Under the pieces are notes generated by a model. That model was given only the letters and a program-made list of their open reading frames with translations. It ran no database searches and was not told the origin of the DNA. A stretch of 64,000 nt of DNA from Paenibacillus spiritus. GTDB lineage: Bacteria; Bacillota; Bacilli; Paenibacillales; Paenibacillaceae. The translations under genes were made by a program, and so were the position numbers. Location: positions 62,001-126,000 of the forward strand of contig NZ_VYKK01000005.1 of NCBI RefSeq assembly GCF_008710135.1. Direction: 5' to 3'. Shown in pieces: positions 1 through 64,000 of the stretch. How positions within the stretch are numbered: position 1 is the first letter of the stretch; each line of letters opens with the position of its first letter.

Positions 1-1
1 G

Positions 2-817
2 TTCTCCGATTCGTTCATCACAGGCCAGCAGCTCAAGCCGGAGTTGGTCGGAACGCTTGCGGTCGACGGCTATCCCGACGTCAAGCAGGTCCGTTATTCG
101 CTCTACAGCAGCAACCCTTACACGGTCCGGTTCGTTATTGATTTGACCGGAAGCTCGAAGAGCTTCGCTGTCGAAACGACCGGGGACTCCGCTTCCCGGC
201 TGGCGGTCGTCAATCTGAACGCGAGCGTCCCGTCCGCCGGAGACAGCGGGGGAGGAGTCCTGCCGGGCAGCGATGGACGCAAGGTTATCGTTCTGGACGC
301 CGGGCACGGAGCGAAGGATTCGGGAGCGGTCGGAATTACGGGCAAATACGAGAAGAATTTCAATCTGGCTGTTGTGCTCAAGGCCGCCGAGCTTCTTCGC
401 AAGGAGGCCAATATCGATGTGGTGACGACCCGCAGCAATGATACCTTCCTTGAATTGAAGGAACGGGTTGCAATTGCGGAGAACCTGAATGCCGATCTCT
501 TCATCTCGGTCCATGCCAACAGCAGCTCTTCTTCCGCGGCAAGCGGAACCGAGACGTACTACAAGCGTTCGGGAGCCAGCAAGGATTTTGCCGGCGTTAT
601 GCACAAGTATCTGGTCGAGGCGACCGGCCTGAAGGACAGAGGCGTGCAGTATGGCAATTTCCATGTCATCCGGGAGACGACGATGCCGGCTATTCTGCTG
701 GAAGTCGGGTACTTGAGCAATAAGAACGACGAGGCCCTGCTGTTCACGGAGGATCTTCAGAACCGGGTGGCGGCTGCCATAGTCAAAGGCGTCAAAGAAT
801 ATCTGGGTATGAAATAA
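2..817 (+). CDS. N-acetylmuramoyl-L-alanine amidase (AMIN + Amidase_3), 5' end outside window
   Basis: Zinc amidase that cuts the bond between N-acetylmuramic acid and the stem peptide of peptidoglycan, outside the membrane. The frame is open to the window edge, so the N-terminus (signal peptide, probably stalk domains) is missing. What remains is the end of an AMIN-like beta domain, a Ser/Gly linker, and a full Amidase_3 domain beginning at VIVLDAGHG. The expected zinc and catalytic residues are visible: His in DAGHG, Glu in YEKNFN, His in SVHANS, and Glu in LLEVGYLSN. It is a paralogue of the complete amidase at 38982-40466, sharing GTETYY and RETTMPA. A TTG at position 44 is in frame but internal to the domain, so it is not the start. 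Confidence 0.93.
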   Translation, partial: FSDSFITGQQLKPELVGTLAVDGYPDVKQVRYSLYSSNPYTVRFVIDLTGSSKSFAVETTGDSASRLAVVNLNASVPSAGDSGGGVLPGSDGRKVIVLDAGHGAKDSGAVGITGKYEKNFNLAVVLKAAELLRKEANIDVVTTRSNDTFLELKERVAIAENLNADLFISVHANSSSSSAASGTETYYKRSGASKDFAGVMHKYLVEATGLKDRGVQYGNFHVIRETTMPAILLEVGYLSNKNDEALLFTEDLQNRVAAAIVKGVKEYLGMK

Positions 818-865
818 GACACTTCTATAAGTTCAAATAAAGAGCCGGACCGGGCCGTTCTGATA

Positions 866-884
866 CGGGAGATTCTCCCGCTTT
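866..884 (+). terminator. weak hairpin after the amidase gene
   Basis: CGGGAG-ATT-CTCCCG followed by CTTTAT. The stem is only 6 bp and the T-run is poor, so this is a tentative terminator between the amidase and the GerM gene. Confidence 0.3.
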
Positions 885-920
885 ATGGAGCGGACGGTCT
901 TCGTTCAATAGGGAGGCGTT

Positions 921-1595
921 ATGATTATGATGAAAAAAGTATTGCCCATTGCCGCTGCCGGAATGACCTTGGCGGTTCTCCTTGCCGGCTGCGGATCGAA
1001 GCCGGCCGCCGCGCCGTCGGCCGCTTCCGCATCGCCTGCCGTGCAGGCGGAGGGGAGCGCGGCCAGCCCTGCGCCGTCGGCGACGGCCGCACCGTCCCCA
1101 TCTGCTTCCGCTTCCGCCGCCGCAGAAGCGACGCAGGCCCCTGCTGCAACTTCGTCTTCGCCGGCGGATACGGAAGAGAAGCAGAGCCGCGAAATCAATG
1201 TGTATTACACCGATGCCGAACAGATGGATCTTGTCCCGGCAAAGGCGAAGATTTCGTTCAAAGACGAGGCCGCCGACAAATACCGCGAAGCGTTCCGGGC
1301 GCTGCAGACCAGCGACAATCCGGATCTCGTGCCGCTGTGGGAACGCATTGAACTGAAGTCGGTCACCTTCACCAACGGATTGCTGACTCTGGACATCCAT
1401 AAGCCGCAGGAAGCGCAGCTCGGAGCTGGCGGCGAGTCATTTGCCATTCAGGCGCTGACTTCCACGATGTTCCAGTTCACGGAAGTCCAGAATATCGAAG
1501 TGCTGGTAGACGGTGAGCAGACAGAGAGCCTGATGGGCCATGTCGATCTGCTCTATCCGTTCACCCGGGCCAATTCGGCGCCTTCGCAGGAATAA
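921..1595 (+). CDS. GerM-domain lipoprotein
   Basis: Predicted lipoprotein: basic N-terminus, hydrophobic stretch and lipobox LAGC (Cys about residue 24). An Ala/Pro/Ser-rich low-complexity spacer runs to about residue 85, followed by one GerM domain (about 95-215) starting at INVYYTD. GerM domains occur in spore-forming bacteria; B. subtilis GerM has two copies and takes part in sporulation and germination, whereas this protein has one. The GGAGG-like site at 911-916 fits ATG 921 or the in-frame ATG 927. It lies directly after a cell-wall amidase, a neighbourhood that suggests an envelope or spore-cortex role; that role is inference. Confidence 0.85.
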   Translation: MIMMKKVLPIAAAGMTLAVLLAGCGSKPAAAPSAASASPAVQAEGSAASPAPSATAAPSPSASASAAAEATQAPAATSSSPADTEEKQSREINVYYTDAEQMDLVPAKAKISFKDEAADKYREAFRALQTSDNPDLVPLWERIELKSVTFTNGLLTLDIHKPQEAQLGAGGESFAIQALTSTMFQFTEVQNIEVLVDGEQTESLMGHVDLLYPFTRANSAPSQE

Positions 1596-1687
1596 GCGCA
1601 TCCTGTGGCGAATGGTTATCCATCCGGCCGCAGGGGCCGCTTGAAATCAAATCAGATCTTCAGGAGAACCATGCAGAGAGGGGAATC

Positions 1688-4600
1688 ATGCGTTTGTTCA
1701 ACCGAAATCATACGGAGTCTCATGTAGAGCCGAATCCCGCAGCATCAGCCGGAAGCCGTCTTGCTTCCAAGACCGTGGCGGCGCTGCTTGCAGGCGCCAT
1801 GACGCTGGGAGGGGGCGCCTCTGCACTGGCAGCGTCCGCTTCATCGTCCCTGGCCGCAGCGGCTGCCCCGGCAGCCACAGCCAAGCCGAGTGCCACCGCT
1901 GCACCCGCAGCTACGGCCAAACCGACCGCCACCGCTGCACCCGCAGCTACGGCCAAACCTACCGCCACCGCTGCCCCGGCAGCTACGGCCAAACCTACTG
2001 CCACCGCTGCCCCGGCAGCTACGGCCAAACCGACTGCTACCGCTGCACCCGCAGCTACGGCCAAGCCGACTGCTACCGCTGCACCCGCAGCTACGGCCAA
2101 GTCAACCGCAACCGCTGCACCCGCCGCTACCGCTGCACCCGCAGCTACCGCTGCACCCGCCGCCTCCGCCACACCTTCGGCAGCCGGATTCTTCAGCGAT
2201 GTAGCGAAAGGCTTTTGGGCCGAGAAGCATATCTACAAGCTCGCCGGACAGGGCATTATTATCGGGAACAACGGCAAGTTCCGTCCCGGCGATTCCGTTA
2301 CCCAGCAGGAAGCGGTTCTGATGGCGCTTCGGTTTATGGGCGCTGATACGAAGGCCGCTGATGGCACAGTGGACACCGCACTGCCTGGGGGCATCGAAGT
2401 GTCCAATTATTACAAGCCTTACGTTATTCTTGCCTTTCAGATGAACCTGCTGGACAAGGCCGAAGTGGCCGCAGAGGCAGCAGGCAAGACGGCATGGGGA
2501 ATGCGCCCGGCAAGCCGGGAATGGATCGCGGAGCTGCTGATCCGTTCGCTCGGCAAGAGCGGCGATGCGCAGGCCGCTTCGGGAGAAAATTCAGGTTTTG
2601 CGGATGATGCGAAAATTTCTGCCGACAAGCGGGGATACATAAACACAGCGGTTGATCTTGGCCTGGCAACCGGTCTGAACGGCAACCTCTTCAGTCCGAA
2701 GGGGGAAGTGACCCGGGCGCAGCTCGCCACCTTCTTCAGCCGGGCGGAGGCGTACTCCACCGTGGCTTATGCCGATACGGCAAGCGGAACAATCCTGGAA
2801 ATCAAAGACGGCCGCCTGACGCTCTATAACGGGGCAGCCAAGACCGTATACACCTTGTCGTCCGGCACGGGATATTTCAAGGCGGGTTCCGAAACCGCAA
2901 TCGCTCTGACCGAGCTTCAGCCTTACACCAGAGCAACGGTGATCGCCAGCGGAACCGTCGCTTCCTACATTGAAGTCACGGATACGACTCCGCAGATCGA
3001 GACCCTTCAGGGAAAGCTGGCCCGGATTTCGGCAGGGACGAAGAAGCTGTGGCTCATGACGGATGACGGTTATCCGGAGTACAGCTATGACGATACGGCG
3101 GTGTTCACGGATGCGGCGGGCAATGCGGTGGAGCCGTCCGCCATTACCGAGAACAGCGCAGTTACGCTTCTGCGCGAGAAGTATACGGGACAGAACAAGA
3201 TCATTAAAGTGGTCGTTACCTCGGGCGTAGTCAACAAAACGGCGACCGGCGTCCTGAAGGCCATCGACCGGACCGCACAGACCCTAACATTCACCGCTTC
3301 GACGGGCGCCGAGGAGACCTTCGCGTGGACTTCCGATACGCTCTTCACGTACCAGAGCAGTATTCTGACTCCAGCCGATCTGACGGTTGGCGCTGCGGTC
3401 AAATACAAAATTCAGAACAGCAAAATTGCGTCCGTTGAAGCCACGGATCTGAAGAACCGTTCCTTGCAAGGTACGCTGACCGAGAAGACGTCCAATTCCC
3501 TGATCTATAAGAAGGCTGACGGATCGCTGGAGGTCAAAACGCTGGCGGACAAGCCGCTTGTGACCATTCCGGGCGTGACCTCGCCGTCGCTGGATGATCT
3601 GGTGGCGGATGCGTCCGGCGGCGATCTGGTGGAGCTGACGCTGGACTCGGCCAACAAGGTCACCGGCATCTCGGTGGTCAAGCGGCAAATGGATCAGTAT
3701 TACGGCGTTACCGTCGCCGGGTACAACAATACAACCAAGCTGCTTACCGTTCTGGATGCTTCCGGCAACGCCAAGGCCGTGAAGCTGGACGACAAGACCA
3801 AGTTCTCCGCCAACTTCGGAATCACGCCGACGCTGGCTACGGTCGGCCCGATGCTGACGGAAGACCGCAAGCTGAACCTGAACGCCATTGGTCAGCGTCT
3901 GCTGTCGCTGGAGTTCGTCAGCCAGTACGACGGAACGTTCACTTCTTATTCGGCAACGGCCCGGACGATCGCAATCAAGACGAGCGATGGCAGAACGCTA
4001 ACGCTGCCTTATCCGGGCGCCGTCGAGATCTTCGGCCAGAACAACAAGACGGTTGCGGATGTGCCGACCGGCGCTATGGTAACGGCAACGCTGGCGCCGA
4101 ACCAGTCGACGGTCACTTCCCTGAAAGTGAAGACGACGCAGCAGTTCGCGATCAGCTTCCTGGATGCGGCTGCTAATAAATTGAAGGTGAACACGCCGGC
4201 AGGTACTCTGGACATCTATACGCTGACCGTGCCGATGACCGATGAGAACGGTACTGTGATTAAGATCGGTGATCTGAAGAGCGGGGACCTCCTCAATGTT
4301 ACGGCTGTCGGAGGATCGCCGGTCTCGGTCCAGCGGGTGCTGCAGACGACCGGACGCATCTCGGCGGTGGACACGGCAGGCTCCAAGCTGACGGTGCAGG
4401 AGTATGGCGGCCGGGTTCGCGTCCTGGATGCATCCAAAGGGGTACAGGTTCTGCGTTCCGGCGCCGCAAGCAGCACGCTTGCAGGGCTGACCGCAGAGGA
4501 CCGGGCGGTGATTCGCCAGGATGCCGACGGCAAACTGACCGTTCAGGTGCTGGCTTCTCTGAGCCGCACACTGGCCTGGTACGAGTCCTCCACCAATCAG

Positions 4601-4768
4601 ATTGTGGTCACCCGGAGTACGCTGGATGAGAAGAATCAGTTTATTCTAAGTCCGAATGTATACATTCACCAAGGCGACACGACTTTATCCGTGCAATCCT
4701 TGAAAGAAAATGATAAAATAACGCTATATTTCAATGACAATGTCGTTGTTGAAATCGTGAAATTATAA
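1688..4768 (+). CDS. S-layer homology (SLH) domain surface protein with Ala/Pro/Thr linker
   Basis: 1026-residue exported protein. Residues 1-50 form a signal peptide with a long positively charged n-region. Residues 60-160 are a repetitive Ala/Pro/Thr/Lys linker. At least two SLH-type segments follow (about 165-220, starting FFSDVAKGFW, and about 300-355 around SPKGEVTRAQLATFF). SLH domains bind pyruvylated secondary cell-wall polymers and tether proteins to the wall. The remaining 650 residues are a chain of small beta-rich modules with recurring patterns (ITVYxLxxxT, VTSLKV) and no catalytic motif that I recognise. ATG 1688 has GAGAGGGG just upstream. A strong terminator follows the stop. 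Confidence 0.85.
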   Translation: MRLFNRNHTESHVEPNPAASAGSRLASKTVAALLAGAMTLGGGASALAASASSSLAAAAAPAATAKPSATAAPAATAKPTATAAPAATAKPTATAAPAATAKPTATAAPAATAKPTATAAPAATAKPTATAAPAATAKSTATAAPAATAAPAATAAPAASATPSAAGFFSDVAKGFWAEKHIYKLAGQGIIIGNNGKFRPGDSVTQQEAVLMALRFMGADTKAADGTVDTALPGGIEVSNYYKPYVILAFQMNLLDKAEVAAEAAGKTAWGMRPASREWIAELLIRSLGKSGDAQAASGENSGFADDAKISADKRGYINTAVDLGLATGLNGNLFSPKGEVTRAQLATFFSRAEAYSTVAYADTASGTILEIKDGRLTLYNGAAKTVYTLSSGTGYFKAGSETAIALTELQPYTRATVIASGTVASYIEVTDTTPQIETLQGKLARISAGTKKLWLMTDDGYPEYSYDDTAVFTDAAGNAVEPSAITENSAVTLLREKYTGQNKIIKVVVTSGVVNKTATGVLKAIDRTAQTLTFTASTGAEETFAWTSDTLFTYQSSILTPADLTVGAAVKYKIQNSKIASVEATDLKNRSLQGTLTEKTSNSLIYKKADGSLEVKTLADKPLVTIPGVTSPSLDDLVADASGGDLVELTLDSANKVTGISVVKRQMDQYYGVTVAGYNNTTKLLTVLDASGNAKAVKLDDKTKFSANFGITPTLATVGPMLTEDRKLNLNAIGQRLLSLEFVSQYDGTFTSYSATARTIAIKTSDGRTLTLPYPGAVEIFGQNNKTVADVPTGAMVTATLAPNQSTVTSLKVKTTQQFAISFLDAAANKLKVNTPAGTLDIYTLTVPMTDENGTVIKIGDLKSGDLLNVTAVGGSPVSVQRVLQTTGRISAVDTAGSKLTVQEYGGRVRVLDASKGVQVLRSGAASSTLAGLTAEDRAVIRQDADGKLTVQVLASLSRTLAWYESSTNQIVVTRSTLDEKNQFILSPNVYIHQGDTTLSVQSLKENDKITLYFNDNVVVEIVKL
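1865..2116 (+). repeat. 7 tandem 36-bp repeats coding for APAATAKPTATA
   Basis: Seven consecutive copies of a 12-residue unit APAATAKPTATA (first copy KPS, last copy KST), then shorter APAAT units to about 2170. Third-position differences (acc/act, cca/ccg) separate the copies, so the array is not freshly expanded. It forms the linker between signal peptide and SLH domains. Confidence 0.9.
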
Positions 4769-4789
4769 TGGTGGCTTCTTGGCAGACGC

Positions 4790-4833
4790 CGTCTTGGCGC
4801 GAATCCCGCGATTCGCGTCAGGACGTTTTTTTT
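4790..4833 (+). terminator. strong intrinsic terminator after the SLH gene
   Basis: 16-bp stem (left arm 4790-4805, right arm 4810-4825, two G:U pairs), loop CCGC, followed by eight T residues. Confidence 0.92.
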
Positions 4834-4873
4834 GAGGCCGGGCGAAAATGACGGAACGATGCCCCCGGACTTC

Positions 4874-4902
4874 TTGTCAGGCGGTAAGGCGTTCGGTATA
4901 AT
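4874..4902 (+). promoter_or_regulatory. sigma-A type promoter for nth
   Basis: TTGTCA (4874-4879), 17-bp spacer, perfect TATAAT (4897-4902), placed between the preceding terminator and the nth start, 50 nt upstream of the ATG. Confidence 0.8.
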
Positions 4903-4951
4903 GAATCTTCCGCCATGCCGGAGAAGTCATTCGTTTGGAGAGGGACAGGCT

Positions 4952-5638
4952 ATGAAGTCTTCGGCAGTTCGATACATTCTCGACACCATCGGTGAAATGT
5001 TCCCGGATGCCCACTGCGAGCTCAATCATGCCAATGCGTTTGAATTGACGATTGCGGTGCTGCTCTCGGCGCAGTGTACGGACGCTACCGTCAACAAGGT
5101 GACGGCCGATCTGTTCCGGAAGTACAAGACTCCGCAGGATTACGTATCCGTCCCGCTGGAAGAGCTGGAGCAGGATATACGGCGCATCGGGCTGTACCGG
5201 AACAAAGCGAAGCATATCCGGAATTTGTGCCTGATTCTGATGGAGCAGTACGGGGGAGAAGTACCGGAACGCCATGACCAGCTGGTGACGCTGCCGGGCG
5301 TAGGACGGAAGACCGCGAATGTGGTCGTCTCGAATGCCTTTGGCGTGCCGGCGATCGCCGTGGATACCCATGTCGAGCGGGTGGCCAAGCGGCTGGCTCT
5401 GGCCGGCATCGGCGACTCGGTGCTGGAGGTGGAGAAGAAGCTGATGAAGGCGGTCCCCCGCGAGGAATGGACGCTTACCCATCACCGGCTGATCTTCTTC
5501 GGCCGTTACCACTGCAAAGCCCAGAATCCGCTCTGTCAGGTATGTCCGCTTCTCGATGTGTGCCGGGAAGGCAAGAAGCGTATGAAATCTGCGCAGATCA
5601 GCAAAACTAAGAAACAGGCGAAAGCCCCAAAAAGCTAG
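4952..5638 (+). CDS. nth: endonuclease III (DNA glycosylase/AP lyase)
   Basis: Base-excision repair enzyme that removes oxidised pyrimidines and cleaves at abasic sites. From ATG 4952 (GGAGAGGG at 4937-4944) the protein has 228 residues, close to the family norm. The helix-hairpin-helix LPGVGRKTA carries the catalytic Lys120 and VDTH the catalytic Asp138, the same numbers as in E. coli Nth. The C-terminal [4Fe-4S] loop is complete: Cys188, 195, 198, 204 (C-x6-C-x2-C-x5-C). The frame stays open upstream to 4832, but that extension overlaps the promoter and terminator, so it is not coding. It has its own promoter. Confidence 0.97.
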   Translation: MKSSAVRYILDTIGEMFPDAHCELNHANAFELTIAVLLSAQCTDATVNKVTADLFRKYKTPQDYVSVPLEELEQDIRRIGLYRNKAKHIRNLCLILMEQYGGEVPERHDQLVTLPGVGRKTANVVVSNAFGVPAIAVDTHVERVAKRLALAGIGDSVLEVEKKLMKAVPREEWTLTHHRLIFFGRYHCKAQNPLCQVCPLLDVCREGKKRMKSAQISKTKKQAKAPKS

Positions 5639-5663
5639 AGATGAAGAAGAGGATGGGATAGGA

Positions 5664-5930
5664 ATGAAGTGCATTTCGGTCTACACGAACAATTTTGAGC
5701 TGTTCTCCGATATTTTCGACCGCGTTGTGGAGAGCCCGCTGGAGGAGAACGAAGAGCAGGAAGTCGAAGGGATTACAATCAGCCATTCCGGCGACGTGCC
5801 CGAGCACTACCTGGAACGGATGGCCCAGAAGCCTGAAGTGGTGGTCATGAAGGACAAGACCCGTGGTCTGACGATTTTGCAGCACGGCAAAGTATTTGAG
5901 ATTCTGCTTCCGGCGCTGGAGATTGCCTAG
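5664..5930 (+). CDS. small conserved-looking protein, function unknown
   Basis: 88 residues, acidic, no signal peptide or membrane segment. It starts MKCISVYTNN, has an acidic stretch EENEEQE in the middle, and ends in a predicted beta-hairpin (VVVMKDKTRGLTILQHGKV). ATG 5664 is preceded by GGGATAGGA. It lies 25 nt after nth and is probably cotranscribed with it. I do not recognise the family with confidence. Confidence 0.7.
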   Translation: MKCISVYTNNFELFSDIFDRVVESPLEENEEQEVEGITISHSGDVPEHYLERMAQKPEVVVMKDKTRGLTILQHGKVFEILLPALEIA

Positions 5931-6004
5931 ACGGATTCTTTCATTCAGAGAGCGTACTACCCGAACAGATGACCGCGCCGCTCGTCGTTTTGAGCAGCGG
6001 CCGC

Positions 6005-6043
6005 GTCAAACAGCCGGACGGATTCCCCGTCCGGCTGTTTGAC
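6005..6043 (+). terminator. 17-bp perfect hairpin after nth operon
   Basis: Perfect inverted repeat, arms 6005-6021 and 6027-6043, loop of 5 nt, followed by GTTGGGTTTCTT. The stem is very stable but the T-tract is modest. Confidence 0.7.
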
Positions 6044-6175
6044 GTTGGGTTTCTTCAAAGAATGCTCGGATTGCGGACAGCGGCGCTTTCCTGCTTTAAA
6101 TTGTGGCAATCTGGTGATAAAATGGATTCATATTAAAGGGGCTCTTGAATTCATCGCAAAGGTGGCAGCAAATCC

Positions 6176-9100
6176 ATGGAAGCGGAACGGGTGGAGAAGC
6201 ATACGGACAGCAGCGCACAAGAACTATTGAAATCGCTTGCGCAGTGGAGCGAAGAGCAGGGGAATCCGGAGGCTGCGGACATCTTTCGGGACCTGGCGGG
6301 TAAGCTGGCGGACGGAGAGCTGACACTGGCGTTCTGCGGCCATTTCTCGGCAGGCAAATCCAGCCTGATTAATGCGCTCTGCGGCAGCACCGTTCTGCCT
6401 GCGGGCCCGGTTCCGACGAGCGCCAATGTCGTCGCAATCCGCAGCGGATCTCCGCGGGTGGTGGTCTATCCGAGGCTTCAGGAAGGCAAGGGCCAGCCGT
6501 TCGAGACGACGCCGGAGCGTCTGGCGGAGCTATGCCGGGACGGCGGCCGGTACGAGTCCATTGAGGTCTGGGCTGAGGTGCCGCTTCTGGGCGCGCACGG
6601 CGTTCTGCTGGATACGCCAGGCGTGGATTCCACCGACGACGGACACCGCTCAGCGACCCGTTCGGCGCTGCATCTGGCGGATGTCGTCTTCTACTGTATG
6701 GACTATAACCATGTTCAATCGGAAGACAATTTGGCTTTTGCCAAAAGTCTCAGCGATTGGGGCAAACCGCTATACCTGATCGTGAACCAGATCGACAAGC
6801 ACCGGGCGGACGAGATTGACGCCGGTCTGTACCGGCTGCAAGTGGAAAGCGCCTTCAAGGATTGGGGCATCCGCTATGCCGGTCTGCTGACCACTTCCCT
6901 GAAACCAAAGGATCACCCGCTCAGCCAGTGGCGGGAGCTCCCGGCGCTGATTGCCAAGCTTCTGGAAGAACGCCGGGAACTGCTGGCCTACAGCGTATCC
7001 CGGTCGGTCCAGCATACGGTTCAGGCCATGCAGGAACGGTTCCAATCGGAAGAAGCCGGGCAGCGGGAGCCCCTGGAATCGATGACCGGCGGGAGAACGT
7101 CGGCAGAGCTTCAAGAGGAGGCCGCTGAACTTGAGGCAGAGGGGAAGCGGCTGGATAATCTTGAAGACGAATCCCGCGGCCGTCTGCGGCAGCGGCTGGA
7201 CACTCTGCTGGAGAGTGCCAATCTGATGCCGGCCGCTCTGCGCGAGCTGGTGGGCCGGTACGCGGAGACTCTGGGACCGGGCTTCCGTGTCGGACTGCTG
7301 CCGTCAGCGGCCAAGAAGGAGCGTGAACGGGAGCGCCGGCTGGAAGAGCTTGCCGCGGACTGGTCAGAGACGACACGGGCGGCGCTGGACTGGCATGTGC
7401 GGGCACTGCTTGCGGAATGGACGGCAGAGACAGGACTCCCTGAAGCCGCGGAGGCGGCCCGGGAGGCGCCGCTGCCCGTCTGGGACAAGGACGCGGTGGC
7501 GGCTGCCGTGCCGCCGGGCTCGCCCTCCTCGGGCGGAGGGCTGCTGAACCTCTGCCAGAGACTGGCGGCGGATATCCGCGCCGCCGCGCGCAAGTCCGCG
7601 CTCCGCTTCGCGGACGAGGCGCTCGAGGGTCTCCCGCCACTTGTGGCCGAGCGGCGGGAGGCCCTCTCGGCCCGCGCTGCGGCCGCGGGCGAGGCGCTGG
7701 CGGCCGCTAAGACGCTGGCCGCCCTGGACCGCGCGGCGAAGGCGCGCGCGGACGCCCTGGCGGCGCAGACCCCCGCGCCGCTCGCCCTTACCCCCGGCGT
7801 CCTGCCGGGGGTGACCCCGCCGCGCGTCGCGCCGGACGGCGCGCCCAAGCCCGCTGAGCCGCGGCGTACGGCCGCGGCTCCGGCGCCGGCGGCTCCGCGC
7901 CGCGGCGGCGCGGAGCCGGACGCACCGCGCCGGCGGCTGCGCAGCGCCGCAGCGGTGCTGGACGCCGCCGCAGAGCGGCTGCGCCGCGAGCCGGCTCTGG
8001 CGCCGCGGGCGCGCGGCCTGGCGGAGCGGGCGGCCGGCCTGGCCGGCGGCCGCTTCACGCTCGCGCTGTTCGGCGCCTTCAGCGCCGGCAAGTCTTCCTT
8101 CGCCAACGCTCTGCTCGGCGAAGACGTGCTGCCCGTGTCGCCTCACCCCGCCACGGCTGCCGTCACCCGCATCCTGGCGCCGGAAGGCGGGTATGTGCAT
8201 GGTACAGCCGCCGTAGCCATGAAGACGGCGGACGAGTTCCGGGACGATCTTCGGCATTCCTTCTCCGTACTGGAGCTCGGCGAGCCGGACCCGGAGGAAT
8301 GGCCGAAGACAGCCGCCTGTCTGGAGGGCCGGGGCCTGCACCCTTCGGCGCTGCCGCATATCGGCTTCCTGCGGGCCGCCGCAGCCGGATGGGAAGCGTC
8401 GCGCGGTCTGCTCGGGTCCGTGCGGACCGTTGACCTGGACGAATACCGGGGACTTGTCGCCGACGAGACGAAGGCCTGCTTCGTCCGGCGGATCGATCTC
8501 TATTATTCTTCCCCGCTGACGGAAGGCGGCATCGTGCTGGTTGATACGCCGGGAGCGGACTCGCTGCATGCCCGGCACACCGGGGTCACCTTCGGTTATA
8601 TGAAGGAAGCCGATGCCATTGTCTTCCTGACCTACTACAACCACGCCTTCTCCAAAGCCGACCGGGCGCTTCTCGCCCAGCTCGGCCGGGTGAAGGACAG
8701 CTTCGCCCTCGACAAAATGTTCTTCATTATCAACGCCTCCGATCTGGCATCGGACGAGGAGGAGCTGGATGCGGTCGGAGAGCATGTGCGGACCGAACTG
8801 CGGACTGCCGGTCTGATCGCCCCAAGGATTTACGCTTTGTCGAGCCTGTTGGCTCTGCAGGGACGCCGGCCGGGCGAAGAGGCTGCCCGGGAAGCGTCGC
8901 GCTTCGACCGCTTTCAAGAAGAACTGATGCGGTTTGCCGGCGAGGAGCTGCCCGCGCTGTCTCTCCGAGCGGCTTCCTCGCTGTTGTCCTCCACCCGCCG
9001 AAGGGTAGAGGAATGGGCCGCTCTGGCTTCACGGAATGCGTCCGAGCGGGAAGAGGAGCTTCGGCGGAGACAAGACTGGCGGAGCGAAGCCGAGGCCGGG

Positions 9101-9826
9101 CTGCGGAAGCTGGCCTGCGAAGAGATGCCGCTGGCGGCCCTTGGCCGTGAAGGCGAGGAGCTTCTGTATCATGTGCGCCAACGCATCGGCTTCAAGTTCG
9201 GCGCCATGCTTCAGGAATCTTTCCATCCGTCGCTGCTGCGGGAAGAGAGCGGTCATCTGAAAGGGCTGTTCACGGCCAGCGGACGGGAGCTGTGGCGGAC
9301 GGCGCAGCGGGAGCTGGAGGGAGAACTCTGGGCGACGACGCTTCGGCTGGAGGCGGCCGGACGCCGACTCGCGGCGGAAGCCGCCGCCGAAGAGGCGCTT
9401 CGGCTGGGCCTGGACCCATCCGATTTGGCGGATCGGGAGCCGGACGCATGCTGGCCCTCCCCGGAAGGGCTGAAGGCCGAACTGGAACCGGTGGACTGGA
9501 GCGCCTATACAGGCCTCTTCCGCTCTCCGCGGCATTTCTTCGAGGGCGGCGGCCGGGACCGGCTGCGGTCCGTGGTCGAACCGCTGCTGAAGAATGCGCT
9601 GGCGGCTGCCGTGCAGGGAGCGGCCGGAGAACTGCTGCACCATTACCGGAATTTGACCTCGGAAGCGCTCAAGCGGGCGGCGGACCGGCTTCGTCAGATG
9701 CTGGCCGAGCAGGATGAGGCGATGGAGGCAACGCTGAAGGGAGGTGAATCGGGAGAGCATTGGACAGCCCTGGCCGCCGAGCTGCAAAGCCGCGAAAAGG
9801 ATCTGGAAGCGCTATCAAAAGGATAG
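6176..9826 (+). CDS. double-dynamin family GTPase (DynA-like)
   Basis: 1216 residues containing two complete dynamin-type GTPase modules in one chain, the architecture of B. subtilis DynA (about 1190 residues), a membrane-surveillance and fusion protein. First module: P-loop GHFSAGKS at residues 55-62, switch LLDTPGVDSTDD, NQID. Second module: P-loop GAFSAGKS at 633-640 and switch LVDTPGADS. Each is followed by long charged helices typical of the stalk. The two halves are joined by an Ala/Arg/Pro-rich linker (about 455-610) coded by DNA that is visibly far more GC-rich than its surroundings. AAAGGTGG precedes ATG 6176. TGA followed by TAAAAT (6115-6123) just upstream resembles an extended -10 promoter. 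Confidence 0.9.
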   Translation: MEAERVEKHTDSSAQELLKSLAQWSEEQGNPEAADIFRDLAGKLADGELTLAFCGHFSAGKSSLINALCGSTVLPAGPVPTSANVVAIRSGSPRVVVYPRLQEGKGQPFETTPERLAELCRDGGRYESIEVWAEVPLLGAHGVLLDTPGVDSTDDGHRSATRSALHLADVVFYCMDYNHVQSEDNLAFAKSLSDWGKPLYLIVNQIDKHRADEIDAGLYRLQVESAFKDWGIRYAGLLTTSLKPKDHPLSQWRELPALIAKLLEERRELLAYSVSRSVQHTVQAMQERFQSEEAGQREPLESMTGGRTSAELQEEAAELEAEGKRLDNLEDESRGRLRQRLDTLLESANLMPAALRELVGRYAETLGPGFRVGLLPSAAKKERERERRLEELAADWSETTRAALDWHVRALLAEWTAETGLPEAAEAAREAPLPVWDKDAVAAAVPPGSPSSGGGLLNLCQRLAADIRAAARKSALRFADEALEGLPPLVAERREALSARAAAAGEALAAAKTLAALDRAAKARADALAAQTPAPLALTPGVLPGVTPPRVAPDGAPKPAEPRRTAAAPAPAAPRRGGAEPDAPRRRLRSAAAVLDAAAERLRREPALAPRARGLAERAAGLAGGRFTLALFGAFSAGKSSFANALLGEDVLPVSPHPATAAVTRILAPEGGYVHGTAAVAMKTADEFRDDLRHSFSVLELGEPDPEEWPKTAACLEGRGLHPSALPHIGFLRAAAAGWEASRGLLGSVRTVDLDEYRGLVADETKACFVRRIDLYYSSPLTEGGIVLVDTPGADSLHARHTGVTFGYMKEADAIVFLTYYNHAFSKADRALLAQLGRVKDSFALDKMFFIINASDLASDEEELDAVGEHVRTELRTAGLIAPRIYALSSLLALQGRRPGEEAAREASRFDRFQEELMRFAGEELPALSLRAASSLLSSTRRRVEEWAALASRNASEREEELRRRQDWRSEAEAGLRKLACEEMPLAALGREGEELLYHVRQRIGFKFGAMLQESFHPSLLREESGHLKGLFTASGRELWRTAQRELEGELWATTLRLEAAGRRLAAEAAAEEALRLGLDPSDLADREPDACWPSPEGLKAELEPVDWSAYTGLFRSPRHFFEGGGRDRLRSVVEPLLKNALAAAVQGAAGELLHHYRNLTSEALKRAADRLRQMLAEQDEAMEATLKGGESGEHWTALAAELQSREKDLEALSKG

Positions 9827-10055
9827 GTACTCATGTAAATTAAGACATTTTGTCGAAGAGTCTTGCAATCTGCCGCAGCTTGGAAGAAAATAAAGAGGCA
9901 TGAAAGTTTCCGAAAAAGAATGGAATGCGTCATGCGGGGATTGGAGCTCCGGATAGACGACGGATGGCGGCGGGTTCAACCGGCCGAATCCGTGGAACCA
10001 GCGCGGGTGCCGGCCCATGGGACGGCTTCCCTGTTAAAAGTGGAGGTATACGATA

Positions 10056-10511
10056 ATGAACAGTAGTATTCAGACAGCGACGCTGCAAATTCGCAAATGC
10101 CGAAGCTGCGATCTGGAGGCTGTGACATCGCTCGTCAAGAGCTGCGGCTATCCGACAACGCTCGGGGTTATGAAAGAACGGATGGAAGCGTCGGAGAAGG
10201 ACGATCACCATGGAACCCTGGTTGCCTTGCTGGACGGCCGGACAGCCGGCATGGTCAGCTTGACCCGGGTGGGATCTTACTACATGCAGCGGGATATGGC
10301 CGAGATCACCGCAATTGTCGTATCGGAAGAGCATCGGGGCGAGGGCCTCGGAAGACGCCTCATGGCAGCCGCCGAGGAGTGGGCGAGAGCCCGCGGCTGC
10401 GCGCAGATTTTCCTGCGGAGCGGCAACCGGGTCGAGAAAGCGCCGGCCCATGCTTTTTACCGTCATCTCGGCTTTGAACAGAACGGATACCGATTCTCCA
10501 AATCCGTATAA
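10056..10511 (+). CDS. GNAT-family N-acetyltransferase
   Basis: 151-residue single-domain acetyltransferase that transfers acetyl from acetyl-CoA to an unknown amine. The acetyl-CoA loop EHRGEGLGRRLM (motif A) is clear, and the C-terminal AHAFYRHLGFEQNGYRFSK is typical of the fold. GGAGG lies 10 nt before ATG 10056. It is flanked by the dynamin gene and a strong terminator. The 229-bp gap upstream contains no gene that I can support. Confidence 0.9.
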   Translation: MNSSIQTATLQIRKCRSCDLEAVTSLVKSCGYPTTLGVMKERMEASEKDDHHGTLVALLDGRTAGMVSLTRVGSYYMQRDMAEITAIVVSEEHRGEGLGRRLMAAAEEWARARGCAQIFLRSGNRVEKAPAHAFYRHLGFEQNGYRFSKSV

Positions 10512-10536
10512 CCGTAGCCCATACACAGCCGATCAT

Positions 10537-10565
10537 CCATCCCGTTTACGGGGTGGCTTTTTTTT
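10537..10565 (+). terminator. intrinsic terminator after GNAT gene
   Basis: CCATCCCG-TTTA-CGGGGTGG stem (one G:U) followed by C and eight T residues. Confidence 0.93.
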
Positions 10566-10634
10566 GCGCATAAGGGTCTATTAACCTTCCCGGCTCCTCA
10601 TGAAACGGCGGCAGCCGTTTGGAGGGATTTTCAT

Positions 10635-10663
10635 TTGGCAAACGGAAGGAACCTGTTTACAAT
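10635..10663 (+). promoter_or_regulatory. promoter of the sugar-sensing operon
   Basis: TTGGCA (10635-10640), 17-bp spacer, TACAAT (10658-10663), about 90 nt before the response-regulator ATG. Confidence 0.75.
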
Positions 10664-10696
10664 GAAAGCGAACCCATGAAAGCGAACCCATGAAAG
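10662..10696 (+). repeat. 14-bp tandem repeat overlapping -10 and start region
   Basis: Unit ATGAAAGCGAACCC occurs twice exactly (10662-10675, 10676-10689) with a third partial copy ATGAAAG. The first copy begins inside the -10 box, so the array covers the expected transcription start. Confidence 0.9.
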
Positions 10697-10754
10697 TGTA
10701 CGACAGTTGCCCATTGCCGGATAGCCCGGATGGCGGCGTCTTGAGGAGGACTTA

Positions 10755-12398
10755 ATGTACAAGCTCATCTTGGTGGAAGACGAAGAGGAAGTACGGGAAG
10801 GCATTGCTTCCCGAATCGACTGGAACGCCCACGGCTTCGAGGTGGTGGATCAGGCGGAGAACGGCCGGGAAGCGGCCGAGCTCATTGACCGTCTGCAGCC
10901 CGATGTCGTGGTAACCGATATTCAAATGCCGTTCATGAACGGGCTTCAGCTGGCGGAATGGATTCGCAGCCATCACCCCGGCACGAAGATTATTATCCTG
11001 ACCGGCTATGACGAGTTCGAATACGCCCAGCGGGCGATTAAGCTGCAGATTGACGAATATTTGCTGAAGCCCTTCTCGGCCGCCGAGCTGGTGGAGGTGC
11101 TGTCCAAAGTCCGCACGGCAATCGAGGCGGAGATAGCGGAGAAGGAGAACATTCATCTGCTGAGCGAGCATTATCGCAAAAGCCTCCCGCTGCTGCGCGA
11201 GCAGTTTCTGTCCTCTCTGGTTTCGCGCCGCCTGCGGCTGGCTGAAATCAACGAGAAATGCGCCGAGTTCGGCCTTTCCTTTGCAGGAAATCACTTTCTG
11301 TCCTCGGTTATCCGTCTGGACCATATCCGGGGAACAGCCGGGGACGATCCGGGGGGGAGGTTGTCGCTCCGCGACACCGGCGACCGGAATCTGCAGCTCT
11401 TTGCCGTACTCAATGTAGCGGAAGAGAGCTGCCGCAAGCACCAGCTGGGCCGGGTGTTCATTCACCGCGACGATGCGGTCCTGCTGACGCATTCAGTCTC
11501 AGGGGGCGGTTCCGATCTGCTGGAAGCAACGCTGGAGATGCTGGAGGAGATTCGCAGCAATGTCCAGCGCTATCTTCGCATGACTGTTACGGCAGGTACG
11601 GGCACCGTTCGCACTTCGCCCGCCCAATTCTACGACTCGTTGGATGAAGCGGTGCAGGCTCTCGACTACCGGCTGCTGCTGGGGAATAACCGTGTCATCT
11701 GGATCGAGGATGTGGAATCCCGGAATGAGCGGATGCCCGTGTTCGACGAGCTGACCGAGCAGGCGTTCATCCGGACGATCAAGCTGGGTACGGTTCAGGA
11801 ACTGCGGGGAATGCTGGACGAGCTGTTCGGAGGCTTCGATGACAGCCGGGCGTCCGCGAGGGAATACCAGATCTTCCTGCTGGAGATTGTCACTTCCCTT
11901 ATGCGGGTGGCGAAGGAGACGGGAACCGAGACCAATGAGCTGTTCGGCCAAGGGCTGCTCGCCCTGGCGGATGTCCGCCATTTCAACAACATGGCTGAAG
12001 CCCGGGACTGGATCGCGGAGGTCTGCCTGCGGCTCATGGACAAGATTGCGCAGGAACGCCAGTCCAGCTACCGCCAGCTCATCGACGAGGCGAAGGAGTT
12101 TATCAAGGCGCATTACGGCGAATCCGATATGTCTGTCGGCCGGGTCTGCCAGCATCTTCATATCAGCACCGGTTACTTCAGCAGCATCTTCAAAAAAGAG
12201 ACGAAGACTACCTTCGTCGCCTACCTGCTTCATATTCGGCTGGAGGCCGCCAAGGAGATGCTCCGGTCGACCGAGCTGAAAGCTTTTGAAATTGCGGAAC
12301 GCATCGGCTTCTCCGATCCCAACTATTTCAGCTTCTGCTTCCGGAAGAAGTACGGTCTGTCGCCCAAGGAGTATAAGAACGAGGCCAGAGGGGGGTAG
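10755..12398 (+). CDS. response regulator, REC + AraC-type HTH (YesN-like)
   Basis: 547 residues. REC domain 1-120 has acidic pocket EDE (8-10), phospho-acceptor Asp55 in VVTDIQMP, and Lys in LLKPF near 106. A middle region of about 300 residues is of the YesN/CcmL type. The AraC/XylS DNA-binding domain (about 445-545) includes STGYFSSIFKKE and the C-terminal signature IAERIGFSDPNYFSFCFRKKYGLSPKEY. It would be phosphorylated by the kinase encoded 3 bp downstream. GAGGAGGA precedes ATG 10755. Targets are probably sugar-uptake genes, possibly mglBAC 6 kb downstream (inference). Confidence 0.95.
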   Translation: MYKLILVEDEEEVREGIASRIDWNAHGFEVVDQAENGREAAELIDRLQPDVVVTDIQMPFMNGLQLAEWIRSHHPGTKIIILTGYDEFEYAQRAIKLQIDEYLLKPFSAAELVEVLSKVRTAIEAEIAEKENIHLLSEHYRKSLPLLREQFLSSLVSRRLRLAEINEKCAEFGLSFAGNHFLSSVIRLDHIRGTAGDDPGGRLSLRDTGDRNLQLFAVLNVAEESCRKHQLGRVFIHRDDAVLLTHSVSGGGSDLLEATLEMLEEIRSNVQRYLRMTVTAGTGTVRTSPAQFYDSLDEAVQALDYRLLLGNNRVIWIEDVESRNERMPVFDELTEQAFIRTIKLGTVQELRGMLDELFGGFDDSRASAREYQIFLLEIVTSLMRVAKETGTETNELFGQGLLALADVRHFNNMAEARDWIAEVCLRLMDKIAQERQSSYRQLIDEAKEFIKAHYGESDMSVGRVCQHLHISTGYFSSIFKKETKTTFVAYLLHIRLEAAKEMLRSTELKAFEIAERIGFSDPNYFSFCFRKKYGLSPKEYKNEARGG

Positions 12399-12401
12399 GC
12401 C

Positions 12402-14246
12402 ATGCCGAGATCCCGTCAACCGCTTTTTCCCTTCCGTCCCGGCCGAAGAGCCGGAAGCGGGGGGCGGCTGCTGCCCAAGCTGCGGAGCATCCAGATGATT
12501 ATTACGCTGACCTTCACGGCGGTTACCGTTCTCGCTGCGGTAGTGGTCAGCCTGCTGATGTATAACAAGTTCGCGAAGACGGCGGAGCAGAATGCGACGC
12601 TGAATATGCAGCAGATTATCGAGCAGGTTAACTACAATCTCAATCTGTACGTGGAAGGGATGCGCGGAATTTATGAAAAAGCCGAGCAGGAGATCGGCGA
12701 GACCGATGCCATCGGCTCCACTCTGCTGAAAGAGCGGCTGATCGCCCTTTTGGAATCCCGGGCGGATATCGTGTCCTTCGCCGTGTTCACTCCCGGCGGG
12801 GATCTGGTGCTCGACGTACCCGAGACGCCGATGCGGTCCAATACCCGTCTCTATGACCAGAGCTGGTTCAATGCGCCGCAGAAGAATTCCGATATTTCCT
12901 TCTCCGCGCCTCATATCCAGAATCTGTTCAAGAACCGGTACACCTGGGTCGTCTCGCTGAGCAAGAAGGTGCATTACCGCGACCAAGGGGTGCTGAAGGA
13001 AGGCATCCTGCTTGTGGATTTCAACTTCCGCACCATCGACCAGCTCAGCCGGCAGGTCAAGCTGGGCAAGCGGGGATACGCCTACATTCTCGATTCACTG
13101 GGCAATATCGTCTACCATCCGCAGCAGCAGCTGATCTATGCAGGACTGAAATACGAGAACGTCGAGCCGGTATTGGAATACACCTACCGGAGCTACACAG
13201 ACAGCGCCAGCGGCGAGAAGCGGCTGATTACGCTCCGCACGCTTGCGGCTACCGGGTGGAAGATCGTCGGGGTGGCCTATTACGACGAGATTATCACGAC
13301 TCGCCGGGACCTCAGCCGTTATCTGCTCGGCCTGCTCGCCGCAGTGTGCCTGGTCGCCATTGTCGTGTCGGTGCTGCTGTCGGCGCGGATCGCACGCCCG
13401 ATTGCCAAGCTGGAGCGGACCGTCCAGCAAGTAGGGGAAGGCGATCTTCATACCTCCATCAATGTCCGGGGAGCCTACGAGGTGGAGCAGCTCTCCAGAC
13501 GCTTCAATCTGATGCTGCAGCGGATTCGTCAATTGATGGATCAGATTATCTTTGAGCAGGAGACCAAGCGCAAGGGAGAGCTGGAAGTGCTCCAGGCCCA
13601 GATCAATCCCCACTTTCTCTATAACACGCTGAATTCTGTGATCCGTCTGGCGGAGCAGGGGCGAAACGAAGAAGTGGTCACGATGATACAGTCGCTGTCC
13701 CGGTTCTTCCGCATCAGTCTCAGCAAGGGCAAGAACGTGATTACGGTTCAGGAAGAATTGGACCATGTCCGTCACTACCTCGTCATTCAGAGCTTCCGCT
13801 TCAAGAACAAATTCCGCTACGAGATTCAGGCGGACGAAGAAGTTCTGAGCTGCCAGACCATCAAGCTGATTCTTCAGCCGATTGTCGAGAATGCGATCTA
13901 CCACGGCATCGAGATGATGCCCGATGAAGGGCGGATTGCGATCCGGGCCACCGTCCGCGACGGACTGGTGGTCATTCAGGTGACGGACAACGGGCTCGGC
14001 ATGTCCCGCGAGACCATGAGCCGGCTCCTGACAGGGGGGGCAAGAAATCCGGGGAATTCCGGGGCAGGCTCGGGCTCCGGGGTCGGTGTACGCAATGTGA
14101 ATGAACGAATTATACTGTACTTCGGCCGCGAATACGGACTGTCCTTTGAGAGCGAGCTGGAGGAAGGCACAACGGTGACTGTCACCTTCCCGGCTGTCCG
14201 CAGCGATGAGGGCGGGAACCCGGGCCGGGAGGAGGAGTCTTCATGA
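12402..14246 (+). CDS. sensor histidine kinase (YesM/LytS-type)
   Basis: 614-residue membrane kinase. TM1 is at about 31-54, an extracytoplasmic dCache-like sensor at about 55-300 (RLYDQSWF, GYAYILDSLGNIVYHP), TM2 at about 306-330, and HAMP at 331-385. The His_kinase domain has the phosphorylated His404 in QAQINPHFLYNTLN, followed by an HATPase with N-box IVENAIYHG and DNGLGM. GGGGGGTAGG precedes ATG 12402, which lies 3 bp after the regulator stop. The gene overlaps the following binding-protein gene by ATGA, so the three are translationally coupled. Confidence 0.95.
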   Translation: MPRSRQPLFPFRPGRRAGSGGRLLPKLRSIQMIITLTFTAVTVLAAVVVSLLMYNKFAKTAEQNATLNMQQIIEQVNYNLNLYVEGMRGIYEKAEQEIGETDAIGSTLLKERLIALLESRADIVSFAVFTPGGDLVLDVPETPMRSNTRLYDQSWFNAPQKNSDISFSAPHIQNLFKNRYTWVVSLSKKVHYRDQGVLKEGILLVDFNFRTIDQLSRQVKLGKRGYAYILDSLGNIVYHPQQQLIYAGLKYENVEPVLEYTYRSYTDSASGEKRLITLRTLAATGWKIVGVAYYDEIITTRRDLSRYLLGLLAAVCLVAIVVSVLLSARIARPIAKLERTVQQVGEGDLHTSINVRGAYEVEQLSRRFNLMLQRIRQLMDQIIFEQETKRKGELEVLQAQINPHFLYNTLNSVIRLAEQGRNEEVVTMIQSLSRFFRISLSKGKNVITVQEELDHVRHYLVIQSFRFKNKFRYEIQADEEVLSCQTIKLILQPIVENAIYHGIEMMPDEGRIAIRATVRDGLVVIQVTDNGLGMSRETMSRLLTGGARNPGNSGAGSGSGVGVRNVNERIILYFGREYGLSFESELEEGTTVTVTFPAVRSDEGGNPGREEESS

Positions 14247-15307
14247 AGTACCGGACACTTCGGCTGGGGCTGCTTCTGGTCGCCCTCCTGAGCCTGGGTT
14301 TAAGCTCCTGCTTCCAGGCTCCCGCCGCCCGAATTGATACCAACAAGACCCGCAGCATCCATATGATTGTCAAGATGAGCCGGGGCGACTATTGGAATAC
14401 CGTCAAGCTGGGGGCGGAAGCCGCTGCCCAGGAATTCAATGTCAAGCTCACCTTCAAGGCCCCTGCTTCCGAGAGTGACGTCAGCGGTCAGATCGGGATG
14501 GTGGAACAGTCCATCAAAGACAAGGCCGATGCGATCATTCTGGCCGCGAGCAGTTATATGGGCTTGGCGCAGGTGGTGGATAAGGCCTCTTACTATGGCA
14601 TTCCCGTCATATCGGTAGACGCGGAAGTCGGCTCGGCGCGGGTGGCGACCTATGTCGGCTCCAACAGCTACGAAGCCGGACAGAAGTCGGCGGAACGACT
14701 TGTGGAGCTGCTTGGGGGCCACGGAGAGATCGGAATTCTGAACTTCACCAATTCCGAGAGTCAGGCCGGTTCCATAGGAACCGGAGATACGGTGCAGTCT
14801 GCGGACCCGGAAGCGGCACATTCAGGCTCCATTGATTACGGCGCCCGGGACGCCGGCGAGCGGGAGAAGGGATTTCTCGACTATGTGGCACGGTTCCCGG
14901 ATGTGCATGTGGTCGATATTTTCTACACACCCTCCAATATAGAGGAAGCCCGGAAGCTGACCCGGCTGATGCTGGCGAAGCATCCGGATCTGCGCGGCAT
15001 CGCCGCACTGAACGAGACGGCTTCCCAGGGAGCGGCGGAAGCGCTGATGGAGAGCGGCCGCGCCGGCATCCGCATGGTCGCGTTTGACAGCTCGGCTTCC
15101 ATGCTGGAGATGCTTCAGGACGGCATCGTCCAGGCGACTGTCATTCAGAATCCGTTCAGCAACGGCTATCTGGCCGTCAAGCATGCCGCCGAAGCGGCCC
15201 AGGGCATCCGGGTGCCGGAGCGCGTCGATACCGGAACCAAGCTGATCGATCTTGACAATATGCTCTACCCCGAGAACCAGAAGCTGCTATTCCCGTTTGT
15301 GCGTTAA
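14243..15307 (+). CDS. sugar-binding lipoprotein, probable partner of the sensor kinase
   Basis: 354 residues with a lipoprotein signal (LSSC, Cys about 23) and a type-I periplasmic-binding-protein fold (Peripla_BP_4): SIHMIVKMSRGDYWN, ADAIILAASS, GIPVISVDAEV, VATYVGSNSYEAGQ. The start ATG overlaps the kinase stop (ATGA). No permease or ATPase follows in the operon, which ends in a terminator, so it is more likely a ligand sensor for the kinase than a transport component. The clostridial XylFII-LytS-YesN system is a known precedent. The ligand is probably a sugar. Confidence 0.88.
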   Translation: MKYRTLRLGLLLVALLSLGLSSCFQAPAARIDTNKTRSIHMIVKMSRGDYWNTVKLGAEAAAQEFNVKLTFKAPASESDVSGQIGMVEQSIKDKADAIILAASSYMGLAQVVDKASYYGIPVISVDAEVGSARVATYVGSNSYEAGQKSAERLVELLGGHGEIGILNFTNSESQAGSIGTGDTVQSADPEAAHSGSIDYGARDAGEREKGFLDYVARFPDVHVVDIFYTPSNIEEARKLTRLMLAKHPDLRGIAALNETASQGAAEALMESGRAGIRMVAFDSSASMLEMLQDGIVQATVIQNPFSNGYLAVKHAAEAAQGIRVPERVDTGTKLIDLDNMLYPENQKLLFPFVR

Positions 15308-15351
15308 ACCTTTTCTGGGTGCTAAGACCCAGTCCTTCATCAACAGCTTTC

Positions 15352-15379
15352 AAAAGACGCCGGTTTCTGGCGTCTTTTT
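15352..15379 (+). terminator. terminator of the sensing operon
   Basis: AAAAGACGCC-GGTTTCT-GGCGTCTTTTT, a stem of about 10 bp with its own T-run. Confidence 0.9.
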
Positions 15380-15458
15380 ATGTAAACACCGAAAGTATTA
15401 TGGGAGAAATTGCATAGAAAAGAACCGGGACAAAAGTTATAATATAGCAGATACAGAT

Positions 15459-15545
15459 AAAAGATGCAGAGGGGAAGAAGAAGATGTTTCTAAAGAAGAC
15501 TGTAACGCTGCTGGGGGCGACCGCACTCCTGCTTGGGGGATGCGG
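15459..15545 (+). repeat. 87-bp direct repeat, copy 1
   Basis: Identical over 87 bp to 16344-16430. It contains the ribosome binding site AGAGGGG, the start codon and the whole lipoprotein signal sequence of the downstream gene. Confidence 0.93.
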
Positions 15546-16341
15546 CAACAGCGGGGGCGAGTCCAATGACTTATGGTTGTATCATAATTTGGGGTCCAAT
15601 ATTATCATGAGGTACAACTGGGTGCCTCCTGAGAAGAAGAAAATTGAACTTTTAGCTGCTGTAGATGCTTATGGAGAAGTCATAAACAGCGGGAATTGGC
15701 TTTATTACTTGGCGAGTGATGACAGCATTAAGAAAACAAAATTTAATCCCGATAAAAAAATAACAGTGACATATAAAGATATAACTTTCATTTCAAAGAA
15801 AGATAAGCAAAAGCATTTAATGTCAGATACTGCTGCTCTTCAAAAAGATCTGGGAGTATCGGACGAGATACTCCTCTTCAACGGCAGGGCCAGTAATCTT
15901 GCGCTTGACAAAGATACACTCTATTTTGTCAATGAAGACGAAGAAGACAATATATATTCAATGAAAACCGACGGAACGGATCTGACCCCAATTACTAATG
16001 AGGAACTGGTGGTCGAGGACCTGGACCTGGCAGAAGACTGGGTTGTATACGCCACGATGGATGGTTTGTTTGCCGTTAAGAAGGACGGCAGCGATCACAA
16101 ACAGCTGTTGGATGAAAGTGTTGATTGGGTTGGAACAGGAAATGACTGGATTTATTATTCGGATAGTATGGCGGATGAACCGGTTATTCAGCGGATAAAG
16201 ATTGACGGCTCACAGAAGATGGATGTCCTGAGCGGTGAATTTGACGAGCCGCACGTAAAGGGGGACTGGATCTATTACTACCGTGGCGAGGATCTTTACC
16301 GGTGCAAGGGAGACGGTACCGGCGAAGAGAAAATAAATTAA
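15484..16341 (+). CDS. lipoprotein with DUF5050-like beta-propeller repeats (copy 1)
   Basis: 285 residues. The lipobox LLGGCG (Cys20) shows a lipoprotein anchored outside the membrane. The rest contains repeated beta units of the type LYFVNEDxxxNIYSMKTDGTDLxxI, WIYYSDS and WIYYYRGEDLYRCKGDGT, as in DUF5050/TolB-like propellers. It has no catalytic motif. A TATAAT-like -10 (15438-15443) lies 40 nt upstream with a poor -35. It is a tandem paralogue of the next gene. The DNA is more AT-rich than its surroundings. Function unknown. Confidence 0.8.
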   Translation: MFLKKTVTLLGATALLLGGCGNSGGESNDLWLYHNLGSNIIMRYNWVPPEKKKIELLAAVDAYGEVINSGNWLYYLASDDSIKKTKFNPDKKITVTYKDITFISKKDKQKHLMSDTAALQKDLGVSDEILLFNGRASNLALDKDTLYFVNEDEEDNIYSMKTDGTDLTPITNEELVVEDLDLAEDWVVYATMDGLFAVKKDGSDHKQLLDESVDWVGTGNDWIYYSDSMADEPVIQRIKIDGSQKMDVLSGEFDEPHVKGDWIYYYRGEDLYRCKGDGTGEEKIN

Positions 16342-16343
16342 AC

Positions 16344-16430
16344 AAAAGATGCAGAGGGGAAGAAGAAGATGTTTCTAAAGAAGACTGTAACGCTGCTGGG
16401 GGCGACCGCACTCCTGCTTGGGGGATGCGG
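16344..16430 (+). repeat. 87-bp direct repeat, copy 2
   Basis: Exact second copy of 15459-15545; the sequences diverge immediately after the lipobox cysteine codon region. Confidence 0.93.
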
Positions 16431-17220
16431 GAATAGCGGGAGTAATTCGAAGGACGTCTGGAGGTTTGAGGGTTTTGACGACTTCATCGCACGGGCTAAA
16501 TGGGCACCGAAGGAGAAGTTGAGCTTGGATATTCTGGCCGTGGCCTCTACCAGTGACGATATCGTCCATGACAAGAAGTGGCTGTATTACGTAAAAGACG
16601 ACGATGGCAGTATTCGAAAGATCAAGTACAATCCGAATAAAGCGATACATGTTAAGGTAAACGAAGAGAATTTTACTTCGAAGAAAGATAAGAAAGAATA
16701 CAGCCTGGCTGATACGGAAGCGCTCCAGAGAGAACTGGGGGAAGCCGACGAGATTATGGTATACAGCGAGGGCGCCGATGAACTGGCGATGGGCAAGGAT
16801 ACCCTCTATTTCATTGATGATGAAGATTATTATTTATTCTCCATCAAGACAGATGGCACGAATCTGACCAAGCTGGTTGATAATGATACGATATTCGATG
16901 TAGCCGTTGAAGGGGATTCGGTCGTTTATACCAATTACGATGGAATCTTCGTCATGGATCAGGACGGCGGCAACAAGCGGCAGTTGACGGACGATTCGGC
17001 CGATTGGCTCCAGACCGGAAACGGGTGGGTCTATTATTCCGATACGATGGAAGACGATCCCGTCATCAGCCGAATCAAGCTGGATGGCTCAGGCAAAGAT
17101 GAAGTCCTGAGCGGGGATTTCTCCGAGGAACAAGTGGCGGGAGACTGGATCTACTTCGTTCGCGACGATGAGACTTACCGCAGCAAGGGCGACGGCTCCA
17201 AGATCGAGAAATTGAAATAA
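16369..17220 (+). CDS. lipoprotein with DUF5050-like beta-propeller repeats (copy 2)
   Basis: 283 residues, colinear with the preceding gene: identical signal peptide with Cys20, then only partial identity (KKDKKEYSLADTEALQRELG against KKDKQKHLMSDTAALQKDLG). Repeats LYFIDDEDYYLFSIKTDGTNLTKL, WVYYSDTMEDDPVISRIKLDGS and WIYFVRDDETYRSKGDGS match the copy-1 repeats one for one. Its ribosome binding site lies inside the duplicated segment. A terminator follows 28 bp after the stop, so the two copies probably form one operon. Function unknown. Confidence 0.8.
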   Translation: MFLKKTVTLLGATALLLGGCGNSGSNSKDVWRFEGFDDFIARAKWAPKEKLSLDILAVASTSDDIVHDKKWLYYVKDDDGSIRKIKYNPNKAIHVKVNEENFTSKKDKKEYSLADTEALQRELGEADEIMVYSEGADELAMGKDTLYFIDDEDYYLFSIKTDGTNLTKLVDNDTIFDVAVEGDSVVYTNYDGIFVMDQDGGNKRQLTDDSADWLQTGNGWVYYSDTMEDDPVISRIKLDGSGKDEVLSGDFSEEQVAGDWIYFVRDDETYRSKGDGSKIEKLK

Positions 17221-17248
17221 ACCGGTGCTGAAATTGGGTCCGGGAAGC

Positions 17249-17277
17249 AGTCCTGCCTTCAAGGCAGGACTTTTTTT
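17249..17277 (+). terminator. intrinsic terminator after the lipoprotein pair
   Basis: AGTCCTGCC-TTCAA-GGCAGGACT, 9-bp perfect stem, then a run of seven T residues. Confidence 0.95.
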
Positions 17278-17507
17278 GACAAAATACGATTCATTGCAGG
17301 GGATAAATAGCATACTTTTTTACTATTTACATGAAATGAAGATAAAGTTATTGTATTTATGGCAATCATTTACTTTCCGAAAGTGCAAAATCTTTCTGGA
17401 AAGAACGAAAGGAGGCCAAAGTTTTCTCGGGTTAAACGAATAAGTTCTTTGTCGGCTTTGTCGGCGCGTGGAGGTAAGACCCAATTAAAATTAGAGGAGA
17501 GAGAACT

Positions 17508-18278
17508 GTGAAAGCAATGAAAAAGAGATTTGCTGGATTAATGGTGCTTGCTCTGATTTTTAGTCTGTCTTTCGTGGGATCGGCCTTTGCCAGCAGCAAT
17601 GAGGTCAAGCTGATCGACTCGGATATCAGCGTTATTTATAAAAACGGTTACGTAGGATTCAGCGGCGATATCGAAGTGGCCAATCTCGGGGCTTCAAAGA
17701 GCGTGACGGTCCATTATACGCCGGATAACGTCAATTGGTATGATGCAAGCGCGTCTTATGTAGGGCCGACGGATTCCACGCATGAGAAATGGCACTTCCT
17801 TATTTACACCAACGATTCTACAAATGCGCAGCATACGGAACTGAAGAATCTGCATTCCCTGAAATTTGCCGTTAAATACGTGGTGAACAACCAGACCTAC
17901 TGGGACAACAACGGGGGGGCCAATTACTACAATGAAGTGAACAGTAACTATCCCCTGACCTCCATCATTCTGGGGGTGCCGAACGTGCTGAACGCCAACA
18001 GCAAGCTGAGCGACGGTGCGTTCAGCGGCAATATCTATGTGAAGAACTTAAGCCCGGTGAAGAACGTTAAAGTAGTCTACACTACGGATAACTGGGCTAC
18101 AACGCATGAAGGGAACGCCTCGTACGGCTACTCCCTGAATAATTTCAACAGTGTGGAAGACTGGACATACAGCTTCAACGTTCCCGGAGCCACCAATGTC
18201 CAGTACGCCATTTCTTATACGGTAGACGGCCAGACGTATTGGGACAACAACTACGGCCACAATTACAGCGTGAACTGA
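17508..18278 (+). CDS. secreted protein with two CBM21-type carbohydrate-binding domains
   Basis: 256 residues: signal peptide 1-28 ending AFA, then two CBM21-like modules of about 105 residues (about 35-140 and 160-256). Each has the family pattern VxVxNL..xKxVxVxYTxDxW, then the end motif YxVxxQTYWDNNxGxNY. CBM21 modules bind starch or glycogen-type glucans. There is no catalytic domain, so it is a stand-alone binding protein. GTG 17508 is preferred over ATG 17517 because GAGGAGAG lies 9 nt before the GTG. It lies between sugar-sensing and sugar-uptake genes; about 230 bp upstream is AT-rich with no clear promoter that I can defend. Confidence 0.85.
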   Translation: MKAMKKRFAGLMVLALIFSLSFVGSAFASSNEVKLIDSDISVIYKNGYVGFSGDIEVANLGASKSVTVHYTPDNVNWYDASASYVGPTDSTHEKWHFLIYTNDSTNAQHTELKNLHSLKFAVKYVVNNQTYWDNNGGANYYNEVNSNYPLTSIILGVPNVLNANSKLSDGAFSGNIYVKNLSPVKNVKVVYTTDNWATTHEGNASYGYSLNNFNSVEDWTYSFNVPGATNVQYAISYTVDGQTYWDNNYGHNYSVN

Positions 18279-18313
18279 TGCGTTCTTTTCTCTAGAAAAG
18301 GCGTGTTGATCGG

Positions 18314-18352
18314 AGGACCGCAGGAAGCCCAGCGCTTCTTGCGGTCCTTTTT
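18314..18352 (+). terminator. intrinsic terminator after CBM21 gene
   Basis: 14-bp stem (18314-18327 with 18335-18348, one G:U), loop CCCAGCG, then five T residues. Confidence 0.92.
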
Positions 18353-18397
18353 CGGCTGGATGTGAGAATTTTAATAAAACAAATCAGGATTTTATAT

Positions 18398-18425
18398 TCG
18401 CAACCGCTTACACGAAGAGCATAAT
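18398..18425 (+). promoter_or_regulatory. putative mglBAC promoter with catabolite-responsive-element-like site
   Basis: CGCAACCGCTTACA (18399-18412) matches most of the CcpA site consensus TGWAARCGYTWNCW. It overlaps a weak -35 (TTCGCA), with CATAAT (18420-18425) 16 bp later as -10. Carbon catabolite repression of a sugar transporter would be expected; the call rests on pattern match only. Confidence 0.5.
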
Positions 18426-18495
18426 AAAGACGTACCCCGGATACACCAAGGGGATTGAATACAAACAAACATAATCGTAGGAGGTCAAATTCAAT

Positions 18496-19572
18496 ATGAA
18501 AAAAATAACTCCGGTATTACTCGCAAGCGCACTGCTCGGAGCGGCTCTCGCAGGATGCGGCAACAATAACAACAACGACAAGGCGGCAGGTTCCAGCAAT
18601 GCACCGGCTTCGAGCGCGGCAACATCCGGCGATTCGGGCAAGACTCCGAAAGTCGGCGTAGCGATCTATAAATTTGACGATACCTTCATGACCGGCGTCC
18701 GCAACGCAATCGAGAGTTCCGCCAAGGGCGTGGCCACCGTGGATATCGTAGACAGCCAGAACTCGCAGCCTACGCAGAATGACAAGGTGGACCTGTTCAT
18801 CAACAAGAAATATGACGGCATGCTGATCAACCCGGTTGACCGTACGGCGGCAGGCGTTATCATCGACAAAGCCAAGTCGGCGGACATTCCGGTCGTATTC
18901 CTGAACCGCGAACCGCTGCCGGAAGATATGAAGAAATGGGACAAAGTGTATTACGTAGGCGCCAAGGCCGAAGAGTCCGGCACCCTGTCCGGCCAGATCA
19001 TTGTAGACTACTGGAAAGCCCATCCCGAAGCCGACAAGAACGGCGACGGCGTTCTGCAATACGTCATGCTGAAGGGCGAGCCGGGGCACCAGGATGCCGA
19101 GCTCCGCACCACGTACTCCATACAGGCGATTGAAGATGCCGGCATCAAGGTCGAGAAGCTGGCCGAAGACACCGCAATGTGGGACCGCGTCAAAGGCCAG
19201 GAGAAGATGGCTGCGTTCCTCGGTTCGCACGGCGACAAGATCGAAGCCGTACTGGCCAACAATGACGACATGGCGCTCGGTGCCATCGAAGCGCTGAAAG
19301 CCGCCGGATACTTCACCGGCGACAAGTACATGCCGGTTGTCGGCGTTGACGCTACCGCTCCTGCCGTTCAGGCGCTGCAGGAAGGCACGCTGCTCGGAAC
19401 GGTGCTGAACGACGCGAATAACCAGGGCAAGGCGGCAATCACGCTGGCCGCGCTGCTGGCCAAGGGCGAAACGCCGACCAAAGACAATGTGGGCTTCGAC
19501 ATCACGGACAATCAGTATGTATGGATTTCGTACAAGAAGATCACCAAAGACAATGTCGGCGACGTGAAATAA
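18496..19572 (+). CDS. mglB: galactose/methyl-galactoside ABC transporter substrate-binding lipoprotein
   Basis: 358 residues. Lipobox LAGCG (Cys about 22), Asn/Ser-rich spacer, then a MglB-type periplasmic binding fold starting VGVAIYKFDDTFM. A calcium-binding loop (DKNGDGVLQ) like that of E. coli MglB is present, as are sugar-contact regions (FLNREP, ANNDDMALGA, VVGVDATA). TAGGAGG precedes the ATG. It is the first gene of a three-gene transporter with mglA and mglC. Galactose or methyl-galactoside specificity follows from family resemblance; glucose or related sugars are possible. Confidence 0.93.
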   Translation: MKKITPVLLASALLGAALAGCGNNNNNDKAAGSSNAPASSAATSGDSGKTPKVGVAIYKFDDTFMTGVRNAIESSAKGVATVDIVDSQNSQPTQNDKVDLFINKKYDGMLINPVDRTAAGVIIDKAKSADIPVVFLNREPLPEDMKKWDKVYYVGAKAEESGTLSGQIIVDYWKAHPEADKNGDGVLQYVMLKGEPGHQDAELRTTYSIQAIEDAGIKVEKLAEDTAMWDRVKGQEKMAAFLGSHGDKIEAVLANNDDMALGAIEALKAAGYFTGDKYMPVVGVDATAPAVQALQEGTLLGTVLNDANNQGKAAITLAALLAKGETPTKDNVGFDITDNQYVWISYKKITKDNVGDVK

Positions 19573-19599
19573 GCCTGAACAGGCCGATTGCGAGGATAT

Positions 19600-19631
19600 C
19601 CCGGGGAGCCGCTGATGAGGGCCTCCCCGGG
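19600..19631 (+). promoter_or_regulatory. hairpin between mglB and mglA
   Basis: Perfect 9-bp stem CCCGGGGAG/CTCCCCGGG with a 14-nt loop and no T-run. Hairpins at this position commonly protect the binding-protein message and lower expression of the ATPase and permease genes. Confidence 0.6.
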
Positions 19632-19725
19632 CTTCCTTTGCCCGGCCGATTCGACGAAGTGGAGCAGGAAACAGGAGAACCGCTGTGCCTCTCATGCAAA
19701 GACAAATAACAAGGGGGCGTCATAC

Positions 19726-21237
19726 ATGGCTCAGAGCGAGTTTTTGCTTGAAATGAACAATATCACCAAAGAATTTCCCGGCGTCAAGGCGCTGGACGGC
19801 GTGACCCTGAAGGTCCGTCCCGGCAGCGTGCATGCGCTGATGGGCGAGAACGGCGCCGGCAAGTCGACGCTGATGAAATGCCTCTTCGGCATTTATTCGC
19901 CGGACGGCGGCGAAATCTTTTTGAACGGGGAGAAGGCCCGTATCACGAATTCAAGCGAAGCGCTTGCGAACGGAATTTCCATGATTCATCAGGAGCTGCA
20001 CCCGGTGCCGTTCCGAAATGTAATGGAGAATATCTGGCTGGGACGTTTTCCGACACGGGGAATCGGCCCGCTGCAATTTATTGACCACAAGAAGATGTTC
20101 ACGGATACCGAAGCGCTGTTCAAGGACCTCGACATTGATCTCGATCCCGAGGTGCTGGTGGGCAAGCTCTCTGTCTCCAAAATCCAATCCATCGAAATCG
20201 CGAAAGCCGTCTCCTTCAATTCCCGGGTCATCGTCATGGACGAACCGACTTCATCGCTGACCGCCGTGGAAGTGCAGCATTTGTTCCGGATTATCCGGGA
20301 CCTGCAGAAGCGGGGCGTGGCCATTATTTATATATCGCACAAAATGGAAGAAATCCTCGAAATCTCGGATGAAGTTACGATTATGCGAGACGGCCGGAAG
20401 ATCGGCACCTGGCCTGCAGCCGAGCTGACCACCGATCTGATCATCTCCCGGATGGTCGGACGCGATCTGACGAACCGTTTCCCCGAGCGGCATAATGTGC
20501 CGGGTGAAGTGTTCCTAAAGGCGGAAGGCCTGACCTCCCCGAATCCGAGGTCGTTCAAGGATGTCTCGTTCGAACTGCGGCGCGGCGAAATTCTCGGCGT
20601 CGGCGGTCTTGTCGGAGCGCAGCGGACCGAGGTGATCGAGGCTCTGTTCGGGCTCCGGTCTCTTCAGTCCGGCAAAATTATGATCCAGGGCAAAGAAGTG
20701 CGGATTCATTCGCCGCAGGATGCCATGAAGCACGGACTGGCCCTGCTGACCGAGGAACGGCGCGTTACCGGGATTTTCCCGGTGCTCTCGGTGCATGAGA
20801 ACGGCGCGATTGCCAACCTGGACAGTTATATGACGCCTTATGGTCTCCTGGACGGCAAGAAGAAGCGAGAAGAAGTCGATGCCATGATCGCCAAGCTGCG
20901 CACGAAGACGCCGACAACCAAGACGCGGATTATGAACCTTTCGGGGGGCAACCAGCAGAAGGTGCTTCTGGCCAGATGGCTGCTGACCGAACCGGAAGTG
21001 CTGCTGCTCGACGAACCGACCCGCGGAATTGACGTCGGCGCCAAATTTGAAATCTATTCGATCATTGCCGATCTGGCCCGGCAGGGCAAGAGCATTATCA
21101 TGATCTCCTCCGAAATGCCGGAACTGCTCGGAATGTCCGACCGGGTCATGGTCATGTCGGAAGGGCGGCTGACCGGCATCCTGGAAGGCGACAAGGCAAC
21201 CGAGACCGAAGTGATGCGCCTGGCGGCCCAGCATTAG
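19726..21237 (+). CDS. mglA: sugar ABC transporter ATPase, two fused nucleotide-binding domains
   Basis: 503 residues from ATG 19726 (AAGGGGG 9 nt upstream). The frame extends upstream to 19588, but that part overlaps the intergenic hairpin and is not coding. The N-terminal domain has Walker A GENGAGKST (40-48), the Q-loop and MDEPTSSL. The C-terminal domain has LSGGNQQKVLLARWL and LLDEPTRGIDVGAK but a degenerate P-loop (GGLVGAQRTE), which is normal for MglA/RbsA proteins. It energises uptake of the sugar delivered by MglB through MglC. Confidence 0.96.
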   Translation: MAQSEFLLEMNNITKEFPGVKALDGVTLKVRPGSVHALMGENGAGKSTLMKCLFGIYSPDGGEIFLNGEKARITNSSEALANGISMIHQELHPVPFRNVMENIWLGRFPTRGIGPLQFIDHKKMFTDTEALFKDLDIDLDPEVLVGKLSVSKIQSIEIAKAVSFNSRVIVMDEPTSSLTAVEVQHLFRIIRDLQKRGVAIIYISHKMEEILEISDEVTIMRDGRKIGTWPAAELTTDLIISRMVGRDLTNRFPERHNVPGEVFLKAEGLTSPNPRSFKDVSFELRRGEILGVGGLVGAQRTEVIEALFGLRSLQSGKIMIQGKEVRIHSPQDAMKHGLALLTEERRVTGIFPVLSVHENGAIANLDSYMTPYGLLDGKKKREEVDAMIAKLRTKTPTTKTRIMNLSGGNQQKVLLARWLLTEPEVLLLDEPTRGIDVGAKFEIYSIIADLARQGKSIIMISSEMPELLGMSDRVMVMSEGRLTGILEGDKATETEVMRLAAQH

Positions 21238-21306
21238 TCCCGCCCCGGTGCGATTGATAAGAAGAGAGAGATTATCCGAGCCAAGTTTCGAAGGAGGAAC
21301 CCATCC

Positions 21307-22314
21307 ATGAACGCCAAAAAAATGCAAGGCTTTATCTCGCAAAACGCGATTTACATCGTGCTCGTTGTCCTGATTCTGGGCATTTCCATCTATGAGCCCA
21401 ATTTCGTCTCCGTCAACACCCTGCGCGACATCCTGATTCAGTCGTCGACGCGCGTCATTATTGCCCTTGGAGTCGCCTTCGTTCTCATTACAGCCGGCAC
21501 CGACTTGTCGGCGGGCCGCGTCGTCGGTCTGACCGCTGTCATCTCGGCGTCGATGCTGCAAATTCCGGATTATTCCCGGAGATTCTACCCGGACCTTCCG
21601 CAGCTTAATGTCCTGATTCCGATTCTGCTTGCTATCCTGGCCGGTCTGGTCTGCGGCCTGGTCAACGGTCTCATTGTCTCGAAGCTCAATGTTCCGCCGT
21701 TCATTGCGACTCTCGGCACGATGGTTATCGTGCTCGGCGTCAACTCGCTCTACTTCGACATGAAGCCCAACCAGTCCCAGCCGATCGGCGGCCTGCGCGA
21801 AGACTTCACGACCATCGGCTCCGGCTTCATCGGCAAAGGGCAGTATTCCATCCCTTATATTGTCATCATCGCCATTGTCGTGGCGGCCATCGTCTGGGTC
21901 GTCTTCAACAAGACGAAGCTGGGCAAGAACATGTACGCGATCGGCGGCAACATGCAGGCCGCGAAGGTATCCGGGATTAACGTCTCCCGCAATCTTGTGT
22001 ACCTGTACGCGATTGCCGGCGCTCTCTACGGCCTGGCCGGCGTGCTGGAAGCAGCCCGGACCGGCGGCGCGACGAACAACTACGGCAACATGTACGAACT
22101 GGACGCTATCGCGGCCTGCGTAGTCGGCGGCGTCTCCACGACAGGCGGTATCGGCACAGTGCCGGGCGTGCTGGTCGGGGTTATCATCTTCACGCTGATC
22201 AACTATGGCCTGACCTTTATCGGCATCAGCCCTTACTATCAACTGATTATCAAAGGGATCATCATCGTGGCGGCGGTAGCCTTCGATATGCGCAAATATT
22301 CCGCCAAGCATTGA
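21307..22314 (+). CDS. mglC: galactoside ABC transporter permease
   Basis: 335-residue polytopic membrane protein of the BPD_transp_2 family with 8-10 hydrophobic segments. Recognisable blocks: ITAGTDLSAGRVVGLTAV, LGTMVIVLGVNSLY, GKNMYAIGGNMQAAKVSGI and GGVSTTGGIGTVPGVLVG (the segment contacting the ATPase). AAGGAGG lies 11 nt before ATG 21307. Last gene of the operon; a stable hairpin follows. Confidence 0.95.
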   Translation: MNAKKMQGFISQNAIYIVLVVLILGISIYEPNFVSVNTLRDILIQSSTRVIIALGVAFVLITAGTDLSAGRVVGLTAVISASMLQIPDYSRRFYPDLPQLNVLIPILLAILAGLVCGLVNGLIVSKLNVPPFIATLGTMVIVLGVNSLYFDMKPNQSQPIGGLREDFTTIGSGFIGKGQYSIPYIVIIAIVVAAIVWVVFNKTKLGKNMYAIGGNMQAAKVSGINVSRNLVYLYAIAGALYGLAGVLEAARTGGATNNYGNMYELDAIAACVVGGVSTTGGIGTVPGVLVGVIIFTLINYGLTFIGISPYYQLIIKGIIIVAAVAFDMRKYSAKH

Positions 22315-22347
22315 TTGTCAGGCATCCTCCCCTCCCGATATCCCATC

Positions 22348-22384
22348 GTACAGCCCTTCCGCTCTTCCTGCGGAGGGGCTGTAC
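22348..22384 (+). terminator. hairpin ending the mglBAC operon
   Basis: 15-bp stem (22348-22362 with 22370-22384, one G:U), loop TCTTCCT, followed by TTGCGTTC; weak T-tract. Confidence 0.7.
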
Positions 22385-22486
22385 TTGCGTTCATTCAGGC
22401 CGCCGAACGCCGCACCTTCCCGGCTCTCCGTCCATATGATGTAGGCGAGAGTCCCGATAACCGGGAGAACGGGAGGAGAGGAAAGC

Positions 22487-24430
22487 ATGATTGCAATCAG
22501 ATGGGACGGAGAAGAGGGACAGGGAACGAGGATCAGGGAGGTATGGCGGTGGAACGGCGAGGGCTGGAACGAGCCGGTTCCGCAGCCGGACAGGAACGCC
22601 CGGCAGTCCGGGGCGGCCGAGGTTCTGCTTCCGGTACAGCCGGGCTGGTACCTGGTCCGCTACTCGAGGGAGACGGCATCCGATGAAGATTCGTCCGGGG
22701 CGCGCAGAATGCCGCGGGTCTCCGGGCTTCATCCTGCGCCGTTCCGAACGGGCGAAGGGACCCGCTGGGGATACATCGACGACCACGGCCGGACGGCGGT
22801 GGAGCCGGTCTTTGAGTACGCGGAGCCCTTTCAGGAGAACGGTCTCGCCATTGTTCAGCAGGACGGACGAAGCGGGCTGCTGGATGCGAACGGCCGCCTT
22901 CGCGTCAAGGCGGTATTCGAGGTGCTGCTGCCCTTCAGCGAAGGACGGGCGGTAGCCAGCGATCAGAAAGGATACTTGCTGATCAACGAGAACGGCAGGG
23001 AGATCACCGGAAGCCGGCGGTATCCGTTCCTGAATACGCTGGAGAACGGCCGTGCCCTGTTCGGTACCGCCAGCAGCGGCGGAATGCTGTACGGTTATCT
23101 GGACAAGGAAGGCAGGGAGGCCATTCCCGCCCGCTACCCGGAAGCGGAGGATTTCCGGCAGGGGCGGGCGCTTGTGAAGCTGCCGGACGGCAGCTATGCC
23201 CTGATCAATCCCGACGGGCAGATTCTGCATGCGTACAACTATGTCTTTGTCGGCAGTCCGGGGGATGGCCTTCTGCCGTTCCAGCTGGAGGAGAACGGCA
23301 GGTACGGATATATCAGCGAAGAAGGCGATGAGGTTATCGCCCCCCGCTTCACCTCCGCGCTGCCCTTCAGCGAGGGGCGCGCGGTTGTCAATACCGCGCC
23401 GGATTACGGCAGCGCCTTCGGTCTGATTGACCGGTCGGGAAGCTTCATCACCGAGCCGAAATACGCGGATGTACAGCAGCTCGGAGAAGGCGTGGTTGCC
23501 CTCGGTACGCCGGTCTCGCAGCAGGAGCCGTACCGGGGAACCCGCTACAAGCTGGCTTCGGCGGAAGACGGGCGGATTCTCCATCCGGGTCCGCTTCAGA
23601 GCGTGAGCCGGTACACCGAAGGGTATGCGTCGGTATCCGACGGCGCGCAGACGTATTGGGTCGATCCGTCGGGAAGACGGGCCGCCTTTCTCCCGGCTGT
23701 AGAGGGCAACGGGATGATGACTTTCAGCGGAAAGCTGGTCCGGGCGGATGTCAATCTCCGCACTTCCTACTATGAACGGAGCGGCAGGCAGGTATGGCAG
23801 GAGAACAAGCTGATTCCGCTGAAGCCGCCTTATGCCGTCGCCGAGCAGCTCTTTCATCCGGGTCCGGAGATTCTGGTCTACTATCCGAAGGTTCGGGGAA
23901 TTTCGGATGAGAAGGCGTCGGAGGAGGTTAACCGCCGCCTCAGGGAGCTGTCCATCCCCCGGGACAGTCCGGGCGAGCCGGGACAAGGGGACTCCAGCTA
24001 TACGGGCGATTTTGACGTTGTCTATTTCCACAAGAATCTGCTGGTGCTGGAGCTGAACGGCTACCGGATGCCTTACGGCGCCGCCCACGGCATGCCGACC
24101 CGGATATACACGCCTCTTAATCTCCGGACCGGCCGCTTCTATACGCTGTCCGACCTGTTCAAGCCGGAAGCTCCCTATACCCGGAGATTGGGGGAGATTG
24201 TGGGCAGACAGATCGCGAACGATCCGCAGTACAGTTATGTTTTTCCGGACAGCTACAAGGGCATTGCTCCCGATCAGCCGTTCTATGTCGACAGCGGCGC
24301 GCTGTATCTGGTGTTTGCTCCTTATGAAATTGCGCCCTATGCCGCCGGGTTCCCCGTCTTCCGCATTCCATTCGCCGAAATTATGGGGCTGATCTCCACC
24401 GAGGGCGACTTCTGGCAGTCCTTCCACTGA
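22487..24430 (+). CDS. WG-repeat protein with DUF3298/RsiV-like C-terminal domain
   Basis: 647 residues. About eight WG-type beta repeats (WGYIDDHGRTAVEPVFEYAEPF, YGYISEEGDEVIAPRFTSALPF, FGLIDRSGSFITEPKYADV and similar) occupy roughly residues 85-420. The C-terminus (about 440-640) resembles the DUF4163/DUF3298 domain found in RsiV-type proteins (YYPKVRGISDEKASEEVNRRL, GAAHGMPTRIYTPLNLRTG, PFYVDSGALYLVFAPYEIAPYAAG). No signal peptide or TM segment is visible at the chosen ATG, which has GGGAGGAGAGG upstream. That is unusual, since RsiV-like domains are normally extracytoplasmic. Function unknown. Confidence 0.82.
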   Translation: MIAIRWDGEEGQGTRIREVWRWNGEGWNEPVPQPDRNARQSGAAEVLLPVQPGWYLVRYSRETASDEDSSGARRMPRVSGLHPAPFRTGEGTRWGYIDDHGRTAVEPVFEYAEPFQENGLAIVQQDGRSGLLDANGRLRVKAVFEVLLPFSEGRAVASDQKGYLLINENGREITGSRRYPFLNTLENGRALFGTASSGGMLYGYLDKEGREAIPARYPEAEDFRQGRALVKLPDGSYALINPDGQILHAYNYVFVGSPGDGLLPFQLEENGRYGYISEEGDEVIAPRFTSALPFSEGRAVVNTAPDYGSAFGLIDRSGSFITEPKYADVQQLGEGVVALGTPVSQQEPYRGTRYKLASAEDGRILHPGPLQSVSRYTEGYASVSDGAQTYWVDPSGRRAAFLPAVEGNGMMTFSGKLVRADVNLRTSYYERSGRQVWQENKLIPLKPPYAVAEQLFHPGPEILVYYPKVRGISDEKASEEVNRRLRELSIPRDSPGEPGQGDSSYTGDFDVVYFHKNLLVLELNGYRMPYGAAHGMPTRIYTPLNLRTGRFYTLSDLFKPEAPYTRRLGEIVGRQIANDPQYSYVFPDSYKGIAPDQPFYVDSGALYLVFAPYEIAPYAAGFPVFRIPFAEIMGLISTEGDFWQSFH

Positions 24431-24562
24431 ACCCAAAGCCCAATCTGTGAAGAAATAGGCAGTTCGACGGATGCACCCTCTCCTTCCGGCAGCCGATAAC
24501 GTTAGAAGAACGGCGTTCTATTGAGGTGTAAATAATTGGATAGTTCCTTGGGAGTAGATATG

Positions 24563-24571
24563 TGCTACAAT
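24563..24571 (+). promoter_or_regulatory. extended -10 promoter for the CAP-domain gene
   Basis: TG-C-TACAAT (24563-24571) about 92 nt upstream of the start; the -35 is poor, as is common with extended -10 promoters. Confidence 0.5.
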
Positions 24572-24663
24572 GACCGAGGAACTTATTACAGGTTTGTAAC
24601 TTTTGCCGCCTCAACGTTACCGGCACACCAATCGACAACATGATCTACAAGGAGATGGGGACA

Positions 24664-25377
24664 TTGAAGATGAACAAGAAGATGCGGACACTTATGGGTA
24701 CGGGTGCGGCAGCGGTGCTTGCACTGGGTCTTGCTTTCCCGGTCAACGCCTCTACGGCTTCGGCACAGACAGTTAAAACGATATATTCCTATTCGAGCAC
24801 ATCCGGACAGGCGGATTGGCTGAAATTCTGGCAGAATTTCTACAAGGTCTCGGCCGCTAAACCGGCTGCTTCCGCGGTACCGACCGCAGCGCCTGTGGCT
24901 TCGGCGAAGCCGGCGGCAACGCCGGCACCGACCCCGGCTCCAACTACAGCTCCAGCTCCGACGTCTGCTCCGGCAGCTACGCCTGCGGCGGCCCAGAGCG
25001 AGAGCGGAACGTTCGTTCAGCAGGTCGTAGCTCTCGTGAATGCCGAGCGTGCCAAAGCCGGTCTCGGCGCGGTTGCGCCGCTTGAGAGTCTGAACAAGGT
25101 AGCGGCAGCCAAGGCGACGGATATGCGGGTGAACAACTATTTCTCCCATACGTCCCCGACCTACGGTTCTCCGTTTGATATGATGGCCGCCTTCGGCGTG
25201 ACTTACCAGTATGCCGGCGAGAATATCGCCATGGGCCAGAAGACGCCGCAGGAGGTCATGACAGCCTGGATGAACAGCGCCGGTCACCGGGCGAACATTC
25301 TGAACGCCAACTTCAATTATATCGGCGCCGGCTTTGACGGCGGCTACTGGGTGCAGGAGTTCATCGGCAAAAAATAA
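24664..25377 (+). CDS. secreted CAP/SCP-domain protein (YkwD-like)
   Basis: About 237 residues. Signal peptide, then an Ala/Pro/Thr linker, then a bacterial CAP domain (about 115-237): LVNAERAKAGLGAVAP, FSHTSPTYGSPFDMM, AGENIAMG, AWMNSAGHRANILNANFNYIGAG, with the family His and Glu residues present. TTG 24664 lies 9 nt after AAGGAG; ATG 24670 is the alternative. An upstream in-frame ATG at 24640 lies before the ribosome binding site, so I rejected it. CAP proteins are linked to spores and envelopes in Bacilli; the activity is not established. Confidence 0.9.
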   Translation: MKMNKKMRTLMGTGAAAVLALGLAFPVNASTASAQTVKTIYSYSSTSGQADWLKFWQNFYKVSAAKPAASAVPTAAPVASAKPAATPAPTPAPTTAPAPTSAPAATPAAAQSESGTFVQQVVALVNAERAKAGLGAVAPLESLNKVAAAKATDMRVNNYFSHTSPTYGSPFDMMAAFGVTYQYAGENIAMGQKTPQEVMTAWMNSAGHRANILNANFNYIGAGFDGGYWVQEFIGKK

Positions 25378-25401
25378 TACCGGCTTTCAGCCGTGCCGGC
25401 A

Positions 25402-25439
25402 AGCCATTCCTTCCGCTTACGCGAAAGGGGTGGCTTTTT
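25402..25439 (+). terminator. intrinsic terminator after the CAP gene
   Basis: 11-bp stem AGCCATTCCTT/AAGGGGTGGCT with two G:U pairs, followed by TTTTT. Confidence 0.85.
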
Positions 25440-25518
25440 GCCGTGCATTTGCAAAAGCTCCCGGGAAGAATTATGTTTAGATATAAACCAGATGGAAGTA
25501 ATTGACGGAGGGATTATA

Positions 25519-26385
25519 ATGAAGGACTCCAGATGGACCTGGCGAAGCGTCGGCATTCTGTCGCTTGCGGCCAGTCTTTTGCTTGCAATCGGCTTCCTCT
25601 ATGCCGTGCGTGATATTGTAAATCCCCGGGGTGAGGAGCTTGCCGCCGGAACGCCGCAGGCCACCGCGCCTCCGGTGGAAGAAGAATACCGCATTGTGGC
25701 CCTCGGCGATTCCCTGGCCAAGGGAACGGGCGACCGGGACGGCAAGGGCTTCGCAAGACGTACGGTCGATGTGCTGACGGACCGGGGATTAAAGGCGAGC
25801 CTTGTGGCCAACCTGGGCGTCAACGGCTTGACGACAGCGGGTCTCCAGGACCGGCTGAAGGAAGAGGGGGTCCGCTACGCCGTGAAGAAGGCCAATGTGA
25901 TTCTGGTCTCCATCGGCGGCAATGACCTGTTCCGGGGCTCGGGCATCGCGGACGGGGGTGTCATTGCGGACGATGCCGGCACAGCCGCCGGGGAGACGCA
26001 GCCAAAGGCCTCCGCTCCCGCCCCCGCTGCTCAGGGCGAACTTGATCCGAAAGCGCTGCTCGGCGCGCTCCCCGCAGCCGCGGAACGGATGCGCTCCGCG
26101 CTCGACACGTTGATTGAACTGAACCCGCAGGCGAGCATTTACCTGATCGGGCTGTACAACCCTTTCGGCGATATACCGCAGCTTCTGCAGCCGGGCAATC
26201 AGGCGGTAAGCGCCTGGAACGGCGCTGTTCTGGATCTCGTCAATGTGCGGCCGGCGGTAACGCTGGTGCCGACCATGGACCTGTTCAGCGGCCGGCAGGC
26301 GGAATACTTGTCCAACGACCATTTTCACCCGAACGGGAACGGGTATGAACGGATGGCCCAGCGGATCGCCCAGGCGATCCGCTAA
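25519..26385 (+). CDS. SGNH/GDSL-family hydrolase, membrane anchored
   Basis: 288 residues from ATG 25519 (GGAGGGA upstream); the frame is open further upstream through the preceding terminator, which is not coding. One N-terminal TM segment (about 12-30) anchors an extracellular SGNH esterase/lipase domain. Block I is IVALGDSLAKGTG (nucleophile Ser), block II is NLGVNG, block III is GGNDLF, and block V is DHFHPNGNGY (Asp and His). An Ala/Pro insertion lies near residues 150-175. It is 17 bp upstream of the ABC ATPase gene, so the three genes probably form an operon. Substrate unknown. Confidence 0.9.
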   Translation: MKDSRWTWRSVGILSLAASLLLAIGFLYAVRDIVNPRGEELAAGTPQATAPPVEEEYRIVALGDSLAKGTGDRDGKGFARRTVDVLTDRGLKASLVANLGVNGLTTAGLQDRLKEEGVRYAVKKANVILVSIGGNDLFRGSGIADGGVIADDAGTAAGETQPKASAPAPAAQGELDPKALLGALPAAAERMRSALDTLIELNPQASIYLIGLYNPFGDIPQLLQPGNQAVSAWNGAVLDLVNVRPAVTLVPTMDLFSGRQAEYLSNDHFHPNGNGYERMAQRIAQAIR

Positions 26386-26402
26386 GAGAGGAGAAGGCAG
26401 CG

Positions 26403-27389
26403 ATGAAGAACGACACGGCCGCCGCAGGCGGCGCCCAAGAGCAGACCGTACTTGCCGTTCGTCATGTCCGCAAGCGAATCGGCCGCAAGTGGATCATCGA
26501 CGACGTGACCTTTGATGTCCAGGCCGGGGAAGTATTCGGCTTCCTGGGACCAAACGGAGCGGGCAAAACGACGACCATCCGCATGCTCGTCGACCTGATT
26601 CGTCCGACGTCGGGCGATATCGCGGTCTGCGGCTACAATGTGAACAAGGAGCCGGAGAAAGCGCTGGCCTACGTTGGCTCCATCGTGGAGAATCCGGAGG
26701 TCTATACGTATTTGACCGGCTGGGAGAATCTGCAGCATTTTGCCCGGATGCAGCCCGGGGTCGACGAGGCGCGCATCGCCGAGGTGGTGGACATCGTCCG
26801 GCTCGATCAGCGCATTCACGACAAGGTGCGCACGTATTCGCTCGGCATGCGTCAGCGTCTCGGAATTGCCCAGGCCCTGCTCGGCAGACCGAGACTGCTG
26901 ATTCTGGACGAGCCGACGAACGGCCTTGATCCGAAGGGAATCAAGGAACTGCGGGAGTTCATCCGCCGCCTGGCGGGCGAAGGGATGGCCGTCTTCGTCT
27001 CCAGCCATCTGCTGAGCGAGATCCAGCTGCTGTGCGACCGGGTGGCAATCATCAGCCGGGGCCGGGTACTGACCGTGGGAGGCGTCGAAGAACTGGTATC
27101 CCGAAATTCGCCCTATGTGCTCTGGGAGCTGGACCCGCCGGAAGCGGGGCGGAAGCTGCTGGAGGCGGCCGGAGCCGTCACCGCCGACCCGGCCGAAACG
27201 CTGCTGGACGATGCCATCGTCGCCGGAATAGGGCCGAATTCCCTGCTGACCGTCATGAACGAAGAGAGTATCCCCGAGCAGGTTGCGGCGCTGACGGCGG
27301 CCGGGGTCCGCGTCGGAGGCGTGCATAAAATCAACCCCACACTGGAACAGCTATTCTTGAAACTGACGGAGGGTGAATCCATTGAATAA
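26403..27389 (+). CDS. ABC transporter ATP-binding protein (exporter type)
   Basis: 328 residues: Walker A GPNGAGKTT (about 53-61), signature YSLGMRQRLGIAQALL, Walker B LLILDEPTNGLDP, H-loop SSHLLSE. The C-terminal extension of about 100 residues is typical of DrrA/CcmA-type exporter ATPases. GAGAGGAG precedes ATG 26403. The gene overlaps the permease gene by 8 bp. Confidence 0.94.
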   Translation: MKNDTAAAGGAQEQTVLAVRHVRKRIGRKWIIDDVTFDVQAGEVFGFLGPNGAGKTTTIRMLVDLIRPTSGDIAVCGYNVNKEPEKALAYVGSIVENPEVYTYLTGWENLQHFARMQPGVDEARIAEVVDIVRLDQRIHDKVRTYSLGMRQRLGIAQALLGRPRLLILDEPTNGLDPKGIKELREFIRRLAGEGMAVFVSSHLLSEIQLLCDRVAIISRGRVLTVGGVEELVSRNSPYVLWELDPPEAGRKLLEAAGAVTADPAETLLDDAIVAGIGPNSLLTVMNEESIPEQVAALTAAGVRVGGVHKINPTLEQLFLKLTEGESIE

Positions 27390-28368
27390 ACTGCTTCCCC
27401 TCATTCGCAACGAATGCCTCAAAATCATCAAGAAAAAGCGATTTTACGTCATTCTGTTGATTTTGGCCGTGCTCGTGCCGATGTTTACGTATGCGCAGAT
27501 GCGGGCGGCGGAGCGCAGCCGCGACAAATTCACCGACTGGCGGATCGAAGTCCAGCAGCGGATTACCGACAACGAGAATTCGCTGGACAGCAGCCGGATT
27601 CCGGAGGAATGGAAGACGTACCGCAAAGTTTTTGTCCAGCAGCTTCAATATTATCTGGATCATGACGTCAATCCGAACGCGCCGAGCGGCGTTACCTTTA
27701 CCCGCGAATTTCTGGACAACTCCGTCAGCCTCTTCATTCCGCTGCTGATTATGGCCGTCGCTTCGGACCTTGTATCGGGCGAGCGGACGACGGGGACGAT
27801 CAAGATGCTGCTGACCCGGCCGGTCAAGCGGTGGAGAATTCTGTTCAGCAAAATGACCGCGCTCCTGATGTTCGTCTCGCTGATTATTCTGTCCACTTAT
27901 GTGGTCAGCTACCTGATCTCCGGCCTCGCCTTCGGCTACCGGGGCTTCAACGTCCCGGTGTTCACCGGCTTTCGAATCAGCGGCGACGCCGTCGACATGT
28001 CGGCGGTCCACGCCGTTCCGCAGTGGAAGTACATGCTCATGCAGGCCGGCCTGATCTGGTTCGTCAGCATTGTCGTAGCGCTGCTGGCGTTCATGGTCTC
28101 GGTCCTTGTCCGCAGCACGGCGGCCAGCATTGTGGTCATGATGGCGGCGCTGATCGCCGGAAGCATACTGACGAACATGGCGTCGTCCTGGACGGCCGCC
28201 AAATATTTGTTCATGGTCAATCTCGGATTGACCAATTATCTGGCGGGTATGCCCGCCCCGATCGAGGGGATGACGCTTCCGTTTTCTCTGGCGGTTCTGG
28301 CCGTCTGGGGAGGCGTTTCCGTGGCGGTTTCATTCGCCGTCTTTACGAAACGGGATATTTTGAATTAG
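27382..28368 (+). CDS. ABC-2 type permease
   Basis: 328 residues from TTG 27382, which lies 8 nt after GGAGGG; GTG 27373 is too close to that site. N-terminal TM (about 19-40), a soluble loop of about 70 residues, then five further hydrophobic segments. SGERTTGTIKMLLTRPVKRWRI is the typical cytoplasmic motif of NatB/ABC-2 permeases. It pairs with the preceding ATPase as an exporter of unknown substrate. Confidence 0.9.
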   Translation: MNKLLPLIRNECLKIIKKKRFYVILLILAVLVPMFTYAQMRAAERSRDKFTDWRIEVQQRITDNENSLDSSRIPEEWKTYRKVFVQQLQYYLDHDVNPNAPSGVTFTREFLDNSVSLFIPLLIMAVASDLVSGERTTGTIKMLLTRPVKRWRILFSKMTALLMFVSLIILSTYVVSYLISGLAFGYRGFNVPVFTGFRISGDAVDMSAVHAVPQWKYMLMQAGLIWFVSIVVALLAFMVSVLVRSTAASIVVMMAALIAGSILTNMASSWTAAKYLFMVNLGLTNYLAGMPAPIEGMTLPFSLAVLAVWGGVSVAVSFAVFTKRDILN

Positions 28369-28427
28369 AATGAACAAGGTAAGCAAAAAGAAAACAAGTG
28401 TTTGCATTTTGTGAAGGAGGAGCTTGA

Positions 28428-30407
28428 ATGGTCGAACAGGTCGATTTGTTTGCAGCTTCCAAGAACGGCGCGGCAGAGCCGACCGGATACGATGCTGACG
28501 ACATTCAGGTGCTCGAAGGTCTGGTTGCGGTCCGCAAACGGCCCGGCATGTATATCGGAAGTACGAGCGGTTCGGGACTGCACCATCTCGTATGGGAAAT
28601 CGTAGATAACGCCGTCGATGAGCATTTGGCCAAGTATTGTTCCAAAATTGAGATTACGCTGCGCAAGGACGGTTCCGTCACCGTGGTCGACAACGGCCGG
28701 GGCATCCCGACCGGGATGCACAAGACGGGAGTTCCGACTCCGCAGGTCGTGTACACCATGCTGCATGCGGGGGGCAAGTTCGGAGGAGCGGGATACAAGA
28801 AATCCGGCGGTCTTCACGGCGTCGGCGCTTCCGTTACGAATGCCCTGTCCGAGTGGCTGGAGGTTGAGATATACCGGGAAGGCAAAATCCACCGGATGCG
28901 CTTTGAATACTGGGTCGACGCTTCCGGCCGGGAACATGTCGGCGAGCCCGTAACGGGACTCGAGGTTCTCGGCAATACGAACCGGACCGGCACGAAGGTT
29001 ACCTTCAAGCCGGATATTCGCGTCTTTCAGGGCGGCATTTCGCTGAATTACGATACGCTGGCCGAGCGGCTGCAGGAGATTGCCTTCCTGAACTCCGGTC
29101 TGCGGATTACGCTGACCGACGAGCGTTCCGGCCGGCAGGATGAATACCACTATGAAGGCGGCGCCAGCCAGTTCGTCCAGTTCCTGAACGAAGGCAAGGA
29201 TGTGCTGCACGAAGTCGTTCATTTCAGCGCAGAGAAGGACGAGATCGAAGTTGAGGTGGCGCTGCAATATAACGGCGGCTATACGGAGACGATCGTCTCC
29301 TTCGTCAACTCGATCCCGACGCGAAGCGGCGGGACGCACGAGACAGGCTTCAAGACGGCCTATACGCGGGTGATGAACGAGTATGCGCGCAGAACCGGAC
29401 TTCTCAAGGAGAAGGATAAGAACCTGGACGGAGGCGACCTGCGCGAAGGCATGATGGCGGTCATCAGCATCAAGATGTCCGAGGTGGAATTCGTCGGTCA
29501 GACGAAGGACCAGCTCGGCAGCGCTTCCGCGCGGGGGATTGTCGATTCCGTTGTGGCGGAGCACATGCAGACGTTCCTGGAAGAGAATCCCCAGGTCGGG
29601 CAGAGCCTGCTGAAGAAGTCGATTCAAGCGGCCAAGGCCCGCGAAGCGGCCCGCAAGGCGCGGGACGAAATCCGCAGCGGCAAGAAGCGCAGCGAAGGGT
29701 CGAATCTCGGCGGCAAGCTGACGCCGGCGCAGTCCAAGGATTTTACACGGACCGAGCTGTTCATCGTGGAAGGCGACTCCGCCGGCGGCTCCGCCAAGCA
29801 GGGGCGCGACTCTAAGCTCCAGGCGATTCTTCCGCTGAAGGGCAAGCCGATGAACCCCGAGAAGGCCAAGCTGGCCGACATCCTGAAGAATGACGAATAC
29901 CGGGCGATTATTTCCGCCATCGGAGCGGGAATCGGTCCCGAGTTCGCCGTAGAAGACAGCAATTTTGCCAAAATTATCATTATGACCGACGCCGACACGG
30001 ACGGCGCCCATATCCAGGTGCTGCTCCTGACGTTCTTCTACCGCTATATGAAGCCGCTGATCGATGCCGGAAAGGTCTATATCGCCCAGCCGCCGCTCTA
30101 CAAGCTCACCCGCAAGTCCGGGAAGCTGGAGACCGTACGCTATGCCTGGAGCGACGAACAGCTGGCGAATTATTTGAAGGAGTTCGGCAAGAATTTTGAA
30201 TTGCAGCGCTACAAGGGACTCGGCGAGATGAACCCGGAGCAGCTCTGGGAGACGACGATGAATCCGGAGACGCGCACGCTCCTGCAGGTCCAGATCGAGG
30301 ATGCCGCCAAGGCCGAGCGCCGGGTATCTACTCTGATGGGCGATAAGGTCGATCCCCGCAAGCGCTGGATCGTGGAGAACGTCGATTTCACGGAGACCGA
30401 GGAATAA
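28428..30407 (+). CDS. parE: DNA topoisomerase IV subunit B
   Basis: 659-residue ATPase subunit of topoisomerase IV, which decatenates daughter chromosomes. The GHKL ATPase has catalytic Glu57, Asn61 and DNGRGIP (88-94), followed by GGLHGVGASVTNALS. The TOPRIM domain has EGDSAGG (about 448) and DADTDGAHI. ParE rather than GyrB is indicated by QGRDSKLQAILPLKGKPMNPEK and the C-terminal LMGDKVDPRKRWIVENVDF. AAGGAGGAG precedes the ATG. parC starts 40 bp downstream. Confidence 0.96.
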   Translation: MVEQVDLFAASKNGAAEPTGYDADDIQVLEGLVAVRKRPGMYIGSTSGSGLHHLVWEIVDNAVDEHLAKYCSKIEITLRKDGSVTVVDNGRGIPTGMHKTGVPTPQVVYTMLHAGGKFGGAGYKKSGGLHGVGASVTNALSEWLEVEIYREGKIHRMRFEYWVDASGREHVGEPVTGLEVLGNTNRTGTKVTFKPDIRVFQGGISLNYDTLAERLQEIAFLNSGLRITLTDERSGRQDEYHYEGGASQFVQFLNEGKDVLHEVVHFSAEKDEIEVEVALQYNGGYTETIVSFVNSIPTRSGGTHETGFKTAYTRVMNEYARRTGLLKEKDKNLDGGDLREGMMAVISIKMSEVEFVGQTKDQLGSASARGIVDSVVAEHMQTFLEENPQVGQSLLKKSIQAAKAREAARKARDEIRSGKKRSEGSNLGGKLTPAQSKDFTRTELFIVEGDSAGGSAKQGRDSKLQAILPLKGKPMNPEKAKLADILKNDEYRAIISAIGAGIGPEFAVEDSNFAKIIIMTDADTDGAHIQVLLLTFFYRYMKPLIDAGKVYIAQPPLYKLTRKSGKLETVRYAWSDEQLANYLKEFGKNFELQRYKGLGEMNPEQLWETTMNPETRTLLQVQIEDAAKAERRVSTLMGDKVDPRKRWIVENVDFTETEE

Positions 30408-30447
30408 GCGCGGCAAGCCCGACATATGAGAAACAGAAGGTGAAAGC

Positions 30448-32883
30448 ATGAGCAGTCTAGAACAATTTTTGCCGGCCTTTCTGGAAGAGGTCGTGGGCGA
30501 CCGGTTCGGCCGCTATTCCAAATACATTATTCAGGACCGGGCGATTCCCGATGTCCGCGACGGGCTGAAGCCCGTTCAGCGCCGCATTCTCTACGCCATG
30601 TACGACTCCGGCAATACGCCGGACAAGCCCTACCGCAAATCGGCCAAGACCGTCGGCGACGTGATGGGGAATTATCACCCGCACGGCGATTCGTCGATCT
30701 ATGAGGGCATGGTCCGGATGGCCCAGCCCTGGAAGATGGGGCATGTGCTGGTGGACGGGCACGGCAACTGGGGTTCCATGGACGATGATCCGGCCGCGGC
30801 CATGCGTTACACCGAGGCGCGGCTGTCGCCGATCGCCATGGAGATGCTGCGCGACATCGAGAAGCGGACGGTTCTCTTCAAGGATAACTTCGACAATACG
30901 GCAAAAGAGCCCGTCGTCGTGCCGTCCCGCTATCCGAATCTGCTCGTCAACGGAGCGAGCGGAATCTCCGCAGGCTTCGCCACCGAAATCCCGCCGCATA
31001 ATCTCCGGGAGACCATAGACGCCTGCATCGCCGTCATGCAGAAGCCGGAGATCGAGCTGGAAGAGATCATGACCTTCATGAAAGGTCCCGACTTCCCGAC
31101 CGGAGGGCTCATCATGGGCGGCGAAGGCATCATGGACGCTTACCGGACAGGCAAGGGCCGCATCTATCTGCGTTCCAAGACAGAGATCGAGAACCTGCGG
31201 GGCGGCAAGCAGCAGATTGTCATCACCGAAATTCCGTTCCAGGTCGTGAAGTCGCGGCTCGTAACGGCGATGGAGAACATTCGGCTGGAACGGAAAGTGG
31301 AAGGGATTGCGGAAGTCCGGGACGAGAGCGGACGGGAAGGCCTGCGCATCGTCGTAGAACTGAAGAAGGACGCCGATGCCCAGGGAATTCTTGCTTATCT
31401 CCTGAAGAAGACCGATCTTCAGATCACCTATAACTTCAATATGGTGGCGATCGTTAACAAGGCTCCGCATCAGCTCGGGCTGAAGGCGATTCTGGAAGCG
31501 TATATCAGCCACCAGCGCGATGTGGTAACCCACCGCACCCAGTACGACCTGGAGCGGGCGGAAGACCGCGCTCACGTGCTGGAGGGACTCGTCAAGGCGC
31601 TGAACATCCTGGATGAAGTCATCGCGGCGATCAAAGCATCCAAGAACCGGCAGGATGCGCAGAATAACCTGGTCTGGATGTTCGGGTTCAGCGAGCGTCA
31701 GGCCGACTCCATCCTTACCCTCCAGCTCTACCGTCTGACGAATCTGGAGATTGTCACGCTCCAGAAGGAGCTGGAAGAGACGGAAGCCAAGATAGCCGCC
31801 TTGCGGGGCATTCTGGAGAGCGACAAGAAGCTGATTGCCGTCATCCGCAAGGAGCTGCTGGAGATCCGCAATAAATACGGCATCGACCGCCGTTCGGCGA
31901 TCCAGGAAGAAGTCGAAGAGCTGAAGGTAAGCCTGGAAGCGCTGGTCAATGCGGAGGATGTGCTGGTTGCGCTCTCCGGCGACGGTTACATCAAGCGGAC
32001 CTCGATGCTCAGCTTCACGCGCTCCGGCGGAGAGCGGGAGACTTCCGGCGTCAAGGACGGGGATCATATCGTTCAAGTGCTGGATGTCAACACCCGCGAC
32101 AATCTGCTGGTCTTCACCCGCAAGGGGCAATACTTCCTGCTTCCGGTTCACCAGATTCCCGAGTTCAAGTGGAAAGAGCCGGGAACAGCGATTGTCAATG
32201 TCATCACGCTCGCCAAGGGAGACGGCATCGCCGCCGTCATGCCGGTCGCCAGCTTCGATGAACCGGAACGGAGTCTGCTGTTCATCACCCGCAAGGGCCA
32301 GGTGAAGCGGACGGAACTGAAGGAATACTTCACGTCCCGCTCGGGAGGCGTTGCCGCCTGCAAGGTCGGCGAAGGCGATGAAGTGCTGACGGTGCTGATG
32401 AGCGGCGGCGACAAGGAATTGATGCTGGTCAGCCGGGAAGGAATGGGCATCCGCTTCCGCGAGCAGGAGGTGAATCCGATGGGCCGGGTGGCCGCAGGCG
32501 TGCGCGGCATGCAGTTGAAGGACGGGGACGAGCTGGTGGCGGCTTTCTACACCGCCGAGGACGAGGGCGAGGTGCTGGTCATGAGCGATCTGGGCTATGC
32601 CAAACGCAGCCTGTTGGCCGACTACCCGATTCAGAGCCGGGGCGGCAAGGGAATGCCGACCTTTGAATTCAAGGAAGGGAAGCGGGTCCGTTCCAACGGA
32701 ACGGTCATTGCCGGCGCGTTCTATGTCCGGGAACCGCTTCGCCTTACCGCAATCACCGGGGAAGGGGAGCTTCACGCCTTCACGTCGGATGCGGCTCCGA
32801 TCTCCGACCGTCGCTCAACCGGCAAGCTGCTGGTTCATGCCGACAAGAAGAACGGGATTACGGAGATTCTTCCGTCTGTTTAA
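30448..32883 (+). CDS. parC: DNA topoisomerase IV subunit A
   Basis: 811-residue cleavage subunit. Catalytic Tyr121 is in MRYTEARLS. The quinolone-resistance region GDSSIYEGM has Ser82 and Glu86 at positions equivalent to S. aureus GrlA Ser80 and Glu84, that is, the usual drug-sensitive residues. The C-terminal beta-pinwheel repeats are present ([53 protein letters not shown]). It pairs with parE in one operon, and a hairpin follows. Confidence 0.96.
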
Positions 32884-32944
32884 TGGAATTCCGTACGGCT
32901 CACCGAAGAATTAGCCGGTGCTTTTGAATTTACAACCGGGTCTG

Positions 32945-32976
32945 CCCGCCGCAATCATCCAGCGGCGGGTATTTTA
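32945..32976 (+). terminator. terminator of parEC
   Basis: CCCGCCGC-N9-GCGGCGGG, 8-bp perfect stem followed by TATTTTAC. Confidence 0.75.
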
Positions 32977-33099
32977 CATTTCGGATAGCTGATATGTGAA
33001 ATATTTTCCTTTTTGCAGGAAAAAGCCGGCTTTCGGCGAATAGGTATTAGACAGGGACGCAGCAGGTTCGGAAAGATGGCCAGAAGGGAAGGTACCCCA

Positions 33100-33543
33100 G
33101 TGAACGCCTTTGAATTCAGTAAGATTTGGCATAAGCTGTACAAAGATTACAAGATTCATATGGACAGCAAGCTGTCTCCGTCGTTAACCGATGCGCAGTT
33201 GACCGTTCTGGAGCTTGTAGAGGAACGGGGGGCTGCGAAGCCTTCGGATCTGGCGCCGCATCTGGCGACAAGTCCGGCCGCCGTTACGATGCTGCTTGAC
33301 CGGATGGAGCGCGGCGGATTGATTCACCGGGACCGGGATGGGGCAGACCGCAGAATTGTGTGGGTCAGCATTACCGACCTGGGCCGCAATGAGATGAACC
33401 GGGGGATGAAGGTGCGAAGCGATTTCTTCGCGGAGGCGCTTGATCATATCTCCGCCCATAATCAGCAGCTTCTTCTGTATTTGATGGGCAAGCTGGTGGC
33501 TGCTCCGGCTGCGGATGCGCCGGTTGTCGAAGCAGGCCGCTAG
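33100..33543 (+). CDS. MarR-family transcriptional regulator
   Basis: 147 residues from GTG 33100, which has GGAAGG 8 nt upstream. In-frame ATGs at 33076 and 33013 would add 8 and 29 residues with no ribosome binding site. The winged helix is clear: SLTDAQLTVLELVEERG, recognition helix ATSPAAVTMLLDRMERGGLIHR and wing RDGADRRIVWVSITDLG. The ligand and targets are not evident from the neighbours; it stands alone between terminators. Confidence 0.9.
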   Translation: MNAFEFSKIWHKLYKDYKIHMDSKLSPSLTDAQLTVLELVEERGAAKPSDLAPHLATSPAAVTMLLDRMERGGLIHRDRDGADRRIVWVSITDLGRNEMNRGMKVRSDFFAEALDHISAHNQQLLLYLMGKLVAAPAADAPVVEAGR

Positions 33544-33597
33544 CCGCTTCGCATGGCGAGGGTCATTGCAATCGTTCGTCTAAAACCCAAACAACAA

Positions 33598-33634
33598 AGC
33601 TCCAGCCCAAGGATCATCTCCTCGGGCTGGAGCT
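33598..33634. terminator. bidirectional terminator between convergent genes
   Basis: 11-bp perfect stem AGCTCCAGCCC/GGGCTGGAGCT between the convergent MarR and pseudouridine synthase genes, with T-rich flanks on both strands. Confidence 0.85.
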
Positions 33635-33687
33635 TATTATTATTCTCACTTTTGGCACGTCCCCATGCCGGAGGAAGGATTCTCCCG

Positions 33688-34452
33688 TTAATCGCGGACG
33701 GCCCGTTGATAGACTTCGCGGGGCCACTGGTTCCATGGATACGTAGCGGGCGGAAGGGAGATCAGAGTGACGTCTTCCTTCGCGACCGGGTGCGGAAAGC
33801 CGACGACGGCCGACCAGAGCGCAATCTGCCAGCCCGGCTTGTTGAGGGCGGCTCCGTATTTCTGATCCCCGTAGAGCGGACAGCCGGTCTCCGAGAGCTG
33901 CACCCGGATCTGGTGCGAGCGTCCCGTCAGCAGCTCGATCCGCAAGAGGCTGAGTCCGTCCTCCGTGCCAAGCACCGTGTAGTCGAGAATGGCTTCTTTT
34001 GCTCCGGGGGTCCCGGAGCGCACGGCCCGGACCGTATTGGTCTTGGCATCCTTCAGCAGCCAGTGCTTCAGACGTCCGCTCGGGGAAGCGGGCGCGCCGT
34101 GTACGACCGTGAAGTACAGCTTGCGGAAGCTGCGGCTGCGCACGCTCTCCGAGAGGCGGGAGGCGCCTTTGGACGTTTTGGCAAAAATCATGGCCCCGCC
34201 GACCGGCCGGTCCAGCCGGTGCACAAGGCCGAGGAAGACGTTCCCCGGCTTGCCGTAGCGGCGTTTGAGATCTTCTTTCAGCAGAGTCAGCAGGTCGGGG
34301 TCGCCGCTTGCATCCTCTTGGACCGGCACATTGACGGGCTTGACGATGCCCAGAAGATGATTGTCTTCATAAAGAATCGGGAAATCCGAAGCGTCGCCTG
34401 CCTCCGGTCCGGGAGACCGTCCGCTGCCGTCGCTCGGAGGCGTTGTCGTCAT
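33688..34452 (-). CDS. RluA-family pseudouridine synthase
   Basis: 254 residues. It converts uridine to pseudouridine in RNA. The catalytic motif GLVHRLDRPVGGAM (active Asp) is present, with LLTGRSHQIRVQL and GDQKYGA, typical of RluA-type enzymes. No S4 domain is present, unlike RluB/RsuA. The gene lies 6 bp after the methyltransferase stop on the same strand, so both RNA-modification-type genes are probably one operon. Target site (rRNA or tRNA) unknown. Confidence 0.92.
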   Translation of the reverse strand: MTTTPPSDGSGRSPGPEAGDASDFPILYEDNHLLGIVKPVNVPVQEDASGDPDLLTLLKEDLKRRYGKPGNVFLGLVHRLDRPVGGAMIFAKTSKGASRLSESVRSRSFRKLYFTVVHGAPASPSGRLKHWLLKDAKTNTVRAVRSGTPGAKEAILDYTVLGTEDGLSLLRIELLTGRSHQIRVQLSETGCPLYGDQKYGAALNKPGWQIALWSAVVGFPHPVAKEDVTLISLPPATYPWNQWPREVYQRAVRD

Positions 34453-34458
34453 CGCGTC

Positions 34459-35322
34459 CTACGCCTCCCAGCGGCCGAGAATGCCGCAGGGCAGATTCAG
34501 GCCGGACGCCGTAATCGGCAGCCCGATTTCGCCCGAAGTCAGTCTGCCGCCGTAGCGCGGCTTCATCGTCATCGCCAGCATATTCTCCAGAACGGTCGGC
34601 GAAATGCCGGTCGTATACGAGTTAATGAGCAGGAACAGCGGCTTGTCGCTCAGGATGCTCATGCAGCTCTCCAGGAAGGGGAAGAGACTCTGCTCCAGCT
34701 TCCACATCTCGCCGCCGGGTCCCCGTCCGTAGGAAGGCGGATCCATGATAATGGCATCGTACTTGCTGCCCCGGCGCTGTTCGCGCTGAACGAACTTGAA
34801 GACATCGTCGGTAATGAAACGAACCGGGCGGTCTCCGAGGCCGGACAATTGGAGGTTCTCCTTCGCCCACTGAACCATGCCCTTGGCGGCGTCAACATGG
34901 ACGACGGAAGCGCCGGCGCTGGCTGCCGCCACAGTAGCGCCGCCCGTATAGGCGAACAGGTTCAGGACACTGATGGGCCGTTTCACAGAGGCGATCTTGT
35001 CCATCATCCAGCTCCAGTTGGCCGCTTGTTCCGGGAACAGGCCGGTATGCTTGAAGTTGGTGGGACGCAGGTGGAACTTCAATTTGCCGTATTCAAGAGT
35101 CCAGTTCTCGGGAATCGGCTTCTTCATTTCCCACTGCCCGCCTCCCGACGAGCTGCGGTGATAGTGGCCGTGCACATCGCGCCAAGCCGGCGTCTCCTTC
35201 TGCAGAGGCCAGATAATCTGGGGATCAGGCCGCCGAAGAAGAATATCGCCCCAGCGTTCGAGCTTCTCTCCGCCCCCTGTATCAAGAACTTCGTAATCTT
35301 TCCAATCGCGAGCGATATACAT
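34459..35322 (-). CDS. class I SAM-dependent methyltransferase (RlmI/RlmK-like)
   Basis: 287 residues from the ATG ending at 35322, with GAAGGATGG upstream; a TTG six codons earlier is less likely. The SAM-binding motif is LNLFAYTGGATVAAASAGA with acidic VDAAKG, and the catalytic-loop motif is DPPSYGRG, as in the rRNA cytosine-5 or guanine methyltransferase group. No PUA domain is present, so it is shorter than RlmI. It is cotranscribed with a pseudouridine synthase, which supports a role in RNA modification. Confidence 0.88.
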   Translation of the reverse strand: MYIARDWKDYEVLDTGGGEKLERWGDILLRRPDPQIIWPLQKETPAWRDVHGHYHRSSSGGGQWEMKKPIPENWTLEYGKLKFHLRPTNFKHTGLFPEQAANWSWMMDKIASVKRPISVLNLFAYTGGATVAAASAGASVVHVDAAKGMVQWAKENLQLSGLGDRPVRFITDDVFKFVQREQRRGSKYDAIIMDPPSYGRGPGGEMWKLEQSLFPFLESCMSILSDKPLFLLINSYTTGISPTVLENMLAMTMKPRYGGRLTSGEIGLPITASGLNLPCGILGRWEA

Positions 35323-35411
35323 GTTCAATCCATCCTTCAAAAAGTCAAGTAGCCTTTATTGTACATCATTTCTTGCAGACTCCACAATCTGCCGGGCAGA
35401 AGAGAAATATA

Positions 35412-35441
35412 TTGACAATGAGAATCATTATCAATTAAACT
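35412..35441 (+). promoter_or_regulatory. Fur-controlled promoter of flavodoxin
   Basis: TTGACA (35412-35417), 18-bp spacer, TAAACT. The spacer holds TGAGAATCATTATCA (35419-35433), which matches the Bacillus Fur 7-1-7 core TGATAATnATTATCA at all but one defined position. Confidence 0.85.
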
Positions 35442-35530
35442 GAGGGCAAATAAATTCCCCTTGTTGAAGTCCGTACAGGGACACCTTTCCATTCAGAGCA
35501 GGGGGGATAGCGAGCAAAGGAGCGACGACC

Positions 35531-35986
35531 ATGGCGTCCATTATGATTGTCTATGCCAGTCTGACCGGCAATACGGAAGATATCGCGGAACGGATTGCGG
35601 AAGGAGTCCGGGAATCCGGCTGCGAGGCCGTGCTGAGGGAGGTGGACAGCTGCAGCGCCTCGGATCTGGTGCAGCATGACGGCCTGCTGCTGGGCGCTTA
35701 TACCTGGGGAGACGGCGAGCTGCCCGACGAATTCCTGGATTTTGCCGAAGAATGGGATGAGATAGAGCTTGAAGGAGTCAAGTGCGCAGTATTCGGAAGC
35801 GGGGATACCGGATATGCGGTCTACTGCGGCGCGGTCGACATCATTGAAGCCAAGCTGCGGGAGAAGGGGGCGGAACTCGTTCAAGAGAGCCTGAAGATCG
35901 AGTACGGCCCGAACGCTGAGGAAAAAGAAGGCTGCCGCGACTATGGACGCCGGTTCGCCCGCCGCTGCATGGCGGCGGTGTCCTGA
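35531..35986 (+). CDS. flavodoxin
   Basis: 151-residue FMN-binding electron carrier. The phosphate-binding loop SLTGNTEDIAERI is at the N-terminus; GAYTWGDGELPDEF and FGSGDTGYAVYCGAVDIIE are the two flavin-contact loops. It is very acidic, as flavodoxins are. AAGGAGC lies 11 nt before the ATG. The Fur box upstream predicts induction under iron starvation, when flavodoxin replaces ferredoxin, as with B. subtilis ykuN/ykuP. Confidence 0.94.
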   Translation: MASIMIVYASLTGNTEDIAERIAEGVRESGCEAVLREVDSCSASDLVQHDGLLLGAYTWGDGELPDEFLDFAEEWDEIELEGVKCAVFGSGDTGYAVYCGAVDIIEAKLREKGAELVQESLKIEYGPNAEEKEGCRDYGRRFARRCMAAVS

Positions 35987-35996
35987 GACGATTTCG

Positions 35997-36665
35997 ATGC
36001 CTCTGCGCCTGCATGATTATATCGTCGAGCACGCCGTGCTCGATATGGCCTCGGACTGCGACTGCTGCGGAAGCCGCAACCGCGGAGTCCCGCTGTGGCG
36101 CAAGCAGACGCAGTACGCCGCAGGCCATACGCTCAATGACTACTACAGCCTCACTCCCGAAGTAAGGCGGCAGACCCCCGTCTTGTTCCTGCTGGAGCGG
36201 CGCTGGCCCTCCAAGGGCACAGGCGGATTCCGTTCGCTGATGCAGGAGTGGGAGGTGAAGAACGCGGTCTCCGATTCGCTGATCCGGATCGTCTCCTCCA
36301 ACCATGTGGGCGAGGTTCCCTTCATGCTCTACGAACAGTGGCATGTTCCCGTGCCGGAGCTCGGCATCGAACTGTCCGTAATCTTCCAGCTGGCCTGGCA
36401 TTCGCAGATGCCGGGAAGAAGCCTCTCCATTCAGAAATTCATGGCGGGCTGCACGCAGGAGGTGGCGCTGGGGTTCATGCATATGGCGAATGTCTTCTGC
36501 CGCATCTCCTACGGTCTTCCTCCGGAGAGCGTCGAGATTTATAATCTGCTGGAGGGCCGGAGCGACCGGCATGACTGCGGCGCGGTGCCGCTTCAGGAAT
36601 CGCTGGACTATCTCCGGCTGCTCGCTCCGCTTATGGAGCAAGAGCTTCATCGGCCCTACGTCTAG
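35997..36665 (+). CDS. unknown protein cotranscribed with flavodoxin
   Basis: 222 residues from ATG 35997, 10 bp after the flavodoxin stop; the ribosome binding site is weak. The N-terminus has a cysteine cluster SDCDCCGSR (about 19-25), then a compact alpha/beta protein with no signal peptide or TM. I do not recognise the family. Position behind the Fur box implies iron control, so the cysteines could bind a metal or cluster; that is inference. Confidence 0.7.
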   Translation: MPLRLHDYIVEHAVLDMASDCDCCGSRNRGVPLWRKQTQYAAGHTLNDYYSLTPEVRRQTPVLFLLERRWPSKGTGGFRSLMQEWEVKNAVSDSLIRIVSSNHVGEVPFMLYEQWHVPVPELGIELSVIFQLAWHSQMPGRSLSIQKFMAGCTQEVALGFMHMANVFCRISYGLPPESVEIYNLLEGRSDRHDCGAVPLQESLDYLRLLAPLMEQELHRPYV

Positions 36666-36703
36666 CGGGGAGTACAGATCATACGGGCCCGAAGCAAAAA
36701 GAA

Positions 36704-36750
36704 AAGGGATGCGCGCCTCCGGCCGGAAGCCGGATGGCAGCGCATCCCTT
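36704..36750 (-). terminator. terminator for the minus-strand GNAT gene, possibly bidirectional
   Basis: 11-bp arms AAGGGATGCGC (36704-36714) and GCGCATCCCTT (36740-36750). On the minus strand the stem is followed by TTTTCTTTTTG, a good T-run. Confidence 0.8.
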
Positions 36751-36802
36751 GTTCGGTATCTGTCCGATTCAGAGCGGGTTCCGGTTCCTTAACCGGCCCG
36801 CC

Positions 36803-37657
36803 TCAGCCGCTGAAGCGGTAGTAGTTCTGCTGATTCAGAACATCGAACCCGCATTCCCGGTACAGCCGCAGTGCGTTCGGATTGTCCACGGCTACTTCCA
36901 GGAAGATACGGTTGCCGTTCAGCCGTTCCCGCTCGACCACCTGGAGCAGGGCGCTTCGCCCTATGCCCCGTCCCCGGAAGGACGCTTCCACCACGAAGCC
37001 GTACACCCCCGTCGTTCCGTCCTCTTCCATCTCCAGACGGAGCTTGCCCGCCGGTGTCCCGTTCCATTCGATAATGATCCATTCCGTTCCCGGCTCCCGC
37101 TCGATCCGTTCGAACATCTCTTCGGCATCAGCCTGCGGAATGCCGAATCCCTCCCGGTCGAGCGCGATCTGGAAGCTTCGGTCATTCGGTTCCGCGGGCC
37201 GGAGCGACACCGACTCCGAAGCAGACGCGCCGGCGAACGCAGCGGATGCCTCTTCCTGCCACAGCATCTGGTATTCGGCCGAATAGAAGGCGGCTGTTCC
37301 GAGCTGGCGTATCCAGGCTTCTCCCGATGCGGAGGCGGCCGGTGTGTTGAGCAGCAGATCTTCAGGCGGATAGCTCTCCATCCGTTCCCGGGCCTGCCGC
37401 CAGAGGGAGGTGAAGAGACCGCGCCGCCGGTAACCCGGACGGACCATACCGCAGATCTCCATTTGCGAACCAAAGCCATAGAGCCCGATGAAGCCGACCA
37501 GCAGACTTCCGTCCCGGACCGTTATGTACTCGGTGCCTTCAATTCTGCCACGCAGCATGCTCCAGTTCAGCTTCAGCGAAATTCCGTCAAACGCTTCAAC
37601 CCGCTGCTGCAATTCTTCAATCTCATCCCAAATAGCCAAAGTAGGGTCTGTATTCAT
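36803..37657 (-). CDS. tandem-GNAT N-acetyltransferase
   Basis: 284 residues with two acetyltransferase folds. The N-terminal one has VRPGYRRRGLFTSLW; the C-terminal one has VEASFRGRGIGRSALLQVV and NALRLYRECGF. Both acetyl-CoA loops (R-x-x-G-x-G or R-R-x-G-L) are present, so either could be active. GGGAGG precedes the start. Substrate unknown. Confidence 0.9.
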   Translation of the reverse strand: MNTDPTLAIWDEIEELQQRVEAFDGISLKLNWSMLRGRIEGTEYITVRDGSLLVGFIGLYGFGSQMEICGMVRPGYRRRGLFTSLWRQARERMESYPPEDLLLNTPAASASGEAWIRQLGTAAFYSAEYQMLWQEEASAAFAGASASESVSLRPAEPNDRSFQIALDREGFGIPQADAEEMFERIEREPGTEWIIIEWNGTPAGKLRLEMEEDGTTGVYGFVVEASFRGRGIGRSALLQVVERERLNGNRIFLEVAVDNPNALRLYRECGFDVLNQQNYYRFSG

Positions 37658-37715
37658 GTTCCGGTTCCTCCCGTTAAATCAGGCATGCCGGAGGCGCGAA
37701 TCAAGGGAAGCGCTC

Positions 37716-37991
37716 TTACGCCTTCCTGACATCCTGGTATTCTGTATGTTTCTCGAACTGATGGGCCGCATAGCTGCACTGCGGCACAATCTTCAGATTC
37801 TCCTCACGCGCTTTGTCCACAACGGCTCGGACTAACTTCTCGCCGGCACCCTGGCCGCGAAGATCCTCGGAGACGAAGGTGTGGTCAATCACCAGAGTCC
37901 CTTCCCCCTCCTTGCGGAAGGTGATCTCGGCCAGATCGCGGCCTTCTCCCGCGATATAGAAGCGGCTGTCGTCCGATTGAATGGTTGGCAT
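37716..37991 (-). CDS. small GNAT-like acetyltransferase (COG2388/YjdJ type)
   Basis: 91 residues, the length typical of this minimal GNAT group. It has VIDHTFVSEDLRGQGAGEKLV (acetyl-CoA loop) and IVPQCSYAAHQFEKHTEYQDV, the family end motif with a conserved Cys. AAGGAG precedes ATG. It lies 58 bp upstream of the tandem-GNAT gene and is possibly cotranscribed. Confidence 0.9.
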   Translation of the reverse strand: MPTIQSDDSRFYIAGEGRDLAEITFRKEGEGTLVIDHTFVSEDLRGQGAGEKLVRAVVDKAREENLKIVPQCSYAAHQFEKHTEYQDVRKA

Positions 37992-38137
37992 TTGTCATCA
38001 CTCCTTTTTCCGTTATTGTACTACCCGGGATTTCAAAAAGCGAGGCAGCCGCCGGAAGAAGGCGAACTGCATGGAAATGAGGCCCTGTTCACGCCATCTT
38101 TCGACGACACCCGGCTGTTAGAAGAAGCGGAGCCGTT

Positions 38138-38166
38138 TTGACTCGGCCTCTTTACAGTGCTATACT
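38138..38166 (+). promoter_or_regulatory. promoter of the L25 gene
   Basis: TTGACT (38138-38143), 17-bp spacer, TATACT (38161-38166); the leader to the ATG is about 95 nt. Confidence 0.82.
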
Positions 38167-38197
38167 GATTCCACAACAAGGCAAGCTGGTTAATAAG

Positions 38198-38241
38198 AGA
38201 CTGATTAGACCCTACATAATCTAATCGGTCTTCTGCTTTTT
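38198..38241 (+). promoter_or_regulatory. terminator-like hairpin in the L25 leader
   Basis: 12-bp stem AGACTGATTAGA/TCTAATCGGTCT (one G:U) with a 10-nt loop, then TCTGCTTTTT. It lies between the promoter and the ribosome binding site AGGAGG (38252-38257), so it could act as an attenuator. Confidence 0.65.
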
Positions 38242-38265
38242 AATCCCAGACAGGAGGAATTGGCT

Positions 38266-38886
38266 ATGAGTGAAACAGTACGCTTGACTGAAAGAACCGG
38301 GAAGGCAGCCGCCCAGCGGCGGCAGGGCTTCGTGCCGGTCGTTGTATACGGCGCGGGTTCGGAATCGCTTGCTCTGAGCGCGGACGCCAAGACCATCGAT
38401 CATATTCTGGTCCGCAATCCCCGTGCAGTGCTGAAAGCGGAGCTGCCAACCGGCACCAAGGACGTTATTATTCATGAGGTCCAGCGCCAGCCGCTGTCGA
38501 ACAAGCTGCTGCACGTAGACCTGCACCTGATTGATATGAAGGCGGAACTCGACACCAAGGTTGCGCTGCATTTTACAGGAACGCCGGAAGGCGCGAAGAG
38601 CGGCGGCGTCCAGACGGTAGAACTGCATGAGATTGACGTCCGCACTCTGCCGGACAAGCTGGCGCCGGTGCTGGAAGTCGACGTAAGCGGACTGGAGATT
38701 GGCGACCAGCTGTTGGTGTCGGATCTGAAAGCTCCGGAAGGCTGGACCATTCTGAACGACGCCGAGACGCTGGTTGTGAAGCTGGCGCCGCCTGCGGTAA
38801 CGGAAGAACTGGAGAGCGAAGAAGGAACCGCTCCGGAAGCCGAGACGGCACAGGCTGCCGAAGGCAGCGAGGGCGAGGAAGCCTAA
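38266..38886 (+). CDS. rplY: ribosomal protein L25 (general stress protein Ctc)
   Basis: 206 residues, the long TL5/Ctc form that binds 5S rRNA. The N-terminal L25 domain (about 5-92) has RTGKAAAQRRQGFVPVVVYG and HEVQRQPLSNKLLHVDL; the C-terminal beta domain (about 93-185) is followed by an acidic Glu/Ala tail. ATG 38266 lies 8 nt after AGGAGG; the in-frame TTG 38260 is too close to it. In B. subtilis ctc is a sigma-B gene, but the promoter seen here looks sigma-A type. Confidence 0.95.
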   Translation: MSETVRLTERTGKAAAQRRQGFVPVVVYGAGSESLALSADAKTIDHILVRNPRAVLKAELPTGTKDVIIHEVQRQPLSNKLLHVDLHLIDMKAELDTKVALHFTGTPEGAKSGGVQTVELHEIDVRTLPDKLAPVLEVDVSGLEIGDQLLVSDLKAPEGWTILNDAETLVVKLAPPAVTEELESEEGTAPEAETAQAAEGSEGEEA

Positions 38887-38920
38887 GAACGACGTTCAAG
38901 GAAGTCATTCAACCAAGAGA

Positions 38921-38969
38921 AGGGCGGCAGACTCCGCTCCCGGGAGGGAGCGGGGCCTGCCGCCCTTTT
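38921..38969. terminator. long terminator between L25 and amidase genes
   Basis: Outer stem AGGGCGGCAG/CTGCCGCCCT with an inner CCGCTCC/GGGAGCGG stem, then TTTT on the plus strand; it lies between convergent genes. Confidence 0.88.
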
Positions 38970-38981
38970 GATAGCAGCCGG

Positions 38982-40466
38982 TCAGGGGTTCAGATGAAAA
39001 TAATCAAGGATGCCGTCCGCGATGGCTGCGGCTACCCGGTTCTGGAAGTCTGCGGAATTGATGACCGCCTCCTCCTGCGGATTGGAGAGGAAGCCGACTT
39101 CCATCAGCGTCGCGGGCATTGTCGTCTCTCTCAGCACCACATAGCGGTTGGTCTTGACCTTCCGGTCCTTGAACCCTGTGGCGGCGAGGAGATGGCGGTG
39201 CATCGTCTCCGCCAGAGACTTGCCGCCGTTGCCGTAATAGTACGTCTCCGTGCCGCCCACGGTGGGCTTGCCGGGAGCCTTGTTGGCATGAAACGATATA
39301 AAGGCATCGGCATGAAGCTGGTTCGCGATCTGCGCTCTAGTCGAGAGCGGAATGAACGTATCGTCCTCGCGCGTCATGACAATCTGCAGATCCGGACGGG
39401 ACGATAGAATGTCCCGAACCTTGAGGGCCAGCGAGAGGTTCACGTTCTTCTCCAGCGTCAGCGCTGCTCCGACGCCGCCTGAGTCGCCGTCTCCGTGGCC
39501 GGGGTCCAGTACGACGAGCTTCTTGCCCGGAACCGGTGCCGGCATCGACGGCAGCGGGACGGCCGAAGCGGCAGCGCCGAACTGGACGACGAACAGGACT
39601 GTGCTGCCGTCGCCTTCCGTATAGGTGGTATACACCGGGGCCAAGGTTCCGGACAGTGTCAGCGTCAGCAGCGCCGTAGATGGAACGGAAGGGTCGGCGC
39701 TGTAGTGAACGGCGGTAACCGGGCCGGAACCGGCTACCGGAAGATCGCCGGTACCGGTCAGCAGGTTGAAGCCCGACGTGGCGGCAAGAGCCGATGAGAG
39801 ATCGGTCTTGGGCAGCGCAACGGACATGGAGCCGGCGCTCCGGGTGCTCACAACAGGCTGGACCGCCCCTTCATACGTAATCATCAGCCGGTTCTCACTG
39901 AAGCTGATGTCCTTCACGACCGCAGAGGCGGAGGCGGAAGCGGACGGAGCCGGGGTAGCAGACGGCAGAGGAGAAGCCGGCGCTGCGGAGGCCGACGGAG
40001 TCGGCACAGCGCTCGGCTGCGGCGTCTGCGCCGGCACAGCCGAGGTTAGCGACACGATTTTGGCTTGATTGTCCCAACCGACCTTGAGTCCCATCGCTTC
40101 CCCGATGAACCGAAGCGGCACCAGGGTAGTGCCTCCCCGGTTCACGGGGGAAGCTTCCAGTCTTGTCGACTTGCCGTCGATCGCCGCCGTTATGTTGCCC
40201 ACCGTCAACTCAATCTCGCCGAATTCCCGATTGATGACGATCCGGCCCGTGGCCTGCTCCCAGCTTACCGGAAGACCGAGGTTCTCGGCAATTACGCGCA
40301 GCGGCACCATGACGCTTCCGCCCAGATTCTCCACCTTGTCTTTCTTCTGGAGCGAGAGCGTCTGGCCATCCACGACAATCGCCGGCTGCCGCCCGCTTGC
40401 CAGGGCCTGTCCGGCCGATGGAAGCAGCAGGAGCAGCAGCATACAACAAATTACTAACCTTCTCAC
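38982..40466 (-). CDS. N-acetylmuramoyl-L-alanine amidase with stalk, AMIN and Amidase_3 domains
   Basis: 494 residues. Signal peptide (1-24), two copper-amine-oxidase-N-like stalk segments (about 28-145: VMVPLRVIAENLGLPVSW and TLVPLRFIGEAMGLKVGW), a Pro/Ser/Ala linker (about 147-185), an AMIN-like domain (about 186-300), and Amidase_3 (about 313-494). Zinc and catalytic residues: His in DPGHGDGDSG, Glu in LEKNVN, His in SFHANK, Glu in LMEVGFLSN. The start is GTG, with AAAGGTGG upstream. It is a full-length paralogue of the amidase at the window start. Confidence 0.93.
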   Translation of the reverse strand: MRRLVICCMLLLLLLPSAGQALASGRQPAIVVDGQTLSLQKKDKVENLGGSVMVPLRVIAENLGLPVSWEQATGRIVINREFGEIELTVGNITAAIDGKSTRLEASPVNRGGTTLVPLRFIGEAMGLKVGWDNQAKIVSLTSAVPAQTPQPSAVPTPSASAAPASPLPSATPAPSASASASAVVKDISFSENRLMITYEGAVQPVVSTRSAGSMSVALPKTDLSSALAATSGFNLLTGTGDLPVAGSGPVTAVHYSADPSVPSTALLTLTLSGTLAPVYTTYTEGDGSTVLFVVQFGAAASAVPLPSMPAPVPGKKLVVLDPGHGDGDSGGVGAALTLEKNVNLSLALKVRDILSSRPDLQIVMTREDDTFIPLSTRAQIANQLHADAFISFHANKAPGKPTVGGTETYYYGNGGKSLAETMHRHLLAATGFKDRKVKTNRYVVLRETTMPATLMEVGFLSNPQEEAVINSADFQNRVAAAIADGILDYFHLNP

Positions 40467-40541
40467 CTCATTGCACCCACCTTTCCTTATACAATCAGAC
40501 GCTAAATTCTGGGAAAGGTTGCGTAACGAAGCAGAAGAGAA

Positions 40542-40964
40542 TCAGAGTTTGTCGTCGCCGATCATCTTCTGAAGCAGGCCGATCAGCTGGTCTTCTTCGG
40601 CATCGGTCAGATGCCGGGCCAGTCTGCGGTTGTTGTTCTCCAGAATTCGCTCGAGAACCGGCTCGAAATCCTTCGCCTTGCCGGTAGGAAAGAGCAAATG
40701 GGAACGCCGGTCCAGGGGGTCGACCTGACGCTCGATGTAACCGGAGTCTTCCAGCTGTTTGACGGAGCGGGCTGTCGTCGCCTTGTCGAACTTCAGCCGG
40801 ACCGTCAGCTGGTCCTGGGTGATGCCAGGCTCGGAGAGAATCAGCTTCAGGAAGCTGTGCTGCCCGCCTCCGCCGATGCCGTAAGGCACGAGCTCCTTGA
40901 TCAGCGTCTTCTGGTTGTTGCGGTGAAGGTAAGAGAGCAGCTTGCCAATCGGTTCCTTCTTCAA
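40542..40964 (-). CDS. MarR-family repressor of the adjacent MFS exporter (predicted)
   Basis: 140 residues. Winged helix: EPGITQDQLTVRLKFDKATTARSVKQLEDSGYIERQ and wing DPLDRRSHLLFPTGKA. It is divergent from the MFS transporter. Its own -10 (TACAAT, minus strand 41024-41019) and -35 (TTGCGC, 41047-41042, 17-bp spacer) share the palindrome with the MFS promoter, so autorepression together with transporter repression is likely. B. subtilis has similar MarR/DHA2 pairs. Confidence 0.92.
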   Translation of the reverse strand: MKKEPIGKLLSYLHRNNQKTLIKELVPYGIGGGGQHSFLKLILSEPGITQDQLTVRLKFDKATTARSVKQLEDSGYIERQVDPLDRRSHLLFPTGKAKDFEPVLERILENNNRRLARHLTDAEEDQLIGLLQKMIGDDKL

Positions 40965-41018
40965 CAGGTTAACACCTCTTTAAATGAGCTTAACGGCTGT
41001 GTCAGCCGGTCCGCCCAC

Positions 41019-41047
41019 ATTGTAACCGATAAGTGTTGCGTGCGCAA
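41019..41047 (-). promoter_or_regulatory. promoter of the MarR gene
   Basis: On the minus strand: TTGCGC, 17-bp spacer, TACAAT. The -35 lies inside palindrome 1. Confidence 0.75.
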
Positions 41048-41048
41048 C
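41035..41048. promoter_or_regulatory. MarR operator, palindrome 1
   Basis: GTTGCGTGCGCAAC, a perfect inverted repeat of form GTTGC-N4-GCAAC, followed by TA. It covers the -35 boxes of both divergent promoters. Confidence 0.8.
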
Positions 41049-41064
41049 TAAGTTGCGGTACACT
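41036..41064 (+). promoter_or_regulatory. promoter of the MFS exporter gene
   Basis: TTGCGT (41036-41041), 17-bp spacer, TACACT (41059-41064). Confidence 0.72.
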
Positions 41065-41078
41065 GGTGAATGCTGCCG

Positions 41079-41092
41079 GTTGCATCTGCAAC
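41079..41092. promoter_or_regulatory. MarR operator, palindrome 2
   Basis: GTTGCATCTGCAAC, the same GTTGC-N4-GCAAC form followed by TA, centred 44 bp (about four helix turns) from palindrome 1, just downstream of the expected MFS transcription start. Confidence 0.75.
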
Positions 41093-41140
41093 TAAAAGCC
41101 GCCGGTAAGCCAATCCATTCCAACATTCGAGGTGCTTCGC

Positions 41141-42601
41141 TTGAGTCCAGGCTCTATTCCAACGTACCAGCAGGACCCGAATATCCAGAAACGGCGCTGG
41201 ATTATTCTGATCGTGCTTAATCTGTTCACTTTCATGTCGACACTCGACGGGAGCATTGTCAATATTGCGCTTCCGGTCCTTTCCCGGGATCTTGGCCTGC
41301 CGATGGCCGATATCGAGTGGGTGACGACCGGCTACCTGATGGCGATCTGCGCCGCCATTCTGTTCTTTGGCAGACTGGGAGACATTGCCGGCAAGATTCG
41401 CATCTTCAAGATCGGCATGCTGGTCTTCATTGTCGGATCGCTGCTCTGCGGGCTCAGCGGATCGCTGCCGCTTCTGATTGCTTCCCGGGTCATTCAGGCG
41501 CTCGGCGCTTCGATGACAATGGCCAACAGCCAGGGAATCGTAACCGATATCTTCCCTCCTACCGAGCGGGGCAAGGCGCTGGGACTGATCGGCACCTTTG
41601 TCTCCCTCGGAAGCATCGCAGGCCCCAGCCTCGGAGGCGTCATACTGTCCGGCTTCGGCTGGCCGTATATATTCTGGATCAACGTGCCGATCGGCCTGAT
41701 TGCCTATCTGATCGGGATGAAGCTGCTGCCGAAGGACCTGGTCCGGGTAAAAGCCTCCGTCGACGTTCGGGGCAGCGCCCTGTTCGCCGTCTTCATCGTG
41801 CTGCTGTTCGCCGGCCTTCTGATCGGCCAGCAGACCGGTTACGGAGACGTCCGCATCATCGCCGCGCTCATCGCAGCGGCCCTGACGCTGGGAGCGTTCC
41901 TCTGGAGCCAGGTCCGCAATCCGCAGCCGCTTCTTCAGATGAACCTGTTCCGCAATCCGCTGTTCTCGGTCAGTATTCTGTGCGGCTTTCTCGTCTTCAC
42001 CGCCAATTTCTGCTTCAATATTATCGCTCCGTTCTATACCCAGAACATGCTGGGTCTCGATCCTGCCCAGGCGGGCCTTCTGCTCATGCTGATGCCGATT
42101 TCGATGGTCATAGTCGCGCCGCTGAGCGGGGCGCTGTCGGACCGGATCGGCTCGGAATTTCTTACCTTCGCGGGGCTGGTGGTCATGATGATCGCCCAGA
42201 TCGGACTGGCCCGGCTGCACGACGGCAGCCCCGTAGGGCTGGTCGGTCTGTGGATTGTGCTCCTGGGAGTCGGAGGCGGACTGTTCCAGTCTCCGAACAA
42301 CTCGCTCGTCATGTCCCAGGTTCCCCGAACCCAGCTGGGCTCGGCTGGCAGCGTCAATTCGCTCGTCCGCAACATCGGCATGGTGGTCGGCATAACAGTG
42401 GCGACGACCGTCTTGTTCCAGGTGATGAGCCATCGCGCGGGATACCGGGTAACCGGTCTGGTTGCCGGCCGGCCGGAGATCTTTCTGGCCGGCATGCACA
42501 CCGTCTTTCTGACTTCGTCTTCCATCTGCGCCGTTGCGGCCATGCTGACCGGGTGGCGTCTCCTGCGGGCGAAGCGAGCCAAAGTTCAGGCCCGGAGCTG
42601 A
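41141..42601 (+). CDS. MFS multidrug exporter, DHA2 (EmrB/QacA) family
   Basis: 486 residues from TTG 41141 (GAGG 8 nt upstream); GTG 41132 overlaps that site. About 14 TM segments. Motif A is in FFGRLGDIAGKIRIF, the early motif is STLDGSIVNIALPVLSRDL, motif C-like is GPSLGGVILSGFGWPYIFWINVPIG, and the second half has APLSGALSDRIG. It is a proton-driven drug exporter. The divergent MarR gene and shared palindromes indicate ligand-induced expression. Confidence 0.94.
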   Translation: MSPGSIPTYQQDPNIQKRRWIILIVLNLFTFMSTLDGSIVNIALPVLSRDLGLPMADIEWVTTGYLMAICAAILFFGRLGDIAGKIRIFKIGMLVFIVGSLLCGLSGSLPLLIASRVIQALGASMTMANSQGIVTDIFPPTERGKALGLIGTFVSLGSIAGPSLGGVILSGFGWPYIFWINVPIGLIAYLIGMKLLPKDLVRVKASVDVRGSALFAVFIVLLFAGLLIGQQTGYGDVRIIAALIAAALTLGAFLWSQVRNPQPLLQMNLFRNPLFSVSILCGFLVFTANFCFNIIAPFYTQNMLGLDPAQAGLLLMLMPISMVIVAPLSGALSDRIGSEFLTFAGLVVMMIAQIGLARLHDGSPVGLVGLWIVLLGVGGGLFQSPNNSLVMSQVPRTQLGSAGSVNSLVRNIGMVVGITVATTVLFQVMSHRAGYRVTGLVAGRPEIFLAGMHTVFLTSSSICAVAAMLTGWRLLRAKRAKVQARS

Positions 42602-42687
42602 TCCGCCTTCCCTTGCCGGCGGCCGCGCCACGTCCTCTTTATAGTCAAGTCTCGTGACACGGGAGCAAGGCGCATCCTTATCTCGCT

Positions 42688-43812
42688 TTAATCGGTGCGA
42701 GGCGTCCTGGCGGGCTGGTCCGCCGGGGCGCCTTGTTCCGCATTCTCCCCGGGATTCGCCGATTCGGCCAGAGCGCGGCGGACCGCCTGCAAATAACGGT
42801 CCCCATGGTCTTCGTCAGGTTCCAGGAAGGCGCCTTCCGCCCATTCATTCCAGGCGTTCAGAAAGAGGAAGGGACTCTCATAGACCTCCCTGGCGCGTTC
42901 AATCTGCCGGGCGAGATAGCGCCCGAACTTCTCGGGGGTGCCGCCGAGCGTGCTCTGCCCGCGGGCTCCCTTCCGGGGGGTATTGTCCCAATCGACAAAT
43001 GCGCCGGGGTAGACCGGTTCTCCGTCCCGGTGCGGGCTGCGATCCAGAATGGAGCGCCACAGCTGATCGTAGTCCAGAACGAGCAGCTCGCCTTCCCGGG
43101 TGGGCACGGCGCTCCAGAGCTCCGGCGCTTCTCCCGAAGCGAAGGTATAATGCGGCTCGAATTCCAAGCTGGCGGCAAAACCCTCCGTCTTCGCTCCGGC
43201 CGGAAAGCCGCCGAGCGTTCGCACCACATGCAGGCCGGGCAGCCCCGCAGCCCGGGCCAGCCTCTGCCAGCATTCCAGCATTTCCGCGCAGCGGGGAATA
43301 TCGGCCGGGCGGTATAGGACGAACAGAGGCCTTCCTTCAACCCGGATGTACCGGGAATCAAGGAAGGCTTCCCGCAGGACATCGAAATGCCGGACCCAGT
43401 CTTCTTCCTCCCCGTAAGTCTGCGGCATCAGAACGTCGCTATCCATACCGTCCCAGCGCCGGGTCCAGGGCTCGTTGGCCCAGGAGAGACAGAAGGGGAA
43501 GTCCGGACGGCGCGTGGCCAGAATGGACTGCACCGGTTTCTCAAGCAGCCGTCTGCCTCCGCCGAACCAGTAATGATAGTAACAGAACCCGTAGATGCCG
43601 AAGCGCCGCGCCAGCATGGCCTGACGCTCGCGGACGGCGGCTTCCGTCAGGTTATAATAACGGCTTCCCAGCGGCACCTTCGGCTGGCGGTGACCGGGGA
43701 ACAGCGCCTGTGCCTTCCGGACATTCGTCCATTCGGTAAATCCCGGACCCCACCAGCGGTCATTCTCGGGAATCGCATGGAACTGAGGGAGGAGAAAAGC
43801 AATAATTTTCAT
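42688..43812 (-). CDS. WbsX-like glycosyltransferase/GH99-like protein
   Basis: 374 residues of the WbsX family (glycosyltransferase-associated, glycoside-hydrolase-99-like fold): AFLLPQFHAIPENDRWWGPGFTEWTNV at the N-terminus, FGIYGFCYYHYWFGG, PFCLSWANEPWTRRW and LFLNAWNEWAEGAFLEPD at the C-terminus. All are family hallmarks with acidic active-site candidates. No signal peptide. Its ATG overlaps the stop of the upstream gene (ATGA), so the two are coupled. Likely role in decorating surface or spore glycans. Confidence 0.88.
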   Translation of the reverse strand: MKIIAFLLPQFHAIPENDRWWGPGFTEWTNVRKAQALFPGHRQPKVPLGSRYYNLTEAAVRERQAMLARRFGIYGFCYYHYWFGGGRRLLEKPVQSILATRRPDFPFCLSWANEPWTRRWDGMDSDVLMPQTYGEEEDWVRHFDVLREAFLDSRYIRVEGRPLFVLYRPADIPRCAEMLECWQRLARAAGLPGLHVVRTLGGFPAGAKTEGFAASLEFEPHYTFASGEAPELWSAVPTREGELLVLDYDQLWRSILDRSPHRDGEPVYPGAFVDWDNTPRKGARGQSTLGGTPEKFGRYLARQIERAREVYESPFLFLNAWNEWAEGAFLEPDEDHGDRYLQAVRRALAESANPGENAEQGAPADQPARTPRTD

Positions 43813-44810
43813 CGTTCGTCCACCTGAGAGACCGCGGACAGCCGGGTCAGGAGCTTCATGCTCTGATTCAGTCCGGACCGGTTGTAACGAAGGTCGGCAA
43901 GCGCCCGGGAGGCCTGGGTCCGCCGCCGGTCGGGATCTTCCCAGTAGTGATGGAACAGCTCCCGGAGCTTCCCGCCGCTGTGGAATACAGCCAGGGCCGG
44001 ATTGTTCGCCGTGTAGTCGTAGAGAGCCGGATCATCCCGAATCAGCTGGAATGTTCCGCAGGCGCTTACGTTCTGCGCCGTTCCGAGCTTGCCTGAAGCG
44101 TTGATGACCATCCGGGCGCCGCTGAAATAATCGGCTTCTTCGGCGAGGGGGAGCGTCCCGTCCCGAATCCGCAGTACCTTTTTGTCCTCCAGCGGGAGTT
44201 CCTCCAGCCAGCGGTTCAGTTCCTTGTTCGAATAGTTCCCCTCCAGAATCAGAATATCCGAGCGGAACCCGGCATTTGCGGGACGCGGACGATAGAGGGC
44301 AGTGTCCGGAGGGAGAGGAAGGTAATGGACCCCTTCCGTACACAGAGCCCGGTAATTCGTGAGATTTGCGTAGCGCTGCGTGAACATAAAGTCGAACAAA
44401 GGCCGGGGGGTTGGAGTGAATCCGGCAGGCGTCTCTTCATCGCTCACCCAAGCTGCGCGGACAGCACCGGATGCAGCCAGCATCCGAAGATTGCGCTCCG
44501 GCAAGCCGCACCCGTCTCCGGTTACCAGCACCAGCTCCGGACGGGAGCTTCCGAGGTAGCGCTCCAGAGAATGTGTGTATTTAATGGTTACTACATCCCG
44601 AAGCAGATGCCGAAGCGGCTCCTCCAGGACGGGGACGAGCGAGGAGGCCGGCCCCCGCTCGGGGGCGATTAAGAGAATCCGCAGCTCCTTCCAGTTCCGA
44701 AGTGGAGTGGACCTGCGCCGCTGTCTTTCGCTGTCCGGCCGAAGGGCAGGTCTAAGATAGTGGCCGCGGAAGAGAGGGGATGAGGGGGAGAAGTCAGGCA
44801 TTATATTCAT
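43809..44810 (-). CDS. CgeB-like (DUF3880) glycosyltransferase
   Basis: 333 residues. After a basic, disordered N-terminus of about 45 residues, ELRILLIAPERG begins a GT-B type fold. FDFMFTQRYANLTNYRALCTEGVHYLPLPPD and the C-terminal ARMVINASGKLGTAQNVSACGTFQLIRDD match the CgeB/DUF3880 group; CgeB in B. subtilis acts in spore-crust glycosylation. AAAGGAG lies 8-9 nt before the ATG. It is divergent from the beta-repeat protein gene. Confidence 0.8.
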   Translation of the reverse strand: MNIMPDFSPSSPLFRGHYLRPALRPDSERQRRRSTPLRNWKELRILLIAPERGPASSLVPVLEEPLRHLLRDVVTIKYTHSLERYLGSSRPELVLVTGDGCGLPERNLRMLAASGAVRAAWVSDEETPAGFTPTPRPLFDFMFTQRYANLTNYRALCTEGVHYLPLPPDTALYRPRPANAGFRSDILILEGNYSNKELNRWLEELPLEDKKVLRIRDGTLPLAEEADYFSGARMVINASGKLGTAQNVSACGTFQLIRDDPALYDYTANNPALAVFHSGGKLRELFHHYWEDPDRRRTQASRALADLRYNRSGLNQSMKLLTRLSAVSQVDER

Positions 44811-45069
44811 CCGGCATGCTCCTTTTCACAAGAAGGCTCGCTTGTTTCTTCGAGACAGTGTATGAGCGGAGCGGATATTCAGTAAGGGGCAGCCGACCAT
44901 GCCCGGGAACGCATCTCCGCCGAAGCGGAGCTTCCAGATAGATGAATGTCCGAGCCCCGGTCCGTCCTTGGCGCATAGGGTATATCGTACCGAACGCGGC
45001 GGAACGGTGCTGCCGTTCTTCCGGCAACCGTGCAGGAAGTTCGAACACACAAGCGGGAGGATGGATGAA

Positions 45070-45579
45070 ATGCCTACATTCGACAATGTGCTGGTAACCG
45101 GAAGCCAGACCATCAATCAGGATTTGCAGGTCAATGGCAACCAGACAGTGCTCGGTTCATTCCAGGTGAACGGCAACGAGACCATTGACGGCAACTTCAA
45201 TGTCAATGGCAGCGAGACCGTGGATGGCAACTTCAATGTCAATGGCAGCCAGACGGTAGACGGTAACTTCAATGTCAACGGCAGCGAGACGGTGGCGGGC
45301 AACTTCAATGTGAACGGAAGCCAGACGGTCGGAACGCATCTCGGTGTTCTCGGAGAAGCCAGTGTCGGTGGCAGCATGACGGTAGCCCATCGGACCAATA
45401 TGACGGGGGTACCGACGGCTCCCGGTGCCGGTGCGGTCTCCGGCCTGCCGGTATTGTTCTATGCCGCAGCCGTTCCCAACCAGCCGGGTGTAATCGTGAA
45501 GGGAACCGATGGACAGAGCTACGTGCTGTTCGTGGACCTGACGAGCGGCGCGCCGACCCTGGCGATTCATCTGGCTTAA
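45070..45579 (+). CDS. beta-solenoid-type repeat protein, probable surface or spore protein
   Basis: 169 residues from ATG 45070 (GGGAGG 9 nt upstream); in-frame codons back to 44899 precede the ribosome binding site. Residues 12-107 are eight 12-residue repeats of the form SQTVDGNFNVNG with alternating small and hydrophobic positions, as in short beta-solenoids. The C-terminal 60 residues (GLPVLFYAAAVPNQPGVIVKG, YVLFVDLTSGAPTLAIHLA) form a globular beta cap. No signal peptide. The adjacent divergent glycosyltransferases suggest it may be a glycosylated coat or crust protein (inference). Confidence 0.8.
   Translation: MPTFDNVLVTGSQTINQDLQVNGNQTVLGSFQVNGNETIDGNFNVNGSETVDGNFNVNGSQTVDGNFNVNGSETVAGNFNVNGSQTVGTHLGVLGEASVGGSMTVAHRTNMTGVPTAPGAGAVSGLPVLFYAAAVPNQPGVIVKGTDGQSYVLFVDLTSGAPTLAIHLA
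45103..45390 (+). repeat. eight 36-bp repeats coding for a 12-residue beta unit
   Basis: Tandem units coding for [S/N][Q/E]T[V/I]xGxFxVNG. Copies 3-6 are nearly identical at DNA level (GGCAACTTCAATGTCAA recurring); the outer copies have diverged. Confidence 0.9.
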
Positions 45580-45600
45580 ATGCTTCTTCTTCAGGCAAAA

Positions 45601-45644
45601 AAAGGCGGCAGGGAGCTCCCGTGAGGGGACTCTCTGCCGCCTTT
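45601..45644. terminator. bidirectional terminator
   Basis: 15-bp stem (45601-45615 with 45630-45644, one G:U) between convergent genes, with a run of A residues on the left serving as the minus-strand T-run. Confidence 0.9.
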
Positions 45645-45705
45645 GCTGTATCGGCGGAGCAGATGGAAGCAGCATCTGGGAGAGAACACGGCTTCCTTCC
45701 AGCTG

Positions 45706-47064
45706 CTAGTTCTTGAAGCTGTGGATCGGGGCCGGGATACGGCCGCCGCGGTTGACGAACCCGGAGCAGTCGAACCGGTTCACGGCCATGACCGGCGCGT
45801 AGCCGAGCAGTCCGCCGAATTCGACCATTTCGCCGACTTCCTTGCCGATGACAGGGACCAGCCGGACGGCGGTCGTCTTGTTGTTGACCATGCCGATGGC
45901 GGCTTCGTCCGCGATAATGCCGGAGATCGTCTCCTTCGTGGTGCTGCCGGGAATGGCGATCATGTCTAGTCCGACGGAGCAGACACAGGTCATGGCTTCC
46001 AGCTTCTCGAGGGTCAGCGCGCCGCGCTGCACGGCCTGGATCATGCCGTGGTCTTCGCTGACGGGGATGAAGGCGCCGCTGAGACCGCCGACATAGGAAG
46101 AGGCCATGACGCCGCCTTTCTTGACGTTGTCATTCAGAATGGCGAGTGCGGCTGTCGTGCCGGGAGCTCCGGCTTCCTCCAGCCCCATGACCTGAAAAAT
46201 CTCGGCGATCGAGTCTCCGACCAGCGGCGTAGGAGCCAGCGACAGGTCGATGATGCCGAACGGCACGCCAAGCCGTCTGGAGGCTTCCTGGGCCACAAGC
46301 TGGCCGACGCGCGTAATCTTGAACGCCGTCCGTTTGACCGTCTCGCACAGCGTCTCGAAGTCCTGGCCCTTGACCTCTTCCAGCGCCCGCTTCACGACGC
46401 CCGGGCCGCTGACGCCGACGTTGATGACGGTCTCCCGTTCGCCGACTCCGTGAAAAGCGCCGGCCATGAACGGGTTGTCCTCCACGGCGTTGCAGAAGAC
46501 GACCAGCTTGGCGCAGCCGATGGAATCGCGGTCCTGCGTCGCAAGCGCGGTTCTCCGGATGATGTCGCCCATCAGCTTGACGGCGTCCATGTTGATGCCG
46601 CTGCGCGAGGAGCCGACATTGACGGAAGAGCAGACCCGCTCGGTAACGGCCAGCGCCTCCGGAATGCTCTCGATCAGCTTGCGGTCGCCGGTGGTGCAGC
46701 CTTTCTGCACAAGAGCGGAGAAGCCGCCGATGAAGTTGACGCCGACTTCGCGGGCGGCGCGGTCCAGTGCTTCGGCGACGGGCACATACGTATCGGTCTC
46801 GACCGAGCCGGCGGCGATGGCGATGGGAGTGACGGAGATGCGTTTGTTGACAATCGGCACGCCGAATTGTTTCTCCAGATCATTGCCGGTCTTGACGAGA
46901 TGCTCGGCGGACCGGGTGATTTTATCATAGATCTTCTGATTGAACGTCTTCAGGTCGGTATGCGCGCAGTCCATCAGGCTGATGCCCATTGTAATGGTCC
47001 GCACGTCCAGGTTCATCTCCCGGATCATCTTGTTCGTCTCTTCTACTTCCACCAAAGAAATCAT
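45706..47064 (-). CDS. UPF0210 (DUF711) / PFL-family protein
   Basis: 452 residues of the conserved UPF0210 family (SP0239-like): [69 protein letters not shown] and [13 protein letters not shown]. It has several conserved Cys and Asp residues. AGGAGG precedes the ATG. It lies 28 bp downstream of the ACT-domain gene, the usual partner across Firmicutes and archaea. Biochemical function is not established. Confidence 0.93.
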
Positions 47065-47092
47065 GGGCTTCCTCCTGTGAATGCCGCCCGGC

Positions 47093-47362
47093 TCAGATCC
47101 GGTGCATAATATTGAATATATCCTCGTGTTGGAGCTTGATCTCGACGCCGATCTCTTCGCCGACCCCTTGCAGCTGCTCGACCAGCGTCTCCAGCGGGTC
47201 CGAGGATTGCGAAATATCCACGATCATCATCATATTGAAATATTCCTGTACAATCGTCTGCGAGATATCAAGAATGTTGACGTTGTGCTCCGCGAGATAC
47301 GTGCACACTCTGGCAATAATGCCGACTTTGTCCTTGCCCAGTACGGTAATGATTCCTTTCAA
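47093..47362 (-). CDS. ACT-domain protein (UPF0237)
   Basis: 89 residues from a TTG start (47362) with GGGGGAG upstream. The frame remains open to 47425, but that part lies before the ribosome binding site. The single ACT domain begins [38 protein letters not shown] domains bind small ligands, usually amino acids. It forms the standard pair with UPF0210 and probably senses a ligand for it. Confidence 0.93.
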
Positions 47363-47548
47363 GCTTGGCTCCCCCTTGTCCTTTTGTCTGTCATTTATTA
47401 TGGGCCAAGGAGGGGCGGGGGGCAACTGAATGTTTTGTGGCGGCGGATTGTTGTGTGCGGGGAGAAGACAGTGCTGGCATTTTGGCGCAAAAGTTGGTTA
47501 AATAGAATAGGAATTACATAGATTTCAGTCCTGGAAGGGAGAAATGTC

Positions 47549-48925
47549 ATGGAATTTCGTACGGAACGCGACACAATGGGAACCATTCAGGTCCCTGCCG
47601 ACAAGTATTGGGGGGCCCAGACGCAGCGAAGCCTGGAGAATTTCCGGATTGGCACCGAGAAAATCCCGCTGGACGTCATCTGCGCCCTGGCCCGCATCAA
47701 GAAAGCCGCAGCCTCGGCCAATGCGGACCTCGGTCTGCTTGCGCCCGCGAAGGCGGAAGCGATTGCCCGCGCGGCGGATGAAATTATCGCCGGCCGGCAC
47801 GACGGCGAATTTCCGCTTGCGGTCTGGCAGACCGGCAGCGGCACACAGAGCAATATGAACGTCAATGAAGTCATCGCCCGGCGCGGCAATGAGCTGCTGG
47901 CGGAGGCCGGCGCAGAAGGATCGATCCATCCGAACGACGATGTCAACAAGGGGCAGAGCTCCAATGACACCTTCCCGACGGCGATGCATATCGCCGCGTA
48001 TATCGCCGTTCAAAGGCAGGTGCTTCCGGCGATCTCGCAGCTGGCGGATACACTGGGACGGAAGTCCGACGAATACAAGGAATTGATCAAGATCGGACGC
48101 ACGCATCTTCAGGATGCGACACCGGTCACGCTGGGCCAGGAGATCGGGGCCTGGAAAGCGATGCTGGACAAGACTTCAGCCTTTATCGCGCAGAGTGCGG
48201 AGTCGCTCCTGGAGCTGGCCATCGGCGGCACCGCCGTAGGAACGGGCATCAACGCCCATCCGGAATTCGGCGACCGGGCGGCGGCAGGGATCGGCGGAGA
48301 GCTCGGCTACGGCTTCGTATCCGCAGCGAATAAATTCCACTCCCTGACCAGTCACGACCAGCTCGTCTACGTACACGGCGCTTTGAGAGCGCTCGCGGGC
48401 GACTTGATGAAGATCGCCAACGACGTCCGCTGGCTGGCGAGCGGGCCGCGTAGCGGCATCGGCGAAATCTCGATTCCCGAGAACGAGCCGGGCAGCTCCA
48501 TTATGCCGGGCAAAGTGAACCCGACCCAGAGCGAAGCCTTGACGATGGTCGTCTGCCAGGTGCTCGGGAACGACACGACCATCGGCGTGGCGGCGAGCCA
48601 GGGGAATTTTCAGCTGAACGTCTTCAAGCCGGTCATCATCCATGCCTTCCTGCAATCCTGCCGCCTGCTGGCCGATGCCATGATCTCGTTCGAGGAACAC
48701 TGCGCGCGCGGCATCACGGCGAACACCGAGGCCATCCGTCAGGGCCTGGAGCGCTCGCTGATGCTGGTAACGGCGCTCAACCCGCACATCGGCTACGAGA
48801 AAGCCGCCGCCATCGCCAAGCTGGCCCATAAAGAGGGCCTGACGCTGAAGGAAGCGGCCCTGCGGCTGAACTACCTCTCGGAAGAAGAGTTCGACCGGAT
48901 TGTGCGGCCGGAGAAGATGATATAG
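47549..48925 (+). CDS. fumC: class II fumarate hydratase
   Basis: 458 residues; interconverts fumarate and malate in the TCA cycle. The fumarase/aspartase signature [13 protein letters not shown] carries the catalytic Ser loop. [35 protein letters not shown] and [16 protein letters not shown] line the active site. GAAGGGAG precedes ATG 47549. It is monocistronic with its own terminator. Confidence 0.96.
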
Positions 48926-48942
48926 GGGAAAGAAGAGAATAC

Positions 48943-48981
48943 GGCTGTTTCCGCGAGATAAGCTTGCGGGAGCAGCCTTTT
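48943..48981 (+). terminator. terminator of fumC
   Basis: 12-bp stem GGCTGTTTCCGC/GCGGGAGCAGCC with two G:U pairs, followed by TTTTG. Confidence 0.82.
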
Positions 48982-49187
48982 GTTGTTCTAAAGGAGGCTG
49001 CAATTTCAGAGGTAATTGCTTTTGGAAAGGAATAAGTGCCGGTCTTCGGCTCACAAAAATGTAAAATTAAACCCCATAAAACATGATTCGACAGCACGTT
49101 CTATGGGATTTCGAAATGTCTTTTTGATTATAGTAACGCTGTTGCTCTGATAAGAAGGCATTATTCTACAAATGGGAGTGGTAGGGT

Positions 49188-50132
49188 GTGAGAAGGAACT
49201 CGGTGGTCATCAGGTTGGGATTTTTGCTGGGGTGCTTGGTCCTGCTCTCGGGAAGAAGCGGTCTAGCTTCTGGTCTAGGTTCAGCCCTTCCGGGGAGTTA
49301 TAAGTATGATGACAATGGAAGGCTGACTTATTTTGAATCTTCAGAGGGCTATATTTTCTATGAGTACGACAGGAACGGGAATTTGCTCAAAAAACGAATC
49401 AAGGGTTTTGGGGATCTGGAAACTCCGACAGGCGCCGATCAAATTGTGACCGGCCTGAACGTGAAAGGCTGGCACCTCGACAAGACAGGCATTCAGAGCA
49501 TCAAAATTTATTTGAATGGAACATACCAGGGTTTGGCAAGCTACGGAGATCCGCGTGAGGATATTTACAGCAAGTATCCTAAGTTTGGCAACCACAATTC
49601 GGGATTTCACTATAACATCAGTCTTCCGAAACAGAATGCATCCTATGAGGTTAAGACAGTGGTCCGAAACAATGGCGGCGAAGAAACCGTTTATACCAAG
49701 TCTTTCCGATTCGTAGCCTTGAACTCTGTCGGACATCTAGACTCTCCTTCGGAAGGGGTAACCGTATTCTATTATTTAAGATATCCCAATACAAATTACA
49801 CGCGTATGACGGTAAGCGGATGGCAGTTGGACACGGAAGGGATCAAATCTGTCCAAGTTTATTTGGATAATAATTACATAAAATCAGGAAGTTTGACTGT
49901 CTCAAGGTCGGACGTTAAGGCGGCCTACACTCAATATAATCAGAGCATAAGCGGCTATGCAATTGATTTGGATCTTCCTGTGGCCGGGAATGGAGCCGCT
50001 GGACAGACCGCTGCCCATCAAGTGAAAGTGGTTGTAGCCAATATGAAAGGCGAACTCTCCACTTACGTGAGGAATTTCGTGGTTAAAAATTCCAATCAGT
50101 TTTTTGAAGTGGGACCTTCTGGCCAAAACTAA
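49188..50132 (+). CDS. secreted protein with YD repeat and GBS-Bsp-like domains
   Basis: 314 residues from GTG 49188 (GGGAG 12 nt upstream). Signal peptide to about residue 28, then one YD/RHS repeat (YKYDDNGRLTYF, YFYEYDRNGNLLKK), then two GBS_Bsp-like modules of about 110 residues (GWHLDKTGIQSIKIYLNGTY and GWQLDTEGIKSVQVYLDNNY). It precedes the giant RHS protein by 49 bp on the same strand. Probably exported with it; role unknown. The 260 bp upstream, after the fumC terminator, contains no other gene. Confidence 0.82.
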   Translation: MRRNSVVIRLGFLLGCLVLLSGRSGLASGLGSALPGSYKYDDNGRLTYFESSEGYIFYEYDRNGNLLKKRIKGFGDLETPTGADQIVTGLNVKGWHLDKTGIQSIKIYLNGTYQGLASYGDPREDIYSKYPKFGNHNSGFHYNISLPKQNASYEVKTVVRNNGGEETVYTKSFRFVALNSVGHLDSPSEGVTVFYYLRYPNTNYTRMTVSGWQLDTEGIKSVQVYLDNNYIKSGSLTVSRSDVKAAYTQYNQSISGYAIDLDLPVAGNGAAGQTAAHQVKVVVANMKGELSTYVRNFVVKNSNQFFEVGPSGQN

Positions 50133-50181
50133 GCTTATACATTCAAATAATTGAAAATATAAAGAGAACTGGGGAAAAGAA

Positions 50182-53100
50182 ATGATAAAAACAAGCTTAA
50201 TCAAAAAAGCCGGTGTTGCTCTGTTAGCACTTCTTTTGCTTGTACCTGAAATGGGTGTGTTTGCTGCCGGAGGTACAACGGCAAAAGCTGTACCGGTCAG
50301 CATCGCTGCACCGCTTGAAATACCGAAACAGGAACCTCCAAGTTCAGACGGCTCGTACTCGGCTCCATCGACTATACCGGAAAACCTACCGGTTAGCCGT
50401 TCGGTTTATTGGACGAATGCTAAGGATCGCGGTGTCCTGTCTTCTGAACAACTGGCTGAGATGTCGCTTACTTTAAAGAATACGGATGCCCGCATTCTCA
50501 GAATTAAGGACAAATACGCCGGTTCAGGGAAAATGAAAAACGGCATGGCAGCCTCTAACTTGGGCGCCGCAGAGCCTCGCTTGTCCGACGAGCAAGTCCG
50601 CTCGCTCATGCTTCAAGGGGCCACAACGGAAGATGTATTCGAAGCCGCCTACTTGGCTCGGGAGACCGGGTTAGACCCGATCGAACTGTACCTCCAGAAG
50701 ACAAAGTCTCGAAAGTCCTGGGAGGACCTTAGAACGGTCAAACAACGCGAGAACAAGATCTCGGCCGAGAAGACGGGGAATGTGACTGGTTCGGTATATG
50801 CTTCCTCCCTTGACGTCACTGGCGATACCGGTCAGTTCGAAAATGCTTTGCTGAAGGCGGCAGACGCTAGTCTCATAGCCAATTCACCTTTGACAGCCCA
50901 GATCAACGGGGTTATTAAAGACTTTGCCTTGGAGAGCATTAAGCAACTCAGTAAGCCGCAGTATTCGGATCAAGATGCAACTGCTGAAACCGTCGATCCA
51001 ACTTCCACTTCTTTGATTTGGAAATCAACTCAAATCAGTCTCCCCGGGCGAGACGGGTTAGACTTAAATCTTGGCGTCATGTATAACTCAACTGACAGCG
51101 AAATGGAGCAAGTCAATTTTAACAACACGATTTATAATTTGGGGACAGGCTGGAGCTTTCGCTTTCCTTCCATACAACCGGCACCCGACAACAAATATTA
51201 CTACCGGGACGGGGAAGGGTCTATCTATGAATCAACCTTTTCAGCCAATGATACTGGATTAGAGGCCTACACGCATCTCAAAGGATACAAAGGGAAAGAT
51301 CGTCAGCTTGTTCAGGATCTGGACCATTCTTATTCCAACGGACAATTCAGCTCTACCTACTATATGGAGTATCCTGACAAGAAAAGAGAGTATTTCGGTG
51401 GACCCAATAATCGATTGCTGGCTATAGTAGATCGGTTCGGTAATACGATTACTTTTCGATATTCTCCCGAAGGCATGCTCAGTTATATTCAGGATACTGT
51501 AGGCAGAAAGATGACGTTTACTTATGACAATCAGGCGGTCTACTCTGTTGAGAACAATAATGCAAACCCGATAACCGAGAAGCTGGTCGTCCAAGTCTAC
51601 GATGCCTCCGGAAGTCCGCAGCAAAAGGTTACTTATTCCAGAATTCGTGTCGGACATACTTTTATTAATGGCCACCCTGACGGAGTGATTGACCGATACT
51701 GGGCAGGCACCCCATTTATACAGCTTCAGTCCATTACGCTCCAATCCGGCGAGGAGATTAACTTCAGACATTATGATAATTACTATTTGTATCATCCGAC
51801 CTTAAAGACTTCAGACGTTCGGGATCCAGATACGGGATTCTTGTATTTTGATCTGCTCTCCAGTGTGGAATATACACATTCCCAGAGTGTGTTCGTCTGG
51901 GGTGACCTTCCGGGCAACCTCATGGGAAAAGGAAACATCCATCATCCGAGCATCACGGAGAGATACGATCAACTGAAGAAAGGCAGCGGTTTTAGCGGAA
52001 AGTACAATGATCTGAGTTACGAACATGACAGGTATTCTGACGGGTACCCCGATTACTTCAAAGACGAATATTCCAGTTCTATCCCCGATACGTATACCTA
52101 TTCAACAATCATTAAAAATCTGAACGGCCAACGGACGACTACTTATACCTTTAATAATAAGGACCAATTGATGACAACTAAAGCAGAGGCCGCCAACGGT
52201 GAAAAGATCATTGATAAAAACACCGGCTTTCATGCTGTCTTTACGCAATCTCCCACGACCAGCGAACACTGGGAATATGGTATTGGCGACACGGATATTA
52301 CCGCTAATAAGCTTTACTCTGAAACTTCATATGATGACCTGGGATATGTGACATCTACAACCCGTCCAGTGACCGGGGAACAATGGGCCAATCCGACGTT
52401 GAGGGGGAAAAACACTACCACTTACGAATATGACAGCAGCTTTCACTTGATAAGCCGCAAGACCTGGTACAAAAGCGAAAGCGATCCTTTGCCTCTTACA
52501 GAAACTTATCTGTACCATAATGGGGGGGATAAGTCCGGCCGACTGGAAACATACACCGGGCCCGATGGAACCACAGGGTTCACTTACGAGATGGTACAAG
52601 ACGGAGGGGCGGGCGGAAACAAAGTATCCAAAGTGACTGCCATACGAACCGCGGGGGGGAAGCTGGCCTCCCGGTCAGTTACGACTTTCGGATCCGAGTA
52701 CGGGTATGCCTATCCGACCGTAATACAGCAGCTGTTCAATGTAAGTTTGCCTACGGAGAAAGCAATCACAACTACTAAAAAATATGATGCTGCAACAGGT
52801 CTGGTCACGGAACAGAAAGACAGCAACGGTCAAACGACGAACTATGACTATGACAATCAGGGACGAATCAAGAAGATTACATACCCCAAAATGATCAGCA
52901 ACGACAACGGTACGCCATATCAGGATACCGAAGAATACAATTATTACCCTAACATGGTTTCGGATCACTTTGACGAGACAAATGCGGGAATTCATGTACT
53001 AAAGGTGGACACCTTCAAGATCCGCACCCAGCTAACGAGCGGAGCCAAATCCATTACTTACTGTAATTACTTGTATAATGGTTTGGGGATGCTGCTAACC

Positions 53101-55761
53101 CAAGAGCAATGGGATGAATACCAGGCAAAATGGACCTTCGACCAATTTCATTACAATGAATCCGGGCAAGCTACCTACGCCAAGGATAAGAGCGGAAACA
53201 CAGTAACTGCAGGCTATGACGTCTGGGGACGGCAGAATCTGGGCGTGGACGAGTTCGCTAACCGATATATCTCAGAGTATGACCTGAAGCAACGGAAAAC
53301 GACCAATTATAGGATAAGTGCGGCGGACGGGAAGACATGGAATCGGGTAGAAGAGACCCAAAATCCATGGGGACAAGTGACTTCTCGGACAACGACTTAC
53401 ACGGATCTTCATCAGAAAGCCCAAACGATTTCTGAGCAATATCGCTATGATCTTGCCGGAAATCTTACCGGTTACACGGATCCCAACCAGAATATGAACG
53501 AGGACGGAGTGACAACCAGCTTTGTGTACGATGGCCTGAACCGCTTGGCTCAGGTGAAGAATGCCCTGAATCAAAGTACGTTCTATATCTATGACGGGAA
53601 CAATCAGATCACCAAGGTCAGTATGCAGGAGAAAGGCGGCGCTCCGCAGACCTTGAAGACGGGTGTCTATAATGAAGTCGGCCTGCCAATTGCTAAACAG
53701 GACGGACTCGGTCAAAGCGAATCACTCAGCTATAACAGCATGGGGCAGTTGGAGCAACGAACAGACCGCAACAGTACCGTGATTTCCAACCATTACAATG
53801 AAGCCGGAGTGTTGGACAAGACAGTATGGAGTGGAACAGTGAACGGAGCGGCAGCGAACCGGGAAGTTCGGTTATTTCTCGGTGACAGCCGCGGAAGCCG
53901 GTACAACACGACAAGATGGTACGACAATAACGTCGCGGCCCCGTCAGTGTCCCAGACCAATCTTTTTGACAGTCTTGACCGTTTACGCTGGGTAGATTCC
54001 CAAGGAAACGGCTATTCATCTCAGTTGAACCTGAAAAGAGATATATTGGGTCAGGTGATTCAGCAGATCAGTACGAGCTCGGCTTTCGGCAATTTCTATA
54101 CCAACTACACGTACAACAAAACTCGGGTAGAGACCGTTCAGACAGATGGAAAGGAAGTACCCAGCGGAAATGAGACGGCCAAAGCCTGGTATACGTATGA
54201 AGGCAACGGGTTGGTCAGCTCCATCCGCTACCCGCTGCTCAGCGATGGAACTACGCTGAAAGCCGTCTTTGTACATGATGCCAATTTGAACTGGCTACAG
54301 CAGGTGACGAATACCAAGGGGGACAATGTCCTAACCAAGTATGAGTATGAGTATGATTGTAACGGGAATATCATGAAGGTGACGGAACAAGGTAGCGACC
54401 GTATGGCGCGTTGGAGCATGTATACGTACGATGCGCTGAATAGGCTGAAGACGGTTACTCGCTCGGACGGCAGCGCAGCGGAGTATATGTACGACCTTAG
54501 AGGCAATCGCAATACCTTGAGCGATACTTCACCAGGAAGCACGGATTTCTCAGCGGTCAGTTACTCCTATGATCTTATGAACACCTTGACGGGGCTCACG
54601 AAAAACAACGTCTCTACCAATTTCGCATATCTGCCGGACGGACTGCGATATCAAAAATCCAGCGGGGGTAATACGACGCAGTATGGCTATAACGCAAATG
54701 GCGAAGTGGTCACCGAAACAAAAGGAAATGAGAAGGCAGAATATGTCCGTGGCGATCGTTTACTGGTGAAGAAAGACGTCACCATTAGTACGGCGGTGAA
54801 GGACTATTACTATCTTTACAACGGGCACGGCGATGTAGTCCAAATCGTGGATACAACCGGGAAGGTGCTTAACAGCTATGGCTACGATGAATGGGGGAAT
54901 CTAACAAGCCAAATAGAGGGCATCTCGAATTCGTTCAAATATGCGGGTGAGATGTACGACGATGAGACAGGGTTGTACTATCTACGTGCGCGCTATTATG
55001 ATCCAGGAACTGGACGGTTTTTAAATGAGGATACGTATGAAGGGCAGATTGATAATCCGCTGTCGTTGAATCTTTATACGTATGTGAGCAATAATCCATT
55101 GATTTATACGGACCCGACGGGACACCGAAAAGCTTCAGACAACGACGAATTGGCTGGTTATACGCAACAATATGCTGACGACTATGAAAAGGCAAAGCGT
55201 AACGGTGATAAAGAGGGTATGGTTTATGCTGAAAAAATGGCAGATACTATGCGAGTTTCATATTATCGTATGTATGGATTAGAAGTTCCTTCAGATGTCA
55301 AGTACACTGATGCTAGTCTTAAAATGCAAAAAGCATTTAGATTTGGATATTTCACGTATATAGCAGCTGCCAGAATGCCACCTCAAAGTTTTTTTAATGG
55401 AGAGAGTCCTTTAAACGTTGCTTATCTTACTAAGAATCCGGAATTTATAGCGAACCTAGGTCCTGATAATGTTGCTAAAATATTCCAAAATGAAGGTTTT
55501 GAGGTTACCAAGGCTACGCTTAATAGTGGCAATGGTGTTAAACTAATGATTAAAGGTAATCAAATTAATTACATTCAGTTTTCTAACGGGGAAGGCAGAC
55601 ATGGAGTTCCATATATAAAGGTGAATGGAAATGAAATTAAGGTTAAAATTGTTATTGGAAACCCTGGGCAATATAAGGGCAACGTTCAAGAAGAAATTAA
55701 AACTGGAACTAGATTCTACTGGCTAGAAGGAAATCAATATAAAGGATGGAGAGGGGAATGA
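50182..55761 (+). CDS. RHS/YD-repeat polymorphic toxin (WapA-like)
   Basis: 1859 residues. The Sec signal peptide (1-29) predicts export. Residues 30-270 are a helical and Pro-rich leader. Residues about 275-1600 form the YD-repeat shell (YDVWGRQN, YDGLNRLAQVKNALNQ, YNANGEVV and many others). Residues 1599-1648 are the RHS core, ending PLIYTDPTGH, which fits the PxxxxDPxG self-cleavage boundary. Residues 1649-1859 are the variable tip: a linker (AEKMADTMRVSYY) then an unassigned toxin domain. Codon composition turns AT-rich right after the core, as usual for exchangeable tips. The stop overlaps the immunity start. No LPxTG anchor is present. Such proteins kill neighbouring cells on contact. 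Confidence 0.93.
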   Translation: MIKTSLIKKAGVALLALLLLVPEMGVFAAGGTTAKAVPVSIAAPLEIPKQEPPSSDGSYSAPSTIPENLPVSRSVYWTNAKDRGVLSSEQLAEMSLTLKNTDARILRIKDKYAGSGKMKNGMAASNLGAAEPRLSDEQVRSLMLQGATTEDVFEAAYLARETGLDPIELYLQKTKSRKSWEDLRTVKQRENKISAEKTGNVTGSVYASSLDVTGDTGQFENALLKAADASLIANSPLTAQINGVIKDFALESIKQLSKPQYSDQDATAETVDPTSTSLIWKSTQISLPGRDGLDLNLGVMYNSTDSEMEQVNFNNTIYNLGTGWSFRFPSIQPAPDNKYYYRDGEGSIYESTFSANDTGLEAYTHLKGYKGKDRQLVQDLDHSYSNGQFSSTYYMEYPDKKREYFGGPNNRLLAIVDRFGNTITFRYSPEGMLSYIQDTVGRKMTFTYDNQAVYSVENNNANPITEKLVVQVYDASGSPQQKVTYSRIRVGHTFINGHPDGVIDRYWAGTPFIQLQSITLQSGEEINFRHYDNYYLYHPTLKTSDVRDPDTGFLYFDLLSSVEYTHSQSVFVWGDLPGNLMGKGNIHHPSITERYDQLKKGSGFSGKYNDLSYEHDRYSDGYPDYFKDEYSSSIPDTYTYSTIIKNLNGQRTTTYTFNNKDQLMTTKAEAANGEKIIDKNTGFHAVFTQSPTTSEHWEYGIGDTDITANKLYSETSYDDLGYVTSTTRPVTGEQWANPTLRGKNTTTYEYDSSFHLISRKTWYKSESDPLPLTETYLYHNGGDKSGRLETYTGPDGTTGFTYEMVQDGGAGGNKVSKVTAIRTAGGKLASRSVTTFGSEYGYAYPTVIQQLFNVSLPTEKAITTTKKYDAATGLVTEQKDSNGQTTNYDYDNQGRIKKITYPKMISNDNGTPYQDTEEYNYYPNMVSDHFDETNAGIHVLKVDTFKIRTQLTSGAKSITYCNYLYNGLGMLLTQEQWDEYQAKWTFDQFHYNESGQATYAKDKSGNTVTAGYDVWGRQNLGVDEFANRYISEYDLKQRKTTNYRISAADGKTWNRVEETQNPWGQVTSRTTTYTDLHQKAQTISEQYRYDLAGNLTGYTDPNQNMNEDGVTTSFVYDGLNRLAQVKNALNQSTFYIYDGNNQITKVSMQEKGGAPQTLKTGVYNEVGLPIAKQDGLGQSESLSYNSMGQLEQRTDRNSTVISNHYNEAGVLDKTVWSGTVNGAAANREVRLFLGDSRGSRYNTTRWYDNNVAAPSVSQTNLFDSLDRLRWVDSQGNGYSSQLNLKRDILGQVIQQISTSSAFGNFYTNYTYNKTRVETVQTDGKEVPSGNETAKAWYTYEGNGLVSSIRYPLLSDGTTLKAVFVHDANLNWLQQVTNTKGDNVLTKYEYEYDCNGNIMKVTEQGSDRMARWSMYTYDALNRLKTVTRSDGSAAEYMYDLRGNRNTLSDTSPGSTDFSAVSYSYDLMNTLTGLTKNNVSTNFAYLPDGLRYQKSSGGNTTQYGYNANGEVVTETKGNEKAEYVRGDRLLVKKDVTISTAVKDYYYLYNGHGDVVQIVDTTGKVLNSYGYDEWGNLTSQIEGISNSFKYAGEMYDDETGLYYLRARYYDPGTGRFLNEDTYEGQIDNPLSLNLYTYVSNNPLIYTDPTGHRKASDNDELAGYTQQYADDYEKAKRNGDKEGMVYAEKMADTMRVSYYRMYGLEVPSDVKYTDASLKMQKAFRFGYFTYIAAARMPPQSFFNGESPLNVAYLTKNPEFIANLGPDNVAKIFQNEGFEVTKATLNSGNGVKLMIKGNQINYIQFSNGEGRHGVPYIKVNGNEIKVKIVIGNPGQYKGNVQEEIKTGTRFYWLEGNQYKGWRGE

Positions 55762-56264
55762 CAAAGATTATAGATTTAACCGCACCAATTGATAAATATG
55801 GAGGGAAAGTGGGGGTTTTCAAATTAAAATCACATATTAAAGAATACTATGAGATTATTCATGAATATTTATTTGGTATTATTACGCCCTTTTCTCCAGA
55901 TTTCAAAAAGCATGCTTATTTACAGTCACCGTTTGAAATGGTTTATGTTATCGCTGAGTGTATTCAACTTACATTCAGTACTTTTAATGGTAAGTTGATG
56001 AAAGTGACCGTTTTAGAAGGGTATAAAGGTTATTTTAAAGGTATTATTAATATCGGAATGAGTGTTACAGAATTAAAAAATTTAGAACCAGCACTAGTGT
56101 ATGATGAACAAGCTGAGTGCTATAAGTACTCAGGGTTGAAGGGACTTTCTATAATTTGTGATCCGTATGATAGGTTTATTGAATCAATTTCAATATATAT
56201 CGAAGAATGGGACGAAGAGGAAGATTTTTATAAAATAGAAAAAATAAAGAAGGGGGAATGGTAA
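55758..56264 (+). CDS. candidate immunity protein for the RHS toxin
   Basis: 168 residues from ATG 55758, coupled to the toxin stop by ATGA with GAGAGGGG upstream; ATG 55746 is in frame but lacks a site. Cytoplasmic, acidic C-terminus, no TM. VLEGYKGYFKGIINIGMSVTELKNLEP followed by YKYSGLKGLSIICDPYD resembles small immunity proteins that I cannot place in a named family. Position immediately after the toxin tip, and the AT-rich composition shared with it, support the immunity role. A terminator follows. Confidence 0.75.
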   Translation: MTKIIDLTAPIDKYGGKVGVFKLKSHIKEYYEIIHEYLFGIITPFSPDFKKHAYLQSPFEMVYVIAECIQLTFSTFNGKLMKVTVLEGYKGYFKGIINIGMSVTELKNLEPALVYDEQAECYKYSGLKGLSIICDPYDRFIESISIYIEEWDEEEDFYKIEKIKKGEW

Positions 56265-56303
56265 AGTAATGCACCAATTCTTAAGGATTTAATAATTTTT
56301 TAA

Positions 56304-56339
56304 CCACATTTGGGTTTTATACTCAATGTGGTTTTTTTT
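56304..56339 (+). terminator. terminator of the RHS toxin-immunity operon
   Basis: CCACATT-N14-AATGTGG stem followed by eight T residues. Confidence 0.88.
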
Positions 56340-56340
56340 A

Positions 56341-57553
56341 GAGGAACTGATTCGATAACAAGCCGTCTGCCTTTCCTTAACTGCTTAAGGAACTGAAGAA
56401 GTACACCAGGAAGGGCTTGTCCGTAGTCTATGGACTGGAGGATGTCGGAGGTTACGGTAGAGGACTTGCCGTGTATCTAAAAGACAATCGTTGCTGGGTG
56501 AAGGAAGTGAACGCAAAGCTCGCTAACGCCAGACGAAAAAGCCATAGGACCGTTCAGAAGTCGGATAGCTGGGATGCGGAATGTGTTGCCAAGGTGCTCA
56601 GAGACGAGTTGGAGCGCCTGCCAGATGCTCAGCCTGTTGATCTGTTCTGGGCGATTAGCCAGCTTGTGACGCAGCGGAAATGGTTGGCTAACAGTTTAAC
56701 GGAAACGGTAAAAAAGATGCATCAGCAGATTAGCTATTCCTATCCCAGTTACAAAAAGTTCTTCTCTGAAGTAGAGGGGAAAACGGCGCTTGCCTTCTGG
56801 GAGACCTACCCATCACCGTATACCTTGAAGGACACGTCAGAGGAAGCCCTTGCTGCCTTCTTGCGAAAGCACAGCAACAATGGAATGTCTCATAAGAAAG
56901 CAAATCAAATTCTGACTCTGATCGACGCAGATGGAGAAACGTATCGGGATTTTCAGGATTCAAGAGATTCAGTTGTGGTGAGTCAAGTGGAATCCGCTCG
57001 GTTTTTTCAAGAACAATTGGTCAGTATCGAGGGTAAGATTGAGCATTTGATGCAGCAGCTTGGCTTCCAGCTTGAATCCATGACAGGGATCAATGTGGTG
57101 ACAGCAGCCAAGCTTGTGGCAGAGATTGGCGATATTCACCGCTTCTCTTCCTCTGATAAGCTTGCCCGATTTGCTGGAATTGCACCTGTAACGGTTGGTT
57201 CAGGAAACAAGTCACGAAATTTCAAGAGTAAGCAGGGCAATCGGGAATTGCATGATATTATCAAGAGTCTTGCAATTCGTCAGATTGGTGTCACCCGTAC
57301 CAAGAGAGAACCAAAGAATGCCTATTTTCATGCTTATTATGAGCGAAAGATAGCAGAGGGGAAGACGAAGCAACAAGCGTTGGTCTGCTTAATGAGGAAG
57401 CTGGTAAATATCATCTACGTCATGATGAAGAAAAAGTCAGCCTACGTGATGCCGAATACACCTGCACAGCAGGCGGGATGATAGAATGGGTGGTAGCTGG
57501 GAGTGCTTTCTCAGTTGCCACCTTCTTTATTCAAAGCGCCGCTTTATAAACTA
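56341..57553 (+). mobile_element. IS110-type element, right part only
   Basis: Contains the truncated transposase and 72 bp of right end (57482-57553). The right end has a hairpin GGTGG...CCACC (57489-57522) followed by TTCTTTATT, then AAAGC-GCC-GCTTT (57533-57545), and ends TATAAACTA directly against GGATACG of an RHS core. The left boundary is not seen. Confidence 0.75.
56351..57481 (+). pseudogene. IS110-family transposase, 5'-truncated with a nonsense codon
   Basis: Readable from FDNKPSAFP, then TAA at 56378, then LLKELKKYTRKG and an open frame of 354 codons from TTG 56417. YGLEDVGGYGRGLAVYL is the second acidic motif of the DEDD (RuvC-like) domain, and the C-terminal Transposase_20 domain has MTGINVVTAAKLVAEIG and GIAPVTVGSGNKSRN with the catalytic Ser. 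The first Asp segment (usually GIDVAK) and the left non-coding end are absent, so this copy is unlikely to move by itself. TTG 56417 has no ribosome binding site. Confidence 0.85.
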
Positions 57554-57554
57554 G

Positions 57555-58244
57555 GATACGGTTGAGGGACAGATTGATAATCCGCTGAGTTTGAATTTGT
57601 ATACGTATGTGGAGAATAATCCGTTAGTTTATTTTGACCCAACTGGACACTATAAAGATTCAGATAATTCTGAATTGAGGAGTATTTTAGCACCTTTGAC
57701 TCAAGCCTATAATGTAGCGAGAAATGCCGGTAATAAACAAGCTATGATTGATGCTGAGAAGATGGCAGATGCTATAAGAGTCCAATACTATATTTGCTCG
57801 AATGAAGGTTATTGCACAAAAAGCAAATCCCTTCTGCCAAAAGATATTAAGTATACTGACAATACGTATGATATGCTTATGGAGTCGAAATATGGAAATA
57901 CACATGAGGTGCCGTTGATTGAAGACCCAACATTCTTTTTAGTTGATGGATCAGCAGCCTTAGGGAAATTACTAATAAAAAAAGTGACTACAGGAATAGC
58001 TTCTGGCATTGTAAGGGGATTAGGTGCCGAAGATGGTTTTTTAAAACTTGATCTTCAACTCTTTGCAAAAAAAGATTTGAAGATGGTTAATGATGCAGCA
58101 AAAAGTGTTGGAGTAGATAGGGATGCCTTCGGAGAATATATCCATGAGTTAAAACAAGCTTTTGGCATGCGTGCCAATCAAAACTTTACTTATCAAGAGT
58201 TGATAGAGTATGCAAAAGAGCTTAAAAACGCTATGGGCAAATGA
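57555..58244 (+). pseudogene. displaced RHS C-terminal toxin cassette 1 (no start)
   Basis: An open frame of 229 codons that begins inside an RHS core: DTVEGQIDNPLSLNLYTYVENNPLVYFDPTGH, preceded by an in-frame TAG formed at the IS110 junction (57552-57554). After DPTGH comes the same linker type as in the intact toxin (AEKMADAIRVQYY, PKDIKYTDN), then LDLQLFAKKDLKM and a helical C-terminal domain of about 60 residues. There is no ribosome binding site or sensible start, so it is probably silent. It is an orphan tip like those found downstream of rhs and cdiA genes. Toxin type not recognised. Confidence 0.82.
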
Positions 58245-58257
58245 TAGGGGGATAAAC

Positions 58258-58656
58258 TTGAAGGGTGAATTTTCATTTGTTACTGTCGATGATTCTATAA
58301 ACTTTGATGAAATGAGTAAGGATATAAATTTGGTTCCAAGCAGGGTTATCAGAAAAGGAGAAATGGTTGGTTATACTAAACAAAAGGCACCTTTTGATGT
58401 CTGGTCCTTTAGCATTAAATTTGATAAAGGAGAAGATATATCAAGCACTCTGGAGCAATTGTTACAGCTATTGATTTCAAGAAGTGAAGCTATTAAAGCA
58501 TTGTCCAAACAGTATAAACAAGTTCGCATTGATTTGTACTTGAGGTCTGAATACGGACAGTTGGGAATTGAATTTACAAAGGAAAGTTTTGATAAACTAG
58601 CTCAGTTAGGGATTGGAATGGACATCCATATTCTTTCCTTCGGTAAAGCTGATTAA
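58258..58656 (+). CDS. DUF4279-type immunity protein
   Basis: 132 residues from TTG 58258 with AGGGGGA 5 nt upstream, 13 bp after the orphan toxin stop. FSFVTVDDSINFDEMSKDINLVPSRVIRKGEM, then WSFSIKFDKGEDISSTLEQLLQLL and YGQLGIEFTKESFDKLAQLGIGMDIHILSF match the DUF4279 pattern often found next to polymorphic toxins. It has its own start, so it could be expressed and protect against kin carrying the cassette 1 tip. A decayed second copy lies at 62646-63010. Confidence 0.85.
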   Translation: MKGEFSFVTVDDSINFDEMSKDINLVPSRVIRKGEMVGYTKQKAPFDVWSFSIKFDKGEDISSTLEQLLQLLISRSEAIKALSKQYKQVRIDLYLRSEYGQLGIEFTKESFDKLAQLGIGMDIHILSFGKAD

Positions 58657-58700
58657 TCTTATACTCCATTTTTAAGTTTAATTATTGTTTAAATTATGAG

Positions 58701-58855
58701 AAAACTGGAACATCATTTACGCTATGGTGAAGACAAAATCAGCTTATATGATGCCGAATACACCTGTACAACAGGCAGGATGATAGAATGGGTGGTAGCT
58801 GGGATTGCATTCTCAGTTGCCACCTTCTTTATTCAAGGCTCCGCTTTATAAACTG
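58701..58855 (+). mobile_element. IS110 right-end remnant 2
   Basis: Matches the last codons of the transposase (GATGCCGAATACACCTG etc.) and the complete 72-bp right end including both hairpins, ending TATAAACTG before GGATACG. Confidence 0.88.
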
Positions 58856-58970
58856 GGATACGTATGAGGGGCAGATTGATAATCCACTATCGTTGAATTT
58901 GTATACTTATGTGCAGAATAATCCGTTGCTGTATAGGGATCCTAGCGGGCATATGTCAGAACCTTTATGA
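58856..58970 (+). pseudogene. RHS core fragment 2
   Basis: Codes DTYEGQIDNPLSLNLYTYVQNNPLLYRDPSGH, then MSEPL and a stop. The core motif PLLYRDPSGH keeps the PxxxxDPxG form. The toxin tip continues in another frame. Confidence 0.85.
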
Positions 58971-58971
58971 G

Positions 58972-59456
58972 GTACACGAACTAAGATACTTACTGAATGA
59001 TGCTATTAATAAAAACCTCAATAAAGGAAGTGAACTTTATCAAGCATAGCATGATAAAATATGGGAACGATACGGCTTTGCATCCTTTTTGGATACCAAT
59101 CGGTACAATTACTTATTTGGTTTATTGACAGGAACAAGTGCTTACGAGAACAGCGTAGGAAACGCAAGCTGGCAAGAGAAGAGTTAATCACTGTGTTTTA
59201 TGAAGCAAAAGAGTCAGAGTATGTCGCAATATTTGCTTTAGGAATGGCAGGTTGCTTAGGTGGCGGGAATTCTAATGTTTCTAAGGGTATTGGTAAACCT
59301 CTAACTACTAGTCAGCTTGGGTTAAAAGACGGAATGAAAATGAAGATAAATGATGTACTTGAAAATGCTGAGAAGTTTTTAGGTCAAGGATACAAAGATA
59401 TATGGGGAATCGTAACCCAGGTAATAAAACTACAAGAATTTCCTTGTTTCTTTTGA
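58972..59456 (+). pseudogene. decayed toxin tip of cassette 2
   Basis: Frame 1 (58972-59187) reads VHELRYLLNDAINKNLNKG, a TAG, then WERYGFASFLDTNRYNYLFGLLTGTSAYENSVGNASWQ. The sense continues one frame over as REELITVFYEAKESEYVAIFALGMAG and ends LTTSQLGLKDGMKM..VLENAEKFLGQGYKD. Two frame changes and one nonsense codon show that it is dead. The end resembles the start of a known RHS tip type, but I cannot name it. No gene is seen in 59457-59609. Confidence 0.65.
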
Positions 59457-59609
59457 TATGCAAAAAATTGCTTGATAGCAATCCCTGAGTAACACAATTA
59501 ATATATTTTTAATTCAGTATAAAAAGTTAACTTTTACGAAGAGTTCAAGATGGCGACATGCGTGCTTTGATTATTATCTTCAAGAGATCAATAAATGAAA
59601 GGAGAAAAA

Positions 59610-59849
59610 ATGAATTCTGAATATTGTAATGTCTGTGGGCTTAAGTTAGATGAAATTCCATCTTCTTTTGATATATGTCCGTGTTGTGGGGTCATGTGGG
59701 GATATGAAGATCAAAATAAAAGATCATTGATGAAATTTAGAGAAGAATGGATTGAAAAGGGTTGTAAATGGTTTGATGAGGAGGAACGACCTAATAAGTG
59801 GGATGCGAAAGTTCAATTAGCACAAATAGGAATTTACATTTACGTTTAG
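59610..59849 (+). CDS. zinc-ribbon-like small protein, immunity candidate
   Basis: 79 residues from ATG 59610 (AAAGGAG 6 nt upstream). Two Cys pairs, CNVCG and CPCCG, suggest a zinc ribbon; then FREEWIEKGCKWF and PNKWDAKVQLAQIGIY. Proteins of this pattern are common near polymorphic toxins. The stop codon abuts IS110 remnant 3, so the C-terminus may have been altered by that junction. Confidence 0.65.
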   Translation: MNSEYCNVCGLKLDEIPSSFDICPCCGVMWGYEDQNKRSLMKFREEWIEKGCKWFDEEERPNKWDAKVQLAQIGIYIYV

Positions 59850-59922
59850 TAATAGAATGGGTGGTAGATGGGACATCTCCTGTTTGCCACCTTCTTTATT
59901 CAAAGCCTCGCTTTCTAAACTA
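59850..59922 (+). mobile_element. IS110 right-end remnant 3
   Basis: AATAGAATGGGTGGTAG through TTTCTAAACTA; both hairpins are recognisable but diverged. It is followed by GGATACGTATGA of the RHS core, which then breaks off into unrelated AT-rich sequence. Confidence 0.82.
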
Positions 59923-59951
59923 GGATACGTATGAAATTTATGGGGGTAAAT

Positions 59952-60065
59952 ATGCAATATTTTACTCGGATTTTCTTTGAAAAAGAGGTTTATTTTGGGT
60001 ATGAGGAGGACAAAAAACTAAACCAGTTATGGGAGGAAGCTCATGAAAAATATCAACAACATTAA
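59952..60065 (+). CDS. short open frame, possible tip or immunity remnant
   Basis: 37 codons from ATG 59952 with GGGGG upstream: MQYFTRIFFEKEVYFGYEEDK then QLWEEAHEKYQQH. It overlaps the start of the next gene by 23 nt. Probably the end of a broken gene; the evidence is weak. Confidence 0.3.
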   Translation: MQYFTRIFFEKEVYFGYEEDKKLNQLWEEAHEKYQQH

Positions 60066-60400
60066 AAAAACTTCAACATAAGATATCAAAAAAGCTATAT
60101 AAAGTAATTGAAAAGAACGAGTTGCATGATGCTACTTTTAAAAAGATAGAAATGGAATATACCAAGAGAGGAAGTTTTCCAGTTGATATTAATCTTTACT
60201 TAGACAGAAAACGAATAAAATATAAGGGGGTAAGAAATCTCATTACAGATATTCACAAGGGAACGGAAGGTAGTAATAAAGGCCTCGGTGATTGTATTAT
60301 TACTGAATTGCTTGAGATAGACTATAATTATTTTTCACACGAGTTATTGTTTTCTACTGGGGCTATAATACATATTGAATCCAAAAAAGTAATCATTTAG
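60043..60400 (+). pseudogene. immunity-like gene frameshifted in an A7 run
   Basis: ATG 60043 has GGGAGG 6 nt upstream and reads MKNINNIKK, then a stop after seven A residues (60064-60070). With six A residues it would continue KLQHKISKKLYKVIEKNELHD and on to a 118-residue protein ending in AIIHIESKKVII. The frame from 60122 on is intact. Loss of function, slippage-tolerant expression or a sequencing error are all possible. Confidence 0.6.
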
Positions 60401-60420
60401 TTTCATAATTACAAAACCCA

Positions 60421-60544
60421 AGACGAAATCAGTTTATGTGATGCCGAATACATCTGTACAGCAGGCGGGGTGATAAAGTGATGGCAGCTGAGAATGTTTT
60501 CTCTGTTGCCGCCTTTTTTATTCAAAGCTCCGCTTAATAAACTA
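60421..60544 (+). mobile_element. IS110 right-end remnant 4
   Basis: Starts in the transposase tail (GTGATGCCGAATACATCTGTACAG), includes both hairpins with several base changes, and ends TAATAAACTA against GGATATG. Confidence 0.85.
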
Positions 60545-60744
60545 GGATATGTTGTTTGAATTTGTATACGTATGTTGGCAATAATCCCTTAATAACTAGT
60601 TCTTTCTTTGAAACTTTAACTGACAGAACTGCTGAGTTCACTCATGTCGACCCTTTTATCTTTAAGAACGGGACACTTATAATTTATCTTGAACATTTAG
60701 AGGAGTTCTATAAAATTATACAGGCAATTAATCCTAAATATTAA
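60545..60744 (+). pseudogene. RHS core fragment 4 fused to a short tip remnant
   Basis: The core is deleted between GGATATG and TTGAATTTG, then codes NLYTYVGNNPL and jumps to SSFFETLTDRTAEFTHVDPFIF..LEHLEEFYKIIQAINPKY. DPTGH is lost. Confidence 0.6.
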
Positions 60745-60761
60745 TATTAGGAGAATTATAT

Positions 60762-61078
60762 ATGCTTAAACTGAATGTAATAGTGACTTTTAGTTCGGAT
60801 AAACTTTCACACAACCTGAGTACCAGAAATATTCTTAGACCGGGAGTAAACTTTGGAAACAACTTATTATTCTCAGGAACAATTATTACTAAACCGGACG
60901 TAGGAGAATTAGTAAGAGATATTCAATATTCAGTGTCGATTGAACTTCCAACTATTGATAAAGACTCTTTTGAATATATTAAGACCTAGCCAAAGTTGGT
61001 GATAATATCACTCTTCAACTCGCTTCAAAAATATTAGGGCAAGGATTCATCGAAAGCTACACTTTCGAAAGTGAGTAA
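60762..61078 (+). pseudogene. frameshifted small gene, immunity candidate
   Basis: ATG 60762 with AGGAG upstream codes 75 residues (MLKLNVIVTFSSDK ... SFEYIKT) and stops. One frame over, the sense continues LAKVGDNITLQLASKILGQGFIESYTFESE to TAA 61076. A one-base change near 60987 would rejoin the two parts into a protein of about 105 residues. Family not recognised. Confidence 0.55.
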
Positions 61079-61170
61079 TGAAAGTGGCCACAGGCGTGTT
61101 CAAGTGCGTATACTTTGTGAACAGTTGATAATAGCAAAATAGACAGTGGTTACTTCATGAATATTCAATT

Positions 61171-61241
61171 GGAAAATAGGTGGAAATTGAGAAATCCCTC
61201 TCAGTTGCCACCTTCTCTTTTAAAGCTCCGCTTTATAAACT
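61171..61241 (+). mobile_element. IS110 right-end remnant 5
   Basis: The most diverged copy: GGAAAATAGGTGG ... CTCAGTTGCCACC, then TAAAGCTCCGCTTTATAAACTG, joined to CGTATGAGGGGCAG of the RHS core. The 90 bp before it (61079-61170) shows nothing that I can assign. Confidence 0.78.
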
Positions 61242-61539
61242 GCGTATGAGGGGCAGATAAGCAACCTGTTAATATATATGTGAGCAATAATCTGCTGATC
61301 TAAACGGACCCCACGGGGCATGCCCAAGGTTTAGGGTAGCGGGGAAGTGACACCCGCTGATAAAGCAGAAGTAAGTCTTACACAAAAAGTTGGGCAGTGG
61401 ATTAAGGTAATAGTTAAGAGAAGGAAAAGTTTTAAAGGCCGCTTCAAAAATAATAGGCGGTGCAGAGTATAAACTAGTTGGAAATAATACAGTTGTAAAA
61501 TTCACTAACAGAAAACATTTTAGAGTAATACCGACTTAA
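61242..61539 (+). pseudogene. RHS core fragment 5 and decayed tip
   Basis: CGTATGAGGGGCAGAT, then a degenerate core with ATATATGTGAGCAATAATC and GACCCCACGGGGCATG (DPTGH in broken frames). A tip end codes ASKIIGGAEYKLVGNNTVVKF to TAA 61537. Several frame breaks. Confidence 0.6.
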
Positions 61540-61661
61540 CTGGATACGAAGTGCTGCAGAACAATTTTTTATAAGGAACTTAAATTCATTTTGTATATCA
61601 CACTAAGACAAGACAAAGCAATTTGATGACCTTAAGTTCAAGTAAAAAGGCGGATGGAAAG

Positions 61662-62044
61662 ATGGATGATAAGAATAGAATGATTAGTACCGAAAACTAT
61701 TGTACGACAATGGAATATTTGTATAAAGTTGAAGGGTATTTAACTCTAACTATCGGCGTTAAGTCTGGAGTATTCATGGGAAAGTCGAATTTTTGTATTT
61801 CAGAGGAACAGCTTGAAATTTTTATTGATTCTCTTAATGAGATTAATTTGAGACTTTCGGGAGACTTTAGAATGGATGATTATGATTCGGACGCTCATAT
61901 CATCTTTGAAGCAACAAAGTTAGGAAATGTTGTTGTCACGGGTCAATTGGAGGAAGTCATGAAGAACACAGTATGCGGTTCAAGTTTACTTCTGACCAAA
62001 CAATATTTGAGGGGCTTGTGCAACTGCTTGAATCTCTAATATAA
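61662..62044 (+). pseudogene. WapI/DUF6228-like immunity gene with one-base deletion
   Basis: From ATG 61662 (AAAGGCGG upstream): YLYKVEGYLTLTIGVKSG, LEIFIDSLNEINLRLSG, AHIIFEATKLGNVVVTGQLEE, as in WapI-type immunity proteins. After codon 61953 the frame is lost. Shifting at GT/CAT (61956-61958) restores HEEHSMRFKFTSDQTIFEGLVQLLESLI, the usual DQT-containing end of that family. As it stands, translation runs on in the wrong frame to 62039. Confidence 0.72.
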
Positions 62045-62189
62045 GCGTAACCAAAAAATAAGATGAACTTAACGCCCACTATCCCCGTATGAGATAATTT
62101 CAAAACCCCTGTACTTACAATTCATATCAGTTAATCAAGCAAGAAGGCAAAACGAAGGTGCTCAGAGATGAAGGATAGGAGGAACTTAT

Positions 62190-62594
62190 TTGACTTTATT
62201 TGAAGAGCTAGTGAACTTATTAGGCAACAATGTGGAGATTGCGACGATTGAAGGGACCGAGAAGTTGTTTCAAGCTTTTGTGGAAAAGTATCCAGTTACA
62301 AGGTGGGGAAGAATAGATTGGGGTGTTCTGAAGGAAAAATACGAAACCGCTTCAATAGAAGGGGCAGCGGAAATTATCGATACCAAACTTAAAAACAGTC
62401 GTCTGCAAAAAGTAAACGTACTTTGGAATTACTCAGATGCACCAAGTGTCCAGGTCGAACTCGATCAAGTAATTAATTTTATAGATGATTTTATCACGGT
62501 AGGATCGGATACCTGGATAGTAGGTTTAGATTTCTCGTTTGTTATTGAATTTTTTCATGAAGGAGAAATTACACTGGGATTCTTGTCACTTTGA
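62190..62594 (+). CDS. small acidic protein, immunity candidate
   Basis: 134 residues from TTG 62190 with AGGAGG 7 nt upstream. Acidic, no TM. DWGVLKEKYETASIEGAAEII and WIVGLDFSFVIEFFHEGEITLGFL are typical of small immunity proteins, but I do not recognise the family. It has no toxin partner in front. In the 145 bp upstream, AAGGTGCTCAGAGATGA (62144-62170 area) matches a short piece of the IS110 transposase gene, hinting at another old junction. Confidence 0.6.
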   Translation: MTLFEELVNLLGNNVEIATIEGTEKLFQAFVEKYPVTRWGRIDWGVLKEKYETASIEGAAEIIDTKLKNSRLQKVNVLWNYSDAPSVQVELDQVINFIDDFITVGSDTWIVGLDFSFVIEFFHEGEITLGFLSL

Positions 62595-62645
62595 TAAAGC
62601 GTTATGAGCTAGTAATAAGAATACAGCACTTACCGTCAAAACCAA

Positions 62646-63010
62646 TTATCGTCGATAATTCTAAAAACTTTGATGAAAGGAGTAAGAGTATAAATTTGGT
62701 TCAAGCAGGCTTGTCAGAAAAGGAGAAAGGATTGGTTAGACTAAACAAAAGGCACCGTTTGATATCTGGTCCTTTAGCATTAAATTTGATAAAGAAGAAG
62801 ATATGTCAAGCACTCTGGAGCAATTGTTACAGCTGTTGATTTCAAGAACTGAAGTTATTAGAGCATTGTCCAAGAAGTATAAACAAGTTCGTTTGGAGTT
62901 GTACTTAAGGTCGGAATACGGACAATTGGGGATAGAGTTTACAAAGGAAAATTTGGATAAACTAGCTCAATTCTGAATTGGAATGGAAGTCCATATTTTA
63001 TCCAGAAGGA
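62646..63010 (+). pseudogene. decayed second copy of the DUF4279 immunity gene
   Basis: DNA aligns over its length with 58300-58656 (for example TCAAGCACTCTGGAGCAATT and TATAAACAAGTTCG are shared) but carries frame breaks near 62690-62740 and a stop at CTCAATTCTGA. It no longer codes a complete protein. Confidence 0.82.
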
Positions 63011-63062
63011 AGGCAATGTCCGAAAATTGCTCCTTCCTTCAGATATACTTATTCACGCAGCA

Positions 63063-63112
63063 CGAATACCCCGGCACCCCGGCGTATCTCTGCGAGGCTG
63101 CCGGGGTATTCG
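63063..63112 (+). terminator. hairpin closing the accessory region
   Basis: 14-bp perfect arms CGAATACCCCGGCA and TGCCGGGGTATTCG around a GC-rich loop, followed by TCTTTCCC on the plus strand. It lies between the decayed immunity gene and the convergent CBS gene. Confidence 0.55.
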
Positions 63113-63126
63113 TCTTTCCCTTCGTA

Positions 63127-63531
63127 TCAATCCGTTATGTTCCTCGTATAATACTCGATAATGTCCTTGCGGCGGATGATGCCTAGGAACACGCCGTCCT
63201 GATCGACGACGGGGACGAAGTTCTGGTCGGCGGCAAGCGTCAGCATGTCTTCCATCTCGGCACGGATATAGACGCTCTCGTTCAGAACATGCCGCTGGAT
63301 GGTACTGACCGGCACGGAGGCCATGCCTTCAAAGGTCAGGCCGGGCGTGCGCTTGAGCTTCCAGAGCAGGTCGCCCTCGGACAGGGTGCCGGCGTATTTG
63401 CCGGTTTCATCAATAATGGGAATGGCGGTGTAAGAGTGCTTCTCAAGCTGCTCCATCGCTTCGAGCATGGAGTGGGAGGAGGAGATATAAGCGACTTCTT
63501 CCTTGGGGAGCAGAAACGCGCTGATTTCCAT
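63127..63531 (-). CDS. CBS-pair protein, CbpB/DarB-like
   Basis: 134 residues made of two CBS motifs only (EEVAYISSSHSMLEAMEQLEKHSYTAIPIIDETGKYAGTLSEGDLLW and VLNESVYIRAEMEDMLTLAADQNFVPVVDQDGVFLGIIRRKDIIEYY). Size and layout fit B. subtilis DarB (YkuL) and Listeria CbpB, which bind c-di-AMP and regulate Rel and pyruvate carboxylase. AAAGGAG lies 10 nt before the ATG. c-di-AMP binding is inferred from family resemblance. Confidence 0.82.
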   Translation of the reverse strand: MEISAFLLPKEEVAYISSSHSMLEAMEQLEKHSYTAIPIIDETGKYAGTLSEGDLLWKLKRTPGLTFEGMASVPVSTIQRHVLNESVYIRAEMEDMLTLAADQNFVPVVDQDGVFLGIIRRKDIIEYYTRNITD

Positions 63532-63659
63532 GGGCGGATTCTCCTTTGCGCTGGAATTGGTAACCGGGCATAGGTCTATTAAAACATAAAATTTATGTAA
63601 TCGCTTAATAAATGTTACGGGGCGGTGTGATTTAATGAGCCGGCTGCGGCCGGGGAGCG

Positions 63660-64000
63660 CTATTTCGCGCTCCCGCGGATGGCCAGGTAGTGAGTGACGT
63701 TGGCGTGCAGGGGATCGACGGCTCCGCCTTTGATGAGCCGGATCAGGGTCCGAGCGGCCGTCATGCCCATCTCGGTCGCCGAATAGTCGACGGTGGACAG
63801 CTTCGGGCGGACGATGGTCGACATGTAGCTGCCGTCGAAGCCGAAGACGGACACATCGCCGGGAACGGCGAGACCCCGGTCGAGCAGCTCGTTCATCGCG
63901 CCGATGGCCATCCAGTCCGTGGCGCAGAAGACAGCCGTAGGCCGGCCGTGCTCCAGAATGCGCCGCATGGCGGCGGCCCCGTCTTCGGTAGAATGATGGC
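63660..64000 (-). CDS. LacI-type transcriptional regulator, C-terminal part only
   Basis: About 113 C-terminal residues; the gene continues beyond the window, so the DNA-binding domain is not visible. PTAVFCATDWMAIGAMNELLDRGLAVPGDVSVFGFDGSYMSTIVRPKLSTVDY is the standard effector-binding core (Peripla_BP_3) of LacI regulators, which bind sugars. The frame is open to base 64000. Confidence 0.9.
   Translation of the reverse strand, partial: HHSTEDGAAAMRRILEHGRPTAVFCATDWMAIGAMNELLDRGLAVPGDVSVFGFDGSYMSTIVRPKLSTVDYSATEMGMTAARTLIRLIKGGAVDPLHANVTHYLAIRGSAK

Follow-up and report, generated by a model that had tools for sequence, protein, structure and literature searches.

Three adjacent genes in the window, that is, the whole analysed stretch of 64,000 nucleotides from the 4.3 Mb genome of Paenibacillus spiritus, probably constitute one late-sporulation cassette, which would encode a spore-surface glycoprotein made by the mother cell together with two dedicated enzymes. 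The products are a 12-residue-repeat protein (R), a CgeB-like glycosyltransferase (C), and a WbsX enzyme (W). Comparison of genome sequences shows the three genes to be a unit. We infer from sequence the glycosylation and the fold of R as well as its place on the spore.

Organization of the three genes

The R gene, on the plus strand, faces the C and W genes, which are both on the minus strand (Table 1). The preliminary description of this DNA had reported a 12-residue-repeat protein facing a pair of CgeB-like and WbsX-like genes, and this description was confirmed: the span 42688-45579 covers the three genes. The ends of C and W overlap, with 4 bp common to both. The inverted repeat on the 3' side of R was recognized by eye and might act as a terminator in both directions; it was not reported by the terminator scan, which covered only loops of 3-8.

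Table 1. Positions of the three genes and associated features in the window
Feature	Position	Strand	Basis and remarks
R, 12-residue-repeat protein	45070..45579	+	169 aa; ORF; start codon next to PTF(D/N), conserved in relatives
R repeat stalk, eight 12-residue units (about residues 7-102)	45088..45375	+	unit register; 36-bp DNA array
R C-terminal domain (residues about 111-169)	45400..45576	+	shared by all aligned proteins but one (15 of 16)
C, CgeB-like glycosyltransferase	43809..44810	-	333 aa; PF13524 below cut-off, homologue matches, GT-B-like model
W, WbsX enzyme	42688..43812	-	374 aa; PF14307
CATAGGGTA, weak sigma-K-like -10 match at -96 of R	44974..44982	+	place differs from that in relatives
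Inverted repeat 3' of R, possible two-way terminator	45604..45642	.	by eye

Conservation of the trio in related genomes

Profiles of R and C, together with the W protein, served as queries against 392 genomes of the order, and matches not more than 4 kb apart were joined. The matches used extended down to an E value of 3.3e-15 for R and 1.9e-61 for C, and had at least 51% identity for W. W places with 37-42% identity, as well as a partial match of 50% in G031, were left out; second pieces of split matches were not counted, and C places are those among the matches listed. R is present in 58 of the 392 genomes, in addition to one decayed fragment (G035). The proposal that the three genes occur together elsewhere was tested in this set and was not refuted: both C and W lie within 4 kb of R in 56 of the 58 R-carrying genomes, C being taken from the matches listed. 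G250 has a C-like gene that was detected by tblastn below the threshold used for the count, and in G200 R and W were present, with no C among the matches listed. W with at least 51% identity was found without R in 9 of the 67 W-carrying genomes, one of which (G312) has C adjoining it.

The trio is divergent in 31 and convergent in 25 of the 56 genomes, and R is always on the strand opposite to C and W. Among the matches listed, several chromosomal neighbourhoods hold the trio. G000, G001, and G007 share one neighbourhood with the gene order <R>C>W; G018 has similar neighbours and the order >C>W<R. Since two arrangements and several chromosomal neighbourhoods were found, function rather than inherited position seems to keep the trio together.

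A search across the class detected R in 12 of 299 genomes, and these 12 all belong to the window's own family. Among 80 named loci, R or C lies beside W in 9 and all three genes are present in 7; these loci overlap with the genome set and are not independent of it, and the counts come from related genomes. Strain XY044 (L077) has C and W without R, and H1-7 (L082) has R and W without C. A decayed cassette was observed in G004 (L156): the R sequence is distributed over two frames and W is fragmented, with the C frame open. The other 28 of the 87 genomes matching the R profile gave weak R-like matches. Ten weak places in nine genomes, including G035, which is counted among the 59, were considered as possible R genes and rejected, as they appeared by eye to be other repeat proteins; several of the weak places examined are in phage-like neighbourhoods.

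Start site, repeats, and predicted fold of R

The best start of R is the ATG at 45070, because a start codon directly adjoins PTF(D/N) in 54 of the 58 loci examined. The same observation argues against the long ORF from 44899, and an in-frame alternative ATG is found at 45061. The start codon in the 54 loci is TTG in 35, ATG in 13, GTG in 4, and CTG in 2. It should be mentioned that a non-ATG start, mostly TTG, was thus used in 41 of the 54 loci (L154-L247); it may restrain translation of R.

The start is followed by a conserved PTFD sequence, and no signal peptide was visible by eye. Each 12-residue unit of the stalk is hydrophobic at positions 1, 3, and 9. Position 5 is Gly in 213 of 224 units, and position 8 is Thr or Ser in 197 of 224. 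The conserved Thr may have a structural role. The variation in repeat number that had been anticipated was found between species: the number of units in strict register ranges from 1 to 8 in 54 R proteins, window R being at the upper end with 8. At the DNA level, Tandem Repeats Finder located 4.4 copies of a 36-bp period at 45169-45326 with a score of 204. The small C-terminal domain is common to 15 of the 16 aligned proteins, the exception being R of Paenibacillus sp. H1-7, in which this domain is of a different kind.

The AlphaFold monomer model of R, calculated with 8 sequences, had a mean pLDDT of 56.8, and no strands were formed in the repeats. For this reason the fold was predicted from the sequence, in which the V-x-G rhythm suggests that the stalk is a β-solenoid or a trimeric β-helix. 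The best match of the R profile among the PDB sequences was an LpxD acyltransferase (E value of 0.0038).

The repeats of R resemble phage fibres and, weakly, bactofilins. If the former resemblance reflected descent, R would be a remnant of a phage fibre. The repeats match phage families (phrog_5070 with an E value of 1.7e-11, 14 of 16 members) as well as 50 of 50,697 phage records. However, it is chiefly the repeats that the listed matches cover. For the C-terminal domain no phage match was obtained at E<=1, and among 95 viral-contig stretches no relative of this domain could be confirmed. In addition, no phage genes were seen by eye beside the cassette in the neighbourhoods among the matches listed. 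A phage origin is disfavoured and seems very improbable.

The main rival of the glycoprotein model is that C and W make a separate spore glycan, which R anchors as an unglycosylated scaffold in the form of a bactofilin-like polymer. Bactofilins and hexapeptide β-helix proteins have a V-x-G repeat rhythm close to that of R, with weak matches; a weak resemblance to bactofilins was seen in 5 of 16 R proteins, the best E value being 5.2e-05. The linkage of the three genes in 56 of 58 genomes is also compatible with this scaffold. On the other hand, window R scored 15.9 bits against the bactofilin family PF04519, below the cut-off of 27.9, and differs from bactofilins in having its own C-terminal domain and other gene neighbours. 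Retention of Thr or Ser at one position of the repeat would be left unexplained by an unglycosylated scaffold, unless this residue is structural. We consider the scaffold model unlikely.

The enzymes W and C

W matches the Pfam family PF14307 (Glyco_tran_WbsX) over its full length, from position 1 to 350 of the 350 positions of the profile, with 424.6 bits (cut-off 25.1). Among the matches listed, its nearest named relatives are from Paenibacillus and Cohnella. A NAWNEWAE-type motif is conserved in 54 matches from 54 loci, and calls to mind the paired glutamates of GH99 enzymes. Only a single weak match, with an E value of 0.077, was found among the PDB sequences.

C of the window scored 23.5 bits against PF13524 (Glyco_trans_1_2), for which the curated cut-off is 25; all 13 aligned homologues match this family at E<=0.01. 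No match to C was found among the PDB sequences at E<=0.1. The AlphaFold model of C (mean pLDDT of 75.5) resembles GT-B transferases: the best Foldseek match had an E value of 2.0e-08 and a TMq of 0.57, and the best matches are proteins that we take to be GT-B transferases. Judged from its homologues and its GT-B-like predicted structure, C is probably a divergent member of the CgeB-type transferases. The residue preceding the ACG motif is Glu or Asp in 11 of the 13 aligned homologues, whereas it is Asn in window C, which means that the conserved acidic residue expected of a CgeB-type transferase is missing at this position. The C enzyme of the window may be altered.

Promoter-like elements upstream of R

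The letters CATANNNTA are taken here to be the sigma-K -10 pattern. Gene starts were placed by rules specific to this analysis, and the promoter counts leave out 4 of the 58 R loci in which no start was assigned by the pattern (G004, G160, G222, and G234). In 47 of the 54 genomes, a CATANNNTA element begins 25 to 60 bases ahead of R, at -35 to -41 in 46 of them and at -48 in one. The corresponding number was 5 of 252 for control genes of the same loci, and a Markov null gave an expectation of 0.68 in 54. The upstream sequences of relatives are not independent, and hence similar regions were grouped into 19 sequence clusters, of which 16 have the element. In the window, R has no element of the CATANNNTA type between -60 and -25, and the only match is at -96.

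In B. subtilis, dpaA is under the control of sigma-K. The dpaA family, found in 23 of the genomes at 28 loci including paralogues, was used as a positive control. ACC-N16-CATANNAT is present in 21 of the 28 dpaA loci. CATANNAT occurs between -60 and -25 in 20 of the 28 dpaA loci and in 43 of the 54 R loci, and is the shared core. The strict CATANNNTA is found in only 7 of the 28 dpaA loci. Upstream of R, in contrast to dpaA, the -35 place is occupied by ACC in only 4 of 53 cases. GerE-like boxes were not enriched upstream of R (13 against 13.8 expected). Such elements are also visible before the C gene in many loci, although the automatic choice of the C start was poor. According to PMC12826061, 100% of the Paenibacillus genomes surveyed there have SigK, and the sigma-K motif is described as two blocks with a spacing of 14-16 nt (PMC517825).

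The upstream sequences in the relatives support expression in the mother cell during sporulation, the window copy being an outlier. The system had earlier been proposed to be a spore-surface glycoprotein system. This proposal is partly supported, by the conserved trio and the sporulation-type promoter-like elements of the relatives, but the window copy, without the element at the usual place, does not share in the latter support. Alternatively, R and both enzymes might serve the surface or capsule of vegetative cells, the promoter-like element being a coincidence of shared ancestry. Relatives of WbsX proteins are widespread (at least 592, many of them outside spore formers), and a sigma-70-like match (3 were found, where 0.8 would be expected) lies on the minus strand at 44829-44800, though it overlaps the start of C. 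However, shared ancestry does not readily explain recurrence of CATANNNTA in 16 of 19 diverged upstream clusters, and the lack of a visible signal peptide in R also disagrees with a vegetative role, which we regard as distinctly unlikely.

Proposed function and comparison with known systems

The reading of R as a spore-surface glycoprotein is based on the lack of a visible signal peptide, the promoter elements in relatives, the Thr/Ser stalk, and the two private glycan enzymes. The mother cell would make R in its cytoplasm, late in sporulation, as a modular protein consisting of the conserved N-terminus MPTFD, a stalk with a variable number of 12-residue units, and a small C-terminal β domain. 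The stalk should fold into a β-solenoid or trimeric β-helix. The GT-B transferase C and the WbsX enzyme W would add sugars, most likely to the stalk at its Thr/Ser ladder, and the resulting glycoprotein would be deposited on the outer spore surface. Glycosylation of R by C and W is proposed because of the linkage of the genes and the presence of this ladder.

The cgeAB-cgeCDE genes of the B. subtilis crust are similar to the cassette in that a gene for a small protein lies beside that for a CgeB-type transferase; this likeness is by description, not by sequence. CgeA is described as a possible target of glycosylation, and the nine candidate transferases of the crust include CgeB (PMC10502511, PMC7439481). 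The cassette differs from the CgeA/CgeB system in that the repeats of R are solenoid-like and WbsX is the partner enzyme. The BclA glycoproteins of the exosporium are composed of an N-terminal part, a repeat stalk, and a C-terminal domain, and R resembles them in this arrangement, including the variable length of the stalk. The modular layout of BclA is described in PMC11952670. Neither a collagen repeat nor a BclA-C/C1q domain was found in 16 R proteins among the matches at E<=1. By analogy, R would work like CgeA/CgeB or BclA, outside the collagen family. F-ENA endospore appendages (DUF4183) are reported as spore-surface fibres on a Paenibacillus isolate (PMC11952670); DUF4183 had no match in the 16 R proteins at E<=1. 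A wbsX gene from Burkholderia is described in PMC13391952 as encoding an O-antigen glycosyltransferase. W is similar to such enzymes as a full-length PF14307 protein, but it is paired with C and R instead of belonging to an O-antigen cluster.

More tentatively, the cassette might represent a new family of spore-surface filaments in Paenibacillus-type bacteria, in which a Thr/Ser-studded β-solenoid replaces the collagen stalk of the BclA type and is accompanied by its own two-enzyme glycosylation kit, as a minimal portable module. A cassette of one candidate substrate with two enzymes would provide a simple handle on the sugar-coating of spores. It might also offer a compact natural tool with which to glycosylate proteins and to make repeat proteins of adjustable length. 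The titles and first parts of abstracts listed in searches of the open-access literature contained nothing on the R/C/W cassette, and little about the outer spore surface in Paenibacillus and Cohnella.

WbsX genes without R were also observed near collagen-like genes, some with Cys-rich N-termini (L083, L086, L167, L249, L254, and L255). Collagen-like neighbours were found at 6 of 18 WbsX loci without R and at 5 of 54 R loci (Fisher p 0.023, uncorrected), where the locus lengths are unequal and the 5 R loci are perhaps from one clade. A link of R-less WbsX with collagen genes was set aside as too weak to rely on, given the uncorrected p value and the unequal loci. Elsewhere in the window, a 36-bp tandem repeat is present at 1862-2160 (8.3 copies, score 381). 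At 49188-55761, a protein of 314 aa with matches to Big_7 and, weakly, to RHS precedes one of 1859 aa, which by eye resembles RHS/YD-repeat proteins.
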